Under the pieces are notes generated by a model. That model saw only the letters and a program-made list of their open reading frames with translations, made no database searches and had not been told where the DNA came from. A stretch of 47,827 nt of DNA from Candidatus Cloacimonadota bacterium (lineage in GTDB: Bacteria; Cloacimonadota; Cloacimonadia; Cloacimonadales; Cloacimonadaceae). The translations under genes were made by a program, and so were the position numbers. The DNA lies in assembly GCA_029565535.1 (NCBI GenBank), contig JAKQNZ010000071.1, forward strand, positions 1 through 47,827. Direction: 5' to 3'. Of this stretch, positions 1-47,827 are shown in pieces. Each line of letters opens with the position of its first letter. Within the stretch, counting starts at the first letter, position 1.

Positions 1-616
1 TGAGATCGGCTCCGGTGTCCAGGATCGCGATTATGATATTCGGATCACCGTAGCCTTGCTGGTGATCCCAGGCCAATTGGGCATCGCTGTCGAAACCGAC
101 TGTTCCAACTCCCGGGCCACTATGGCTTCCACCCTGGTAAACTGGTAATTGAGCCGTGTTATTATGTCCCCAGTTATTGGGGTAAAAGTTATCGTTTGGG
201 ATAGCTTGCAAATAGGCAAAATATTCCGGGCAAACCAGATCCACCAGAGGGCTTTGGGCAAAAAGAGAAAGTACTTCTTCCACGTCGCCAGGGGCTTTGA
301 GGCGGACGATGAACCAGCGGTCGAAACCTGTATCTCCTTCCCAGTCTTTATCCTTGGCGGGAATGTGCGCTCTGATCACCGCTTCGCCGCCGCTTAAGCT
401 CAGCAGCCGGTCAAGCTCGGAATTTTGGAAGGAAGGCGTTTCGGCATAGGCCTGGGATGGCAGACTGCAGCTTCTGATGGCTTGTTCGCTCAGTTTCAGC
501 TTAATCCGGTCGGAGGCGTAGAGGGGACGGTCTTTGCTTACACTGCCTGGAATGGCAGCCCCAAACAGCAGACCGAGGGCGAAGAGGTAAAGCATGGAGA
601 TAATAATTCTTTTCAT
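1..616 (-). CDS. Secreted subtilisin-like (S8) serine protease, N-terminal part
   Basis: The gene runs off the left edge; about 205 codons are visible. The start is ATG at 616, opening with a typical signal peptide (MKRIIISMLYLFALGLLFGA). Next comes a propeptide-like region of about 110 residues (hydrophobic beta/alpha pattern, FDRWFIVRLKAPGDVEEVLSL). After it the sequence approaches the S8 catalytic core, with the pattern DSDAQLAWDHQQGYGDPNI followed by IIAILDTGADL. The Asp of DTG (about residue 200) is the expected catalytic Asp of subtilases. The His and Ser motifs would lie outside the window. It is probably exported and self-processed. It is on the same strand as dxr but separated by about 290 bp, so it probably has its own promoter. 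Confidence 0.85.
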   Translation of the reverse strand, partial: MKRIIISMLYLFALGLLFGAAIPGSVSKDRPLYASDRIKLKLSEQAIRSCSLPSQAYAETPSFQNSELDRLLSLSGGEAVIRAHIPAKDKDWEGDTGFDRWFIVRLKAPGDVEEVLSLFAQSPLVDLVCPEYFAYLQAIPNDNFYPNNWGHNNTAQLPVYQGGSHSGPGVGTVGFDSDAQLAWDHQQGYGDPNIIIAILDTGADL

Positions 617-811
617 AATTCCATGCTTTTGCAAGTTTTATTCCCATTATTGGAAAATCTGATGCACTTTAGGCCGGTAGTTCCGGGGGGTGCTTCCCTT
701 GCCAATTCCCACATGCTTACTCCTAAAATCAGGTCGGGGGAAAGAAGGGTCTTTTAGCCTGTACACATAAACCGCCATTTCAGTTTGTACTATCGATACA
801 AAGCAGTACAT

Positions 812-857
812 ATCCATATCTTAACCTATGTTTATGGGATGGGTATAAGATGGGACC
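812..857 (+). repeat. Dispersed ~46-bp repeat, copy 1
   Basis: This stretch lies in the gap between dxr and the subtilase. It is about 80% identical over 46 bp to 31404-31449 and resembles 19420-19466. Shared blocks are ATCCATATC at the start, a TTTAT/CTATGTTTA core, and GATGGGACC/GATGGGATCC at the end. On the minus strand it reads as spaced CCCAT words. Function is unknown. The rest of the 617-909 gap shows no gene. Confidence 0.5.
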
Positions 858-909
858 GCATAAAAGGTGAAAGAGAGCCGAGACGCAGGTAAGTGCTAAG
901 AGATTGAGA

Positions 910-2055
910 TTAAAGCGATTGGGAGATAACTTTTTGAAACACCCGGAGATTGACCTCAATGATGGTATCGAGGTCGGGAAAGGTCAGGGGAGTCTGCCAG
1001 TCCAAGGCTTTCCTTACAATTCCAGAGATATCAGTAAAAGGAATAAGGCCTTTCAGGAAAAGCGAGGATGCGGCTTCCACGGCCGCATTCATTACCGTAG
1101 GGTGGATTCCGCCGGTTTTTGCAGCTTCTAAGCCGAGATAAAATAGCGGATATCGCTGGCTTTCGATGGCCTGAAAGCTAAGCACCGGCAGCTCGAGTAA
1201 GCTGGTCTTTACCAGTGCGGATGGCACTCTTGACGGCCAGGAAAGGGCATAGAGAATGGGCAGTTTCATATCAGGGACGCTCATTTGGGCTAAAAAAGAG
1301 CCATCAATAAACTCCACCAGGGAATGAATCACCGATTGGGGGTGAATGACCGCTTCGATCTGCGAATAGGGCAAACCAAACAGCCAATGCGCCTCGATTA
1401 CTTCCAGGGCCTTATTGAACATCGTGGCCGAATCCAGAGTTACTTTTGCGCCCATGCTCCAATTTGGGTGCTTGAGCGCTTCTGCGGGAGTAATCTTGTT
1501 AAAATCCTGTAAAGGCAACTCGCGGAAAGCCCCTCCCGAGGCGGTAATATGCAGTTTGCGGATTTCAGAAGCGGGATGAGCTCCAATCGCCTGAAAAATA
1601 GCGCTGTGCTCGCTGTCCACCGGGATTATTGGAGAGTCTGAAGTATACTCTCGCACCAGATGTCCTGCCATCACGAGGGATTCCTTGTTGGCCAAAGCCA
1701 GTGTTTTGCCCCGGTTCAAAATTGCGAATGTGGAGCGCAGCCCGGCAGAACCCGTAATGGCGTTCAGGGCAATGTCGTAATCCTCTTCCTGCAAAGCTTT
1801 CAGAAGTTCGCTTTCGCCAAAGTAGATTCGCAGTTGGGGATTTTCCCGGCGAAGCCTCACTTGCAGGGATGGCTCGGAAATGCCTGTAAGCACAACACAG
1901 GGAATCTTGTGTTTGATAGCGGCTTCAAGCAGCTTTGGATAGTCCCTATGGGCAGAGGCCAGAGTAATGGGGATTTGCTGCTCCGTGGCCACTTCCAGAG
2001 TGGAGCTTCCGATGGAGCCGGTTGCTCCTAACAAGGCGAGTTTTTTATTTACCAT
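910..2055 (-). CDS. dxr: 1-deoxy-D-xylulose 5-phosphate reductoisomerase
   Basis: The enzyme converts 1-deoxy-D-xylulose 5-phosphate to 2-C-methyl-D-erythritol 4-phosphate with NADPH, the second step of MEP isoprenoid synthesis, in the cytosol. The 381-residue length is normal. Visible motifs are the N-terminal NADPH site GATGSIGSSTLEV (about residues 10-22), NKESLVMAG, the metal/substrate segment VDSEHSAIFQ, ITASGGAFRE, the HPNWSMGAKVTLDSATMFNK stretch, and HPQSVIHSLVEF. The ATG at 2055 overlaps the stop of the upstream barrel-protein gene by 7 nt, so the two are probably co-transcribed and translationally coupled. No terminator was seen after the stop. Confidence 0.97.
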   Translation of the reverse strand: MVNKKLALLGATGSIGSSTLEVATEQQIPITLASAHRDYPKLLEAAIKHKIPCVVLTGISEPSLQVRLRRENPQLRIYFGESELLKALQEEDYDIALNAITGSAGLRSTFAILNRGKTLALANKESLVMAGHLVREYTSDSPIIPVDSEHSAIFQAIGAHPASEIRKLHITASGGAFRELPLQDFNKITPAEALKHPNWSMGAKVTLDSATMFNKALEVIEAHWLFGLPYSQIEAVIHPQSVIHSLVEFIDGSFLAQMSVPDMKLPILYALSWPSRVPSALVKTSLLELPVLSFQAIESQRYPLFYLGLEAAKTGGIHPTVMNAAVEAASSLFLKGLIPFTDISGIVRKALDWQTPLTFPDLDTIIEVNLRVFQKVISQSL

Positions 2056-3005
2056 TTATAACTGGCGGAGATTCTTTGCGAATATCCCAGATCGTCCTGA
2101 GAACCATTGCGGAAGGCGTAATTCAGGCCAAAACGCTGGTAGTTTATTCCCAGCCCAGCCGTAATGGCATCGGCGTCGTAGCCGGTAAGCAAACGCAAAT
2201 TGGGCAGCGCTTGCAGCACCAAACCGGCATGCAGGTCTGCGCTTATGGCTTTTGAACTGAGAGTAGCCTCGGTCTCTGTGGCTTGCAGTTCACTACGCAA
2301 AGCCAGATGAGCCGGGAGCTTATGGAAAAGCTTCCAGTTATAGCCAATTTCCAGATCGAGATTAGGAACCACCAGTTCGTGAGTGCCGTTTTCCCAGAGT
2401 ACCTGGGTGCTAAAAAAATCGCGCAGATTGGCCGCCAGAGACACTTTTTCCGAAGACTGCCAAAGTAAACCCAGGTCGGCCCCGAAGGCATATCCCGAGT
2501 TTTGCGCCAGACTGCGGTAAGCCAGCTTTGGCGAAAGACCCAAAAAGAGATTTTCCCTTAGCTGTCTGGCCAAACCCATGCTGAGGATTAAATCTTGGTT
2601 GCTGACTGTTTTCCATACAATTGGGCGATTTTCGTTGCTCAGGCTGTTAGTGGGATTTTCCAGCCTGGTAAGCTTTATCTTGTCTATCATAAGGTGATTT
2701 ACGGTAAGCGAACTGCGTGTTTCGGATCCGAAGATCAGGCTTAGTTGATTCTGTTTTAAAAGGCCTTCAAAATGTTGGGAGTGCATCAGTTCCAGCCCGG
2801 CATCAGGTTCGCCGGCTAACAGAGCGGGATTCCACCAACCAGCGGCATAGCTGTCGCGATAGGTAAGCCCGGTTCCGCCCATGGCTGTGGAAAGCACACC
2901 GGGACTGATCGCAAAGATATCTCCGGCGTATTTTGTCGCCTGGAGAGGCAGCGCTGCCAAAAGCCAGGCAACGAGGGGGATCAGGATTTTAGTGTAGTTC
3001 TTCAT
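2049..3005 (-). CDS. PorV/UPF0164-like outer-membrane beta-barrel protein
   Basis: The protein has 318 residues with an N-terminal signal peptide (about residues 1-23, ending LQA). The segment GVLSTAMGGTGLTYRDSYAAGWWNPALLAG follows; this pattern of a glycine-rich first strand, then NPA, is typical of the PorV/UPF0164 family of FCB outer-membrane barrels. The rest alternates polar and aromatic residues and ends in an aromatic residue (ISASYKW), as expected for a barrel. In Bacteroidetes PorV works with the type IX secretion system. That role is inferred here from family and from the T9SS-like tails elsewhere in the window. It lies immediately upstream of dxr, with a 7-nt overlap. Confidence 0.75.
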   Translation of the reverse strand: MKNYTKILIPLVAWLLAALPLQATKYAGDIFAISPGVLSTAMGGTGLTYRDSYAAGWWNPALLAGEPDAGLELMHSQHFEGLLKQNQLSLIFGSETRSSLTVNHLMIDKIKLTRLENPTNSLSNENRPIVWKTVSNQDLILSMGLARQLRENLFLGLSPKLAYRSLAQNSGYAFGADLGLLWQSSEKVSLAANLRDFFSTQVLWENGTHELVVPNLDLEIGYNWKLFHKLPAHLALRSELQATETEATLSSKAISADLHAGLVLQALPNLRLLTGYDADAITAGLGINYQRFGLNYAFRNGSQDDLGYSQRISASYKW

Positions 3006-3065
3006 AAGGATATACTATTCCCTTTTCGCTGGTTTGAAAAACTAAAAAACGCCCGGGGAGAAAAT

Positions 3066-3142
3066 TGGTGGGCCCAGAGGGAGTCGAACCCCCGACCAAC
3101 CGGTTATGAGCCGGTAGCTCTACCAAACTGAGCTATAGGCCC
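3066..3142 (-). tRNA. tRNA with CAU anticodon (Met elongator or Ile2)
   Basis: The complementary strand folds into a full cloverleaf: acceptor GGGCCTA/TGGGCCC, D-arm TAGCTCAGTTTGGTAGAGC, anticodon stem-loop CCGG-CTCATAA-CCGG, T-arm GGGGGTTCGACTCCCTC, discriminator A and an encoded CCA (3066-3068). The CAU anticodon can mean elongator methionine or, with lysidine modification, isoleucine. The acceptor stem resembles tRNA-Ile, but I cannot decide between them from the sequence alone. It is not initiator-like, since the first pair G1-C72 is matched. A TTGACG -35-like box lies at 3186-3191 on the same strand. Confidence 0.93.
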
Positions 3143-3225
3143 CCAAACACTTCTATTTGTGCCAAAAAGACAGATGGGGATTTTTCGTCAAGAGAAAATC
3201 CTGAGTGAGGATATGAAGATCGGGC

Positions 3226-3253
3226 TTGACAAATTAATCCTGGTGATTAGATT
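3226..3253 (+). promoter_or_regulatory. Candidate sigma70-type promoter of the TonB-domain lipoprotein
   Basis: A perfect TTGACA (3226-3231) is followed after 16 bp by TAGATT (3248-3253). This lies about 30 bp before the ATG at 3285, which has AGGTGA as its ribosome-binding site. Confidence 0.5.
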
Positions 3254-3284
3254 AACCGCAAAGTAAGGAAAGCGAGGTGAGATT

Positions 3285-3677
3285 ATGCGCAGATTCCTTC
3301 TAATCATAGGGCTGATGCTAATGCTGGCACTGATGGCTTGTAGTGCAAACAAAGCCTCAAAGCCGGAAACCGGGGTGGAACCCGGAATCGACGGTGCCAG
3401 TGCATTAACCTATGAAACTCCACCTGAAGCCAGGAATCACATCATTCCTGAATATCCCTCGGAAGCCAGAGTAAATGGAATTCAGGGGAAAGTTATCCTG
3501 CAAGTGGAAGTTTTGAAGACCGGAAAAGTGGGGAAAATAGACGTGAAACAGTCTGTTGCCGGGTTGGATGAAGCAGCAGTAAAAGCTGTTCAGAAAGTGA
3601 GTTTCAGCCCTGCCCTGAGTAGCGGAAAGGCAGTTGATTCAGTAGTCATGATTCCCGTGGAGTTTAAACTTCAGTAA
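3285..3677 (+). CDS. Lipoprotein with TonB C-terminal domain
   Basis: The protein has 130 residues. The N terminus is a lipoprotein signal peptide with lipobox LMAC at Cys19 (MLALMACSANKAS), so the mature protein should be lipidated. After a short linker, residues about 50-130 match the TonB C-terminal fold: IIPEYPSEARVNGIQGKVILQVEV, then a GKVGKIDVKQSVAGLDEAAVKAVQ helix-strand and FSPALSSGKAV...PVEFKL. It lacks the membrane helix and Pro-rich spacer of a classical TonB, so it is more likely a small periplasmic or envelope TonB-fold protein than an energy transducer. It appears monocistronic. Confidence 0.85.
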   Translation: MRRFLLIIGLMLMLALMACSANKASKPETGVEPGIDGASALTYETPPEARNHIIPEYPSEARVNGIQGKVILQVEVLKTGKVGKIDVKQSVAGLDEAAVKAVQKVSFSPALSSGKAVDSVVMIPVEFKLQ

Positions 3678-3815
3678 AAACCCGAAACCTTTACCGCAGA
3701 GACAAGCGAATTTCCATCTGCCCTCTGTCATACTAAAGGGGATGGGTAGTCGTGCGCTTCCAGCCTGATTCAGGCGGTGTTTCTGCATTCTGAGAGCCTT
3801 ATCTGCACTTTCCGC

Positions 3816-3844
3816 TTGACAGTGAGCCGGATTCACGATATTTG
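3816..3844 (+). promoter_or_regulatory. Candidate nadC promoter
   Basis: A perfect TTGACA (3816-3821), a 17-bp spacer and TATTTG (3839-3844) form a plausible housekeeping promoter. Transcription would start near 3851 and give a leader of about 120 nt before the nadC ATG at 3972. Confidence 0.5.
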
Positions 3845-3871
3845 GTGATGCAGATAAAGGAATAATCATAT

Positions 3872-3985
3872 ATGTGTAAACGAACTAAGAAGTTATGCAA
3901 TAATAGCGACAACCAAATAGAGATAAGCATTTGCGATAAGCAGATGCTTTTTTTGTTTGAAGGAGGAGTTCATGTTTCTGGATGA
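3872..3985 (+). CDS. Possible leader peptide ORF in front of nadC
   Basis: A 37-codon ORF begins at ATG 3872 with AAAGGA about 10 nt upstream. It passes through the leader hairpin and overlaps the nadC start in another frame. Codons 10-14 read Asn-Asn-Ser-Asp-Asn. Such a run would suit control by asparagine or aspartate supply, and aspartate is the precursor of quinolinate. This is speculative: the ORF is short and could be chance. Confidence 0.25.
   Translation: MCKRTKKLCNNSDNQIEISICDKQMLFLFEGGVHVSG
3926..3957 (+). terminator. Rho-independent terminator (possible attenuator) in the nadC leader
   Basis: The stem AGCATTTGC/GCAGATGCT with loop GATAA is followed at once by a run of seven T residues and TTGTTT. 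It ends directly before the nadC ribosome-binding site AAGGAGGAG (3960-3968). An upstream segment TTATGCAA (3893-3900) can pair with TTGC-G-ATAA (3931-3939), which would break the stem, so a terminator/antiterminator switch is possible. Confidence 0.6.
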
Positions 3986-4793
3986 ATTAATCCGCAAAAG
4001 TTTGGAAGAGGATATTGGCACGGGGGATATTACTACAAAATATCTGGATTTGGAGCCGCTTTCCAATACTGCCTTCATCGTTGCCAAAGCCGAAGGAGTG
4101 ATGGCCGGAATTGATGTAGCCAGGGCTGTGTTTAAAATGGTTGATCCCGAGCTGAAGATTACCCTCTACTGCAAAGATGGCGACAAAGTGAGACCCAAAG
4201 ATGAAATCATGCGTCTGGAAGGCCGTCCGGGATCTATCCTGCAAGGGGAAAGAACGGCCTTGAACTTCCTTCAGAGGCTTTCCGGAATTGCCACCCAAAC
4301 CCATAGGCTGAGCTCTCTGATCGCCAATACCGGAACCAAACTCCTGGACACGCGCAAAACCACTCCTCTCTTGCGAAGTTTGGAAAAATACGCGGTTCGC
4401 ATCGGAGGAGGCTATAACCATCGTTTCGGGCTTTTTGACATGGTACTGATCAAAGAGAACCATATTCGAGCCTGTGGAGGCATCACCGATGCGGTCAACA
4501 GGATTCGTAAACACAATACCAGCTATAAGATCGAAGTGGAAGTGACCAATAAAGCCGAGCTGGACGAAGCCGTAAACGCTGGAGTTGACAGAATCATGCT
4601 AGATAACATGACTCCCGCCCAGATCAAAGCTGCCGTTAAAAAATACGGCAAAAAGATGGAATTCGAAGTATCTGGCGGTATAACAGAAGAGAACATAGTA
4701 AATTATGCAAAAACAGGAGTGCAATTCATCTCCTCAGGAGCCCTTACGCACTCGTATAAATCATTGGATATCAGCCTTTTATTTAAGGAGTAA
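3972..4793 (+). CDS. nadC: Nicotinate-nucleotide pyrophosphorylase (quinolinate phosphoribosyltransferase)
   Basis: The enzyme makes nicotinate mononucleotide from quinolinate and PRPP, releasing CO2 and PPi, in de novo NAD synthesis. The start at ATG 3972 is chosen because AAGGAGGAG sits at the right distance; an in-frame TTG at 3957 lies before that site. The 273 residues match family length. Motifs are LEEDIGTGDITT near the N terminus, GERTALNFLQRLSGIAT, the DTRKTTPLLR substrate/PRPP motif, GGGYNHRFGLFDMVLIKENH, and the EVEVTN, DRIMLDNM and EVSGGI barrel strands. The downstream zinc-ribbon gene begins 3 nt after the stop and shares the ribosome-binding site in the nadC tail. No nadA or nadB is in the window. 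Confidence 0.96.
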   Translation: MFLDELIRKSLEEDIGTGDITTKYLDLEPLSNTAFIVAKAEGVMAGIDVARAVFKMVDPELKITLYCKDGDKVRPKDEIMRLEGRPGSILQGERTALNFLQRLSGIATQTHRLSSLIANTGTKLLDTRKTTPLLRSLEKYAVRIGGGYNHRFGLFDMVLIKENHIRACGGITDAVNRIRKHNTSYKIEVEVTNKAELDEAVNAGVDRIMLDNMTPAQIKAAVKKYGKKMEFEVSGGITEENIVNYAKTGVQFISSGALTHSYKSLDISLLFKE

Positions 4794-4796
4794 GCG

Positions 4797-5525
4797 ATGC
4801 GGGATCAAATGCTAACCCTGGCCAAGATGCAAGCCCTGGATGACGAGATAGGACGTTATAAAATACTGCAACAAGAACTTCCAAAACAACTTAATGAGAT
4901 CATTGAGAGAGTGGAACAAGCTACGGCAAACCTGCTGAGTTGCGAATCTGTGCGCGCGGAAATTGGGAAAAAACAACGTAGTTGCGAAGCAGACATCAAG
5001 CAGTTTCAGGAACAAGCCAGAAAGTATGCCGGGCAATTGGCGGATATCAAGAACAACAAAGAATACAAAGCCTTGAATAGCGAGATATCCTTTCTGAAGG
5101 GAAAGATCTCCGACGTGGAAAGCCAGATATTGGAACTGATGGATCAGGACAACGCCGCCAAAGAAAAAGTGGCAGAAGCAAAAGCGGAACTGGATAAAGC
5201 CGAACAATGCAAGCGCGATAAAGAAGGCGATCTGCGCCGGCAAATCGAATCATTGGATTCGCAAATCGAATCAATCAGAACCAAACGCAATGAACTGGCC
5301 AGAACCTTGCCCGTCCCAGTTGTAAAACATTATGGAAACATGATAAAGCACAAAAACAATCAGGCTGTGGCGTATAACCGCGAAGGTTCCTGCGGGGGCT
5401 GCGGCTTTGTGATCCGTCAGCAGATGCGAATAGAACTGCAGTTGATGCGCAAGATAGTGTATTGCGAAAATTGCGGAAGAATATTGATGAATAAAATCGA
5501 GGACGACACTCCTGAGGCTAATTAG
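4797..5525 (+). CDS. Coiled-coil protein with C-terminal C4 zinc ribbon (DUF164/CT398-like)
   Basis: The protein has 242 residues. About residues 1-180 are strongly helical with heptad-like Leu/Ile/Glu/Lys spacing (long coiled coil). The C terminus holds a zinc ribbon with paired cysteines, GSCGGCGFVI and VYCENCGRIL, spaced by about 20 residues. This is the architecture of the CT398/HP0958-like zinc-ribbon family, whose members have been linked to nucleic-acid or sigma-factor interaction in other bacteria. The exact role here is unknown. The gene is coupled to nadC (3-nt gap) and followed closely by rnpB, a gene order I would expect to be conserved in relatives. Confidence 0.88.
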   Translation: MRDQMLTLAKMQALDDEIGRYKILQQELPKQLNEIIERVEQATANLLSCESVRAEIGKKQRSCEADIKQFQEQARKYAGQLADIKNNKEYKALNSEISFLKGKISDVESQILELMDQDNAAKEKVAEAKAELDKAEQCKRDKEGDLRRQIESLDSQIESIRTKRNELARTLPVPVVKHYGNMIKHKNNQAVAYNREGSCGGCGFVIRQQMRIELQLMRKIVYCENCGRILMNKIEDDTPEAN

Positions 5526-5573
5526 CCGGGAAACCTTTTAGCCAACCAAGTTTTTCCCCTTATCTTATCTTTT

Positions 5574-5924
5574 GGGAAGCTCAGATGTTCGCTGCTAAAT
5601 GCAGAGGAAAGTCCGGACACCACAGGGCGGGATACTTCCTAACGGGAAGCTGCAGCAATGCAGAGCCAGCTCCACAGAAACAAACCGCCGCTTTGCTACG
5701 GCAAAACGGCAAGGGTGAAATGGCGGTGTAAGAGACCACCGGTGTCTTTGGCGACAGAGACAGCCAGGAAAGCCTTATCCGGTGCAATGCCAAATAGGAA
5801 AGCAATGATGTGGCCCGCATCGCTTTCGGGTAGGCAGCTTGAGCTGTTTTGTGAAAAACAGCCCAGAGGGATGAACATCACTTCCGGGAAACCGGAAGCA
5901 CAGAATCCGGCTTACGAGCTTCCC
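5574..5924 (+). ncRNA. rnpB: RNase P RNA (class A)
   Basis: The catalytic RNA of RNase P, which removes tRNA 5' leaders. The 5' segment GGGAAGC (5574) pairs with GCTTCCC at 5918-5924. Conserved blocks are present in order: GAGGAAAGTCCGGACACCA near the 5' end, ACAGAAACAAACCGCC, GGCAAGGGTGAAA, the TAAGAGACCACC region, and near the 3' end AGAATCCGGCTTACGAGC. The length of about 351 nt suits a bacterial type A RNA. No T-run terminator follows directly. Confidence 0.97.
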
Positions 5925-6000
5925 ATTTTATAATAGTATCTGATATGTGAGCAGGAGACAGAATTGGTTATGAGTATAAGTTATGAACAAAGGAAATAGA

Positions 6001-6849
6001 ATGATCAAGAAAACACTTCTGATAGCTCTGCTGATCGCGGCTCTTGGCTATCTTGCCCTATCTGCCAGAGCTCCTCGCAGTTATGTTTTACAAACGACAT
6101 CTCTCGATGAAGCTTCCGGGCTGGCCTGCAGCATAAGAAACCAAAACATTCTATGGAGTCACAACGATTCTGGCGGCAAAGCTGCCGTCTATGCCTTGGA
6201 CACCCAGGGAAGGCTGGTTTGCAGCCTGGAACTGCAAGGCGTGAAGAACCGCGATTGGGAAGAACTGGCTGTGGCCCGCGACCCCAAAACCGGGCTTAGC
6301 CACATCTACATCGGAGAAATCGGCGACAATAACGCTCGTTATGAATCGTTGAAAATCTATAAGGTGGAAGAACCTGTGCTTAGCCCTGGCGATACCCTGC
6401 TTAGCACAGACAGATTTGAAACATACGATTTTATCTATGACGATGGCGCTCGCGATGCGGAAGCAATGTTCGTGGAACCTGTTTCTGGAGATATCTACAT
6501 CATCAGTAAAAGGGAGGAGCAGGTCGGATTATACCGGATAGCCGCTCCTACAACAGCTAAAAAGAATGTCGCGGTAAGGATCAGTTCTCTGCCTTTGGCT
6601 TGGGTAACCGCTGCCGATCTATCGCCAAACGGCAAAAAGCTATTGGTTAAAACCTATACCGGTGTTTTCAAGTTTAAAAGCAAGCTGGCAAAAAACGGAG
6701 AACTGGTCATCAGCAAACACCCCAAAGCCCTTCCCTATAAAGTGGAACCACAAGGCGAAGGTATTTGCTGGGATTCCAAAGCCAAGGGCTACTTCACTCT
6801 TAGCGAAGCTGCCGAAGACACGCCCCAAATGCTTTATTACTACAGGTAA
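6001..6849 (+). CDS. Exported protein of unknown function, probable beta-propeller fold
   Basis: The start at ATG 6001 is preferred over the in-frame ATG at 5983 because AAAGGAA lies just before it. The protein has 282 residues and begins with a signal peptide or anchor (MIKKTLLIALLIAALGYLAL). Repeated strand-turn patterns with conserved Asp/Gly/Trp (LWSHNDSGGKAAVYALD, NRDWEELAV, IYIGEIGDNNAR, RDAEAMFVEPVSGDIYIISKRE, GEGICWDSKAKGYF) look like propeller blades of an SdiA-regulated or phytase-like type. No catalytic motif is recognisable. The next gene begins 3 nt after the stop, so the two may be co-transcribed. Confidence 0.75.
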   Translation: MIKKTLLIALLIAALGYLALSARAPRSYVLQTTSLDEASGLACSIRNQNILWSHNDSGGKAAVYALDTQGRLVCSLELQGVKNRDWEELAVARDPKTGLSHIYIGEIGDNNARYESLKIYKVEEPVLSPGDTLLSTDRFETYDFIYDDGARDAEAMFVEPVSGDIYIISKREEQVGLYRIAAPTTAKKNVAVRISSLPLAWVTAADLSPNGKKLLVKTYTGVFKFKSKLAKNGELVISKHPKALPYKVEPQGEGICWDSKAKGYFTLSEAAEDTPQMLYYYR

Positions 6850-6852
6850 CCC

Positions 6853-7293
6853 ATGAAGCCAGGGCAAGAGAGAATTCGAGCGGGGCTGGAGCTATATCGC
6901 ACAGGGTTCAACTGTGCGCAGTCAGTATTTGCGGCCTTTGCTCCGGAGTTCGGATTGGACAGGGAACAGGCTTTGCTGGCAAGCTCGTGTTTTGGGGGAG
7001 GGATGCGGATGGGTGCCGCATGTGGAGCGTTTACTGGAGCCCTGATGGCTTTGGGTATGGCAAAAGGGTTTTCTGAATTCAGTCCTGAAGCAAAGTCTCG
7101 GGCAGAGAGCTTCACGCTGCAATTCATCGGGGCTTGGAAAGAACGAATAGGCCGGATTGACTGCCGGGAAATTTTGAATCTGGACCCCAGCGATCCGGTA
7201 CAGAGGCAATTTGCCAGAGATAACGGCATATTTGAGGCTCACTGTCCCCAGTGCATTGAAACTGCGATCAGGATTGTAGGCGATTTCCTCTAA
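6853..7293 (+). CDS. C_GCAxxG_C_C family protein
   Basis: The protein has 146 residues with the family signature: FNCAQSVFAAF near residue 20, then SSCFGGGMRMGAACGAFTGALMALG, a later DCREIL cysteine and the C-terminal HCPQCIETAIRIVGDF pair. The conserved cysteines suggest binding of metal, haem or a redox cofactor, but the function of the family is not firmly known. The 3' end overlaps the 3' end of the convergent copper ATPase gene by 4 nt. Confidence 0.9.
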   Translation: MKPGQERIRAGLELYRTGFNCAQSVFAAFAPEFGLDREQALLASSCFGGGMRMGAACGAFTGALMALGMAKGFSEFSPEAKSRAESFTLQFIGAWKERIGRIDCREILNLDPSDPVQRQFARDNGIFEAHCPQCIETAIRIVGDFL

Positions 7294-9503
7294 GCCAGCT
7301 TACTCTTTTTCAGTAGATTGGCGTTCGTAACCACGGTTACCGAGCTTCCGGCCATGGCGATTTCGGCAATAACCGGATGCAGGATCCCGAAAGCCGCCAA
7401 GGGGATGGCAATCAGGTTGTAAAAGAAGGCCCAGAATAGGTTCTGCTTTATCTTGGAGAAGGTCTTTTCGGAGAGGTTAATCGCTTGTGGGATCAAGCTT
7501 ATCTCGCTGCGCAACAAGGTGATGTCTGCCGCTTCGATGGCGATGTCCGTTCCCAGACCCATGGCAAAACCTATGTCGGCCTGTTTCAAAGCAGGAGCAT
7601 CGTTTATTCCGTCGCCCACCATTCCTACCACCAAGCCAGAATCCTGAAGCTGTTTCACCATTTTTGCCTTGTCAGCCGGCATCACTTCGGCCAGAACTTT
7701 ATTAATGCCCAGCCTGGCTGCGATGGTTTCTGCGCTGATTCTGCGGTCGCCGCTCAGCATGTAGGGTTCGATGCCTTTTGCTTTCAGCATCTTTACTACT
7801 TCTATGGCTTCCGGCTTCAAAGTGTCGGCAAGATAGAACCAGGCTCTCAGTTCGCCTTCCACGGCCAGGCCAACCACTGTGGCATGCTGCAGATCGGTTT
7901 TTGCCGGTAAATCGGCTCTGATGCCGTTCTCAGCCAGGAAACGGGGGCTTCCAATCAAGCAGTTTTTGGCTTCTATTACTCCGCTTAATCCCTGTCCCGG
8001 TAAAGCGCTGAAGGACTCCCTTTCCGGCAGCTTAAGGTTTTGGGCCGCGGCTCTGACAGCCAGGGCCAGAGGGTGCTCTGAGGCTTCCTCCAAGGCTGCC
8101 GCCCAGGCCAGATTTTCTTGTTCTGTTCCGCTGAGATTTTCTATATGTATCAGTTCCGGTTTTCCCTGCGTGAGGGTTCCGGTTTTGTCGAAGACAATTA
8201 CCTTTAGGTCTTTCATCCGCTGCAAAGCTTCGCCGTTGCGGATCAGGATTCCCCTTTGGGCTCCGATGCCGCTTCCTACCATCAGAGCGGTGGGAGTGGC
8301 TAATCCCAGAGCGCAGGGACAGGCAATCACCAAGGTGGCTATTGAGGCAAAAAGCGCCGCTGAAAGGCCAGTAGAAGGAAGCCGCAAGGGGATCAGGGAA
8401 GAAATCAGGGAAGCCGCAGCATTCATTAGCTGAGGGAAAAGCATCCAGGCCGTAAATACCGAGAAGGCGAGAACTAAAACCACGGGTACGAAGATCGACG
8501 TTATCCTGTCCGCCAGGAGCTGAATCGGAACCTTGGAATGTTGCGCTTCGCTAACCAGTCTGATTACCTGAGCTAAAAATGTATCCGCTCCAACCTGGGT
8601 TGCCTTCACCTCCAGATAACCATCCAGGTTCAGAGTAGCGCCCAACACCCTGTCCCCTTCCTTTCGATTGGCGGGAAGCGATTCGCCGGTGGCCATGGAT
8701 TCGTCCAAAGAGCTGCTTCCTTTTATGACTACACCATCTGTAGGAACCTTGGTGCCGGGTTTTACCAGAAATATGTCGCCAATCTGCAGCTTGCGAACCG
8801 GGATTTCGGTTTCCTTGCCGTCCAGCCTGATCAGAGCTGTTTTTGCACCAAGATTTAGCAGTTTGCGGATCGCTTCTGATGCTCTGCCTTTGGCCTTGGC
8901 TTCCAGATAGCGACCGCTGAGATGAAAGGAGATTATCATGGCTGCTATCCCGGCAAAGTCATGAGGTGAAAGCCCTTTTACCATAAGCGACAAAGGTGCC
9001 ACCAACAGCGAGGCGAGGGTGCCCATGGCGATCAGGACATCCATATTGGCTCCTCCACTGCGCACAGACTTGAAGGCTGATACATAAACGGCCCGGGCTG
9101 GAAAAAGCATGGCTATCAGGCTAAGGCCAAACATCAGCCAGGCATCGGCTTTATGGCCTATTATAGCAGCCTTGAAAACCATGTGGGGTAGCATGAAAAT
9201 CAGAACCGCCAGAGTTATAACCCAGGAAACCAGCATTCGCTTTCTGGCCAACTCCATCTGTTTAAGCTGCTCATTTTCGTCCTGGTATCCCTCTTCACGA
9301 ACCTGGAAACCCAGCTTGGCTATGGTCTGGCCAAAAACCTCAGGTCTTAGCTTCTTGTCGTCATAATCGATGAAAGCCTCTTCCAAAGCTAAATTCACGT
9401 GGGCAGAGCTTACTCCGGGCAGCTTGGACAGAGCGTTTTCCACTCTCGCGCTACAGGAAGCGCAATGCATACCGTCTATGCCGAGATTGATTTTTTGTTG
9501 CAT
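7290..9503 (-). CDS. copA: Copper-translocating P1B-type ATPase
   Basis: An inner-membrane ATP-driven pump, most likely exporting Cu(I) from the cytoplasm. The 737 residues comprise an N-terminal heavy-metal-associated domain with GMHCASC (Cys14, Cys17), membrane helices, the actuator TGES motif (ATGESLPANR), the ion-site CPC (Cys395, Cys397), the phosphorylated Asp439 in DKTGTLT, SEHPLA and the GDGINDAPAL hinge. CPC with a single HMA domain fits the CopA subfamily; silver could also be a substrate. AGGA precedes the ATG by about 10 nt. A regulator such as CsoR or CueR is not seen nearby. It is convergent with the C_GCAxxG_C_C gene. Confidence 0.95.
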   Translation of the reverse strand: MQQKINLGIDGMHCASCSARVENALSKLPGVSSAHVNLALEEAFIDYDDKKLRPEVFGQTIAKLGFQVREEGYQDENEQLKQMELARKRMLVSWVITLAVLIFMLPHMVFKAAIIGHKADAWLMFGLSLIAMLFPARAVYVSAFKSVRSGGANMDVLIAMGTLASLLVAPLSLMVKGLSPHDFAGIAAMIISFHLSGRYLEAKAKGRASEAIRKLLNLGAKTALIRLDGKETEIPVRKLQIGDIFLVKPGTKVPTDGVVIKGSSSLDESMATGESLPANRKEGDRVLGATLNLDGYLEVKATQVGADTFLAQVIRLVSEAQHSKVPIQLLADRITSIFVPVVLVLAFSVFTAWMLFPQLMNAAASLISSLIPLRLPSTGLSAALFASIATLVIACPCALGLATPTALMVGSGIGAQRGILIRNGEALQRMKDLKVIVFDKTGTLTQGKPELIHIENLSGTEQENLAWAAALEEASEHPLALAVRAAAQNLKLPERESFSALPGQGLSGVIEAKNCLIGSPRFLAENGIRADLPAKTDLQHATVVGLAVEGELRAWFYLADTLKPEAIEVVKMLKAKGIEPYMLSGDRRISAETIAARLGINKVLAEVMPADKAKMVKQLQDSGLVVGMVGDGINDAPALKQADIGFAMGLGTDIAIEAADITLLRSEISLIPQAINLSEKTFSKIKQNLFWAFFYNLIAIPLAAFGILHPVIAEIAMAGSSVTVVTNANLLKKSKLA

Positions 9504-9537
9504 CTATCGATGATCCTTTATATTCTACTATAATGAT

Positions 9538-9565
9538 ATGATATCTAAAAACCAGGATCTGGCAA
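9538..9565 (-). promoter_or_regulatory. Candidate copA promoter
   Basis: On the minus strand TTGCCA (9565-9560) and TATCAT (9543-9538) are separated by 16 bp, about 35 bp before the copA ATG. The overlapping ATGATATGATATC is partly palindromic and could hold an operator, which is not proven. Confidence 0.4.
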
Positions 9566-9635
9566 GGAGGAGGATTTGGATGCCCAGGCCAGAATAATAA
9601 ACAGGATCGCAGATTTCCTAGTATCAATCATCTCA

Positions 9636-10175
9636 TCACTTCACCACCTGCAAATCATACCGAAAAGCCACTACGGGGATAGCTTCCTCACACACCATCA
9701 GAAACTTCCTGTCTACTTGTTCGCCGCCCAGTGCGGCATAGAAACCGGTAGCAGGATTCTTCTCGGCAACCCAGATCACCATGCTGCGATATCCTTCTTC
9801 TTTCATTGTTTGGGCGAAGCGCTTTACCAAAGCTCTGCCGATGCCGCGATGATGATGTTCTTTCAGGATATAAATGGCTGCAAGCTCACAGTCGCATTTA
9901 TCCCCAAGTCCGGTTTCGCAGTGTTCATTGCTGCGGTTTTTATCGCCTGCGGCGAAACCGACTATTGTATCATCCACAACTGCCACAAAAACCCGTGAAC
10001 CCGCTTCCAGGCTTCTTTGCCAGTTCCGCATACAGCTTTCCAGGTTCAGGGCGGCGATCCTTTGGGCAGGCATGATCCCGGGGTAGGTTTCTTTCCAGCT
10101 TTGGATATGCACCGTGGCGATGGCTTCGATATCATCAAACGTAGCTGGCTTGATTATCGCTTGTGAAATAGTCAA
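9636..10175 (-). CDS. GNAT-family N-acetyltransferase
   Basis: The protein has 179 residues with the GNAT fold: ATFDDIEAIATVHIQSWKETYPG at the N terminus, FVAVVDDTIVGFAAG, CELAAIYILKEHHHRGIGRALV (acetyl-CoA pyrophosphate loop, motif A with HRGIGRAL), MVIWVAEKNPATGFYAALGG (motif B, FYxxLGG). The start is a TTG at 10175 preceded by GAGGA about 5 nt away. The substrate cannot be told from sequence; the HIQSWKETYPG opening is common in uncharacterised GNATs. A 32-bp palindrome lies 16 bp upstream. Confidence 0.9.
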   Translation of the reverse strand: MTISQAIIKPATFDDIEAIATVHIQSWKETYPGIMPAQRIAALNLESCMRNWQRSLEAGSRVFVAVVDDTIVGFAAGDKNRSNEHCETGLGDKCDCELAAIYILKEHHHRGIGRALVKRFAQTMKEEGYRSMVIWVAEKNPATGFYAALGGEQVDRKFLMVCEEAIPVVAFRYDLQVVK

Positions 10176-10190
10176 TTAATCCTCATCACT

Positions 10191-10222
10191 GCCAAAAGTG
10201 GGAGTTAACTCCCACATTTGGC
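10191..10222. repeat. Near-perfect 32-bp palindrome between hydA and the GNAT gene
   Basis: GCCAAA-A-GTGGGAGTT is followed by AACTCCCAC-A-TTTGGC, perfect except for a central-arm A/A mismatch. It has no T-run on either side, so it is not a typical intrinsic terminator. It could be an operator for the GNAT gene, whose start is at 10175, or a transcript-stabilising hairpin after hydA. Confidence 0.6.
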
Positions 10223-10274
10223 AAACCTATTCATAAATCATTTATTGTCAGCACATTGCTGAACGCCAATATCT

Positions 10275-12023
10275 TCACTTCTTGCTAATCACAATCGGCC
10301 TGGCCAGATAGCTGGTATGCAGCAGTTTCCTGGCTTTGTCGGAATTCGGTTTTCCTAAAAATTCCTGGTAGAGTTTCTGGATGGACTGGTTATTGTGCGA
10401 TTCGCGGCGTTGGCAAAGTTCATCTTCTTTGTAAAGGCCTTTGGCGCGGGCTAAGCGAATTCTGGTGGTAGAGCGGTAGGGTTGTCCACCCCCGCCGACG
10501 CAACCGCCAGTGCAAGCCATTACTTCCACGAAGTGGTAGGGTGGTTCCTGGCCTTTGGCTTTGGCATCCCTGATCTCGTTCATCAGTTTGGACACGTTAC
10601 CAAGCCCAGAGGCAACCCCGATTCTCACTTCCTTTCCCAGAATCTCTATCTTGCCTTTTTTAATGCCTTTTCCGCCTCTCACAAAGTCGATTTTGGGATC
10701 GGGCAGTTCCTTGCCTGTGGCGAGCTTGTAGGCAGTTCGCAGAGCGGCTTCCATCACTCCGCCTGTAGCGCCAAAGATGGTTCCGGCTCCGCTGTATTCG
10801 CCCAGGGGATTATCGGCTTCGCTGTCCGGCAGATGAGCCAGATCAATACCACGGGTTTTTAGCATGCGTGCCAGTTCGCGGGTGGTGATGGTAAGGTCAA
10901 CGTCCTTATGCCCGGAGGCGTACATATCTTCCATGCGTTCGATTTCGTATTTTTTGGCGGTGCAGGGCATCACTGAGACCAGGAAGATTTTTGAGGGGTC
11001 GAGCTTCATTTTTTCCGCCCAATAGGTTTTCACAATCGTTCCCACCATTTGATGCGGGGATTTTGAAGAGGAAAAATGGGGGATCAGATCGCTGTGGAAT
11101 TTTTCCAGATAATCCACCCAGGAAGGGCAGCAGGTGGTGATTAGCGGAAATTCTTCGGGGTGATTGCTAAAGATATGTACAAATTCGCTGGCTTCTTCCA
11201 TGATCGTGAGGTCAGCTCCGAAATTCGTATCAAACACATAATTAAAGCCCAGTTCCCTTAGCGCGGTATACATTTTTCCCTTAACGTTGGTACCCGGTTT
11301 CAGACCAAATTCTTCACCCAAAGCAACCCTGACCGCTGGAGCTTCCTGAGCCACCAAAACCATATCTTTATTATCCAAAGCTGCCCAAAGAGCATCAGAA
11401 TCGTCGTTTTCATAAATCGCCGCCACGGGGCAGTGAGCGCTGCATTGACCACACTTCACGCATTCGGTATCTTCCAGGGGACGATTGAAGGTAGGCCCAA
11501 CGAAGGTATTGAAGCCACGTTCGGAGTTTTCCAGGGCATGCACGTCCTGAATCTCATTGCATACATAGGTACAGCGTCCGCACTGCACGCAATAGGATTG
11601 ATCGAGAGTGATGGAGGGGGAGGATTCGTCGCGACCCTTGTATTTGCGGCGCACCTTTTTCAGGTTCATATGGCGGATAGCCAGTTCCTGAGCCAGGTCT
11701 TGCAGTTCGCAACGCCCGTTTTTGATGCATTCGGGGCAGTTATTGGGATGATTGGAGAGGATTATCTCCAAGGCATCGCGGCGCAGATCGAGCAGTTTCT
11801 TGCCTGTGGTTTTTATCTGCATTCCGTCTTCGCAGGGGGTGGAGCAGGCGCGCAAGGTGCGTCCATTTGCTTCCACCATACAGACTCCGCAGTTGCCGAA
11901 GGCGGGAAGGTCTTCGTGATAACAAAGATGCGGAACGGGGTACCCGGCCTTGGCACAGGCATGCAGAACCTTTGTGTTTTTAAGCACTTGCGTTGCTTTT
12001 CCGTTTACGTAAACAGTGATCAT
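10275..12023 (-). CDS. hydA: [FeFe] hydrogenase catalytic subunit (NADH/ferredoxin-linked type)
   Basis: A 582-residue hydrogenase that reduces protons to H2 or the reverse. N-terminal [2Fe-2S] domain: CHEDLPAFGNCGVC and CSTPC. His-ligated cluster region: HPNNCPECIKNGRC. Two [4Fe-4S] motifs: CVQCGRCTYVC and CVKCGQCSAHC. H-cluster motifs: L1 TTCCPSW, L2 MPCTAKKYE and L3 EVMACTGGCVGGGGQP. L1 normally reads TSCCP(A/G)W, so this is a slight variant. The domain order fits group A3-type HydA/HndD subunits, which usually work with HydB and HydC in bifurcating complexes; none is next to it here. The ATG at 12023 has GAGGT upstream. Cytoplasmic, as no signal peptide is visible. Confidence 0.95.
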   Translation of the reverse strand: MITVYVNGKATQVLKNTKVLHACAKAGYPVPHLCYHEDLPAFGNCGVCMVEANGRTLRACSTPCEDGMQIKTTGKKLLDLRRDALEIILSNHPNNCPECIKNGRCELQDLAQELAIRHMNLKKVRRKYKGRDESSPSITLDQSYCVQCGRCTYVCNEIQDVHALENSERGFNTFVGPTFNRPLEDTECVKCGQCSAHCPVAAIYENDDSDALWAALDNKDMVLVAQEAPAVRVALGEEFGLKPGTNVKGKMYTALRELGFNYVFDTNFGADLTIMEEASEFVHIFSNHPEEFPLITTCCPSWVDYLEKFHSDLIPHFSSSKSPHQMVGTIVKTYWAEKMKLDPSKIFLVSVMPCTAKKYEIERMEDMYASGHKDVDLTITTRELARMLKTRGIDLAHLPDSEADNPLGEYSGAGTIFGATGGVMEAALRTAYKLATGKELPDPKIDFVRGGKGIKKGKIEILGKEVRIGVASGLGNVSKLMNEIRDAKAKGQEPPYHFVEVMACTGGCVGGGGQPYRSTTRIRLARAKGLYKEDELCQRRESHNNQSIQKLYQEFLGKPNSDKARKLLHTSYLARPIVISKK

Positions 12024-12394
12024 AGGCTTTTACCTCGATGTTTATATTTTCAATAATCTCAGCTTGGCACAGCCTGCTTTTTATGTCAAGCCCGGAATTG
12101 GACTTCCTGTACCAGCCCAATTCTTCTATCGTGCTAGGAAGCAACCGCTATTCCAGGCGAAACCCGCCCGAATTCCTCCCGAATGTGGTAGCGGAGGCAC
12201 TCGGGTGGAATCCGGGTGGCACAGCGGAGGCGAGGAAGGATGCCTGTGGCAGCTCCAGAAAACCCAGCCAGAGGGGTGATTTCTGGCTTCATACTAAGCG
12301 ATACAAGAAATGCCGGAAAATTAACCTAATCTTTACTTGACGAAGCGGGCTTTTTAGAAATGTTGTCCTGAAAATTGTTGTTGAGGAACCCGCC
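12024..12394. other. Divergent intergenic region between hydA and the radical SAM gene
   Basis: The 371-bp gap holds no convincing gene. It should carry both divergent promoters: a TTGACA facing hydA (minus strand, plus-strand TGTCAA near 12083) and a TTGACG facing the radical SAM gene (near 12338), both without a strong -10 box. The middle (about 12120-12280) is GC-rich with imperfect hairpins. Confidence 0.5.
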
Positions 12395-13480
12395 ATGAAG
12401 CCGCAAATCCGCTCCAGATTTGACACAAACATCCTGATGCAGTTTGGCAAAGCCCTGCAAATCATGCAAAAAATGCCAGCCAAACTACCTTTTTTTATCA
12501 GGACTCATCGCAATCAGCAGGCTGCTGCGAAAATTCGCGCTAAACACAGCCGGTCTGGCTTGGAAGTGCCGCCAATCCTGATAATCAGCATTACCCGCAG
12601 GTGTAATCTGAACTGCAGCGGATGCTACTCCAAGCTTTTGCACCGCGATGAAGCTGCTGAGCTAAGCCCTTCCAGAATGGAGCAAGTACTTTCAGAAGCT
12701 CAGGATCTGGGCGTTTCAATAGTGCTTTTGGCGGGAGGAGAACCCTTGGTGCGCCGAGATATCCTGGAGGTGGCAGCCAGGTTTCCCAGGATTATCTTTC
12801 CGGTGTTCACAAACGGTTTGCTGCTGGACAGCGAATTTGCCAGATTTTTCGCAGCCAACCCTCATTTGATCCCGGTTATCAGTTTGGAAGGCGGCAAGGC
12901 GGAAACGGATTTTCGCAGAGGGGAGGGAGTATATCAGAATTTCAGTGCGGTAATCCAGGAGCTGAATTCCAGGCAGATTTTTTGGGGAATATCCATCACC
13001 CTCACTGCGGAAAACTTCTCTCAAGTGCTGTCCGAAGCTTATGGAAAGGCTATGCTGGCATTGGGATGCCGGCTGTTTTTCTTCGTGGAATACGTTCCCG
13101 TGGCAGAAGATAGCGAAGCGCTGTTGCTCAGCGATGAGCAAAAAGCTCTGGTTCAGCCCCTCTGTGACAGATTGATGCAGGCTCTGCCCGGTTTGTTTAT
13201 CGCTTTTCCGGGTGATGAAGAGCAGTATGAGGGATGTTTGGCGGCAGGCCGGGGTTTTATGCACATCAATCCTGTGGGAAAGGTGGAGCCTTGCCCCTTT
13301 GCACCTTTTTCGGATACCGACCTACGTTATGGCAGTCTGAAAGAAGCCCTGGAGTCCAGGTTTTTACAAGAGATCCGCAATAATCATCAGCTCTTGAAGG
13401 AAGGTAAGGGTGGTTGTGCGCTGTGGGCTAATAAAAGCTGGGTGAAAGAGCTGGAGGAAAGCCTGCGAAATCAGGTCTGA
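12395..13480 (+). CDS. Radical SAM protein with C-terminal SPASM-like region
   Basis: The 361-residue protein has a radical SAM core: Cys70, Cys74 and Cys77 (CNLNCSGC) bind the [4Fe-4S] cluster, GGEP follows at LLAGGEPLV, and FTNGLLLD and ISLEGG match later barrel strands. The C terminus has CLAAGRGFMHINPVGKVEPCPF and a further CALW cysteine, a short SPASM-like arrangement that could bind an extra cluster. The N-terminal 60 residues are basic and helical. Substrate unknown; such proteins modify peptides or build cofactors. It is divergent from hydA. It is not a HydE or HydG by its motifs. GAGGAA precedes the ATG. Confidence 0.88.
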   Translation: MKPQIRSRFDTNILMQFGKALQIMQKMPAKLPFFIRTHRNQQAAAKIRAKHSRSGLEVPPILIISITRRCNLNCSGCYSKLLHRDEAAELSPSRMEQVLSEAQDLGVSIVLLAGGEPLVRRDILEVAARFPRIIFPVFTNGLLLDSEFARFFAANPHLIPVISLEGGKAETDFRRGEGVYQNFSAVIQELNSRQIFWGISITLTAENFSQVLSEAYGKAMLALGCRLFFFVEYVPVAEDSEALLLSDEQKALVQPLCDRLMQALPGLFIAFPGDEEQYEGCLAAGRGFMHINPVGKVEPCPFAPFSDTDLRYGSLKEALESRFLQEIRNNHQLLKEGKGGCALWANKSWVKELEESLRNQV

Positions 13481-13486
13481 TGGATT

Positions 13487-14302
13487 CTAAAGGTTCAGCA
13501 ATAGCAAGCTGGATAATAGCAATGCCCACAACAACAGGTCCTTGGTACCCGCTTGTTTTTTCCAGAAGAGCAAGTCGCTGATGATGCCCAGAAGCACAAT
13601 CGCTACCGCTACCAGCGGATAAGCCAGAGCGGCGGGAACAAAATCCAGCCCCTTCAAAAAAAACACCGTGGAAAGCCGGTTTGGAATACCCAGGGCAAAA
13701 CCAGCCAACAGCGCAGAAATAGGAACCTTAATCCGGCCCAGCAGAATAATCAGAAGAGTGAAGCCAAAAGCCGCGCTGAAAACAACATAGATGAATAATG
13801 CTTCCTGCCCGCCGCCGAATTCTTTGTAAAGCTTCAAACTGGCGTCGGTTAGACCAGAAATGGCAAATAAACCTATGATCCACAGAAGATTATGCAGTTC
13901 CCTGGGGTTCGCCTTCAGACCAAAGGCGATCAGTCCGGTGAAAATCCCTATTTGATTGAAAACCGAAAGCCGCTCGCGAAAAAGTAAAACGCCCAAAAGA
14001 ACCGGCACGATCATCGCCATCCGCATTACCCCTACCGAAAGAGAGAGGCCATTATAAACTATGCTGCGCTGATAAACCCAGAAATTACCCAAAAACAGAG
14101 CTCCTGCCAGGATTCCAAAGAAGAGGTCGAAGCTCTGAAACTCCGCTCCTCCCTTTGGCAATGAAGCGAAACTGAACAGACTGGCCACGAAATAGTTGCC
14201 CAGAAAGACCGGCAGCATATCCAGCTTGCCTTTGCGGTTAAAAAGCATCAGCAAATTGGCGATGAGAACACTGCAAAGCACGCTGAGGGCTAGCTGGAGC
14301 AT
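13487..14302 (-). CDS. EamA/DMT-superfamily membrane transporter
   Basis: The protein has 271 residues and about ten hydrophobic helices in two related halves, the normal size of drug/metabolite exporters of the EamA type. The second half carries the typical LKGLDFVPAALAYPLVAVAIVLLGIISDLLFWKK end of the family. The substrate is unknown. The ATG is 2 nt after the rnhC stop, so it is the third gene of a folC-rnhC-transporter unit. It is convergent with the radical SAM gene, with 6 nt between stops. Confidence 0.85.
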   Translation of the reverse strand: MLQLALSVLCSVLIANLLMLFNRKGKLDMLPVFLGNYFVASLFSFASLPKGGAEFQSFDLFFGILAGALFLGNFWVYQRSIVYNGLSLSVGVMRMAMIVPVLLGVLLFRERLSVFNQIGIFTGLIAFGLKANPRELHNLLWIIGLFAISGLTDASLKLYKEFGGGQEALFIYVVFSAAFGFTLLIILLGRIKVPISALLAGFALGIPNRLSTVFFLKGLDFVPAALAYPLVAVAIVLLGIISDLLFWKKQAGTKDLLLWALLLSSLLLLNL

Positions 14303-14304
14303 AG

Positions 14305-15237
14305 CTATATCTTTAGCCTGGCCTTTACTTGCTCCGTGGTTTTAAAATGCAGCTTGGCCACCTCCCCCAACCGGGAAAAACCATATTGCTCGGCGAAATT
14401 CACAGCGGCCTCGATCACATTTGAAGTGGCTCCCAAAGGGAAATCCAGCCGGTAAAACCGGCGCATGGACTCGAAGGACTCCAAAAACTGATATCTGGCG
14501 ACTATCGAAGCTGCGGCAACGGCGGGATCAGTTTCGGCTTTGGTGCGCTCGATGCAAGGGATAGGACAATTTTTCTCCTTCAGGTAGTGCCGCACTTTTT
14601 GGGAAGGGCTGAATTGATCGACCAGGATTCCCTCCGTCCCGGGATTGTTCTTTAGCAGATTTTGAATCGCAGTGCCATGTAGCCAGGTAAGCAGGTCGTT
14701 CAGGTTTTTGTGCTGATTTTTGAAGCTATCGATCAGTTCGTTGTAGCGGGTTGGCTTCAGCACTAGGCAGGAAATGCGGGAAGGATAGTGCTTGTAAAGC
14801 AGCTTGGCAATTTTAGCGATTTCGCTGTCTCTCAGTAATTTGCTATCGGTAATCCGCAACACCTGGAAATGCTTGTCCAGGCTGTGATCGTAGCTAAAAG
14901 CGCAAACAACCGGTGCGCCAAAAAAATCGCCTTTGCCACATTCGTCGCTGCCGATCCAGCTATTCCAGGTGTGGTAAGCCGTAGTGTCCAGGTTTATTTC
15001 GAGCTGGGTTTCCGCCAGGGAGAGAAGGAGGTTTTTCAAGGGGCTGGCGCTGCCACCGATTACGCTGCTGATACCTCTTTTGGCAGAGAAATAGATGTTT
15101 AGAACGTTTTGATGTCCATCCTTGCGAAGCCGAAGTTGCACGCCATAGCTAATCTCATGTTGCTCCGTTATCTCGATGCCTAGCTGAAGCAAACGCGGCA
15201 GCAGATGCGCCAGATGGTACTCCAGTTCCTTAGGCAT
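14305..15237 (-). CDS. rnhC: Ribonuclease HIII
   Basis: The enzyme cleaves RNA in RNA-DNA hybrids during replication and repair. It has about 310 residues with an N-terminal TBP-like substrate-binding region (to about residue 80), then the catalytic motif WIGSDECGKGDFFGAPVV (Asp98, Glu99), ITDSKLL, ILVDQFSP and ERTKAETDPAVAAASIVAR. The GSDExGKGDxFG form separates HIII from HII. The ATG at 15237 overlaps the folC stop by 8 nt (CATGCCTAA), giving translational coupling; an in-frame TTG at 15261 is the alternative. Confidence 0.93.
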   Translation of the reverse strand: MPKELEYHLAHLLPRLLQLGIEITEQHEISYGVQLRLRKDGHQNVLNIYFSAKRGISSVIGGSASPLKNLLLSLAETQLEINLDTTAYHTWNSWIGSDECGKGDFFGAPVVCAFSYDHSLDKHFQVLRITDSKLLRDSEIAKIAKLLYKHYPSRISCLVLKPTRYNELIDSFKNQHKNLNDLLTWLHGTAIQNLLKNNPGTEGILVDQFSPSQKVRHYLKEKNCPIPCIERTKAETDPAVAAASIVARYQFLESFESMRRFYRLDFPLGATSNVIEAAVNFAEQYGFSRLGEVAKLHFKTTEQVKARLKI

Positions 15238-16504
15238 GATAGGCTTGCAGCACTTCTCCAACTGTGTAAAGCGAACCGCCCGCCACCAAGATGTCGTTTT
15301 CAGTTGCTTCGGAGAGCGCCAGGCTAAGGGCAGCGGCCACCGAGTCGCAAACTGTGCAGGGCACCTGGTGTTTGTTTACTTCCGCGCTTTGGGCTTCAAC
15401 GCTGGCGGCGCGGTCTGATTGATTTTGGGCTACATAGATATGCGAAGCCAGGCTGCAGATGAGGTGAATCATTTCACTATAGTCTTTGTCGGCCAGGATG
15501 GAAAGCAGGAATTTCAGCTTGCGATTGGGGTAGATTTTATCCAGACTGCGTTTCAGAGCTTTGATACCATGCACGTTATGCGCTCCATCCACGATCAAAA
15601 CAGGGTTTCTGGACAGCAGTTGCATGCGTCCAGGCCAGTTGATATTCAGTAAAGCTTTGCGGATGGCGCATTCGGATAAGCTAAGTCTGGATTTTTCGGC
15701 ATAAAGCAAAAAGGCGGTGATTGCACAGCCAAGATTTACGGCCTGGTGTTCGCCGATCAGGTTTGCCTGCAGGTTTTTATACACATACCTTCCAAAGCTG
15801 TAATCAAAGCTGATGCCATCTGCGTCGTCGCTGTTTATCCTGGCGGTCCAGTCTTTGCCAAAGCGGAAAACAGGGGCTTTTTTGGCCATGGCAACCCCTT
15901 CGATTATGTCCCGGGGAGAATCTTCCATGTCGCCGATTACCAAGGGAATGCCAGGTTTTATGATCCCTGCTTTTTCGGCGGCGATCAGTTCCAGGGTTCC
16001 GCCCAGGGTTTTTACGTGGTCGAGGCCAATATTCGTAATCACTGCCACTTCAGGGCTGAAAATATTAGTGGCATCCAGGCGGCCGCCCAAACCAACTTCC
16101 ATGATGGCGATGTCCAGATTTCTTTCGGCAAAGATGCAAAAGGCGATGGCGGTCGTAATCTCAAAAAAGGAGGCATCCCATTTTTCAAAGAGCTTTTCGT
16201 GGCGTTGGAAGCTTTCCAGAATTTCCTGGAAATTCAGCTCCAAACCATTTATCCGAAAGCGTTCGGTGTAGTTTATCAGATGTGGAGAGGTGTTTAGCCC
16301 GGTGCTGAGCCCATTGGCCAGGCACAGCGCTTCCAAAGCGGCACAAACACTTCCTTTGCCATTGGTTCCTCCCACATGAAAGCCCCTCAGTCTGGTTTCT
16401 GGATTATCCAAATCGGCAGCCAGACCCTGCATACGGTTCAGCTCAAGCTTCACGTTTCCTGAGTATTTCTGGTAAATGTGGTCCAAGAATTCCTGATATT
16501 GCAT
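15230..16504 (-). CDS. folC: Folylpolyglutamate synthase / dihydrofolate synthase
   Basis: The enzyme adds glutamate to folates, and in many bacteria also makes dihydrofolate from dihydropteroate. The 424 residues match the Mur-ligase-like family: GFHVGGTNGKGSV P-loop (about residues 41-53), SPHLINYTERFRING, the ITTAIAF and VGLGGRLDATN segment, ITNIGLDHVKTLG, then the C-terminal domain with WPGRMQ, DGAHNVHG and GSLYTVGE. AGGTGA precedes the ATG. First gene of the folC-rnhC-EamA unit. A minus-strand terminator at 16537-16567 separates it from the upstream pilin-like gene. Confidence 0.95.
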   Translation of the reverse strand: MQYQEFLDHIYQKYSGNVKLELNRMQGLAADLDNPETRLRGFHVGGTNGKGSVCAALEALCLANGLSTGLNTSPHLINYTERFRINGLELNFQEILESFQRHEKLFEKWDASFFEITTAIAFCIFAERNLDIAIMEVGLGGRLDATNIFSPEVAVITNIGLDHVKTLGGTLELIAAEKAGIIKPGIPLVIGDMEDSPRDIIEGVAMAKKAPVFRFGKDWTARINSDDADGISFDYSFGRYVYKNLQANLIGEHQAVNLGCAITAFLLYAEKSRLSLSECAIRKALLNINWPGRMQLLSRNPVLIVDGAHNVHGIKALKRSLDKIYPNRKLKFLLSILADKDYSEMIHLICSLASHIYVAQNQSDRAASVEAQSAEVNKHQVPCTVCDSVAAALSLALSEATENDILVAGGSLYTVGEVLQAYHA

Positions 16505-16536
16505 GTGTGTTCACCTATCTGATGTTATGATCAGGC

Positions 16537-16567
16537 AAAAAACAGGGGCGTGGATTCACACGCCCCC
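16537..16567 (-). terminator. Rho-independent terminator after the pilin-like gene
   Basis: On the minus strand GGGGCGTG and CACGCCCC form a strong stem (loop about 6 nt), followed by TGTTTTTTG. It lies about 20 bp after the stop of the pilin-like gene and before folC. Confidence 0.85.
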
Positions 16568-16588
16568 AAAGCTTAGTGGATACTTAGT

Positions 16589-17242
16589 TCATTCAACTGG
16601 GGCAATTTCGCCGAATTTATCCGGAAAAAGAATGGCGCGCAGGGCATTGGTATTGGCTTTACGTTTGGCAAAAGCTTCGGCGTCGGTTTTCCAGATTTCG
16701 ATGTATTTCATGATCAGTTCTTTCTTGCGAGCGCCGTTGGAACCGGTTTCCTTGTCGATAAAGTCGATATCTTCGATCATATAGTTCTGCAATTGAGTTG
16801 GATCCATGTTTTCGTAGAATGATTTGCCGATCATGTGTTTGGGAAATTTATCCATATTTGGGCAGAGTACGATCACGCCGTAGTTATGTTTTATTTCAGT
16901 ACCGATTTGCTCGGCCACGTATTTTCCATAAACTAGGTACTCGGTTTTCTGGCGGCTGGTTTCGGGGCAGAAACGCAGGCTGTTCAGGTATTTATTCTTG
17001 GGATCGGTTGCCTTGGGGGTTTTGGTCAGCAGGTTCAGGTCGCCGCTAAAATCGGCATTTGTATCTTTCACATAGTCAGTAGTGGCCACCCAGATCTGCT
17101 TCATATTATTCACGCAGTCTTCTATATTCTTTTCCTTGTCCAGATTATAGAAATTTGGCACCGCCAGGATGAAGACCAAGGCGACGAAAAGGATTACGCT
17201 TAGCACGGTGTATACCGAGATTCCGTTTTGGCTACGCAGCAT
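16589..17242 (-). CDS. Type IV pilin-like / prepilin-type N-terminal protein
   Basis: The start is ATG 17242 because AGGAG lies 6 nt upstream; the frame stays open further upstream without a good site. The protein has 217 residues. The N terminus MLRSQNGISVYTVLSVILFVALVF has a short basic leader, a glycine cleavage site and a long hydrophobic helix, as in prepilins, but the usual Glu at mature position 5 is missing (mature ISVYT). The rest is a soluble domain with a Cys pair (NIEDCVNN, LRFCPET, VLCPN) and a helical, Lys-rich tail. It follows a lytic transglycosylase gene. It could be a minor pseudopilin or a simple membrane-anchored protein. Confidence 0.6.
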   Translation of the reverse strand: MLRSQNGISVYTVLSVILFVALVFILAVPNFYNLDKEKNIEDCVNNMKQIWVATTDYVKDTNADFSGDLNLLTKTPKATDPKNKYLNSLRFCPETSRQKTEYLVYGKYVAEQIGTEIKHNYGVIVLCPNMDKFPKHMIGKSFYENMDPTQLQNYMIEDIDFIDKETGSNGARKKELIMKYIEIWKTDAEAFAKRKANTNALRAILFPDKFGEIAPVE

Positions 17243-17298
17243 AAGTAACTCCTGAGATTTCTTCTTCTTTCTCTTATTTTTGCACAGGGCTATTCTCG

Positions 17299-17820
17299 TC
17301 AAGCCTTATTTTTGCCGTTCAGTATCTTTTGCACGTAGTTATAGGTTTCGGGAATATCCTTGAAGCGTTGGCTGTAATCCGCCTGGGGATCGATTTTCAG
17401 TTTGCCGATCCGCTTGGAGACGTTAGTTTCACCCCAGTTATAAGCTGCCAGGGTGAGGCTCCAGTTTCCCTGAAAGCGTTCCTGCAGGTAAACAAGGTAC
17501 TTGGCGGCCAGCTTCAGATTGTAAAAGGGAACAAACAGCCAGCCCCTTTTATGCTGTTTATGGATATAGAAGGCGGTGCTTTCCCTTATCTGTCCCAAAC
17601 CAATGGCCTGGGCGTTTGAAATGGCGAAGCTGCGAAACGAGCTTTCGGTGCGGATCAGACGGTAAAAAATGCCGGGATCGAGACCATAGTAAACCGCCAC
17701 TCCGATCGTCATCAATCTCACCGAAATCGGATTGTAAACAAGGATCAAACAGAGCAACAGCACCAGAACTATGCTGACCACAATTCCGGTGCTGCTGCGT
17801 TTTATGCGGGATTTTTTCAC
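17299..17820 (-). CDS. Membrane-anchored lytic transglycosylase (SLT domain)
   Basis: A murein-cleaving enzyme of 173 residues. A basic N terminus and a hydrophobic helix (about residues 11-30) anchor it with the catalytic domain in the periplasm. The SLT motifs are present: IRTESSFR with catalytic Glu59, AIGLGQIRE, the NLKLAAKYLVYLQERFQGNWSLTLAAYNWG segment and IPETYNYVQKIL. It is close to minimal SLT size, as in the C-terminal part of Slt70. The start is GTG at 17820, 22 nt after the rubrerythrin-like stop; the ribosome-binding site is weak. It is probably transcribed from the promoter at 18368-18395. Confidence 0.92.
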   Translation of the reverse strand: MKKSRIKRSSTGIVVSIVLVLLLCLILVYNPISVRLMTIGVAVYYGLDPGIFYRLIRTESSFRSFAISNAQAIGLGQIRESTAFYIHKQHKRGWLFVPFYNLKLAAKYLVYLQERFQGNWSLTLAAYNWGETNVSKRIGKLKIDPQADYSQRFKDIPETYNYVQKILNGKNKA

Positions 17821-17842
17821 GGAGGGGTAAACTTGGAGTTCG

Positions 17843-18328
17843 TTATGCCATCCGTTTTTTAAAATCGTTCAGTTTCAAAACGTGCGATACTTCTTCGTTA
17901 ATAATCCGGCGCAGGGTGGTTTTGGTTTTGGGATTGCTAATATTGTCGGCTATGGCGTGGAAATAAAGCAGAGTATCTTTTTCGAAAGTAATGGCGTTGT
18001 CGATTATGTTGTTCAGGTCTTTGGCGTTGGCGGCCATTTGGATGGCGGAATGTTCGTTATTGAAGATACGGCCGTCCACGATGGTTTTCAGATATTCGGC
18101 CACCAATTCCCAATCCGGGGATAGCTCCAGGATTTCCATATCCTGATCATCGCGCAGGTTCAGAAAGGTCTTTTCGTGGTCCAGCTCCTGATCCCGCAGG
18201 TAGGTAAGAAACTCCAGGGCTTTGGCATCGAGGTCTTTGCGTTTGGTGGCTTCATGATAGAAAGCAAAACCGTTTTTCTCAATCTGCACGGCCATTTCGA
18301 TTACTTCGTTCACGGAAAATACACTCAT
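17843..18328 (-). CDS. Ferritin-like/rubrerythrin-family diiron protein
   Basis: The protein has 161 residues in a four-helix bundle pattern with two Glu...ExxH sets that would bind a diiron centre: IEKNGFAFYHE, LRDQELDHEKTF, FEKDTLLYFHAI and INEEVSHVLKL. The rubredoxin domain of full rubrerythrins is absent. Members of this family protect anaerobes against peroxide or oxygen. A strong AAGGAGGAATA site precedes the ATG, and a clear promoter lies at 18368-18395. It heads an apparent three-gene unit with the lytic transglycosylase and pilin-like genes; the reason for this grouping is unknown. Confidence 0.88.
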   Translation of the reverse strand: MSVFSVNEVIEMAVQIEKNGFAFYHEATKRKDLDAKALEFLTYLRDQELDHEKTFLNLRDDQDMEILELSPDWELVAEYLKTIVDGRIFNNEHSAIQMAANAKDLNNIIDNAITFEKDTLLYFHAIADNISNPKTKTTLRRIINEEVSHVLKLNDFKKRMA

Positions 18329-18367
18329 TATTCCTCCTTGTTTCTGGCATTTTTCCTTCTTTTCTTC

Positions 18368-18395
18368 ATTATAAGGAAGCCAGAAAAAAAGTCAA
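18368..18395 (-). promoter_or_regulatory. Strong sigma70-type promoter of the rubrerythrin-like gene
   Basis: On the minus strand TTGACT (18395-18390), a 16-bp spacer and a perfect TATAAT (18373-18368) lie about 40 bp before the ATG at 18328. This is the best housekeeping promoter match in the window. Confidence 0.75.
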
Positions 18396-18410
18396 GCGCA
18401 AAGTTTGGAA

Positions 18411-19178
18411 TCAGGGATAAACGATATTGGGACGGCCTGAATGGGGATTGGAGATGACCTGCAAACGCAGCCCAAACAGCTCGTGCAAAATCTCAGTCTG
18501 CATCAGCTCTTCCGGGCTGCCATGCGCCAGAAGCCTTCCCGATTTCACAAAGAGCAGGGAATCGGCATAATTGGACGCCAGATTCAGATTGTGAGACACC
18601 AGCAGCACGGTTTTGCCTTCCTGGCGGTGGATCTCGCGCAGCAGTCCCATAATCTCGAGCTGGTAGTTTATATCCAATTGCGAAAGGCTTTCGTCCAGGA
18701 TGATGCAAGGCGTATTCTGCACCAGAGCTCTGGCGATGAATACCCGCTGCTTTTCTCCTCCGCTCAGCTTGGATAACCAGCGATGTTTGAAACCGTCAAG
18801 CTGCAATTTGTGCATGGCGGCATCCACCACTTCCATGTCTTCTGCACTGTATGACTGCAAAAGCCCCAGATAGGGATAACGCCCCATCAGCAGGGTCTCC
18901 AGAACCGTGTGGTCAAACTCGCTGCGCTGCTCCTGGGGTACAAAGGCAAGCTGACGCGCGATCCAGGCAGGCTTGCAGGTTTCCAGGGCTTTTCCCGAGA
19001 TTATTACTCCACCTCTGCGAGGTTTCAGATAGCCGATAAGCGTGTAGAGCAGAGTGGATTTGCCAGCGCCATTGGGACCCAGAATAGCGCAAAAATCTCC
19101 CGGAGCAATTCTCCCTGAAAAGCCTTGCAATACATCCTCCTGGCCATATCCGCTGTAAACGTCCTTCAGCTCGATCAT
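18411..19178 (-). CDS. ABC transporter ATP-binding protein (FecE/BtuD-like)
   Basis: A 255-residue ATPase with Walker A GPNGAGKST (about residues 34-42), Q-loop FVPQEQ, signature LSGGEKQR, Walker B CIILDES and switch His in LLVSHNLN. Walker B reads LDES where most have LDEP. The sequence resembles ATPases of siderophore, haem or cobalamin importers (GLLxEIHRQEGKTVLLVSHNLNLASNYAD, later GxPEELM). No permease or binding protein is adjacent, so it is an orphan within the window. Its position next to the Fur-Feo genes hints at iron, but that is inference. Confidence 0.88.
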   Translation of the reverse strand: MIELKDVYSGYGQEDVLQGFSGRIAPGDFCAILGPNGAGKSTLLYTLIGYLKPRRGGVIISGKALETCKPAWIARQLAFVPQEQRSEFDHTVLETLLMGRYPYLGLLQSYSAEDMEVVDAAMHKLQLDGFKHRWLSKLSGGEKQRVFIARALVQNTPCIILDESLSQLDINYQLEIMGLLREIHRQEGKTVLLVSHNLNLASNYADSLLFVKSGRLLAHGSPEELMQTEILHELFGLRLQVISNPHSGRPNIVYP

Positions 19179-19483
19179 GCTATTCCCTTTGCGCTTTTTT
19201 GCCCGAAGGCAGATTGCAGCGTTTCACAAGGCGGGGTTTCTGTCAACCGAACTTTAGCCCACCCAGGAGGCAGAAGCGTCTGCATAACAGCATGATTCAA
19301 AGGTTCTTCCGGAATATGGATTGCCGGGGCAGAGCCCTGAGCCTGGCTCCGCATACACGGAGCACGAAAATTCACCAACAGCCAGCCATGGCTGATCCTC
19401 TGAAGCCAATCTTTTGCCCATTCTATACTTATGCTATGTTTACAGGATAAGAACAGGATGGGACCGGTTGGTAGCTCTGTCAT
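19175..19483 (-). CDS. Small hypothetical ORF coupled to the ABC ATPase
   Basis: A 102-codon ORF whose TGA overlaps the ATG of the ABC gene (ATGA), which suggests coupling. No known domain is visible; it has two cysteines near the N terminus and a Pro-rich middle. Against it: the ribosome-binding site is poor and the first 20 codons lie in a dispersed repeat (19420-19466), so it may be a spurious frame. Confidence 0.3.
   Translation of the reverse strand: MTELPTGPILFLSCKHSISIEWAKDWLQRISHGWLLVNFRAPCMRSQAQGSAPAIHIPEEPLNHAVMQTLLPPGWAKVRLTETPPCETLQSAFGQKSAKGIA
19420..19466 (+). repeat. Dispersed ~46-bp repeat, copy 3
   Basis: Related to 812-857 and 31404-31449. It shares CTATGTTTA and GATGGGACCG with copy 1, with a more diverged left part (ATTCTATACTTATG). 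It overlaps the start of the small ORF upstream of the ABC gene. Confidence 0.4.
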
Positions 19484-19578
19484 CCTGAAGCTAAAAATGC
19501 GGAGTGAATACTGCGATGGTTTTGTGCTTGACTTATTATGGTCAGTTATAAACTCTGCAATTAAATGCTGGAGGTAAT

Positions 19579-19824
19579 ATGATAAGCTTTACTGTTCATA
19601 CTCAGTGGGATGATGGATCAGCCGCTACAGGGCGTAAAGTTTTTTTGGATATTCATAGCTGGCCTTCTTCAACGTGGCTGGAAGATTACACCGACGATGA
19701 TGGTGATGCCGAATTTGAGATTGATAGCTCCGGCTCAATCGAAATAAGTTTCATCGTTGATGGCACTACCTATCAGACGAAATCTGTCGCAAACGGAGAT
19801 TGTATCTTTATTACCGTAGATTAA
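19579..19824 (+). CDS. Small hypothetical beta-rich protein
   Basis: An 81-residue protein starting at ATG 19579 with GGAGG 6 nt upstream. It has no signal peptide. The sequence is strand-rich and acidic (YTDDDGDAEFEID) and resembles one Ig-like or carboxypeptidase-regulatory-like fold (VFLDIHSW...DGDAEFEIDSSGSIEISFIVDGTTY). Function unknown. It stands alone, with about 320 bp of non-coding sequence after it (19825-20146) in which I see only short direct repeats (GATTTGAAGTTTT type) and the Fur box. Confidence 0.65.
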   Translation: MISFTVHTQWDDGSAATGRKVFLDIHSWPSSTWLEDYTDDDGDAEFEIDSSGSIEISFIVDGTTYQTKSVANGDCIFITVD

Positions 19825-20107
19825 CCTTTTTTGCGAGTAGACCCACTTGTAGATACATGGGAACCCCGAGTGGAGGGTTTTGGGTTTGTTTTCTGTAGTC
19901 TTGTTGAGGTTTCTCGGGTACAGGTTTGAAGAACTGGTGATACAAACTACCAGCCCCGAAGCCCCATGTTATCACCGAATTTCCCAGATTTGAAGTTTTG
20001 GTGATAGGATTTGAAGTTTTCAGTGAGGGTTTATAGAGGTTAGTCGCACCCAGGGAAACTGGACACAGCTACTTTGAGCTTGACAGAAACCCAGCCTCTG
20101 ATTTATT

Positions 20108-20122
20108 TGCAACTGATTCTCA
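20108..20122. promoter_or_regulatory. Fur-box-like site upstream of fur
   Basis: TGAGAATCAGTTGCA on the minus strand matches 11 of the 14 fixed bases of the 7-1-7 Fur consensus TGATAATnATTATCA. It lies about 25 bp before the fur ATG and suggests iron-dependent autoregulation. Confidence 0.55.
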
Positions 20123-20146
20123 GTAATAAAAGAAAGGATAACAGCC

Positions 20147-20605
20147 ATGGCCGATCATGCCACGATCTTCAGGGATTATCTCGCGAAAAAGGGTTTGAAG
20201 CTTACTTCACCCCGCAAAAAGATATTGGAAGCGGTTTTCGCCATCCATGAGCATTTTAACGCGGAAGAGCTTTATGGCAGAATCAAGAGCCACTCCCAGG
20301 GAATCTCACTGGCTACTGTGTATCGCACGCTTCCGCTGCTGTTGGAAGCCGGATTGGTTCAGCACGCTCTACGCAGTGCCGGAAGAGAACGGTATGAGCA
20401 TATTTATGGTCATCCAAAACACATTCACTGGCTTTGCCGCAGTTGTGGAAGCCTGGTGGAAACCGACCTTCAGAGCGTTGACCCCTTGATTGCCGAATTG
20501 GCTAAAAGCCTGAACTTCAAAGAAGAAGATATAGAGCTAAGCATCCGGGGTTTGTGCTGGAAATGTGCATCAACTGAGAATGAGAATCAAACCGATGAGA
20601 GATAA
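20147..20605 (+). CDS. fur: Fur-family iron-responsive regulator
   Basis: A 152-residue metal-dependent repressor. The N-terminal winged helix reads GLKLTSPRKKILEAVFAIHEHFNAEELYGRIKSHSQGISLATVYRTLPLLLEAGLV, with the recognition-helix ATVYRTL motif. The C-terminal dimer domain has His91-type ligands (HPKHIHWLC) and two CxxC pairs (Cys97/Cys100 and Cys137/Cys140) that would hold structural zinc. Fur-box-like sites lie upstream (20108-20122) and at its 3' end (20575-20589). It is followed by overlapping feoB, so it most likely regulates ferrous-iron uptake; PerR or Zur remain possible from sequence alone. Confidence 0.92.
   Translation: MADHATIFRDYLAKKGLKLTSPRKKILEAVFAIHEHFNAEELYGRIKSHSQGISLATVYRTLPLLLEAGLVQHALRSAGRERYEHIYGHPKHIHWLCRSCGSLVETDLQSVDPLIAELAKSLNFKEEDIELSIRGLCWKCASTENENQTDER
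20575..20589. promoter_or_regulatory. Fur-box-like site at the fur-feoB junction
   Basis: TGAGAATGAGAATCA matches 12 of 14 fixed positions of TGATAATnATTATCA. It lies inside the last fur codons and directly before the feoB ATG at 20595, so it could give feoB a second, intragenic control point, or simply be coding sequence. Confidence 0.4.
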
Positions 20606-22784
20606 GCCGATAATTGCCCTCGCAGGCAATCCCAATGTAGGTAAAACCTCCCTTTTCAATGCCTTAACCGGTGCAAGGCAAACCGTGGGCAATTGGCCTG
20701 GGGTAACCGTTGAACACAAATCCGGGATTTTCAGCCTTCATAACCGCCATTTTGAAGTGATCGACCTGCCAGGTATTTATTCTCTTTCAGGAGGGACACC
20801 TGACGAATTGGTGGCCAGAGACTATATTCTGAATGAAAAGCCCGATCTGATAATAAACATCGCCGATGCGTCAAACCTGGAACGGAATCTGTATCTCACA
20901 GTCCAACTGATGGAACTGGGTGCGCCAATGCTGCTTTGCCTGTCCATGACCGATATCGCCAGGGACAACGGCATTGAGATAGACGCAGAGCACCTTGGCT
21001 CACATCTGGGCTTTCCGGTTCTTCCTTTGGTTTTGAACCGGCGCTTGGAAAGCGAACAGCTCTTTGAGCTCATCGGCAACCTGGTAGATAAACCTCAGCT
21101 TCCAGCCTCGATCCATTATGATGAGGTGGTGGAGAACCATCTGGAAAAAATCTGGCAGCGCCTTGTAAAAACCAAAGGCTTGGGATGGGAAGCCAGCGGA
21201 CTGGCAGATTCGGATAAAGCCGGGCATAGCTATAATCTACTAATCCAAAGCCGCTGGCAGGCGATTAAACTAATCGAAGGCGATCCCTATCTTTCCGGAC
21301 AATTGCAGCCTTCCGACAAACAGCAGGTAGAAAAAGAAATAGCCGCCATCGCCAAACATCGTGGCCAGGAACCTGCTGCCGTGATCGCCGATGACCGGTT
21401 TGGCTTCATCAGAGGCCTGGTAAAAGATGTAGTGAAGCGGAAAAAACCAGGCAACTGGACTTTTTCCGATGCCGTGGATAAGATTGTTTTGAACGGTATA
21501 GCAGGACTTCCGATCTTTTTTGCCGTGATGTATCTGGTGTTTCTTTTTGCCGTAAAAGCCAGCGAGCCCTTCATCGGTATCATCGATGCGGTTCTGAACT
21601 GGCTCTTGGTAGATCAGCTTGGTTTGGGACTGGCCAGCCTGGGTTTGCCGCATTGGCTGAGATTTATGCTCAGCGATGCCTTGGGCGGAGGGATTGCCAC
21701 GATTGGCACCTTCATACCCCCAATATTCTTCATTTACATAAGCTTGTCGGTCCTGGAGGATTCCGGCTACATGGCCAGGGCCGCTTTTATCGCCGACAAG
21801 TTCATGCGGCGCATCGGACTACCCGGAAAGGCTTTCATCCCTTTGCTGGTGGGCTTTGGTTGCACAGTCCCGGCCATTATGGCAACCAGGACTTTGGAAA
21901 GCCCCAGGGACAGAGTTTTTGCATCTGTGCTAACCCCCTTCGTTTCTTGCGGGGCAAAGCTACCTGTTTATACCTTCCTGGGCATGCTGTTTTTTCCCAG
22001 AAAAGCTGATTTGCTAATTTTTGGACTCTATTTCTTTGGCATCGTGATGGCAATGCTAACGGGATTCATGCTGAAGAAAACGATTTTTCGCAGCGATCCG
22101 GGCAATTTTGTGATGGAACTGCCGCCCTATCACAAACCCACTTTGAACGGAATCATGCTGCATACCTGGCACCGGCTGAAAGATTTTGTTCTGCGCGCTG
22201 GCAAGACCATCCTTCTGGTAATTATCCTGATCAATGTCCTGCAGATTATCAAGCTGCCCTGGGGGACAAACGGGGAGAATACACCCGTTCTGGAGCTTGG
22301 CGGGAAGCTGATTACCCCGGTTTTACAGCCAATGGGTGTGGACAAGGATAATTGGCCGGCTTCAGTTGCGCTGATCAGCGGGCTTTTTGCCAAAGAGGCT
22401 ATCGTGGGAACTCTGCAGAGCTTATATGGGGCAGAGGAGACGAGGGGTCGAGGGGTCGAGGAGTCGAGGAGTCAGGACGGAGCTTATGATAACAGCTTAA
22501 AACAAGCCTTTGGCAGTTCTGCCTCAGCCATAGCTTTTCTGATTTTTGTGCTTTTGTATTCTCCTTGTGCAGCGGCGCTTACCATGCTGTTCAAAGAACA
22601 CGGGACAAAATGGATGCTCTTTGCCTTTGGCTATTTAACTGCTCTGGCCTGGATGGTTGCTACTCTGGTTTATCAAGTTCTGGCCTTCAGCGCAGGATCC
22701 TTGTATTGGATTGCCACGATTCTGGTCTTCTTCGTCCTGATATACATAAATCTTCGCAATATAGGGAGAAAACATGCTCTTTGA
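20595..22784 (+). CDS. feoB: Ferrous iron transport protein B
   Basis: A large inner-membrane Fe(II) importer with a cytoplasmic GTPase. From ATG 20595 (11-nt overlap with fur; a GTG at 20565 is the alternative) it has 729 residues. G1 GNPNVGKT (residues 11-18), GNWPGVTVEH switch region, G3 DLPGIYSL, and SMTDIARDNG as the G4 segment are present, then the helical NFeoB domain and two membrane gate repeats (SVLEDSGYMARAAFI, LVGFGCTVPAIMATRT, FVSCGAKLPVY, LFAKEAIVGTL, LLYSPCAAAL). Odd feature: four tandem 8-bp units at 22441-22472 encode a hydrophilic insert (about residues 614-630) after LQSLYG. One unit more or less would shift the frame and lose the last ~115 residues. Confidence 0.95.
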   Translation: MRDKPIIALAGNPNVGKTSLFNALTGARQTVGNWPGVTVEHKSGIFSLHNRHFEVIDLPGIYSLSGGTPDELVARDYILNEKPDLIINIADASNLERNLYLTVQLMELGAPMLLCLSMTDIARDNGIEIDAEHLGSHLGFPVLPLVLNRRLESEQLFELIGNLVDKPQLPASIHYDEVVENHLEKIWQRLVKTKGLGWEASGLADSDKAGHSYNLLIQSRWQAIKLIEGDPYLSGQLQPSDKQQVEKEIAAIAKHRGQEPAAVIADDRFGFIRGLVKDVVKRKKPGNWTFSDAVDKIVLNGIAGLPIFFAVMYLVFLFAVKASEPFIGIIDAVLNWLLVDQLGLGLASLGLPHWLRFMLSDALGGGIATIGTFIPPIFFIYISLSVLEDSGYMARAAFIADKFMRRIGLPGKAFIPLLVGFGCTVPAIMATRTLESPRDRVFASVLTPFVSCGAKLPVYTFLGMLFFPRKADLLIFGLYFFGIVMAMLTGFMLKKTIFRSDPGNFVMELPPYHKPTLNGIMLHTWHRLKDFVLRAGKTILLVIILINVLQIIKLPWGTNGENTPVLELGGKLITPVLQPMGVDKDNWPASVALISGLFAKEAIVGTLQSLYGAEETRGRGVEESRSQDGAYDNSLKQAFGSSASAIAFLIFVLLYSPCAAALTMLFKEHGTKWMLFAFGYLTALAWMVATLVYQVLAFSAGSLYWIATILVFFVLIYINLRNIGRKHAL
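22441..22472 (+). repeat. 8-bp tandem repeat (4 units) inside feoB
   Basis: Two copies of CGAGGGGT are followed by two of CGAGGAGT, continuing into CAGGAC. Since 8 is not a multiple of 3, copy-number change would switch the feoB frame. A related 8-bp periodicity (GGRGTCNN) occurs just after the operon at 23097-23128. Confidence 0.9.
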
Positions 22785-23079
22785 ACGTCATAGAGCCAGA
22801 CTGAGGCGCTGGGGACGCCAGTTTCGAGGTCGTCAAAAAACCTGTCCCTGCGCCATCGATCAATGTTTCAGTCTCGATCAACTGCCCCAGGGCAGCAGTG
22901 CCATAATCATTTGCAATCGTAACTTGAAAACCATCGAAAGAGGGCTATATGTGGGCAGCAGGCTAAGCATGTTTCGAAACGACTCAGGCGAGCCCAACAT
23001 CATCGTTGCAGCGGGTGATGCGCGCTACGTTTTGGATCGTAGGATTGCCAGGGAGATTAGGGTTAAAGTGATGGAGTAA
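22774..23079 (+). CDS. feoA: FeoA-domain protein with N-terminal cysteine motif
   Basis: A 101-residue protein starting at ATG 22774, overlapping the feoB end by 11 nt. Residues about 33-101 match the FeoA SH3-like fold: SLDQLPQGSSAIIICNRN, then ERGLYVGSRLSMFRNDSG, IIVAAGDARYVLDRRIAREIRV. FeoA is a small cytoplasmic partner needed for FeoB uptake. Unlike usual FeoA (75-85 residues), this one has a basic N-terminal tail and a CPCAIDQC motif (Cys24, Cys26, Cys31) that could bind metal. The gene follows feoB instead of preceding it. Its last codons run into the 8-bp-periodic repeat zone. Confidence 0.82.
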   Translation: MLFERHRARLRRWGRQFRGRQKTCPCAIDQCFSLDQLPQGSSAIIICNRNLKTIERGLYVGSRLSMFRNDSGEPNIIVAAGDARYVLDRRIAREIRVKVME

Positions 23080-23130
23080 TGAAGTAATGTAGTGATGGGG
23101 TCTGGGAGTCTTGGAGTCTGGGGGTCGGTC
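23068..23130 (+). repeat. Degenerate 8-bp-period repeat zone after feoA
   Basis: Units such as AGTAATGA, AGTAATGT, AGTGATGG, then GGGGTCTG, GGAGTCTT, GGAGTCTG, GGGGTCGG follow each other with an 8-bp spacing. The last four resemble the feoB units. The feoA stop codon lies at the start of the zone. Confidence 0.6.
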
Positions 23131-23169
23131 AAAAGGTGGATAGGTGAAACTGAGGGCGTAGATTATCAA

Positions 23170-23220
23170 AATCCGTGAAAATCCGCGTAATCTGCGTAAA
23201 TCCGTATCCATCCGTGTTCC
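23170..23220 (+). repeat. Degenerate short tandem repeat of ATCCGTG-like words
   Basis: A run of AATCCGTGAA, AATCCGCGT, AATCTGCGT, AAATCCGT, ATCCATCCGTG. It is non-coding, between feoA and the tRNA-Val pair. It appears to be a simple-sequence type of dispersed repeat; function is unknown. Confidence 0.5.
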
Positions 23221-23292
23221 AAATCTTCGTTGCATTCGGTGTTTTCGGCGGGGAATAATTTAAATCCATGTAACTATTCAAACCCAAAAAAA

Positions 23293-23369
23293 TGGTGGGT
23301 GATACTGGATTCGAACCAGTGACCTCTACGATGTGAACGTAGCGCTCTAACCAGCTGAGCTAATCACCC
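23293..23369 (-). tRNA. tRNA-Val (anticodon CAC)
   Basis: The complementary strand gives a complete cloverleaf: acceptor GGGTGAT/ATCACCC, D-arm TAGCTCAGCTGGTTAGAGC, anticodon arm CTACG-TTCACAT-CGTAG, T-arm CTGGTTCGAATCCAG, discriminator A and encoded CCA (23293-23295). It reads GUG valine codons. It is nearly identical to the tRNA-Val 22 bp upstream on the same transcript. Confidence 0.96.
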
Positions 23370-23391
23370 ACGAATTGTGGTTTTAATAAAG

Positions 23392-23468
<77 letters not shown>

Positions 23469-23528
23469 ACGGTAGGTCCATTTTTCCAGAGGGCTTTTTT
23501 TTGTCAAGCCCGGAGTGCGGATAATTGG

Positions 23529-23588
23529 GGAATGCCTGTTTGAGGAATGCCTGTTTGAGGAATGCCTATTTGAGGAATGCCTGTCTCT
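23529..23588 (+). repeat. 15-bp tandem repeat, 4 copies
   Basis: The unit GGAATGCCTGTTTGA occurs at 23529, 23544, 23559 (one change, CTATTTGA) and 23574 (last copy degenerate). It is non-coding, between the tRNA-Val promoter and a hairpin cluster. Confidence 0.9.
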
Positions 23589-23602
23589 GACTGGCAAGGC
23601 TA

Positions 23603-23670
23603 GCCGGTCTCCAGACCGGCATAAAGTAATCCGCCACAGGCGGATCGCACCTGTCCCGTCGGAGACGGGA
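23603..23670. repeat. Cluster of three short perfect hairpins
   Basis: GCCGGTCT-CC-AGACCGGC (23603-23620), ATCCGCC-ACA-GGCGGAT (23629-23645) and TCCCGTC-GGA-GACGGGA (23654-23670) follow each other. Each has a tiny loop. They resemble REP-type palindromic units and are similar in form to the cluster at 39802-39892. Confidence 0.8.
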
Positions 23671-23750
23671 TTTCCTGCAAAGTGGAATGAAACTTGCACT
23701 ATTTTTCCTTATTGGTTTTTATCGTAAGCACATCAAAAACTGGAGATGTT

Positions 23751-24758
23751 ATGAAACGCACTATCTTGCTATTGATTTTACTTGGCAGCATGTTTATCTG
23801 CCTTGCCAATCCCTTGCCGCCCATGATTATGAACAAGTTTTGGTTCAACGACGCCGGCGAACTGCAAGTCCGTTACAGCAGCATGTATCTGGGAGCAGGT
23901 ATCCTTACTGCAGACCTTTTCGACGGCAGCAATCACTTTTTAAATACCATAGATTTCAGCAGCATCGACAACATAACTCTCAGCTATCCCAATGCCAATG
24001 TAACTCCATACCAGGGTTATCTTTCCGCATCGCTTAGCATCTTTTCCGGCTGGCAGGAAGAGGTGCATTGGGGCCCCAGCCTGGATAACGATATCTCTTC
24101 CCTGGCTGAGGGAGAATGTGGCATGAATACTTACTGGACATATCAGAGCGGCCACGACGAGAACACGGTCACAATCTGGACAAAAGAGCTGCAAACCTAT
24201 CTGGATAGCGAAATGTATCCGGTTGCGCGCTGCAATCTCGATGTTTTTTGCCAGGATTTCAGCGGGGCACCTGTGGAAGGGATCCCTGTCTGGCTATATG
24301 ACCAAACCCTTGGCTATACAAACGATAGCGGGCATTACACGGTGCTGGAAATCTGCCGCAAAAACCGAATCATAGTAAATCATCCGGCAACACAGACTGC
24401 TGTTTTGGACACCTTGTTTTTCGCCGAACCGAATCAAAGCTACAACTTCAATGTGCTGTTTTTTCATGGAGCGGCTGACGATCCCCATGTTCCTACCCCG
24501 ACAGGTGTTTTAAGCCTTTATCCCTCGGTTCTCAGAAGCAGCGACAATCGGCGGATTCATCTGGATTATTCCGCCAAAGTGCCTGCAAACACGGAAGCCA
24601 GACTCTTTGATCTCAAAGGGAGGCTACTGGCTGTTTCAAATTATCCTGAGGGCGGTTTGGACTGGGAATTGCCACATTTGGCCAGCGGGGTGTATTTTAT
24701 CCGTTTACAATGCGGTAAACAAAATCTGGGCAGCAGCAAGCTGATCGTTCTGAAGTGA
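23751..24758 (+). CDS. Secreted protein with C-terminal sorting-domain-like tail
   Basis: The start at ATG 23751 has GGAGATGTT upstream and opens a signal peptide (MKRTILLLILLGSMFICLA). The protein has 335 residues. The N-terminal 180 residues are beta-rich with no recognised domain; residues about 185-240 (CNLDVFCQDFSGAPVEGIPVWLYD...GHYTVLEIC) resemble a carboxypeptidase-regulatory-like repeat. The last 80 residues (LSLYPSVLRSSDNRRIHLDYS...EARLFDLKGRLLAVSNYPEGG...LASGVYFIRLQCG...SKLIVLK) look like a type IX secretion-type C-terminal domain. It is probably a surface or secreted protein. The next gene begins with a GTG overlapping its stop. Confidence 0.8.
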   Translation: MKRTILLLILLGSMFICLANPLPPMIMNKFWFNDAGELQVRYSSMYLGAGILTADLFDGSNHFLNTIDFSSIDNITLSYPNANVTPYQGYLSASLSIFSGWQEEVHWGPSLDNDISSLAEGECGMNTYWTYQSGHDENTVTIWTKELQTYLDSEMYPVARCNLDVFCQDFSGAPVEGIPVWLYDQTLGYTNDSGHYTVLEICRKNRIIVNHPATQTAVLDTLFFAEPNQSYNFNVLFFHGAADDPHVPTPTGVLSLYPSVLRSSDNRRIHLDYSAKVPANTEARLFDLKGRLLAVSNYPEGGLDWELPHLASGVYFIRLQCGKQNLGSSKLIVLK

Positions 24759-25309
24759 AGCGGATTTTACTACTTTGTATCCTGCTCTGGATTGGTTTCT
24801 GCGCAGCTTTAAGCTTTGAAGCCGAGGAACTTCAGTTCACTTTAAAGCCCGGTTCCTGGGAAGTGGATGGCCTGTTTTACTTTGCCAATTATGCTGAGAC
24901 CACTTTTTCCGGGCCGATCTTTTTTCCCGTTCCGGTGGATAGCCTCAGCCTGGTTCCGGAGCTGCTAACTCTCGAAATCACAGAGGATTCTGCCGCTAAG
25001 TGCAAACTAATCTCGCAGAGCCGGGCTGGGTTCAGTTTTAATCTTGAAATTCCAGACCTGCATTTCTGCACCTTGCATCTGGTTTACCGACAAGAACTTA
25101 AAGGCGACACCGCCACTTATCTCATCACTTCCGCCCGGGCCTGGGGGCAGCCATTTGAATATGCTTCCTATGATCTGAGAGTTGATCCGGCTTTGCAGAT
25201 CACAGAATTGCCCTTTCCCCTGCAGGAATACAACGACAACTGCTACCATTGGGAAAACCTGGATTTCACTCCCGACACGGAATTCAGAGTTCGCTTTGCC
25301 CCCAGGTAG
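24755..25309 (+). CDS. Exported hypothetical protein
   Basis: A 184-residue protein starting with GTG at 24755, overlapping the previous stop (GTGA). It begins with a signal peptide (MKRILLLCILLWIGFCAALS). The mature part is beta-rich and repeats FYFANYAETTFSGPIFFPVPVD and LEIPDLHFCTLHLVYRQEL; it resembles no family I can name. Coupling with the secreted protein upstream suggests that the two act together at the cell envelope. Confidence 0.7.
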   Translation: MKRILLLCILLWIGFCAALSFEAEELQFTLKPGSWEVDGLFYFANYAETTFSGPIFFPVPVDSLSLVPELLTLEITEDSAAKCKLISQSRAGFSFNLEIPDLHFCTLHLVYRQELKGDTATYLITSARAWGQPFEYASYDLRVDPALQITELPFPLQEYNDNCYHWENLDFTPDTEFRVRFAPR

Positions 25310-25340
25310 ACTAAGGTCACTTCCTCAATCTAAACCACCC

Positions 25341-25392
25341 ATCATACCACTTACATACCGCTATCATACCACATGATCATGTGGTATGATAG
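25341..25392. repeat. Palindromic repeat (ATCATACCAC family), copy A
   Basis: A perfect 32-bp palindrome at 25361-25392 (left half CTATCATACCACATGA) is preceded by a partial direct copy ATCATACCACTTACATACC (25341-25359). The second family member is at 40061-40112. It is non-coding, in the 254-bp gap before ackA. Confidence 0.9.
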
Positions 25393-25563
25393 TGATTGGA
25401 ACATGATGCACAAACATCCTTCTGGCTATAATCGCCGCGTACGTGAGAAAGAGAAAGCTGACTATCATATCTTGCTGAGGTTTGGAGAGCTTAAAAACTG
25501 TTTGACAGTTATTAGTCATCTTGTTTTGCTGCTCCAAAAAACAAACGTACCTTAGGGGAATAA

Positions 25564-26769
25564 ATGAAGATTTTAGTACTCAATTGTGGTAGCTCGTCTA
25601 TCAAATACCAGCTTATCAATATGGAAACAAAGGACTTAATGGCGGAAGGCATAGCAGAAAAAATCGGAGAGGACATTGCTCTTTTCACCTATAAAAGCTC
25701 CAAATACACTAAGAAAAAACGCGAAATGGTGATTGATAACCACGAACAAGGCCTGGAACTGATTCTTCAAGCTCTTATAGACCCGGTGAACGGGGTGGTT
25801 GGCAGCCTGAAAGAGATCGATGCTGTCGGTCATCGCCTGGTTCATGCTGGCGAGCATTATTCAGATGCGGTAGTGGTAACCGATCACGTGATCGATGTGA
25901 TGCGGGAGTGCATTTCGCTGGCTCCGCTGCATAATCCAGCCAATCTGAAAGGTATCGAGGCCGTTTCTGCCAATATGCCGGAAACCCCTCAATGCGGGCT
26001 TTTCGACACGGCGTATCACCAGACCATGCCCGCTCAGGCCTATCTGTATCCCCTGCCTTTGGAGTTTTACAATACTCATAAGATTCGTCGCTATGGCTTC
26101 CACGGCACCAGCCACAAATACGTTAGCCAGAAAGCTGCCGAATTTTTGGGCAGCGATATCTCCAGCCTAAAAATGATCACCTGCCACCTGGGTAATGGCG
26201 CATCGATAACGGCTATCAATGGAGGCAGGTCAATCGACACCTCTATGGGACTTACTCCCTTGGAAGGCCTGATGATGGGAACCCGCTGCGGAGATATCGA
26301 TCCGGCCATTCCGATTCACATGCAACAGCAGCTTGGCCTCTCCGTGGACGAAGTGAACAGCATTTTGAACAAAAAAAGCGGGATGTTGGGTCTTAGCCAT
26401 ATCTCCAACGACATGCGGGAAATTGAGGATGAAATCCTGGTAAAAAACAATCCCAAAGCCATTCTTGCACACGACGTATATTGCTATAGAATAAAGAAAT
26501 ACATTGGCAGCTACTATGCTGCATTAAACGGCCTGGACGTCCTGATCTTCACTGGCGGAGTTGGCGAACGCATGCCAATTCTCCGCGAACAGGTTTGCCG
26601 CAATATGGATGCCATCGGAATCACATTAAATCTGGAAGAAAACGCTAAATTCACGGATGACATTCAAGTGCTCAGCACCTCTGATTCCAAGGTGACTGTG
26701 TTAAAAATACCTACCAATGAGGAACTTATGATCGCTCTGGAAACGGAGCGCCTTTTAAAGCAGGGATGA
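25564..26769 (+). CDS. ackA: Acetate kinase
   Basis: The enzyme makes ATP from acetyl phosphate and ADP, releasing acetate; the last step of fermentative acetate formation. The 401 residues match the family: MKILVLNCGSSSIKYQLI phosphate-binding start, VGHRLVHAGEHY, FDTAYHQTMP, RRYGFHGTSHKYV, HLGNGASITAINGGRSIDTSMGLTPLEGLMMGTRCGDIDP, FTGGVGER and the C-terminal IPTNEELMIALE. AGGGGAATAA precedes the ATG. A phosphotransacetylase gene is not in the window. The stop overlaps the start of the histidine kinase gene. Confidence 0.97.
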   Translation: MKILVLNCGSSSIKYQLINMETKDLMAEGIAEKIGEDIALFTYKSSKYTKKKREMVIDNHEQGLELILQALIDPVNGVVGSLKEIDAVGHRLVHAGEHYSDAVVVTDHVIDVMRECISLAPLHNPANLKGIEAVSANMPETPQCGLFDTAYHQTMPAQAYLYPLPLEFYNTHKIRRYGFHGTSHKYVSQKAAEFLGSDISSLKMITCHLGNGASITAINGGRSIDTSMGLTPLEGLMMGTRCGDIDPAIPIHMQQQLGLSVDEVNSILNKKSGMLGLSHISNDMREIEDEILVKNNPKAILAHDVYCYRIKKYIGSYYAALNGLDVLIFTGGVGERMPILREQVCRNMDAIGITLNLEENAKFTDDIQVLSTSDSKVTVLKIPTNEELMIALETERLLKQG

Positions 26770-29684
26770 TGAACTCAATGAATCAAACCTTTTACCGGAT
26801 GCTCTTCGACCAATCCCCGGTCTCCTTGTGGGTTGAAGACTTTACCGGAATTTTGGAAAAGGTTCAGGAATACAGGGCTCAGGGCGTAAACGACCTGCGC
26901 GCGTTTTTTCAAACCTATCCAGACCAGCTGGCTATCTGCATCAGCAAACTGAGAGTGGTGGACGTAAATAACACCACGCTTTGGCTGTACAAGGCCAAAA
27001 CCAAACAGGAACTATACGAAAACATGCACCTCATCTTCCGGGATGAGGCGATTGATTGCCTTTTGGAATCAGTTTTAGCGCTGGCAGAAGACCGCAGATA
27101 TTTTGATGGTCAGGGCATAAACTACGACATGCATGGCAACAAGCTGCATTTCAATATCTCCTGGAGCATACCAGGAGGCGAAAAACGCGATTACGAAAAC
27201 GTGATCGTGGCCATGCAGGATATGACCAGGCTGGCCTTGATCCGCAGCGAACTGGAAGAGCGTGAAGCCCTGTTCCGTTGTATCTTTGAACAGGCCTCCG
27301 AAGGTATGATGCTGATGGATGCCAAAGCCAAGATTATCCTGGTAAATCAGGCCATGGAAAAGCACATGGGCATTCCGGCGAAGGAAATTGTGGGTGGTTA
27401 TCTATGGGATTTCTACAACAGGTTCTACCAGTCCGTCAGAATGGAAAAGCCCCAAAAAATGAATAAGGAACTGATTCAGGAGATTCTTTCCGATCCCCTG
27501 AATGCACATCGAGTGGCCGAATATAGCTTTTTGGACCATAAGCATAAGCTGCACGCCCACAAGCAAACCCTGCTGCCGATTCTTACCGGAAAAGAGCATA
27601 CCTTTGCCGTGATCCTTACCGATCTTACCCCGGTTTACCGTTCTGAAGTGGTTACCACCATTCTGCACAGAATCAGCCATGCCGTGAATATCGAGGTAAG
27701 CCTGGAAGATCTCTTCCAGATTATCCACGAATCCCTTGGCCGGGTGATAGATGTAACTAATTTTTATATTGCGCTTTATGACTCCAAGAGCAATCTCATC
27801 ACTTTCCCTTATCTGGTAGATGAGATGAATGAAGATTCTTCGCCAATTGTGGCGGATGACAGCAAGAGCCTTACCGCTCAGATCATCAGCGAAGAAAGAA
27901 CTTTGCTACTGGATTACGATGCAGTACTGGCCAGAACCCTGGATCGCGGCTTCATGGGATATGAATGCAAAAACTTCCTGGGTGTACCCTTGATCCTTTC
28001 TGGGAAAGTGATTGGAGCTCTGGTAGTGCAATCCTACCACAAGTCCGATCTCTACGACGAAGAAGATAAACTGCTGCTGGAATCAATTTCTGAGCAAATC
28101 GCTTTTGCCCTGCATAAGAAGCAAACCGACGAAAATCTGAACGTCCTTATCCAGGCCATTGAACAAGCTGGTGAAGGGATCGTGATCTTCTCTCCAGAAG
28201 GCATCATCCAATATGTAAACACAATTTTCGAAAAAATTACCTCATATCGCAGAATAGAACTTCTGGACAAGCCTTTTGAATATCTGCCCTTCGAGCCTAA
28301 CAGCAGGCTGGAAATAAAACAATCCTGGCTAAGAGTGCGGTCTTCACAGCCCTGGCATGGCAAGATCGATATGATCCGCAAGGATGGCCCCAAAATTACC
28401 CTGGATATGGTGGTAAAACCCGTTATTGATAACGATGGACGGCTTTCCAGCATCATTGCCAGTTGCAAGGACGTTACCTTTGAAATCCTGAGGGAAGAGC
28501 AGCTAAAGAGAACTCAGCGCCTGGAAGCCATTGGACGCCTTACCGGAGGCATAGCCCACGATTTTAACAATATCCTGAGCGCAATTATCGGCTATACGGA
28601 GCTTGCCGGCGACGACATGAATCCAGAGTCGGACGCTGCTATGAATCTCGTGGAAGTGCTGAAAAGCGCTACCCGCGCCAAGGAAATGATCAGCCACCTC
28701 ATCTCTTTCTCACGCCAGGAAGAATCCAAAACGGAAGTGATCGAATTGGTTGATCACGTGAAGGAATCGGTTCGTTTCCTGCGTTCCTATTTGCCCCGCT
28801 CCATAAAAATCAAAGAACGCTATGACGCTGAAAAGAGCACGGTAATCGCGGTTCCAGGCCAGATTCATCAGATCATCATAAATTTTGGTACAAATGCCAT
28901 GCATGCCTTGCATCGGGATGGAGCTTTGATCGAAATAGCCGTGGAGTCTGTCGCTTTCCGCAGTCATGACATGCAGGCCTTCCCAGAGCTTGAGCAATGC
29001 CAATACCTGAAAATCTCGGTGAGCGACAATGGCACCGGCATAGACCCCTGCATCCTGGATCATATCTTCGATCCATATTTTACCACCAAAAGTGCCAGTG
29101 AAGAAACAGGACTCGGCCTTTCCATCGTTCACAGCATCGTGCAAGCCCATCATGGAGCCATCAGGGTAAACAGCGAAGTTGGCTTGGGCACCACCTTCAC
29201 GGTGTATCTGCCGCAGTACACACCCGATCAATGGCATCAGGGAGCTCCGGAAGCTGTGGAAAGCATCGACAGCAGCGGAAACGAGAACATCATGTTTGTC
29301 GACGACGAACCAAGCCTGGTTAATGTTTTCCGTCAGGGGATGATGCGGCTTGGCTACAAAGTGGAAGGTTTCACCGATCCGCGTAAAGCGCATGAGCACT
29401 TTGCCAAGGATCCCCATAAAGTGGATATTGTGGTTACCGACACCACCATGCCCTACATGAATGGAGTAGACCTGGCAGCCAAGCTGCTGGGAATCCGTCC
29501 CGATGTGCCGATTATTATCTGCACGGGATTTACCACCTTGATCTCGGTGGAAGATGCACGAAAAAGGGGAATCAGCGACTTTGTGATGAAACCTTTTAAA
29601 ATAAAGGACATAGCCACTCGCATCAGAGAAGTGCTGAACGAGAGAATGGGAGCTAACAATGCGGCTGGACCTGCTACTGAATAA
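26766..29684 (+). CDS. Hybrid sensor histidine kinase (PAS-PAS-GAF-PAS-HisKA-HATPase-REC)
   Basis: A 972-residue soluble sensor; no membrane helix or signal peptide is visible. Order: PAS-like region (about 10-155), PAS (about 160-290, FRCIFEQASEGMMLMDAKAKI), GAF (about 300-460), PAS (about 465-585, EQAGEGIVIFSPEG), HisKA with phospho-acceptor His598 in GGIAHDFNN, HATPase with N-box NFGTNAMHAL, DNGTGID, IFDPYFTTK and GLGLSIV, then a receiver domain (MFVDDEPSL, Asp892 in VTDTTMPYMNG). Overlap with ackA (ATGATGA) implies co-expression; a link to metabolic state is inference. Which of the three clustered ATGs is used is uncertain. The S4 gene overlaps its 3' end by 26 nt. Confidence 0.93.
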   Translation: MMNSMNQTFYRMLFDQSPVSLWVEDFTGILEKVQEYRAQGVNDLRAFFQTYPDQLAICISKLRVVDVNNTTLWLYKAKTKQELYENMHLIFRDEAIDCLLESVLALAEDRRYFDGQGINYDMHGNKLHFNISWSIPGGEKRDYENVIVAMQDMTRLALIRSELEEREALFRCIFEQASEGMMLMDAKAKIILVNQAMEKHMGIPAKEIVGGYLWDFYNRFYQSVRMEKPQKMNKELIQEILSDPLNAHRVAEYSFLDHKHKLHAHKQTLLPILTGKEHTFAVILTDLTPVYRSEVVTTILHRISHAVNIEVSLEDLFQIIHESLGRVIDVTNFYIALYDSKSNLITFPYLVDEMNEDSSPIVADDSKSLTAQIISEERTLLLDYDAVLARTLDRGFMGYECKNFLGVPLILSGKVIGALVVQSYHKSDLYDEEDKLLLESISEQIAFALHKKQTDENLNVLIQAIEQAGEGIVIFSPEGIIQYVNTIFEKITSYRRIELLDKPFEYLPFEPNSRLEIKQSWLRVRSSQPWHGKIDMIRKDGPKITLDMVVKPVIDNDGRLSSIIASCKDVTFEILREEQLKRTQRLEAIGRLTGGIAHDFNNILSAIIGYTELAGDDMNPESDAAMNLVEVLKSATRAKEMISHLISFSRQEESKTEVIELVDHVKESVRFLRSYLPRSIKIKERYDAEKSTVIAVPGQIHQIIINFGTNAMHALHRDGALIEIAVESVAFRSHDMQAFPELEQCQYLKISVSDNGTGIDPCILDHIFDPYFTTKSASEETGLGLSIVHSIVQAHHGAIRVNSEVGLGTTFTVYLPQYTPDQWHQGAPEAVESIDSSGNENIMFVDDEPSLVNVFRQGMMRLGYKVEGFTDPRKAHEHFAKDPHKVDIVVTDTTMPYMNGVDLAAKLLGIRPDVPIIICTGFTTLISVEDARKRGISDFVMKPFKIKDIATRIREVLNERMGANNAAGPATE

Positions 29685-29922
29685 ACTTTGCCTTACCAAA
29701 ACCCGCACCATTGCCAAAAACGCCTGCGACAAGGGATTGGTTAGCCTGAATGGCAAGCCGGCCAAGGCCTCGGCCTTGGTTAAAGAAGAGGACATTATCG
29801 TTTTTCGGCTCTATGGCGCAGAACATGAGATAAAAATCACCCGGCTTCCTACCGGCAACGTGGCCAAAAAAGACGCCACGATCTACTATGAAATGCTGCG
29901 CCGGCAGGAACTGCCCACCTGA
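29659..29922 (+). CDS. S4-domain RNA-binding protein (Hsp15/RqcP-like)
   Basis: An 87-residue protein that is mostly one S4 domain: MRLDLLLNKLCLTKTRTIAKNACDKGLVSLNGKPAKASALVKEEDII. S4 domains bind structured RNA. Small stand-alone S4 proteins of the Hsp15/RqcP type bind 50S subunits with stalled peptidyl-tRNA in other bacteria. The start ATG 29659 has GGGAG at proper distance and lies inside the 3' end of the kinase gene. Confidence 0.88.
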   Translation: MRLDLLLNKLCLTKTRTIAKNACDKGLVSLNGKPAKASALVKEEDIIVFRLYGAEHEIKITRLPTGNVAKKDATIYYEMLRRQELPT

Positions 29923-29930
29923 CATCCGGG

Positions 29931-31367
29931 ATGCCTGGCACCATTTATAAACGTACTATCCGGGTTTGTTTGCTCAAATCCGGATTGTTTTTTTTGTTTT
30001 GGCTTCTGCTGTTGCCGCTTTGGAGTGCAAACTATGCCCTGCAATACAAATCTCCCAATCTGGCTGTGTATGCGGGGCATGCCTTGGAGCCCGCAGTAAA
30101 ACAAACTATGCAGCGTTTGGATGCCAGGATAGACGATTTGCAGATGCAGGTGGGGGTATATGTGCAGGGCAGGGCTGGCATCTGGCTGGTGGAGAGTCCC
30201 AAGGCTTATCAGGAACTGGCTTTGGGTAAGGCGCCAATCGTGGAATTCAGTGAAGCTTTTTACAGCGGAAGCGAGGGGCGAATTTACCTGCGGCCTTTTA
30301 CGGAACTAAAGGACGATTATCTGAAAACCTTGCTGCATGAGTACCTGCATTGGTATCTGGAACAGCTTTTCAGCAAAGCTCCTCTTTGGTTTCACGAAGG
30401 TATGGCCATGCATTTTTCCGGGCAGATGGGCTTTGACAACTACCTCTTTTTCCTGCAGCAAGGCCTTTTGGGGCGCAGCAGCGATCTTTACAGGCTCAGC
30501 AGTTCATATCCGGCCAGGCAATCTGATTGGCCGGTGTTTTATCTGTCCTCATCCCTGGCCATTCGCTATATGAGCGGCAAGCATCCTGAAAACTGGAAGA
30601 GCTTCTGGGATTTGGTGGCCTATTACAACCGTAAAGGTGAAAAGGCCGATTTTTCCCACTGTTTTATCATGGCCTACCGGATCAGCCTCTACGATTTTCA
30701 TCAGTCCTATGCCAAATGGCAGCGAAAGCTTCGCTGGACCTATTTGCTGTGGGGATTGAATGCTGCTTTGGTGCTTATCCTGCCCTGGGTGGTGGTTTTG
30801 GGATACCGGAAGCGCAGGAGGCTTATGCATGCTATGCCGGATTTCTCTGATCAGGAGAAGCCATCCAACGCAATGCCTCTCAATCCGGAATGGCAGTCGC
30901 AGGCTACGATTCCATATCTGTACAACCCTGATGTTCAGCGGCCCAAACGCAAAGTTCTAATCCTCTGCACAGGCAATTCCTGTCGTAGCATCATGGCGGA
31001 AGCGCTGGTAAACAATCTGTTGAAGGATAGCTGGTTGGCATACTCCGCGGGCGTGAAAGCTTCAGAGGTGAACCCCAAAGCAGTTCAGGTTCTGCAGGAG
31101 GCGGGCATCCCAACCGAGGGTTTACGCAGTAAAGGGATAGAGGAATTCTCGGAGCGTAGCGATCTCGACCTCGTCATTACGGTATGCGATAACGCAAAAC
31201 AAAGCTGTCCGATTTTCCTGCAGCCCGTCAAGACGGTGCATTTTGATATTCCCGATCCTGCGCCTTGGACAAATGAACCTGACGAAACAGCGCTTCCGAT
31301 GTTTCGGGAAACCCTTTTACAGATAAGGGAAACGGTGATCTCCCTCTTGCAGGATTACCCAGTCTGA
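29931..31367 (+). CDS. Membrane fusion protein: gluzincin-type metalloprotease domain plus ArsC-like phosphatase/arsenate reductase
   Basis: A 478-residue protein with two unrelated domains. A signal/anchor helix (about residues 15-33) is followed by a zinc-protease domain with HEYLH (His136, Glu137, His140) and FHEG (Glu156) as third ligand, a gluzincin pattern of the peptidase MA-like type. A second helix (about 271-292, then RKRRR) should place the C terminus in the cytosol. Residues about 343-478 match low-molecular-weight phosphatase/arsenate reductase: CTGNSCR with Cys346 and Arg352, then VCDNAKQSC, the two extra cysteines of thioredoxin-linked ArsC, and DPAPW. The single frame is continuous. 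I know of no such fusion. It starts at ATG 29931 with a poor ribosome-binding site, 8 nt after the S4 gene. Confidence 0.82.
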   Translation: MPGTIYKRTIRVCLLKSGLFFLFWLLLLPLWSANYALQYKSPNLAVYAGHALEPAVKQTMQRLDARIDDLQMQVGVYVQGRAGIWLVESPKAYQELALGKAPIVEFSEAFYSGSEGRIYLRPFTELKDDYLKTLLHEYLHWYLEQLFSKAPLWFHEGMAMHFSGQMGFDNYLFFLQQGLLGRSSDLYRLSSSYPARQSDWPVFYLSSSLAIRYMSGKHPENWKSFWDLVAYYNRKGEKADFSHCFIMAYRISLYDFHQSYAKWQRKLRWTYLLWGLNAALVLILPWVVVLGYRKRRRLMHAMPDFSDQEKPSNAMPLNPEWQSQATIPYLYNPDVQRPKRKVLILCTGNSCRSIMAEALVNNLLKDSWLAYSAGVKASEVNPKAVQVLQEAGIPTEGLRSKGIEEFSERSDLDLVITVCDNAKQSCPIFLQPVKTVHFDIPDPAPWTNEPDETALPMFRETLLQIRETVISLLQDYPV

Positions 31368-31403
31368 GCCGCTTTTTCAAGCTTCTGCTCCGGACCTGTT
31401 CCA

Positions 31404-31449
31404 ATCCATATCATAACATACATTTATAGGTCGGTATAGGATGGGATCC
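31404..31449 (+). repeat. Dispersed ~46-bp repeat, copy 2
   Basis: About 80% identical to 812-857, beginning ATCCATATCATAAC and ending GGATGGGATCC. It lies about 150 bp upstream of the C25 gene. A possible promoter with TAGAAT as -10 box lies further on, near 31553-31558. Confidence 0.5.
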
Positions 31450-31598
31450 CTGGAACGAACTGAGCCCGGGAAATGAAACAAGTTCAGTTTTTTCTTAGAT
31501 TTATCAGGATAACTGGCAAAAATACTCAGTATTGCACCGTAAATTGCATAAGATTAGAATAATAAACCAATAAACTATGTGTCGAATCAGGAGCCAAA

Positions 31599-32930
31599 AT
31601 GCGAAAACTTCTACTGGTGTTTATGTTAGGGCTTGTCCAGCTAGGCTTTGCCGCAACTCAGGAAATCGGTGAGTCTGCGCTGAAAAGAGCTTTCCGGGTG
31701 GAGAATAAGGATACATCCGGGATGCAAATCAGTTTTCAACTTCCTGAATACAAGCTTAGTACGGCTGCTTTAGGCGCTGCTTCTTATCAGCGCATCGAGA
31801 TGGAGGGAGCGTCCTTTCTCAGTTCCACTGGAATGCCGGAACTGCCTTTCTTTTCTACTTCCCTGGCTGTGCCTGCCACGGGTTCTGTGAAAGTGGAAGT
31901 ATTGTCCGCTTCGCAACGGGTTATCAGCGGCTTTATGGCTTATCCGGTTCAAGAAGATTTTGAGTCCGACCAGCCGAAGGGCATATCCGTAAACAGCGAC
32001 TACTACCACAATGGGGGAGATTATCCCACAGCTGCCTTGCAATATGGCGATCCGCAGATTATGCGAGAGCTGCGGATCGTGAACATCCAGGTTAATCCTT
32101 TTATTTATAACGCCGTTTCTCAACAGCTAACTATCCACGATCAGATCAGCCTGAGGATCAGCTTTGGCGGAGGACAGGGGATAAATGAACTTGGTGCCAG
32201 GCCTTTACAGCTATCCCCCAGCTTTGCATCAATGTATGAATCGCTAATTCTGAATTACGACGATTACCGCGGGGCAATGCTTGCAAACGTTCCACCCCGC
32301 ATTCTGATAATCTATGGAAACAGCACCGATACCACCTATCTCACGGCCATTAACGATTTTGCTCTCTGGAAAAGACAAAAGGGAGCGGAAGTGAATCTGG
32401 CCAGCACTGCTACAGGTCAGGCTGGGAATAGCACAACATCCATTAAAAACTACATTCAGAGCCAGTATGACAACCTGAATACACGTCCCGACTTTGTGAT
32501 TCTGATAGGCGACGTTTCCGGCTCGTTTGCCATACCTGCTTTCACGGTTAGCAACGGTGGAGGCGATTATCCCTACACGCATCTGGCCGGAAATGACGGT
32601 CTGGGCGACTGTTTTATCGGGCGTATCTCGGCTGAGTCCACCGACCAGCTTTCTACAATTCTGGCAAAGGGCTATCTTTTGGAGCGCAATCTCAATACGA
32701 GCACAGCCAGTTGGCTAAACCGGATGCTGCTGGTCGGCGATTGGAATCCCAGCGGGATATCCTGTATGTATATCAATAAATACATCAAAGAGATCAGCTC
32801 GGAAGTCAATTTCCACTATTCTTATACGGAGATCTATGGGGACGCTCCCAGCCCGGCAAGTATGAATACTGCCCTGAATCAAGGTATGGGAGTCTTCAAT
32901 TTCCGGGGATATATAAACATGAGCGGATGA
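31599..32930 (+). CDS. Gingipain-family (C25) peptidase, N-terminal fragment of a broken gene
   Basis: The fragment has 443 residues and starts at ATG 31599 with CAGGAG upstream. Signal peptide MRKLLLVFMLGLVQLGFA, then a C25 propeptide-like region (MPELPFFSTSLAVPATGSVKVEV), then the first half of the C25 catalytic domain: RILIIYGNSTDTTYLTAINDFALWKRQKGAEV, YDNLNTRPDFVILIGDVSG, DYPYTHLAGNDGLGDCFIGRIS, and VFNFRGYINMSG. Where gingipains have the catalytic GHG His, this reads RGYINMSG. The frame then stops at TGA 32928. The region with the catalytic Cys is missing, so this product should be inactive as a protease. Confidence 0.8.
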   Translation: MRKLLLVFMLGLVQLGFAATQEIGESALKRAFRVENKDTSGMQISFQLPEYKLSTAALGAASYQRIEMEGASFLSSTGMPELPFFSTSLAVPATGSVKVEVLSASQRVISGFMAYPVQEDFESDQPKGISVNSDYYHNGGDYPTAALQYGDPQIMRELRIVNIQVNPFIYNAVSQQLTIHDQISLRISFGGGQGINELGARPLQLSPSFASMYESLILNYDDYRGAMLANVPPRILIIYGNSTDTTYLTAINDFALWKRQKGAEVNLASTATGQAGNSTTSIKNYIQSQYDNLNTRPDFVILIGDVSGSFAIPAFTVSNGGGDYPYTHLAGNDGLGDCFIGRISAESTDQLSTILAKGYLLERNLNTSTASWLNRMLLVGDWNPSGISCMYINKYIKEISSEVNFHYSYTEIYGDAPSPASMNTALNQGMGVFNFRGYINMSG

Positions 32931-32982
32931 GCTGACTGTAGGAACTGCCGTAATCACTGTTTCAGGGCACAACTACAAGCCC

Positions 32983-35900
32983 TTGCAGCAGAATATCCCC
33001 ATAGTTAGCGGGGGTTTGATACCCAATGCATTGATCATTGATGACAACAATGTGGGTTCTTCGCAGGGTAATTCTAACGGTGAGGCCGACGCCGGTGAAA
33101 CGCTGGAGCTAAGCTTTGCTCTGCGCAACACCAGTGGCGGGGGTATCCGTAATTTGGCGGGTACCATCACCTGCAGCAGCAGCTACGTAAGCATCGCCAA
33201 TAGCGCTATCAGTTATGGAGACGTTTCCAATGGAGCCACGGCCAGCAACCTGCTACCTGTGGTGGCTGCGATCTCAGCAGCCTGTCCCGACGGAAGCAAC
33301 CTGCGCTTTGCCCTGCAACTTAGCAGCGGCAGTGGTACTGCATATAACATTTCGATGCACCTTATGGTTGCCAATGGCAGGCTTGAGGTTGTTTCGCAGT
33401 TCGTGATCGATGGTCAGGATTCTTCCCTCGATCCGGATGAGACTGCCGGAATCCGCATCGGTATAAAGAACAATGGAACAAACTCGTTAGCTGGCTTAAG
33501 TGCCCAGCTTCTCAGCACCAGCAACTTCGTTAGCATCAATACTTCTCAAGTTTCCTACGGATCTCTGGCACCCAATGGGCAGGCTCTGCCTTCCAGCGAT
33601 TTCAGTGTTTATATCAATAGCTTGTGTATCCCGGGAATGGTGATTCCCTTTGACCTCAGAATATTCAATACTGCCGGTTTTGAGCAGCTATTGCCTCTTA
33701 CTTTCACAGTGGGAAACGTGTCCGTAACCGATCCCCTGGGTCCGGATTCTTATGGCTACGTGATCTATGACATGGGCGACCTGAATTATGAGGAATGCCC
33801 CACCTATAACTGGGTAGGCATTGCCCCTGCCGAAGGTGGCAGCGGGACTGCGCTCGCCATAACCGATACCTACACCTCTTCGGATGAAGGGGATCAGGTG
33901 GGCGCAGATGCCCTGGAAGTGGTTATCCTGCCCTTCCGCTATAGCTTCTACGGAGAAGAATACGATCGTATAACGGTTTGCAGCAATGGCTTCATCGCTT
34001 TGGGCGAAACCGGTAATGCGGAGTTTCGAAACTTTCGCTTACCTGGAGCTATGGGTCCAAATCCGATGATCGCACCTTTTTGGGACGACCTGGCTACCAC
34101 AACTGGGAGCGGCATTTACAAATACTACGACGCAGCTCAGCATCGAATGATAATCGAATGGTATAACCTGATAAACGGGAAAAACGGTAGCAGCCAGGAA
34201 ACCTTCCAGGTGATACTTCACGATCAATCATACTATCCCACCAGCACAGGCGACGGACCAATCCTGATTCAATATAAGGTGTTCAACAACGTGGATTCGC
34301 AGTCTGGAGAACGACACGGCAATTTCTGCACAATTGGCATCGAAGACCATACTGGAACCAGAGGTTTGGAGTATAGCTTTAATAATGGCTATCCTACGGC
34401 TGCAGCTCCCTTAACCAATCTTAGATCCTTGTATATCACCACTTTGCCGATAGTTAACCCGGGTCCGATTATCCGTTTGATGGATGCCCAGCATTACGAC
34501 ACCAACGAAAACGCTTATCTGGAACCCGGAGAAACCGACTATATGGTACTTCCCCTGAAGAACGTGGGTGATGCAGAGGCTACCAATGTGAGCGCCACTC
34601 TCAGCAGTTCTGATCCTTATGTAAACATCGTTTCAGGGACAGTGAATTATGGTTCCATTGCCGTAATGGGGATACAGAATGGCGCATCCAACTTCGTCTT
34701 CACGATTTCCGAATCCTGTCCCCAAGACCATGTAATCCAGTTCAATGTGAACGTCAATTCCACCGAAGATAGCTGGATTCGCAGCTTCTCGGTTAGCGTC
34801 CATATGCCGGAATTGCAACTGGAGGATTGGGTTTTTGACGATTTTGCCCTCAATGCCAATGGTCTTCTGGATCCAGGTGAAACGGGCAGCTTCCTGTTGA
34901 ATGTGTTCAACGAAACATCTCTTGATGCAGAGAACTGTATATTGACTATTACTGAAAGCAGCCCATACATCTCGTTTAATCCGACCACGATATACTGCGG
35001 GTCGATCGCGGGTGAGGTTCACTTCCAGGCTGCCACGCAGATCTCGGTTAGTTCCAGTGCTGTAGTTGGCAGCGCAATTCAGATAACCTTGCAGATAAGC
35101 TCCGATAATGGTTTGCCCCAAACAGAGCAATTGAACCTGCTGATTGGCAATCAAACCACAAGCTGGGACTTCGAAGGCAGTAATGGCGGATTTTCCGTTG
35201 TAAACAGCGCTACTCCAGGCTGGGAATGGGGCTCCAGCACTTATGCAGGGGCTTCCAGCGGTACCAAGGTTTGGGGAACTGTTCTGAATGGAAATCATGC
35301 CAGCAATGCCACTTACCAGTTGATCTCTCCCCAAGTGGCAGTCGGTAGCGACACGCAGCTTACCTTCAATCATCGCTATCACGCAGAAAGAACCAGCAAC
35401 TCCACCTATTGGGACGGAGGACAGGTTCAGATCTCAGTGGATAATGGCGTAAACTGGAACATGATTACTCCAGATGGTGGATATCCTGTAGCCTCTGTGG
35501 TGGCTTTGGGCAATCAGCCTGGCTATTCAGGCGAAGTAACCGTCTGGACGCCCGCCACTTTCTCTTTGAGCGCCTACAACGGGCAAAACATTAAGATCAG
35601 GTGGTTTTATGCTTCAGACACATCGATCAACTATGAAGGCTGGTTCGTTGACGACGTCAGCTTCGTAAATGCTGCAGGCAGCAACATGGAGGTTGGCAAA
35701 GTAAGCGGAACTTTGGATGATATTACCCTCAGCAGAGATATTTCCGGCGCCATAGTCAGCATAGGCGATTATAACTTGTTGCCGGAGAGCGATGGAAGCT
35801 TTAAAGCATTGCTGCCAGCCGGCAACTACAATGCTCAGGCGGTAAAGGAGGGTTATCGCAGCGTTCCTGTTCCCATCAACCTAGTCGTGGGAGCCGTATT

Positions 35901-36477
35901 ACCCAGCATCAATCTGACCCTGGAGTTTTTGCCCTATCCCGAAGACCTTAGCTGGCTGATAGAGGCAAGCAATCTGTCTCTGCGGTGGTCGCCGGTAAGC
36001 GATTCCAGGCTGGCAGGTTATAAAATCTACAGTAAAACTGGTATCGGAGCCTGGAACTACCTGGCAAGCACCACTTCCAATTCCTGGACAGGTGCTTTGG
36101 CTGCCAGCGGAAACCTCCAATACAAGGTGACAGCCTATTACAACGACGGCTGGGAAAGCCTGCAGCCCTATCTCATTAGCTTTGGGTATCCCTATGGCGG
36201 AACAGACGTTCAGCCTTTGCCCGTGACCCAAATCTCGGTGCAGAGCGGTCCCACTGCCAGAGTGATTAACTGGAGTCCCGTAACCCAGGACACGTTGGGC
36301 AACTCAATCACGGTTTGGGGCTATAGGGTTTATGCCGGCCAAACACCCTCCTTTGAGTGTATGCCGGCCAATCTGCTCGGAAGTACTATGGAGACCAACT
36401 TCAGCGACAGCAGTACGAACTCCAAACGCTTCTACAAGGTTAAGGCCGTTTTGGGTTATTCTATCAGCGGACAATAA
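32983..36477 (+). pseudogene. C25-family secreted protein, C-terminal fragment of the same broken gene
   Basis: The open frame reads back to 32923; the first possible start is a TTG at 32983 with no ribosome-binding site. The first residues, ELTVGTAVITVSGHNYKP, match the Ig-like domain that follows the catalytic part in C25 proteins, so about 250 residues seem to be lost between 32920 and 32930, with a frame change. The remaining ~1,164 residues are beta-rich: repeated CARDB-like units (DANGxxDPGE motifs: GEADAGETLEL, SSLDPDETAGI, ENAYLEPGETDY, NGLLDPGETGSF), a MAM/jelly-roll-like domain (about 725-900), a carboxypeptidase-regulatory-like unit and two Fn3-like units. It ends without a sorting tail (YSISGQ). 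It may still be expressed, but as drawn it lacks a start. Confidence 0.75.
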
Positions 36478-36496
36478 GAGAGAACAGACATAGAAA

Positions 36497-36529
36497 AAGG
36501 TGCTGCCCAGCGGTAGCCCCTTGTTTTAT
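36497..36529 (+). terminator. Terminator after the C25 gene
   Basis: AAGGTGCTGCC and GGTAGCCCCTT form an 11-position stem (one mismatch, one G-T pair, loop CAGC) followed by GTTTTATCTTT. It lies between convergent genes. Confidence 0.65.
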
Positions 36530-36544
36530 CTTTAGCCCAAGAAA

Positions 36545-37288
36545 TTATAGCTTGATCCGTGCTCCCAAAGCCAGATAATGCACGGCGGCAAAGGTATAAA
36601 CTTCATCGATGTCCGAACCGCCTTCCAAAAAGCGATAACCGGCTTTTAACCCAATATTTGGCTTAATGTCATAGATTGCGCCTACGAAAACGTCCTCAGC
36701 GCGGCCATAAGGAGAGGCCAAGCCTTCGGCCAGCATTACCAGATCAAGCTTTGGATTTACCCGGTAGCCAGCTTCCAGAGCCAAAAGGGGAACCAAGCCA
36801 GTATTGGTTTTGGTGGCTTTTTTATTTCCAGTTGTTTCCAGGGCAATTTCGGCATCGCGCAGCTTTAAAGAAGCTCCAAAGGAACGGATGAGGAACCAAT
36901 CCTGGGGTAAAACGTAGCGATATTGCAAACGGTAGGAATCGAAGCGATAGGTGGCGTCGATGGGCTCTCCAGCCATGAAAGTAGTCCCTTGATACTTCAC
37001 GTTGCGATCGAATTTCCCTTCTGCTTTCAGGGTGAGGGGAGTGGCCAGCAGGGAAACCTGGTGGCGGGGATGAACCTTCCAGTGAACATTCAAACGGGCA
37101 TGCAGAGTGGGCGAAAGGTCAAGGTCTTCCTTCAGGGAAAAGCGGGTGTGATTATCGTTATTGGGTATCCTTACATCATTATAGCCTGGTATGGCAAGCC
37201 CGGTTTCCAGATCAAATGTGAGATCTGGCTTAGCCCATAGTGACAGGCTAAAAACCAGGACAGCAAGCAGCATCATTATTTGTTTCAT
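36545..37288 (-). CDS. Outer-membrane beta-barrel protein (OmpW/OmpA-barrel-like)
   Basis: The protein has 247 residues with a signal peptide (MKQIMMLLAVLVFSLSLWA). Alternating hydrophobic/polar strands with aromatic girdles (YRFDSYRLQYRYVLPQDWFLI, GLKAGYRFLEGGSD) and a C-terminal strand ending in a hydrophobic residue (LALGARIKL) indicate a small barrel of 8-10 strands. No specific family can be named. It is convergent with the C25 gene. The ~110 bp between it and the M14 gene hold no other gene. Confidence 0.75.
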   Translation of the reverse strand: MKQIMMLLAVLVFSLSLWAKPDLTFDLETGLAIPGYNDVRIPNNDNHTRFSLKEDLDLSPTLHARLNVHWKVHPRHQVSLLATPLTLKAEGKFDRNVKYQGTTFMAGEPIDATYRFDSYRLQYRYVLPQDWFLIRSFGASLKLRDAEIALETTGNKKATKTNTGLVPLLALEAGYRVNPKLDLVMLAEGLASPYGRAEDVFVGAIYDIKPNIGLKAGYRFLEGGSDIDEVYTFAAVHYLALGARIKL

Positions 37289-37401
37289 TGATTAACCTCT
37301 TATATTTGCATTATGATTTTCATATATATAACATAAATGAAAGGCGCAGAGAGGCAACTGCCATCTGCGCCAAATCTGTCTTACCAGGAAAAATGCCAAT
37401 C

Positions 37402-39693
37402 CTATTTCATCAGCACCATTTTGTGGCTTTGGCGGTAGTCTCCGGCTTCCAAACGGTAAAGGTAGATTCCGCTGCCAACTTTGTGTCCAGAGTCGTCTGT
37501 GCCGTTCCATACGGCTTTATGATTGCCTTTGTCCAGATCGGAGTTCAGCAGGGTTTTTACTACCTGGCCTTTGAGGTTGTAAATCTTCAGGCTGGCAAAC
37601 TGCTGGTTGGCCAGGCTGAAGGAAATGGTGGTGCTGGGATTGAAGGGATTAGGATAGTTCGGATAGAGCGCTGAAAGAACTGCCGGGCTGCTGTTATCAG
37701 CATTGCTGCTGGCCATTCCGCTAATAATCCGGATATTATCGATTGTCCAGCCGGGATCGGTAAGCTCATCGTCGTTTGATTGATCGCTGAGGCGGAAGCG
37801 CAGATAAATACTCTGTCCGGCAAAATTCCCAAGGGGAATGAATTCCTTGCGCCAGCTATCCCAGAGACCGGACTTTGTCCATATTTCCTGCCAGTCGGTG
37901 CCATTCAAAGAAACTTCCACTCTGGCCGGGTCGAAAGTCCATTCTGTGTACAGGTGGCTGTCGAAGTACAGCATCACGTTTTCCCCAGCGGGGATGTAGA
38001 TGGGGCTGGATGTCTTGATCCAAACGTTGCAGTTCATATCGTAAAAGCCGTTTCCACCCCAACTGTCAGTAATGGCGTAGCCTGAGGCAGAAAGCTGGTT
38101 TTGTCTTACCCAGGGGCCTTCAATTTCCCAGCCTGAAACGCCGTTTTCCCAGTTTTCCGCAAAGACCGTGGTAGTCGGGCTCAGGTTGTATTCCGTGTAG
38201 TTTGCGCCTTCGTTCAGGGTTATGGTTCCAAGGTAAGGGTAGTATCCTTCTGCATATATCTGGATGGGATATTCACCGCTGTAGCCATAATAGGCATATT
38301 GTCCATTCACAAACAGCGTGTCGGGGAAAACGTCGCCGATGATTATGCGTGCGGCAAGGGGTTGCGTGCCGCTGCGGACGATTCCGGAAAGCGTGGCTGC
38401 GGGTTTGGGGCTGAGGCCAAGATCGAGCGTAGTCCATGCTCCGTTATACACGTTTACGTTGTAGATCACCGTATCGTGATAACCTTTTTTGCGAGCTCGA
38501 ACGGTGTACTGGCCGGTTGCCAGGGGGCGATAATAATTCCCGGTGCTGGCATAAGAGGTGCGAGGTTGGAACCAAGCTGCATTATGCTGTTCGATTATCA
38601 CTTCCGCTTGGGTCGGATCTGGCCCCACGAGGGTTCGTCCTTTCAGCATGGAGGAAGAAGGAACCGAGGTGGAGAACATCAAAGCGCGGTTCAGAAGCCA
38701 GTAAACGCCATTTCTGCAGCGCTGAACCGTGTTCATCATCAGCAGGGAATCGGGCTGGATATCGCGGGTTCCGCATTCCACCAGCATGGCAATGGTGCCG
38801 TATTGTTGATACATCCAGTCGTGATATGCACCTTTGCGGCTGAGGTTTGGATATACTTCGTAAGGGCCGGTTCCATCTTGTTTGATAATCTGAGCTCCTA
38901 CTCCCTGGGCTATGGCGGCGGCGTGGGAAAGGTCTGGACTGGGCCGGATTTCCTTCCAGTTAAAGGGATAATATACTTTTTCGCTGAAGTTGCCAGTGCG
39001 GGAGGAATGCCAGCAGATGGAGTAGATAAACTTCTTTTGGTCGCAAAGGGTCTTGATTGCCTGGTTTTCGCTTTCACTCATAGGACTGGGTCCGCGATAA
39101 TAATCATAAACTTCCAGACCGCCACCTTGCATCAAGGTATCGCCATGAACCCAGTTGAAATTGAAATTGCGGTTGATGTCCACTCCGTCGATGTCATAAC
39201 CCGTTTGCGGCAAGAAATCGAAAATGCCATTGTTATTATTATCTCGCTTGTTTTTGCGGTAAGATATATCCATATTTGAGGTTACCACGTTATGCCCTTC
39301 GGGGTTGGCGGTGGGCACAAACCACATGTCGAGCTGGCTGATCCACTGGGCATAGGGTTGCTGATAACGATTGGCCAGAATCTCGGAAATGTTGTTCATG
39401 GTTATCTGAACGCCCAAAACCTCTTCGGCGTGCACCTGACCTACGAAAAGCAGAGCCGGTTCATCTTCAGCCACGTTTACGTTGTCGGATATCTGCATGG
39501 CGTAAATGGGGATGTCTTCCAGTTCGGAATAACCAATGATCACCATTCTGGCGATGTCGGAATGGGCTTGTTGCCAGCCTTGAAGCTGGGTATGTATCTG
39601 ATCATAGGTATAGTAACAGGTGGGCAAAACCGCTGCCAGACAGGCAGGTAGCAGCATGGCCAAAGCGATCAGCAGAAATGCTGAATGTTTCAT
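37402..39693 (-). CDS. Secreted M14 zinc carboxypeptidase with T9SS-like C-terminal tail
   Basis: From ATG 39693 (GGAGAGATT upstream; a TTG-type start at 39711 is less likely) it has 763 residues. Signal peptide, then the M14 domain: GQVHAEEVLG with zinc ligands His88 and Glu91, DINRNFNFNW (substrate Arg), ICWHSSRTG (third ligand His), and VECGTRD with the catalytic Glu. A carboxypeptidase-regulatory-like domain, a jelly-roll-like region and a FlgD/T9SS-type tail (YPNYPNPFNPSTTISF...SGIYLYRLEAG...HKMVLMK) follow. It probably degrades peptides outside the cell or at the surface, in line with an amino-acid fermenting life style. Confidence 0.93.
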   Translation of the reverse strand: MKHSAFLLIALAMLLPACLAAVLPTCYYTYDQIHTQLQGWQQAHSDIARMVIIGYSELEDIPIYAMQISDNVNVAEDEPALLFVGQVHAEEVLGVQITMNNISEILANRYQQPYAQWISQLDMWFVPTANPEGHNVVTSNMDISYRKNKRDNNNNGIFDFLPQTGYDIDGVDINRNFNFNWVHGDTLMQGGGLEVYDYYRGPSPMSESENQAIKTLCDQKKFIYSICWHSSRTGNFSEKVYYPFNWKEIRPSPDLSHAAAIAQGVGAQIIKQDGTGPYEVYPNLSRKGAYHDWMYQQYGTIAMLVECGTRDIQPDSLLMMNTVQRCRNGVYWLLNRALMFSTSVPSSSMLKGRTLVGPDPTQAEVIIEQHNAAWFQPRTSYASTGNYYRPLATGQYTVRARKKGYHDTVIYNVNVYNGAWTTLDLGLSPKPAATLSGIVRSGTQPLAARIIIGDVFPDTLFVNGQYAYYGYSGEYPIQIYAEGYYPYLGTITLNEGANYTEYNLSPTTTVFAENWENGVSGWEIEGPWVRQNQLSASGYAITDSWGGNGFYDMNCNVWIKTSSPIYIPAGENVMLYFDSHLYTEWTFDPARVEVSLNGTDWQEIWTKSGLWDSWRKEFIPLGNFAGQSIYLRFRLSDQSNDDELTDPGWTIDNIRIISGMASSNADNSSPAVLSALYPNYPNPFNPSTTISFSLANQQFASLKIYNLKGQVVKTLLNSDLDKGNHKAVWNGTDDSGHKVGSGIYLYRLEAGDYRQSHKMVLMK

Positions 39694-39801
39694 AATCTCT
39701 CCAAAATTCATTGTTCTATTCTATCAAAAGCAAGAATTGATCCAAAACATAAGCTTGCTGTTTTTTACCCAGATAATGCAGTTGAGTTCCAGCACGCGGA
39801 A

Positions 39802-39892
39802 TTCCGGTGTTTCGCCGGAAAGGTTTGCCAGCGTCTCGCTGGCATAAAAACCAGCCAGAGGCTGCTAAAACCTTGCCAGCGAGACGCTGGCA
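39802..39892. repeat. Hairpin cluster (GCCAGCG family)
   Basis: Four small palindromes occur in 91 bp: TTCCGG/CCGGAA (39802-39820), TGCCAGCG-TCT-CGCTGGCA (39827-39845), CAGCC-AGA-GGCTG (39852-39864) and TGCCAGCG-AGA-CGCTGGCA (39874-39892). The second and fourth are reverse complements of each other, and AAGGTT/AACCTT between them extends the pairing. The 478-bp gap 39694-40171 otherwise holds only copy B of the palindromic repeat. Confidence 0.85.
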
Positions 39893-40060
39893 TTTCAGGG
39901 ACAACAATATTGGGCGGCTGCTGGCCGTGGATTATGTCATTTCAAACCAAACATGATACAAGCCGTGAGTATTTTTCCGGATTTTTATAATCTCCAGCGT
40001 TCCGATCAGGATTGAGAACTGCTTAGACACTCCGAAATCCCTGTACAAGGTCTCAATCCA

Positions 40061-40112
40061 CTATCATACCACATACATACCAGTTAATCATGTGGTATGT
40101 ATGTGGTATGAT
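40061..40112. repeat. Palindromic repeat (ATCATACCAC family), copy B
   Basis: Perfect 19-bp inverted repeats ATCATACCACATACATACC (40063-40081) and its complement (40094-40112) flank a 12-nt loop. It is related to 25341-25392, sharing ATCATACCAC, ACATACC and ATCATGTGGTATG words. Confidence 0.9.
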
Positions 40113-40171
40113 CAGCTTCAGATCACTCGTCTTCCGAGGTCAGGCACTTGGGGGGGAATATTTTTTCTCAG

Positions 40172-41899
40172 TTAGGCCGGTTCTGGCACCAGGCAGTTAT
40201 CACACTCGGCAATCTGGTTTTTCAGCAGCTTATAGATTTTTTGCGGATCATCCAGTGCGTTTAGTTTCTCCAAAGTTTTCTCATTGCGTAAAACGCTGGC
40301 CAGGCTTTGCATCAATTTTAGCTGGGCTTCCGGTTTTTCGTAGGGACTGAGGGTAAGAAAAACCAAGCTGACCGCTTCGCTGTCCGGGCTATCCCAGTCT
40401 ATCCCGAATTTAGGTTTTACCACGAATATCTTGCTGCTTTTCAGGCCTTTCAGATGGGCATGCGGGAAGGCAATGCCCTTGCCCACGGCTGTGCTCATCT
40501 GTTCTTCCCTGGCCATAATCTCAGTCTTAAGCTGGGGTTCGGGCAAACCGGTTTTGCCTGCAGCTTTGCGGATCAATTGTTTTAAGAGCTCTTCCTTGCT
40601 CCGGGAGTTATTGTCGAGCAGTACATCATCCTGGCTAAAAATAAAGCTCACCAGATTCTTGCGCACTTTCCTCAGAGTGAAGGACAGCCAGGGACCAAAG
40701 ACCACCGTGGAGATAATGGAAGCCGCCACCACGCTTACAAAAACCGTCTCGGTGATCAGTTTTGCCGAATAGGCCAGCATCGCTACTACGATGTGCATTT
40801 CCCCGCCTGCCGTATGGGAAATGGCGATGCTTTTCAGGTTTACCTTGTCTTGTTTAGCCCAAATAGCCCCAATGTATGCGCCCACATAGCGCGAAAATAC
40901 CCCTAAAACCGTGATCAGACCTACCAAAGGCCAGTTCAGAGAAGCTAAAATGTCTATCTGCAGGCCGATTTTGGCAAAGAAGATAGGCACAAAGATTGAA
41001 TAAACCATCCGGTGAATCGTATGGCGGTCGGCTTCGCTGATGTGTCTGGCCTCCCCGACAACGATCCCGGCGATAAAAAACCCAAACAGGGAATGAATCC
41101 CGATCTTCAATGTAATGGCTCCCATCAACATGCCGAAGATCACGAGGAAGGTTGTCTTATAACCGGTTTCCTTGCCAATCCTGGTGTGGATGAGGGTTAT
41201 CGCTTTGTCGATCAGCCGCTTGAGGAGCGTGAGGCTAACCAGGGTAAAGGCCAGAGTCAAAACTATCAATCTGGCTACATAATCCAGTTCTACAGCCCCA
41301 TGTGCAAATATTCCCAGGATTATGGTGAACATCACCCAGCCGACTATATCGTTCAAAGTTAAAGCGCTTACGATCAGAAAACCCATGTCCGTCTTCAGCA
41401 CGCCGAGGTCTTTCAGACCCCTTATTGCCACAGGCAGCGCACTGATCGTCATGATCGAAGCGATAAACAGAGCAAAGATGAAACGCTGGGAAGTATCCAC
41501 GAAATACCTGTCCGGCAAAAAATAAAACGGCAGAAAACAAAGGACAACAGGGATGATCAGATCGGCAAAACAAAGCTTCAGAGCTTCTCCCCGCTGTTTC
41601 CAAACCTTGGAGAAATTTATCTCCAGACCCGTTTCCATCAGCAAAAAAAGATTGCCAAACCAGGCTATGGTGCCCAGCATAGCCCATTGAACCTCATCTG
41701 ACGGGAAAAACCAGCCCTGCACTTGGGGCAGGTAGCGGCCAAAAATCGCCGGCCCCAGCAACAGACCAACCAGAACGTCGCCAGTGATCGTAGGCTGTTT
41801 CAGCTTTTCCAGGATGAATCCCACGGCTTTGCAGGCTCCCAGCAGGATGGCAAACTGCAGTAGGAAAATCAGGAGGTGATGTTCTGAGATCACTTGCAT
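40172..41899 (-). CDS. Cation:proton antiporter (CPA2) fused to a PTS EIIA domain
   Basis: A 575-residue inner-membrane protein. Residues about 1-400 form 11-13 helices of the Kef/NapA-type CPA2 antiporter fold (PTITGDVLVGLLLGPAIFG, SALTLNDIVGWVMF with the Asp of the transport site, HSLFGFFIAGIVVGEA). After a linker, residues about 430-565 match a fructose-type PTS IIA domain: EEQMSTAVGKGIAFPHAHLKGLK with the phospho-accepting His in FPHAH. In a PTS-poor anaerobe such a domain may tune transport by phosphorylation; this is inference. Its start overlaps a small ORF by 10 nt. Confidence 0.9.
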   Translation of the reverse strand: MQVISEHHLLIFLLQFAILLGACKAVGFILEKLKQPTITGDVLVGLLLGPAIFGRYLPQVQGWFFPSDEVQWAMLGTIAWFGNLFLLMETGLEINFSKVWKQRGEALKLCFADLIIPVVLCFLPFYFLPDRYFVDTSQRFIFALFIASIMTISALPVAIRGLKDLGVLKTDMGFLIVSALTLNDIVGWVMFTIILGIFAHGAVELDYVARLIVLTLAFTLVSLTLLKRLIDKAITLIHTRIGKETGYKTTFLVIFGMLMGAITLKIGIHSLFGFFIAGIVVGEARHISEADRHTIHRMVYSIFVPIFFAKIGLQIDILASLNWPLVGLITVLGVFSRYVGAYIGAIWAKQDKVNLKSIAISHTAGGEMHIVVAMLAYSAKLITETVFVSVVAASIISTVVFGPWLSFTLRKVRKNLVSFIFSQDDVLLDNNSRSKEELLKQLIRKAAGKTGLPEPQLKTEIMAREEQMSTAVGKGIAFPHAHLKGLKSSKIFVVKPKFGIDWDSPDSEAVSLVFLTLSPYEKPEAQLKLMQSLASVLRNEKTLEKLNALDDPQKIYKLLKNQIAECDNCLVPEPA

Positions 41900-42099
41900 T
41901 GTTTGGCTGCGATTATTGTTTGATTGGCTGGAAAGCTCGAATGTTCCGTTCTTCTGAAGTCTGAACCTGAGTAGGTAGAAAAGCCGCGATACTCAAAGCC
42001 AGGATCGGTAAAAAGATCAGCAAACTCCGCTTGGGAGATTGGCAGCTCTACTGGCACTGCCTTCCACATAGCCCGTTCTGCACCACTACTCCTCTTCAT
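41890..42099 (-). CDS. Small hypothetical ORF between pyrimidine phosphorylase and antiporter
   Basis: A 69-codon ORF whose ATG overlaps the upstream stop (ATGA) and whose end overlaps the antiporter start by 10 nt. This packing favours a real, coupled gene. The sequence (ISQAEFADLFTDPGFEYRGFSTYSG) shows no known domain. Only AAGG directly before the ATG is available as a ribosome-binding site. Confidence 0.35.
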   Translation of the reverse strand: MKRSSGAERAMWKAVPVELPISQAEFADLFTDPGFEYRGFSTYSGSDFRRTEHSSFPANQTIIAAKQCK

Positions 42100-43415
42100 C
42101 CTTCTGTCCGGGCAATCTCGAAGATCAGATCTTCCTTTGCTTTGGGAAGGGGATTGATCTTATAGGCACGCCTGATCAGGTCGGCAACCTCTTTGGCGGC
42201 TTCAGTACTTGCGGCATGGACTTCGCCAATTTTATCACCCACGGCAAGCTTATCGCCAATCTTGGGATGGAGAAGCGCTCCCGCACTGTAATCGATGGCG
42301 TCGCTTACCACCATCCTGCCCGCTTTGATCCGCACCAAGGCATAGCCTATGGCCCGGGAATCGATACTGTGAACGTAGCCAGCCTGGTCTGCAATAATCG
42401 GCTCCACAACCTTTACTGCGTCAAAAAGGCCGTAGTCATCCAAAACCCTGGGATTCCCACCCTGAGCCTGAATGATCTCGCGGAATTTATCCAAAGCCTT
42501 GCCACTGGAAACGGCATTGTCTATCATTTCTTTGGCGGCCATAAAATCCACTGCCAGGCCTGCACTGATCAGCATCTCAGCCGTTAAAGCAGTAGTAAGC
42601 TCATAGGTATCTGGAAGATATCGTCCCTTCAGATACTCAATCGCCTCGATCATCTCCAGAGCGTTGCCCACGGCGTTTCCCAAAGGGGAATTCATGTTTG
42701 AAAACACTACTGACACTTTTTGCCCAAAGCTCTGTCCTGTATGCATCAAGAGCTCGGCAAGTTCTTTAGCGCGCCTTAGATTGGGCATGAAGGCTCCGCT
42801 GCCCACCTTCAGATCGATCACCAGATGCTTTGCGCCTTCCGCGATCTTCTTGCTCATGATGCTGGCAGTGATCAGCCCCGGGCTTTCCACGGTGGCCGTT
42901 ACATCCCTCAAGGCATAAATGCGTTTGTCAGCGGGCACTAATTCGGCCGATTGGCCAACCAGGGCATAACCGTGTTTATTCACCAACGCAGTGAAGTCCT
43001 GCATGCTGAAGCCGGTCTGGAAGCCGGGAATCGACTCCAGCTTGTCCAGCGTGCCGCCTGTGTGGCCCAGCCCCCGGCCAGAAATCATGGGCACCAAAAG
43101 TCCCAAAGATGCTGCGATGGGAGCCAGCATCAGACTGATCTTGTCTCCGACCCCGCCGGTTGAATGTTTATCCGCCACTGGCAAATGGCCGGAGAAATGA
43201 ATGCTTTTGCCTGATTCGATGTAGCTTTTGGTGAGAGCCGCTATTTCTGGTTTTTCCAGGCCTTGAAAATAGCTGGCCATCAGAAATGCGCTCATCTGGT
43301 ATTCGGCAATTTCTCCCTTCAAATAGCCATTTATAAACCAGTTTATTTCTTCCTGGCTCAATGCCTGGCCATCCCGCTTTTTGAGCAGCAATTCCACAGG
43401 ATTGTATTTTGACAT
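42096..43415 (-). CDS. pdp: Pyrimidine-nucleoside (thymidine/uridine) phosphorylase
   Basis: The enzyme splits thymidine, uridine or deoxyuridine with phosphate into base and (deoxy)ribose 1-phosphate, for nucleoside salvage or catabolism. The 439 residues match the family: PVELLLKKRDGQALSQEEI, phosphate-binding KHSTGGVGDKISL, the signature SGRGLGHTGGTLDKLESIPGF, KKIAEGAKHLVIDLKVGSGAFM and the C-terminal alpha/beta domain IGYALVRIKAGR and AGALLHPKIGDKLAVGD. The length fits type Pdp/DeoA of gram-positive style. It is 10 nt downstream of the PhnE-like gene. Confidence 0.94.
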   Translation of the reverse strand: MSKYNPVELLLKKRDGQALSQEEINWFINGYLKGEIAEYQMSAFLMASYFQGLEKPEIAALTKSYIESGKSIHFSGHLPVADKHSTGGVGDKISLMLAPIAASLGLLVPMISGRGLGHTGGTLDKLESIPGFQTGFSMQDFTALVNKHGYALVGQSAELVPADKRIYALRDVTATVESPGLITASIMSKKIAEGAKHLVIDLKVGSGAFMPNLRRAKELAELLMHTGQSFGQKVSVVFSNMNSPLGNAVGNALEMIEAIEYLKGRYLPDTYELTTALTAEMLISAGLAVDFMAAKEMIDNAVSSGKALDKFREIIQAQGGNPRVLDDYGLFDAVKVVEPIIADQAGYVHSIDSRAIGYALVRIKAGRMVVSDAIDYSAGALLHPKIGDKLAVGDKIGEVHAASTEAAKEVADLIRRAYKINPLPKAKEDLIFEIARTEG

Positions 43416-43425
43416 CTGTAAACCT

Positions 43426-44394
43426 CTAATTTGTAATCAGTTTGGTGCGGATATAACCGCTGAACATATCCATAATCCACACTACCAACGCGATCAGCCA
43501 CATGATCAGACCAACGTTGCGCCAGGCCAGCATTTGCTGCTGCTGATAAAGCGCCAGGCCGATTCCACCCCCGCCCACGAAACCAACAATGGTGGCCATA
43601 CGCACATTGATGTCCCAACGGTAGATGGTAAAAGCCAGATATGGGGCAAGTATCTGCGGAGCAACGGCATAACGCCATACCTGCAGAGTGGAAGCTCCTG
43701 ATGCCTTGATGGCTTCCACGGGGCCAGGGTCGATGTTTTCAATCTGTTCGCTGTATAGCTTGATCAGAGATGCGATGGAATGGATCCACAAAGCCAGCAT
43801 GCCGGCAAAAGGACCGATGCCCACCCACACACAGAAGATGATCGCCCAAACAATCGCCTCGATGCTGCGAAAGATAGTGGATAACGTTCTGATGAAAATG
43901 TAAACCAGCTTCGAGAGAGGGGAACCAGACATCAGGTTCTTCGCGGCAAAGAAAGACAGCACAAAGGCAAAGGGAATCGCAAACATCGTGGCCAATAGCG
44001 CCAGGTAAATGGTCTCCATCAGGGCCGCCAGCATCGGCACTAGCTGCTCTGGATCGGGACTGAAGATGCCGCTTAGAATGCTCTGTGTATTGGCAGCCTG
44101 CGTAAAGAAGGCCACCGGCTTCACTTCCACGATCACCCAGGCCATGATGAAGCTTACCAAAACGCCCAATCCTGCCTCGATTTTCCAGACACTGCCCTCA
44201 CCGGCTCTTCCCAGCAGCTTGTATCCCAAGTTGCTTTTACCCGGCAGCAGCAAAAAAGCAGGCAACAAAGGTAAAGCCAATATGGCATAGCCGGGTATGG
44301 CAACGCCGTAAACCCTTAGGACAAACCAGCTTGCACAGGCGATGAGGTAAAGGTAAAAGGCATATTCCAGCCCAAGTGTTTTAATGAATTTCAT
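43426..44394 (-). CDS. phnE: PhnE-like ABC transporter permease
   Basis: An inner-membrane permease of about 322 residues from ATG 44394 (the frame continues to TTG 44427). The first ~110 residues give extra hydrophobic helices; the C-terminal core is a binding-protein-dependent permease domain with the ATPase-contact loop VEAIKASGASTLQVWRYAVAPQILAPYLAFTIYRWDINVRMATIVGFVGGGGIG, typical of PhnE. Phosphonate, phosphite or phosphate-ester uptake is the family role; the substrate here is unknown. The partner ATPase (PhnC) and binding protein (PhnD) are not next to it: the upstream neighbour is an AAA/DUF4143 ATPase gene. Confidence 0.88.
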   Translation of the reverse strand: MKFIKTLGLEYAFYLYLIACASWFVLRVYGVAIPGYAILALPLLPAFLLLPGKSNLGYKLLGRAGEGSVWKIEAGLGVLVSFIMAWVIVEVKPVAFFTQAANTQSILSGIFSPDPEQLVPMLAALMETIYLALLATMFAIPFAFVLSFFAAKNLMSGSPLSKLVYIFIRTLSTIFRSIEAIVWAIIFCVWVGIGPFAGMLALWIHSIASLIKLYSEQIENIDPGPVEAIKASGASTLQVWRYAVAPQILAPYLAFTIYRWDINVRMATIVGFVGGGGIGLALYQQQQMLAWRNVGLIMWLIALVVWIMDMFSGYIRTKLITN

Positions 44395-44428
44395 AAGAAA
44401 ACAATTTTCGCCGTGGCCAGCAAGCACG

Positions 44429-45766
44429 TCAAGGAAAAAACTCCAACTTCAGGTAATCGAAAAGCCATGGCGTAAGCGCCAGAGGTAAATTCAACAAGCG
44501 AAATGCTTTCCCGTTTGGAGTAGTAAGCTTCTCCAGCTTGTATTCGCCATCATAGATTCGCACAGCAAAGTCAAGGGGACTGATGTCCATAAAGATAAAC
44601 AGCGATTTAAGCGTCCCTGTTTTGCCTGCTTTTACTTCCACAGGAATCAGCATTCCCTTCCAGGGCAATATAAAATCAAGCTCCGCGGTTGAGCTGCGGA
44701 CATCTCTTTTCCAGTAAGCAACATCGAATCCTACTTTCTGTTCCATAGCCATCAACATTTGTCCCACAAGCACTTCCATCGCTGCTCCCTTGTATATTGA
44801 ATTTAGGTTTTTGCTCCCGAAATAGTCTGCCATTACCTGTGCCTGGACGTTTAACAGGCCGATATCCAGGTAAAGCAGTTTCGGACGTTTTTTCTTTTGG
44901 GGAAATGAGGGAAGTTCCGTACTTGTATAGGGATATAGCAGCTTGAACATTCGGCAAAGCTCCAGGATTTCCAGAGCGTTTTTTACACTCAAGCTGCGAT
45001 AGCTCGAGCCCCCAAAACCTTCAAAACTTATTTGCTTACCAACTTCTAGGTAAGCTGTATTCATCACATGTCTTAGCACTTGTGCTTGATCCGGCGTTCT
45101 GGTGTATTTGATCATATCGTTGCGATAAGATTCCATGATGGCGTTCAGATTATCCCTTACCAGCACAATGTCATTCGTTTTCAACCAAAGCATCACCGCT
45201 TCCGGCAAGCCCCCGATCAGCGCGTATTTCAAAAATATGTCTCTGATCACGGGGTGTGAATAATTCGGAAAGGGAAACTCCAGCTGCAGAATATCCTTGC
45301 GGCCGGTTGCAAGCAGAAATTCATCAAAACTTAAGGGGTGCATCCAAAGAAATTGCACTCTTCCAACCGGAATCTCCAGCCTTTCCCGCTGTAGATACAG
45401 CTCCAAAAGCGATCCCGAAGCTATTACATAGAGATGGGGCATGTTTTCGTAAAAAAAACGCAGGCTCGCCATGGCCAGGCTGGATCCCTGGATTTCGTCG
45501 ATGAAGAGCAACACTCTGCCGATTGGTTTTTTGCCTTTTTTCAGTAGTATCAGATTGTAGAGATCGTTCACATTTTTATAGTTTTCAAATAGCTCTTTGT
45601 CTTCAGGAATTTCCATGTTCAGCTCGATATAGGTATCAAAATCCTGGCTGAACATTCGGACGGCAGTGGTTTTCCCAACCTGCCTGGCCCCCCGCAAAAT
45701 GAGCACTTTGCGATAATCCGATTCTGCCCAGTTTCTCAGGCTGTCCAGTATTGTTCTTTGCAACAT
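44429..45766 (-). CDS. AAA ATPase with DUF4143 (ATP-binding protein of the ArcOG/COG1373 type)
   Basis: The start is ATG 45766: GAGGT lies 5 nt upstream and a TTGACA/TATGTT promoter sits at 45795-45822; the frame runs on to 45937 through a repeat array, which lies upstream of that promoter. The protein has 445 residues: Walker A RGARQVGKTTAV (about residue 25), Walker B VLLFIDEIQGS, sensor VIASGSLLE, GRVQFLWMHPLSFDEFL, then the C-terminal DUF4143 region ending in a PD-(D/E)xK nuclease-like core (SSTAELDFILPWKGMLIPVEVKAG: E-x-D then VEVK). Such genes are frequent and mobile in anaerobes; their job is not known, with defence or toxin-type roles suggested. It stops 34 nt before the PhnE-like start. 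Confidence 0.92.
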   Translation of the reverse strand: MLQRTILDSLRNWAESDYRKVLILRGARQVGKTTAVRMFSQDFDTYIELNMEIPEDKELFENYKNVNDLYNLILLKKGKKPIGRVLLFIDEIQGSSLAMASLRFFYENMPHLYVIASGSLLELYLQRERLEIPVGRVQFLWMHPLSFDEFLLATGRKDILQLEFPFPNYSHPVIRDIFLKYALIGGLPEAVMLWLKTNDIVLVRDNLNAIMESYRNDMIKYTRTPDQAQVLRHVMNTAYLEVGKQISFEGFGGSSYRSLSVKNALEILELCRMFKLLYPYTSTELPSFPQKKKRPKLLYLDIGLLNVQAQVMADYFGSKNLNSIYKGAAMEVLVGQMLMAMEQKVGFDVAYWKRDVRSSTAELDFILPWKGMLIPVEVKAGKTGTLKSLFIFMDISPLDFAVRIYDGEYKLEKLTTPNGKAFRLLNLPLALTPWLFDYLKLEFFP

Positions 45767-45794
45767 GATTACCTCATATACCGTAATACATAAC

Positions 45795-45822
45795 AACATA
45801 ATCAGTTTTGGTTTTATGTCAA
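45795..45822 (-). promoter_or_regulatory. Promoter of the DUF4143 ATPase gene
   Basis: TTGACA (45822-45817), 16-bp spacer, TATGTT (45800-45795) on the minus strand, about 30 bp before the ATG at 45766. The -35 box is part of the repeat core of unit 1 of the 33-bp array. Confidence 0.55.
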
Positions 45823-45941
45823 GGTAATTATTAGCATGACAGTGTATAAATACAAGGCAATTTATCAGTGATTCAGGTGTATATTCAAGGTAATTTTTAC
45901 AGGGTTTATGTGTAATCTCAAGGCAATCTGCCTGCAAAGAT
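45810..45941 (-). repeat. 33-bp-period repeat array (4 units) upstream of the DUF4143 ATPase
   Basis: The core CAAGGYAAT on the plus strand starts at 45820, 45853, 45886 and 45919, exactly 33 bp apart. Flanks are partly conserved (TGTRTA before, TTTA or CAG after). Units 1 and 3 carry CAAGGT, units 2 and 4 CAAGGC, so a 66-bp higher-order repeat is likely. On the coding strand the core reads ATTRCCTTG and, in unit 1, supplies the -35 box. Confidence 0.85.
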
Positions 45942-46144
45942 GGTCAAAATCCACGGCTGTTTTCATGTTTTGAGAAACTGCGAGAAGATAGCATCACATG
46001 CTTCAAAACTGCTTTAAAAACGAGTTTGGGATTTTAGTCTGCATAGGCTTCAGTCAACCTGCACTAACTTTGGGAGTTAGTGTTGCTGTTTTAGAAAGAC
46101 ACTCCTGAAGTGTTTAGCGAAAACTAAACCTTTCAAGGGTTTCT

Positions 46145-46352
46145 CACAATAGGCGGTGGCTTCAGCCACCGTGTATTGCGCCCAAAGACAACATGTTAAC
46201 CCCATTCATAGGGTTTCTCACCATCTCCGGTTGCTTTAGCTGCCGGAAACATCTCCCGCCGGTTAAAACCGACGGAAATGGTGAGAAACTCAGGGAGCTA
46301 TATATCTGCAGCGCAATACCTTTACACGGTGGCTAAAGCCACCGCCTATTGT
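46145..46352. repeat. Nested inverted-repeat element (GGCTAAAGCC type)
   Basis: The outer arms CACAATAGGCGGTGGCTTCA... (46145-46181) and its near-perfect complement (46311-46352) enclose a second pair GTTTCTCACCAT/ATGGTGAGAAAC (46213-46224, 46278-46289) and two local hairpins (CCGG-TTGCTTTAGCTG-CCGG and CCGCCGGTT-AAAA-CCGACGG). GGTGGCTAAAGCCACC-like words resemble REP palindromes handled by RAYT transposases. The flanks (46020-46140) hold two more hairpins. I see no gene in 45942-46595. Confidence 0.85.
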
Positions 46353-46595
46353 GAAGTATCCTCTGATGAGGATTACCCAGAAAGCCACACTGCCGAAAGC
46401 ACTACCCAAGGGATAAATGGCCATAACTTCTGACTAGCAATCGTTTCTTGTTTATACGATTAGCGAAGCTACAAACATTCTGCGACCCAAACCAAAGGAA
46501 TATCAAAGCATTAAACTACAACCATGGCAAGAAAGAACTTGACGCAAAAACACTATCTGAATACCATGTAAGAAAAGAATTTCGAGGAGATATGT

Positions 46596-46931
46596 ATGAA
46601 AAAGGCAACCAAGAGAATTCTGATCGGGCTTGGCGCAACAGCTGTAGCAGCTTTGGGAGCTGTGGTAGCTAAAAAGGGTATGCAAATGCTGGAATTGAAC
46701 AGCAAACTCGATCTTTCGGCCATCCTAAGCGAGCAGTTCCCGGATGTGGAAACGTGGTCTATCAGTTCGGTGATATTTCCCAATACTATTGCCACAACGG
46801 TCATTTGCCCGGCTGAACTGCTAGCCGAAAACCCGGATGCTGAGGAAAAGATAAAACTAATCTGCCTGGAAAAAGTCCCAGAACTGGCTACTATAAGATT
46901 CTCGCTGAAACTTAAGGCGAAAAAAAGCTGA
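46596..46931 (+). CDS. Small membrane-anchored hypothetical protein
   Basis: A 111-residue protein; ATG 46596 follows GAGGAG at 7 nt. The basic N terminus and hydrophobic helix (residues about 8-27, ILIGLGATAVAALGAVVAKK) suggest a membrane anchor or uncleaved signal. The rest is a small alpha/beta domain with an acidic centre (LAENPDAEEKIKLICLEKVPEL) and a Lys-rich tail. No family is recognised. It follows the long repeat region. Confidence 0.7.
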   Translation: MKKATKRILIGLGATAVAALGAVVAKKGMQMLELNSKLDLSAILSEQFPDVETWSISSVIFPNTIATTVICPAELLAENPDAEEKIKLICLEKVPELATIRFSLKLKAKKS

Positions 46932-47025
46932 GATACATCATCCATAAATATGGACAATATATTAAACTTGACGAGAATAGAGATATCATATCAATTGTCT
47001 AAAGATCAGAAATAAGGTTGATTCA

Positions 47026-47124
47026 ATGCAGACCCTTAGGTGTGAAATGCAATTCGGTGGAAAGCATACCAATGTAAACAATGTATCAGCTATGTGCTAT
47101 GAACAGAGCGAGGAAATAGCGTAG
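47026..47124 (+). CDS. Possible 32-codon small ORF
   Basis: ATG 47026 follows AAGG by 8 nt and the frame ends with TAG at 47124. It contains two cysteines and no known motif. It lies in the leader of the next gene and could be a chance ORF. Confidence 0.2.
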   Translation: MQTLRCEMQFGGKHTNVNNVSAMCYEQSEEIA

Positions 47125-47160
47125 AAGAGGAAAATACAGAAATAATTACAGGAGGATAAA

Positions 47161-47827
47161 ATGAAAGCGAGCAAAATATTACTACTTATTGTGTTATCGC
47201 TGCCGCTAAGCTATTTAATAGCAGGAACCCCAAGAGCTTATCTGCAAAAATGTAGTCTGGATAATGGTCAGATGCCCCCGGTAACTAATACAGGAAATAC
47301 CATGAGCCCAGATTATATTGTTACTGCGGATATCTTAGAAACTGCTGATGAAATGATAACTACTCAGAATCCTGCTCCAGCTGGTTACACCTACAAAGAA
47401 GCCACAATATTGAGAATCTGCCGGGCAGGCACAAACCCTAATTTCTATACTGCCACATTCTTACAACTTGGCACTTTTCCAACCCAATGGCATGCTGGAG
47501 AAACTCTTAGAATGAACGTTCAATACATCCCTACCGGAGCGGCAACAAGCTGGGATTTGCAAATCCCAGCCGGAACAACTTCAATTATTATTACAAACCC
47601 AGCCCAGGTTATACCACCTTTCTCATTTGGGCCGGCTACCAATCCTTATCCTGCCGATGGTGTTAATCTGGATCTCGCATCGGGGAGCACTTTAGATCTG
47701 TCATGGACCAGCGTTGGCCAGGCTGATGGCTATAAGCTTTATTGGAATGGCGCAACAGAATACATTGAGCTTACAGAGCCAACTTGGACAACACCTGTCC
47801 TTTTGACCGGGGCTTACAGCTGGAGGG
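47161..47827 (+). CDS. Secreted protein with Fn3-like domain, N-terminal part
   Basis: The gene runs off the right edge; 222 codons are visible. ATG 47161 has a strong AGGAGG 6 nt upstream. A signal peptide (MKASKILLLIVLSLPLSYLIAG) is followed by a beta-rich region of about 130 residues with no clear family, then an Fn3-like module: NPYPADGVNLDLASGSTLDL, WTSVGQADGYKLYWNG, TTPVLLTGAYSWR, as is common in surface proteins of this group that end in T9SS-like tails. It probably has its own promoter: a TTGACG box lies near 46965. Confidence 0.85.
   Translation, partial: MKASKILLLIVLSLPLSYLIAGTPRAYLQKCSLDNGQMPPVTNTGNTMSPDYIVTADILETADEMITTQNPAPAGYTYKEATILRICRAGTNPNFYTATFLQLGTFPTQWHAGETLRMNVQYIPTGAATSWDLQIPAGTTSIIITNPAQVIPPFSFGPATNPYPADGVNLDLASGSTLDLSWTSVGQADGYKLYWNGATEYIELTEPTWTTPVLLTGAYSWR

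Follow-up and report, generated by a model that had tools for sequence, protein, structure and literature searches.

A predicted anti-phage ATPase gene of a Cloacimonadota bacterium is preceded by four direct repeats that lie 33 bp apart, and arrays of the same period precede homologous genes in many phyla. These arrays are real, exceed chance, and are general. The proposal that we develop here, which builds on sequence comparison, is that each array is probably a cognate operator, recognized by the very ATPase whose gene it precedes and most likely serving autorepression.

The array was found in a 47,827-nt stretch of DNA, hereafter the window, upstream of a gene for a DUF4143 ATPase. Four cores lie on the minus strand: ATTGCCTTG with its 5' end at 45927, ATTACCTTG at 45894, ATTGCCTTG again at 45861, and ATTACCTTG at 45828. 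Their spacings are exactly 33, 33, and 33 bp, just as the initial annotation of this DNA had described them. The complete units, of the form ATTRCCTTG..., are, in PWM register and on the same strand, AGATTGCCTTGAGATTACACATAA (unit 1, the farthest from the gene, 45906–45929), AAATTACCTTGAATATACACCTGA (unit 2, 45873–45896), AAATTGCCTTGTATTTATACACTG (unit 3, 45840–45863), and TAATTACCTTGACATAAAACCAAA (unit 4, gene-proximal, 45807–45830). The gene-proximal core starts 62 nt before the ATG. Positions 45700–46050 have a triple-periodicity score of 13, whereas the highest score among 500 Markov shuffles is 11, and the two-core pattern has no further copy anywhere in the 2.6-Mb genome to which the window belongs. 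The 66-bp alternation between the cores, an A/G alternation that had been reported along with the spacing, is real in the window (identity at lags 66 and 33 is 0.56 and 0.47, respectively) but is local to it: across 104 homologs, lag 33 beats lag 66.

The array overlaps the gene's own promoter. Specifically, a TTGACA -35 box (minus strand, 45822 to 45817) lies inside unit 4, which bears out the earlier statement that the unit nearest the gene forms this box. After a 16-nt spacer comes TATGTT (minus strand, 45795–45800), a -10-like box by consensus match only, and a GAGG at 45772–45775 (minus strand) is the probable ribosome-binding site, judging from its sequence. This promoter is sigma70-like, with 10 of 12 consensus bases matched across the -35 and -10 boxes; the -10 box is weak. 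Other loci display the same register. TTGACA is present in 20 of 102 loci, against 2.75 expected, and its position relative to the array is 5–8 in all 20 and exactly 8 mod 33 in 15. Similarly, a Bacteroidota-type TAnnTTTG box occurs in 34 loci (4.6 expected), where it falls either inside the last unit or beyond it. Thus, the array is situated at the promoter and reaches into it.

How general is this arrangement? Among 98 relatives, just one genome, G046, shares the exact two-core pattern, which there immediately precedes a homolog with 54% identity. Inspection of upstream regions by eye revealed an array before nearly every close homolog, identical in period but built on a different core. When 84,980 species genomes were scanned, another 80 loci emerged, which span Cloacimonadota, Bacteroidota, Desulfobacterota, Spirochaetota, Acidobacteriota, and other phyla. 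Of 104 bacterial homologs, mostly 37–59% identical, 97 have 30–34 or 63–67 as their best upstream repeat lag. The corresponding numbers are 1 of 90 for control regions and 3 of 162 for other genes at these loci. When autocorrelation is pooled over the upstream regions, maxima appear at lag 33 (0.424, which is 16 sd over background) and at lag 66; control regions have no peak at either lag. Ten Bacteroidota loci that were found later, and that stood outside model building, served as a hold-out, and nine of them carry 3–5 units at 32–33 bp. The suggested check, whether other DUF4143 genes are preceded by such an array, was therefore answered in the affirmative. The close homologs L211, L103, and L140 have no detectable array; theirs may have decayed, the start may be misplaced, or another motif may be used.

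The common unit spans 24 columns of the PWM, aatTTaCCCTgacTTTGt.aCAaa, and measures some 20–24 bp; its general form is TTRCCyTnnnTTTGTTACA, and that of the window's clade is ATTRCCTTG...TACAC. At least two PWM units are present in 93 of 104 loci versus 0 of 90 controls. The genes carry two to seven copies in front, all direct repeats in a single orientation and almost exactly 33 bases apart (among 212 PWM unit spacings, 171 measure 33 bp and 28 measure 32 bp). Upstream of the genes, unit density is 10.4 per kb, about 100 times the roughly 0.1 per kb elsewhere in the loci, and the downstream gene ends, where a transposon-like placement would put units, are not enriched for them.

More distant DUF4143 genes share the period. 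In 23 of 43, the best lag is 30–34 or 63–67 bp, versus 3 of 215 shuffles, and a second DUF4143 gene in the window's own genome has a 33-bp pair of its own. These remote genes have unrelated motifs, often in the form of palindromes; examples are TTTTGCGTTCGTAATCGCAAAA at locus L178 and ACACTTTTATGCGCATAAAAATGT on an Acinetobacter plasmid. Spacing is thus conserved and sequence clade-specific; because remote clades share the one and not the other, spacing looks like a property of protein architecture and sequence like a property of the clade. A 31%-identical relative on a Glaesserella parasuis plasmid (L143) has its own ~33-bp array and adjoins a type III restriction-modification system. At L137, L138, and L139, 28%-identical DUF4143 genes have nested palindromes, of the ATTTGTCGGT type or similar, beside TTGACA; these are putative operators of a different style.

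The window gene (minus strand, 44429–45766; start supported by alignment) encodes a 445-aa AAA+ ATPase with AAA_14 and DUF4143 domains, predicted to be an anti-phage ATPase with a nuclease-like end. Both Pfam curated cut-offs are exceeded (PF13173, 77.3 bits against 27; PF13635, 64.6 bits against 28.1), and residues 1–439 match profile positions 1–441 of 448 in the PADLOC PDC-S01 model PDLC04788 (E 5.2e-145). The window protein retains the Walker A and B residues and those of a PD-(D/E)xK core (D364, E377-x-K379); across 60 sequences, the G26–K32 P-loop, D90–E91, D364, E377, and K379 are invariant or at least 90% conserved. A search by sequence found no relative of solved structure. An AlphaFold2 model, built without covariation information, reached a pLDDT of 92.9. 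In it, residue 258 starts a helix (258–270) in a winged-helix arrangement, residue 259 sits at the N-end of this predicted recognition helix, and residues 356–358 immediately precede the PD-(D/E)xK strands.

Comparison of folds raises the possibility that the ATPase binds the array as an assembly, replication-origin, partition, or mobility site, much as Orc1/Cdc6 acts at origin boxes or as TnsC does, with regulation secondary. The best Foldseek matches are two archaeal ATPases followed by Orc1/Cdc6 on origin DNA (PDB 2qby), and TnsC is also listed. The gene, moreover, is accessory: it adjoins phnE and deoA, and twelve relatives have phnE with deoA and no ATPase gene in the flank examined. We nevertheless consider such a site unlikely, given that the units keep register with the promoter, that they occur on one side of the gene only, and that no replication, relaxase, or transposase partner is conserved.

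Alternatively, the array could be bound by a separate host regulator and not by the ATPase. Direct-repeat operators are known for small defense-island repressors such as RptR (PMC12255303), yet several observations make a separate regulator quite improbable here. First, paralogs within one genome carry different arrays. In G046, two adjacent homologs have different units, and in G034 and G041, which each harbor genes of two clades, every gene has the unit of its own clade. Second, the units follow the protein across phyla: unit distance tracks protein distance (Mantel r 0.39, 0 of 1000 permutations), and unit identity is 0.75 within a locus and 0.53 between loci. Third, no neighboring gene is conserved as a partner, the largest cluster of neighbors (9 of 93 loci) consisting of the gene's own paralogs.

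Fourth, residues of the ATPase covary with bases of the unit. In a set of 99 loci (Neff 75), evaluated against a phylogeny-preserving null in which arrays were swapped only among nearest relatives, the top pairs are residue 259 with column 19 and residue 357 with column 12. These are the only two pairs to pass, at family-wise frequencies of 6/300 and 5/300, respectively. Residues 258, 259, 226, 230, 248, and 249 point to columns 16–20, and residues 356–358 point to columns 8–12. Residues 258 and 259 belong to the predicted recognition helix (codons 258–270; minus strand, 44957–44995), and 356–358 form the loop before the PD-(D/E)xK core (minus strand, 44693–44701). The covariation is modest overall: the remaining pairs are coherent and individually non-significant, and some values shift between runs with the tie-breaking of the unit consensus. 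Among 49 independent sister pairs, no residue-base pair was singled out after correction, in a test too weak to decide. Because paralog arrays differ, a partner gene is lacking, and residues covary with unit bases, the ATPase is the likely reader; that it binds the array itself, raised at the outset as a possibility, we now regard as probable.

The units could also act as RNA. A nuclease-like, predicted anti-phage gene with a short tandem array right in front of it calls to mind type III toxin-antitoxin systems (toxIN), in which transcribed units bind the nuclease as a small-RNA antitoxin. ToxI repeats have a unit length similar to that of the array units. The promoter register speaks otherwise: with the promoter box inside the last unit, the transcript of the gene begins downstream of the array. 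In the window, no terminator was found on the gene strand between array and gene, the predicted folding of the array is not better than that of shuffled sequences (z +0.23), and an Rfam search of the region with E values up to 1 gave no match. The protein, a DNA-type AAA+ with a wHTH, is likewise unlike a ToxN-like RNase. On the strength of the promoter register and the missing RNA structure, an RNA antitoxin was rejected as very improbable. Finally, the alternative that the initial annotation had kept, a gene that starts upstream and whose 33-bp units encode an 11-residue repeat, is scarcely credible and was rejected for the family: 33 is a multiple of 3 and the window frame is open through the array (a 502-aa ORF, a matter of chance), but just 5 of 102 homologs keep the frame open across the array, stops fall between array and ATG in nearly all of them (the first in-frame stop typically 3–60 nt before the ATG in most close homologs), the 32-bp spacings break the frame, and the last unit either contains or precedes the -35 and Bacteroidota -7 boxes.

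We return to the operator that the ATPase would read, a reading put forward in the initial annotation and strengthened by the recurrence of the array upstream of DUF4143 homologs and the failure of the translated origin. The notion is that each unit is a binding site for the product of the gene it precedes, with the winged helix reading the 3' half of the unit and the loop of the PD-(D/E)xK-like domain reading the 5' half. Since 33 bp (sometimes 32) is about three helical turns, bound protomers would fall on one face of the DNA and be able to touch, and their oligomerization would provide cooperativity. Spacing would accordingly be kept while the unit sequence drifts. Because the gene-proximal unit overlaps the -35 box, an occupied array would exclude RNA polymerase, imposing negative autoregulation on a nuclease-ATPase that is probably costly. 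Binding is thus likely to repress the gene's transcription; at some loci, an activating role would entail a similar placement of sites. The repression might conceivably be released by a signal such as phage infection.

We speculate, tentatively, that the design extends to the whole DUF4143 superfamily (PDC-S01). Its members could be ATPase-nucleases, each locked to an evolving DNA address of its own with three-turn spacing; the nuclease-like domain would be the sequence reader, and the array would be both resting platform and sensor, from which the enzyme would be released or triggered when a phage alters the state of the DNA, the nucleotide, or competing sites. For PDC-S01, the array offers a practical entry point: sequence alone indicates which ligand to expect, which residues are candidates for setting specificity, and what could serve as a reporter. 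That the three-turn geometry is conserved while the recognition sequence drifts suggests a recognition code derivable from sequence, and with the array as a signature, distant members of the family could be found and dated. Our literature search found no arrays described upstream of such ATPases; subscription journals and preprints were mostly outside its coverage, and a prior description is possible. The passages on PDC-S01 that it found, among them those in PMC12988326, mention neither an upstream array nor autoregulation.

Other repeats deserve mention. In the window, hairpin-forming repeats of the GGCGGTGGCTTCAGCCACCG type, with one inverted pair, occupy 46136–46354, and short copies occur elsewhere in the genome (C14, C146). 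Two tandem tRNA-Val genes (anticodons cac and gac) lie in near-identical 99-bp units at 23293–23468; beside them, at 23525–23584, lies a near-perfect 15-bp tandem repeat, TTGAGGAATGCCTGT, in four copies. The 8-bp repeat GAGGAGTC is present in 5.6 copies at 22434–22477. At locus L014, another gene about 1047 nt upstream of the ATPase gene has a strong 32-bp upstream repeat (21/24 matches).

Several known systems resemble parts of this arrangement. Plasmid iterons are direct repeats with even phasing, and their reader, an autoregulating initiator, is encoded next to them. The window array shares the even phasing, the direct orientation, and the adjacent gene's product as putative reader; unlike iterons, it has no tie to replication genes and belongs to a chromosomal accessory gene. 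Archaeal Orc1/Cdc6 proteins combine AAA+ with a winged helix and have repeated DNA boxes near their own genes, which mark replication origins. The likeness in domains and boxes is evident, but Orc1/Cdc6 proteins have no PD-(D/E)xK domain, and nothing indicates origin function for the window array. The toxIN array shares the tandem placement upstream of a nuclease-like gene; it is transcribed RNA, whereas the window array precedes the promoter and lacks RNA structure. As for the protein, it matches the PDC-S01 model almost end to end, and the defense activity of PDC-S01 is itself predicted. According to PMC12988326, PDC-S01 is a phage defense candidate, an ATPase fused to PD-(D/E)xK (citing the Payne et al. 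2024 preprint), and ranks fourth in abundance among the predicted defense genes of prokaryotes (about 39,000 copies detected); most candidates of this kind await validation. In regulation, the closest described case is RptR, the repressor of a restriction-modification defense island (PMC12255303). There, too, a self-encoded regulator acts at a defense locus on direct repeats that overlap its own promoter. RptR, however, is a 9-kDa dimer whose repeats number three and are 9 bp long, whereas the putative regulator here is a 445-aa ATPase-nuclease whose repeats lie 33 bp apart.
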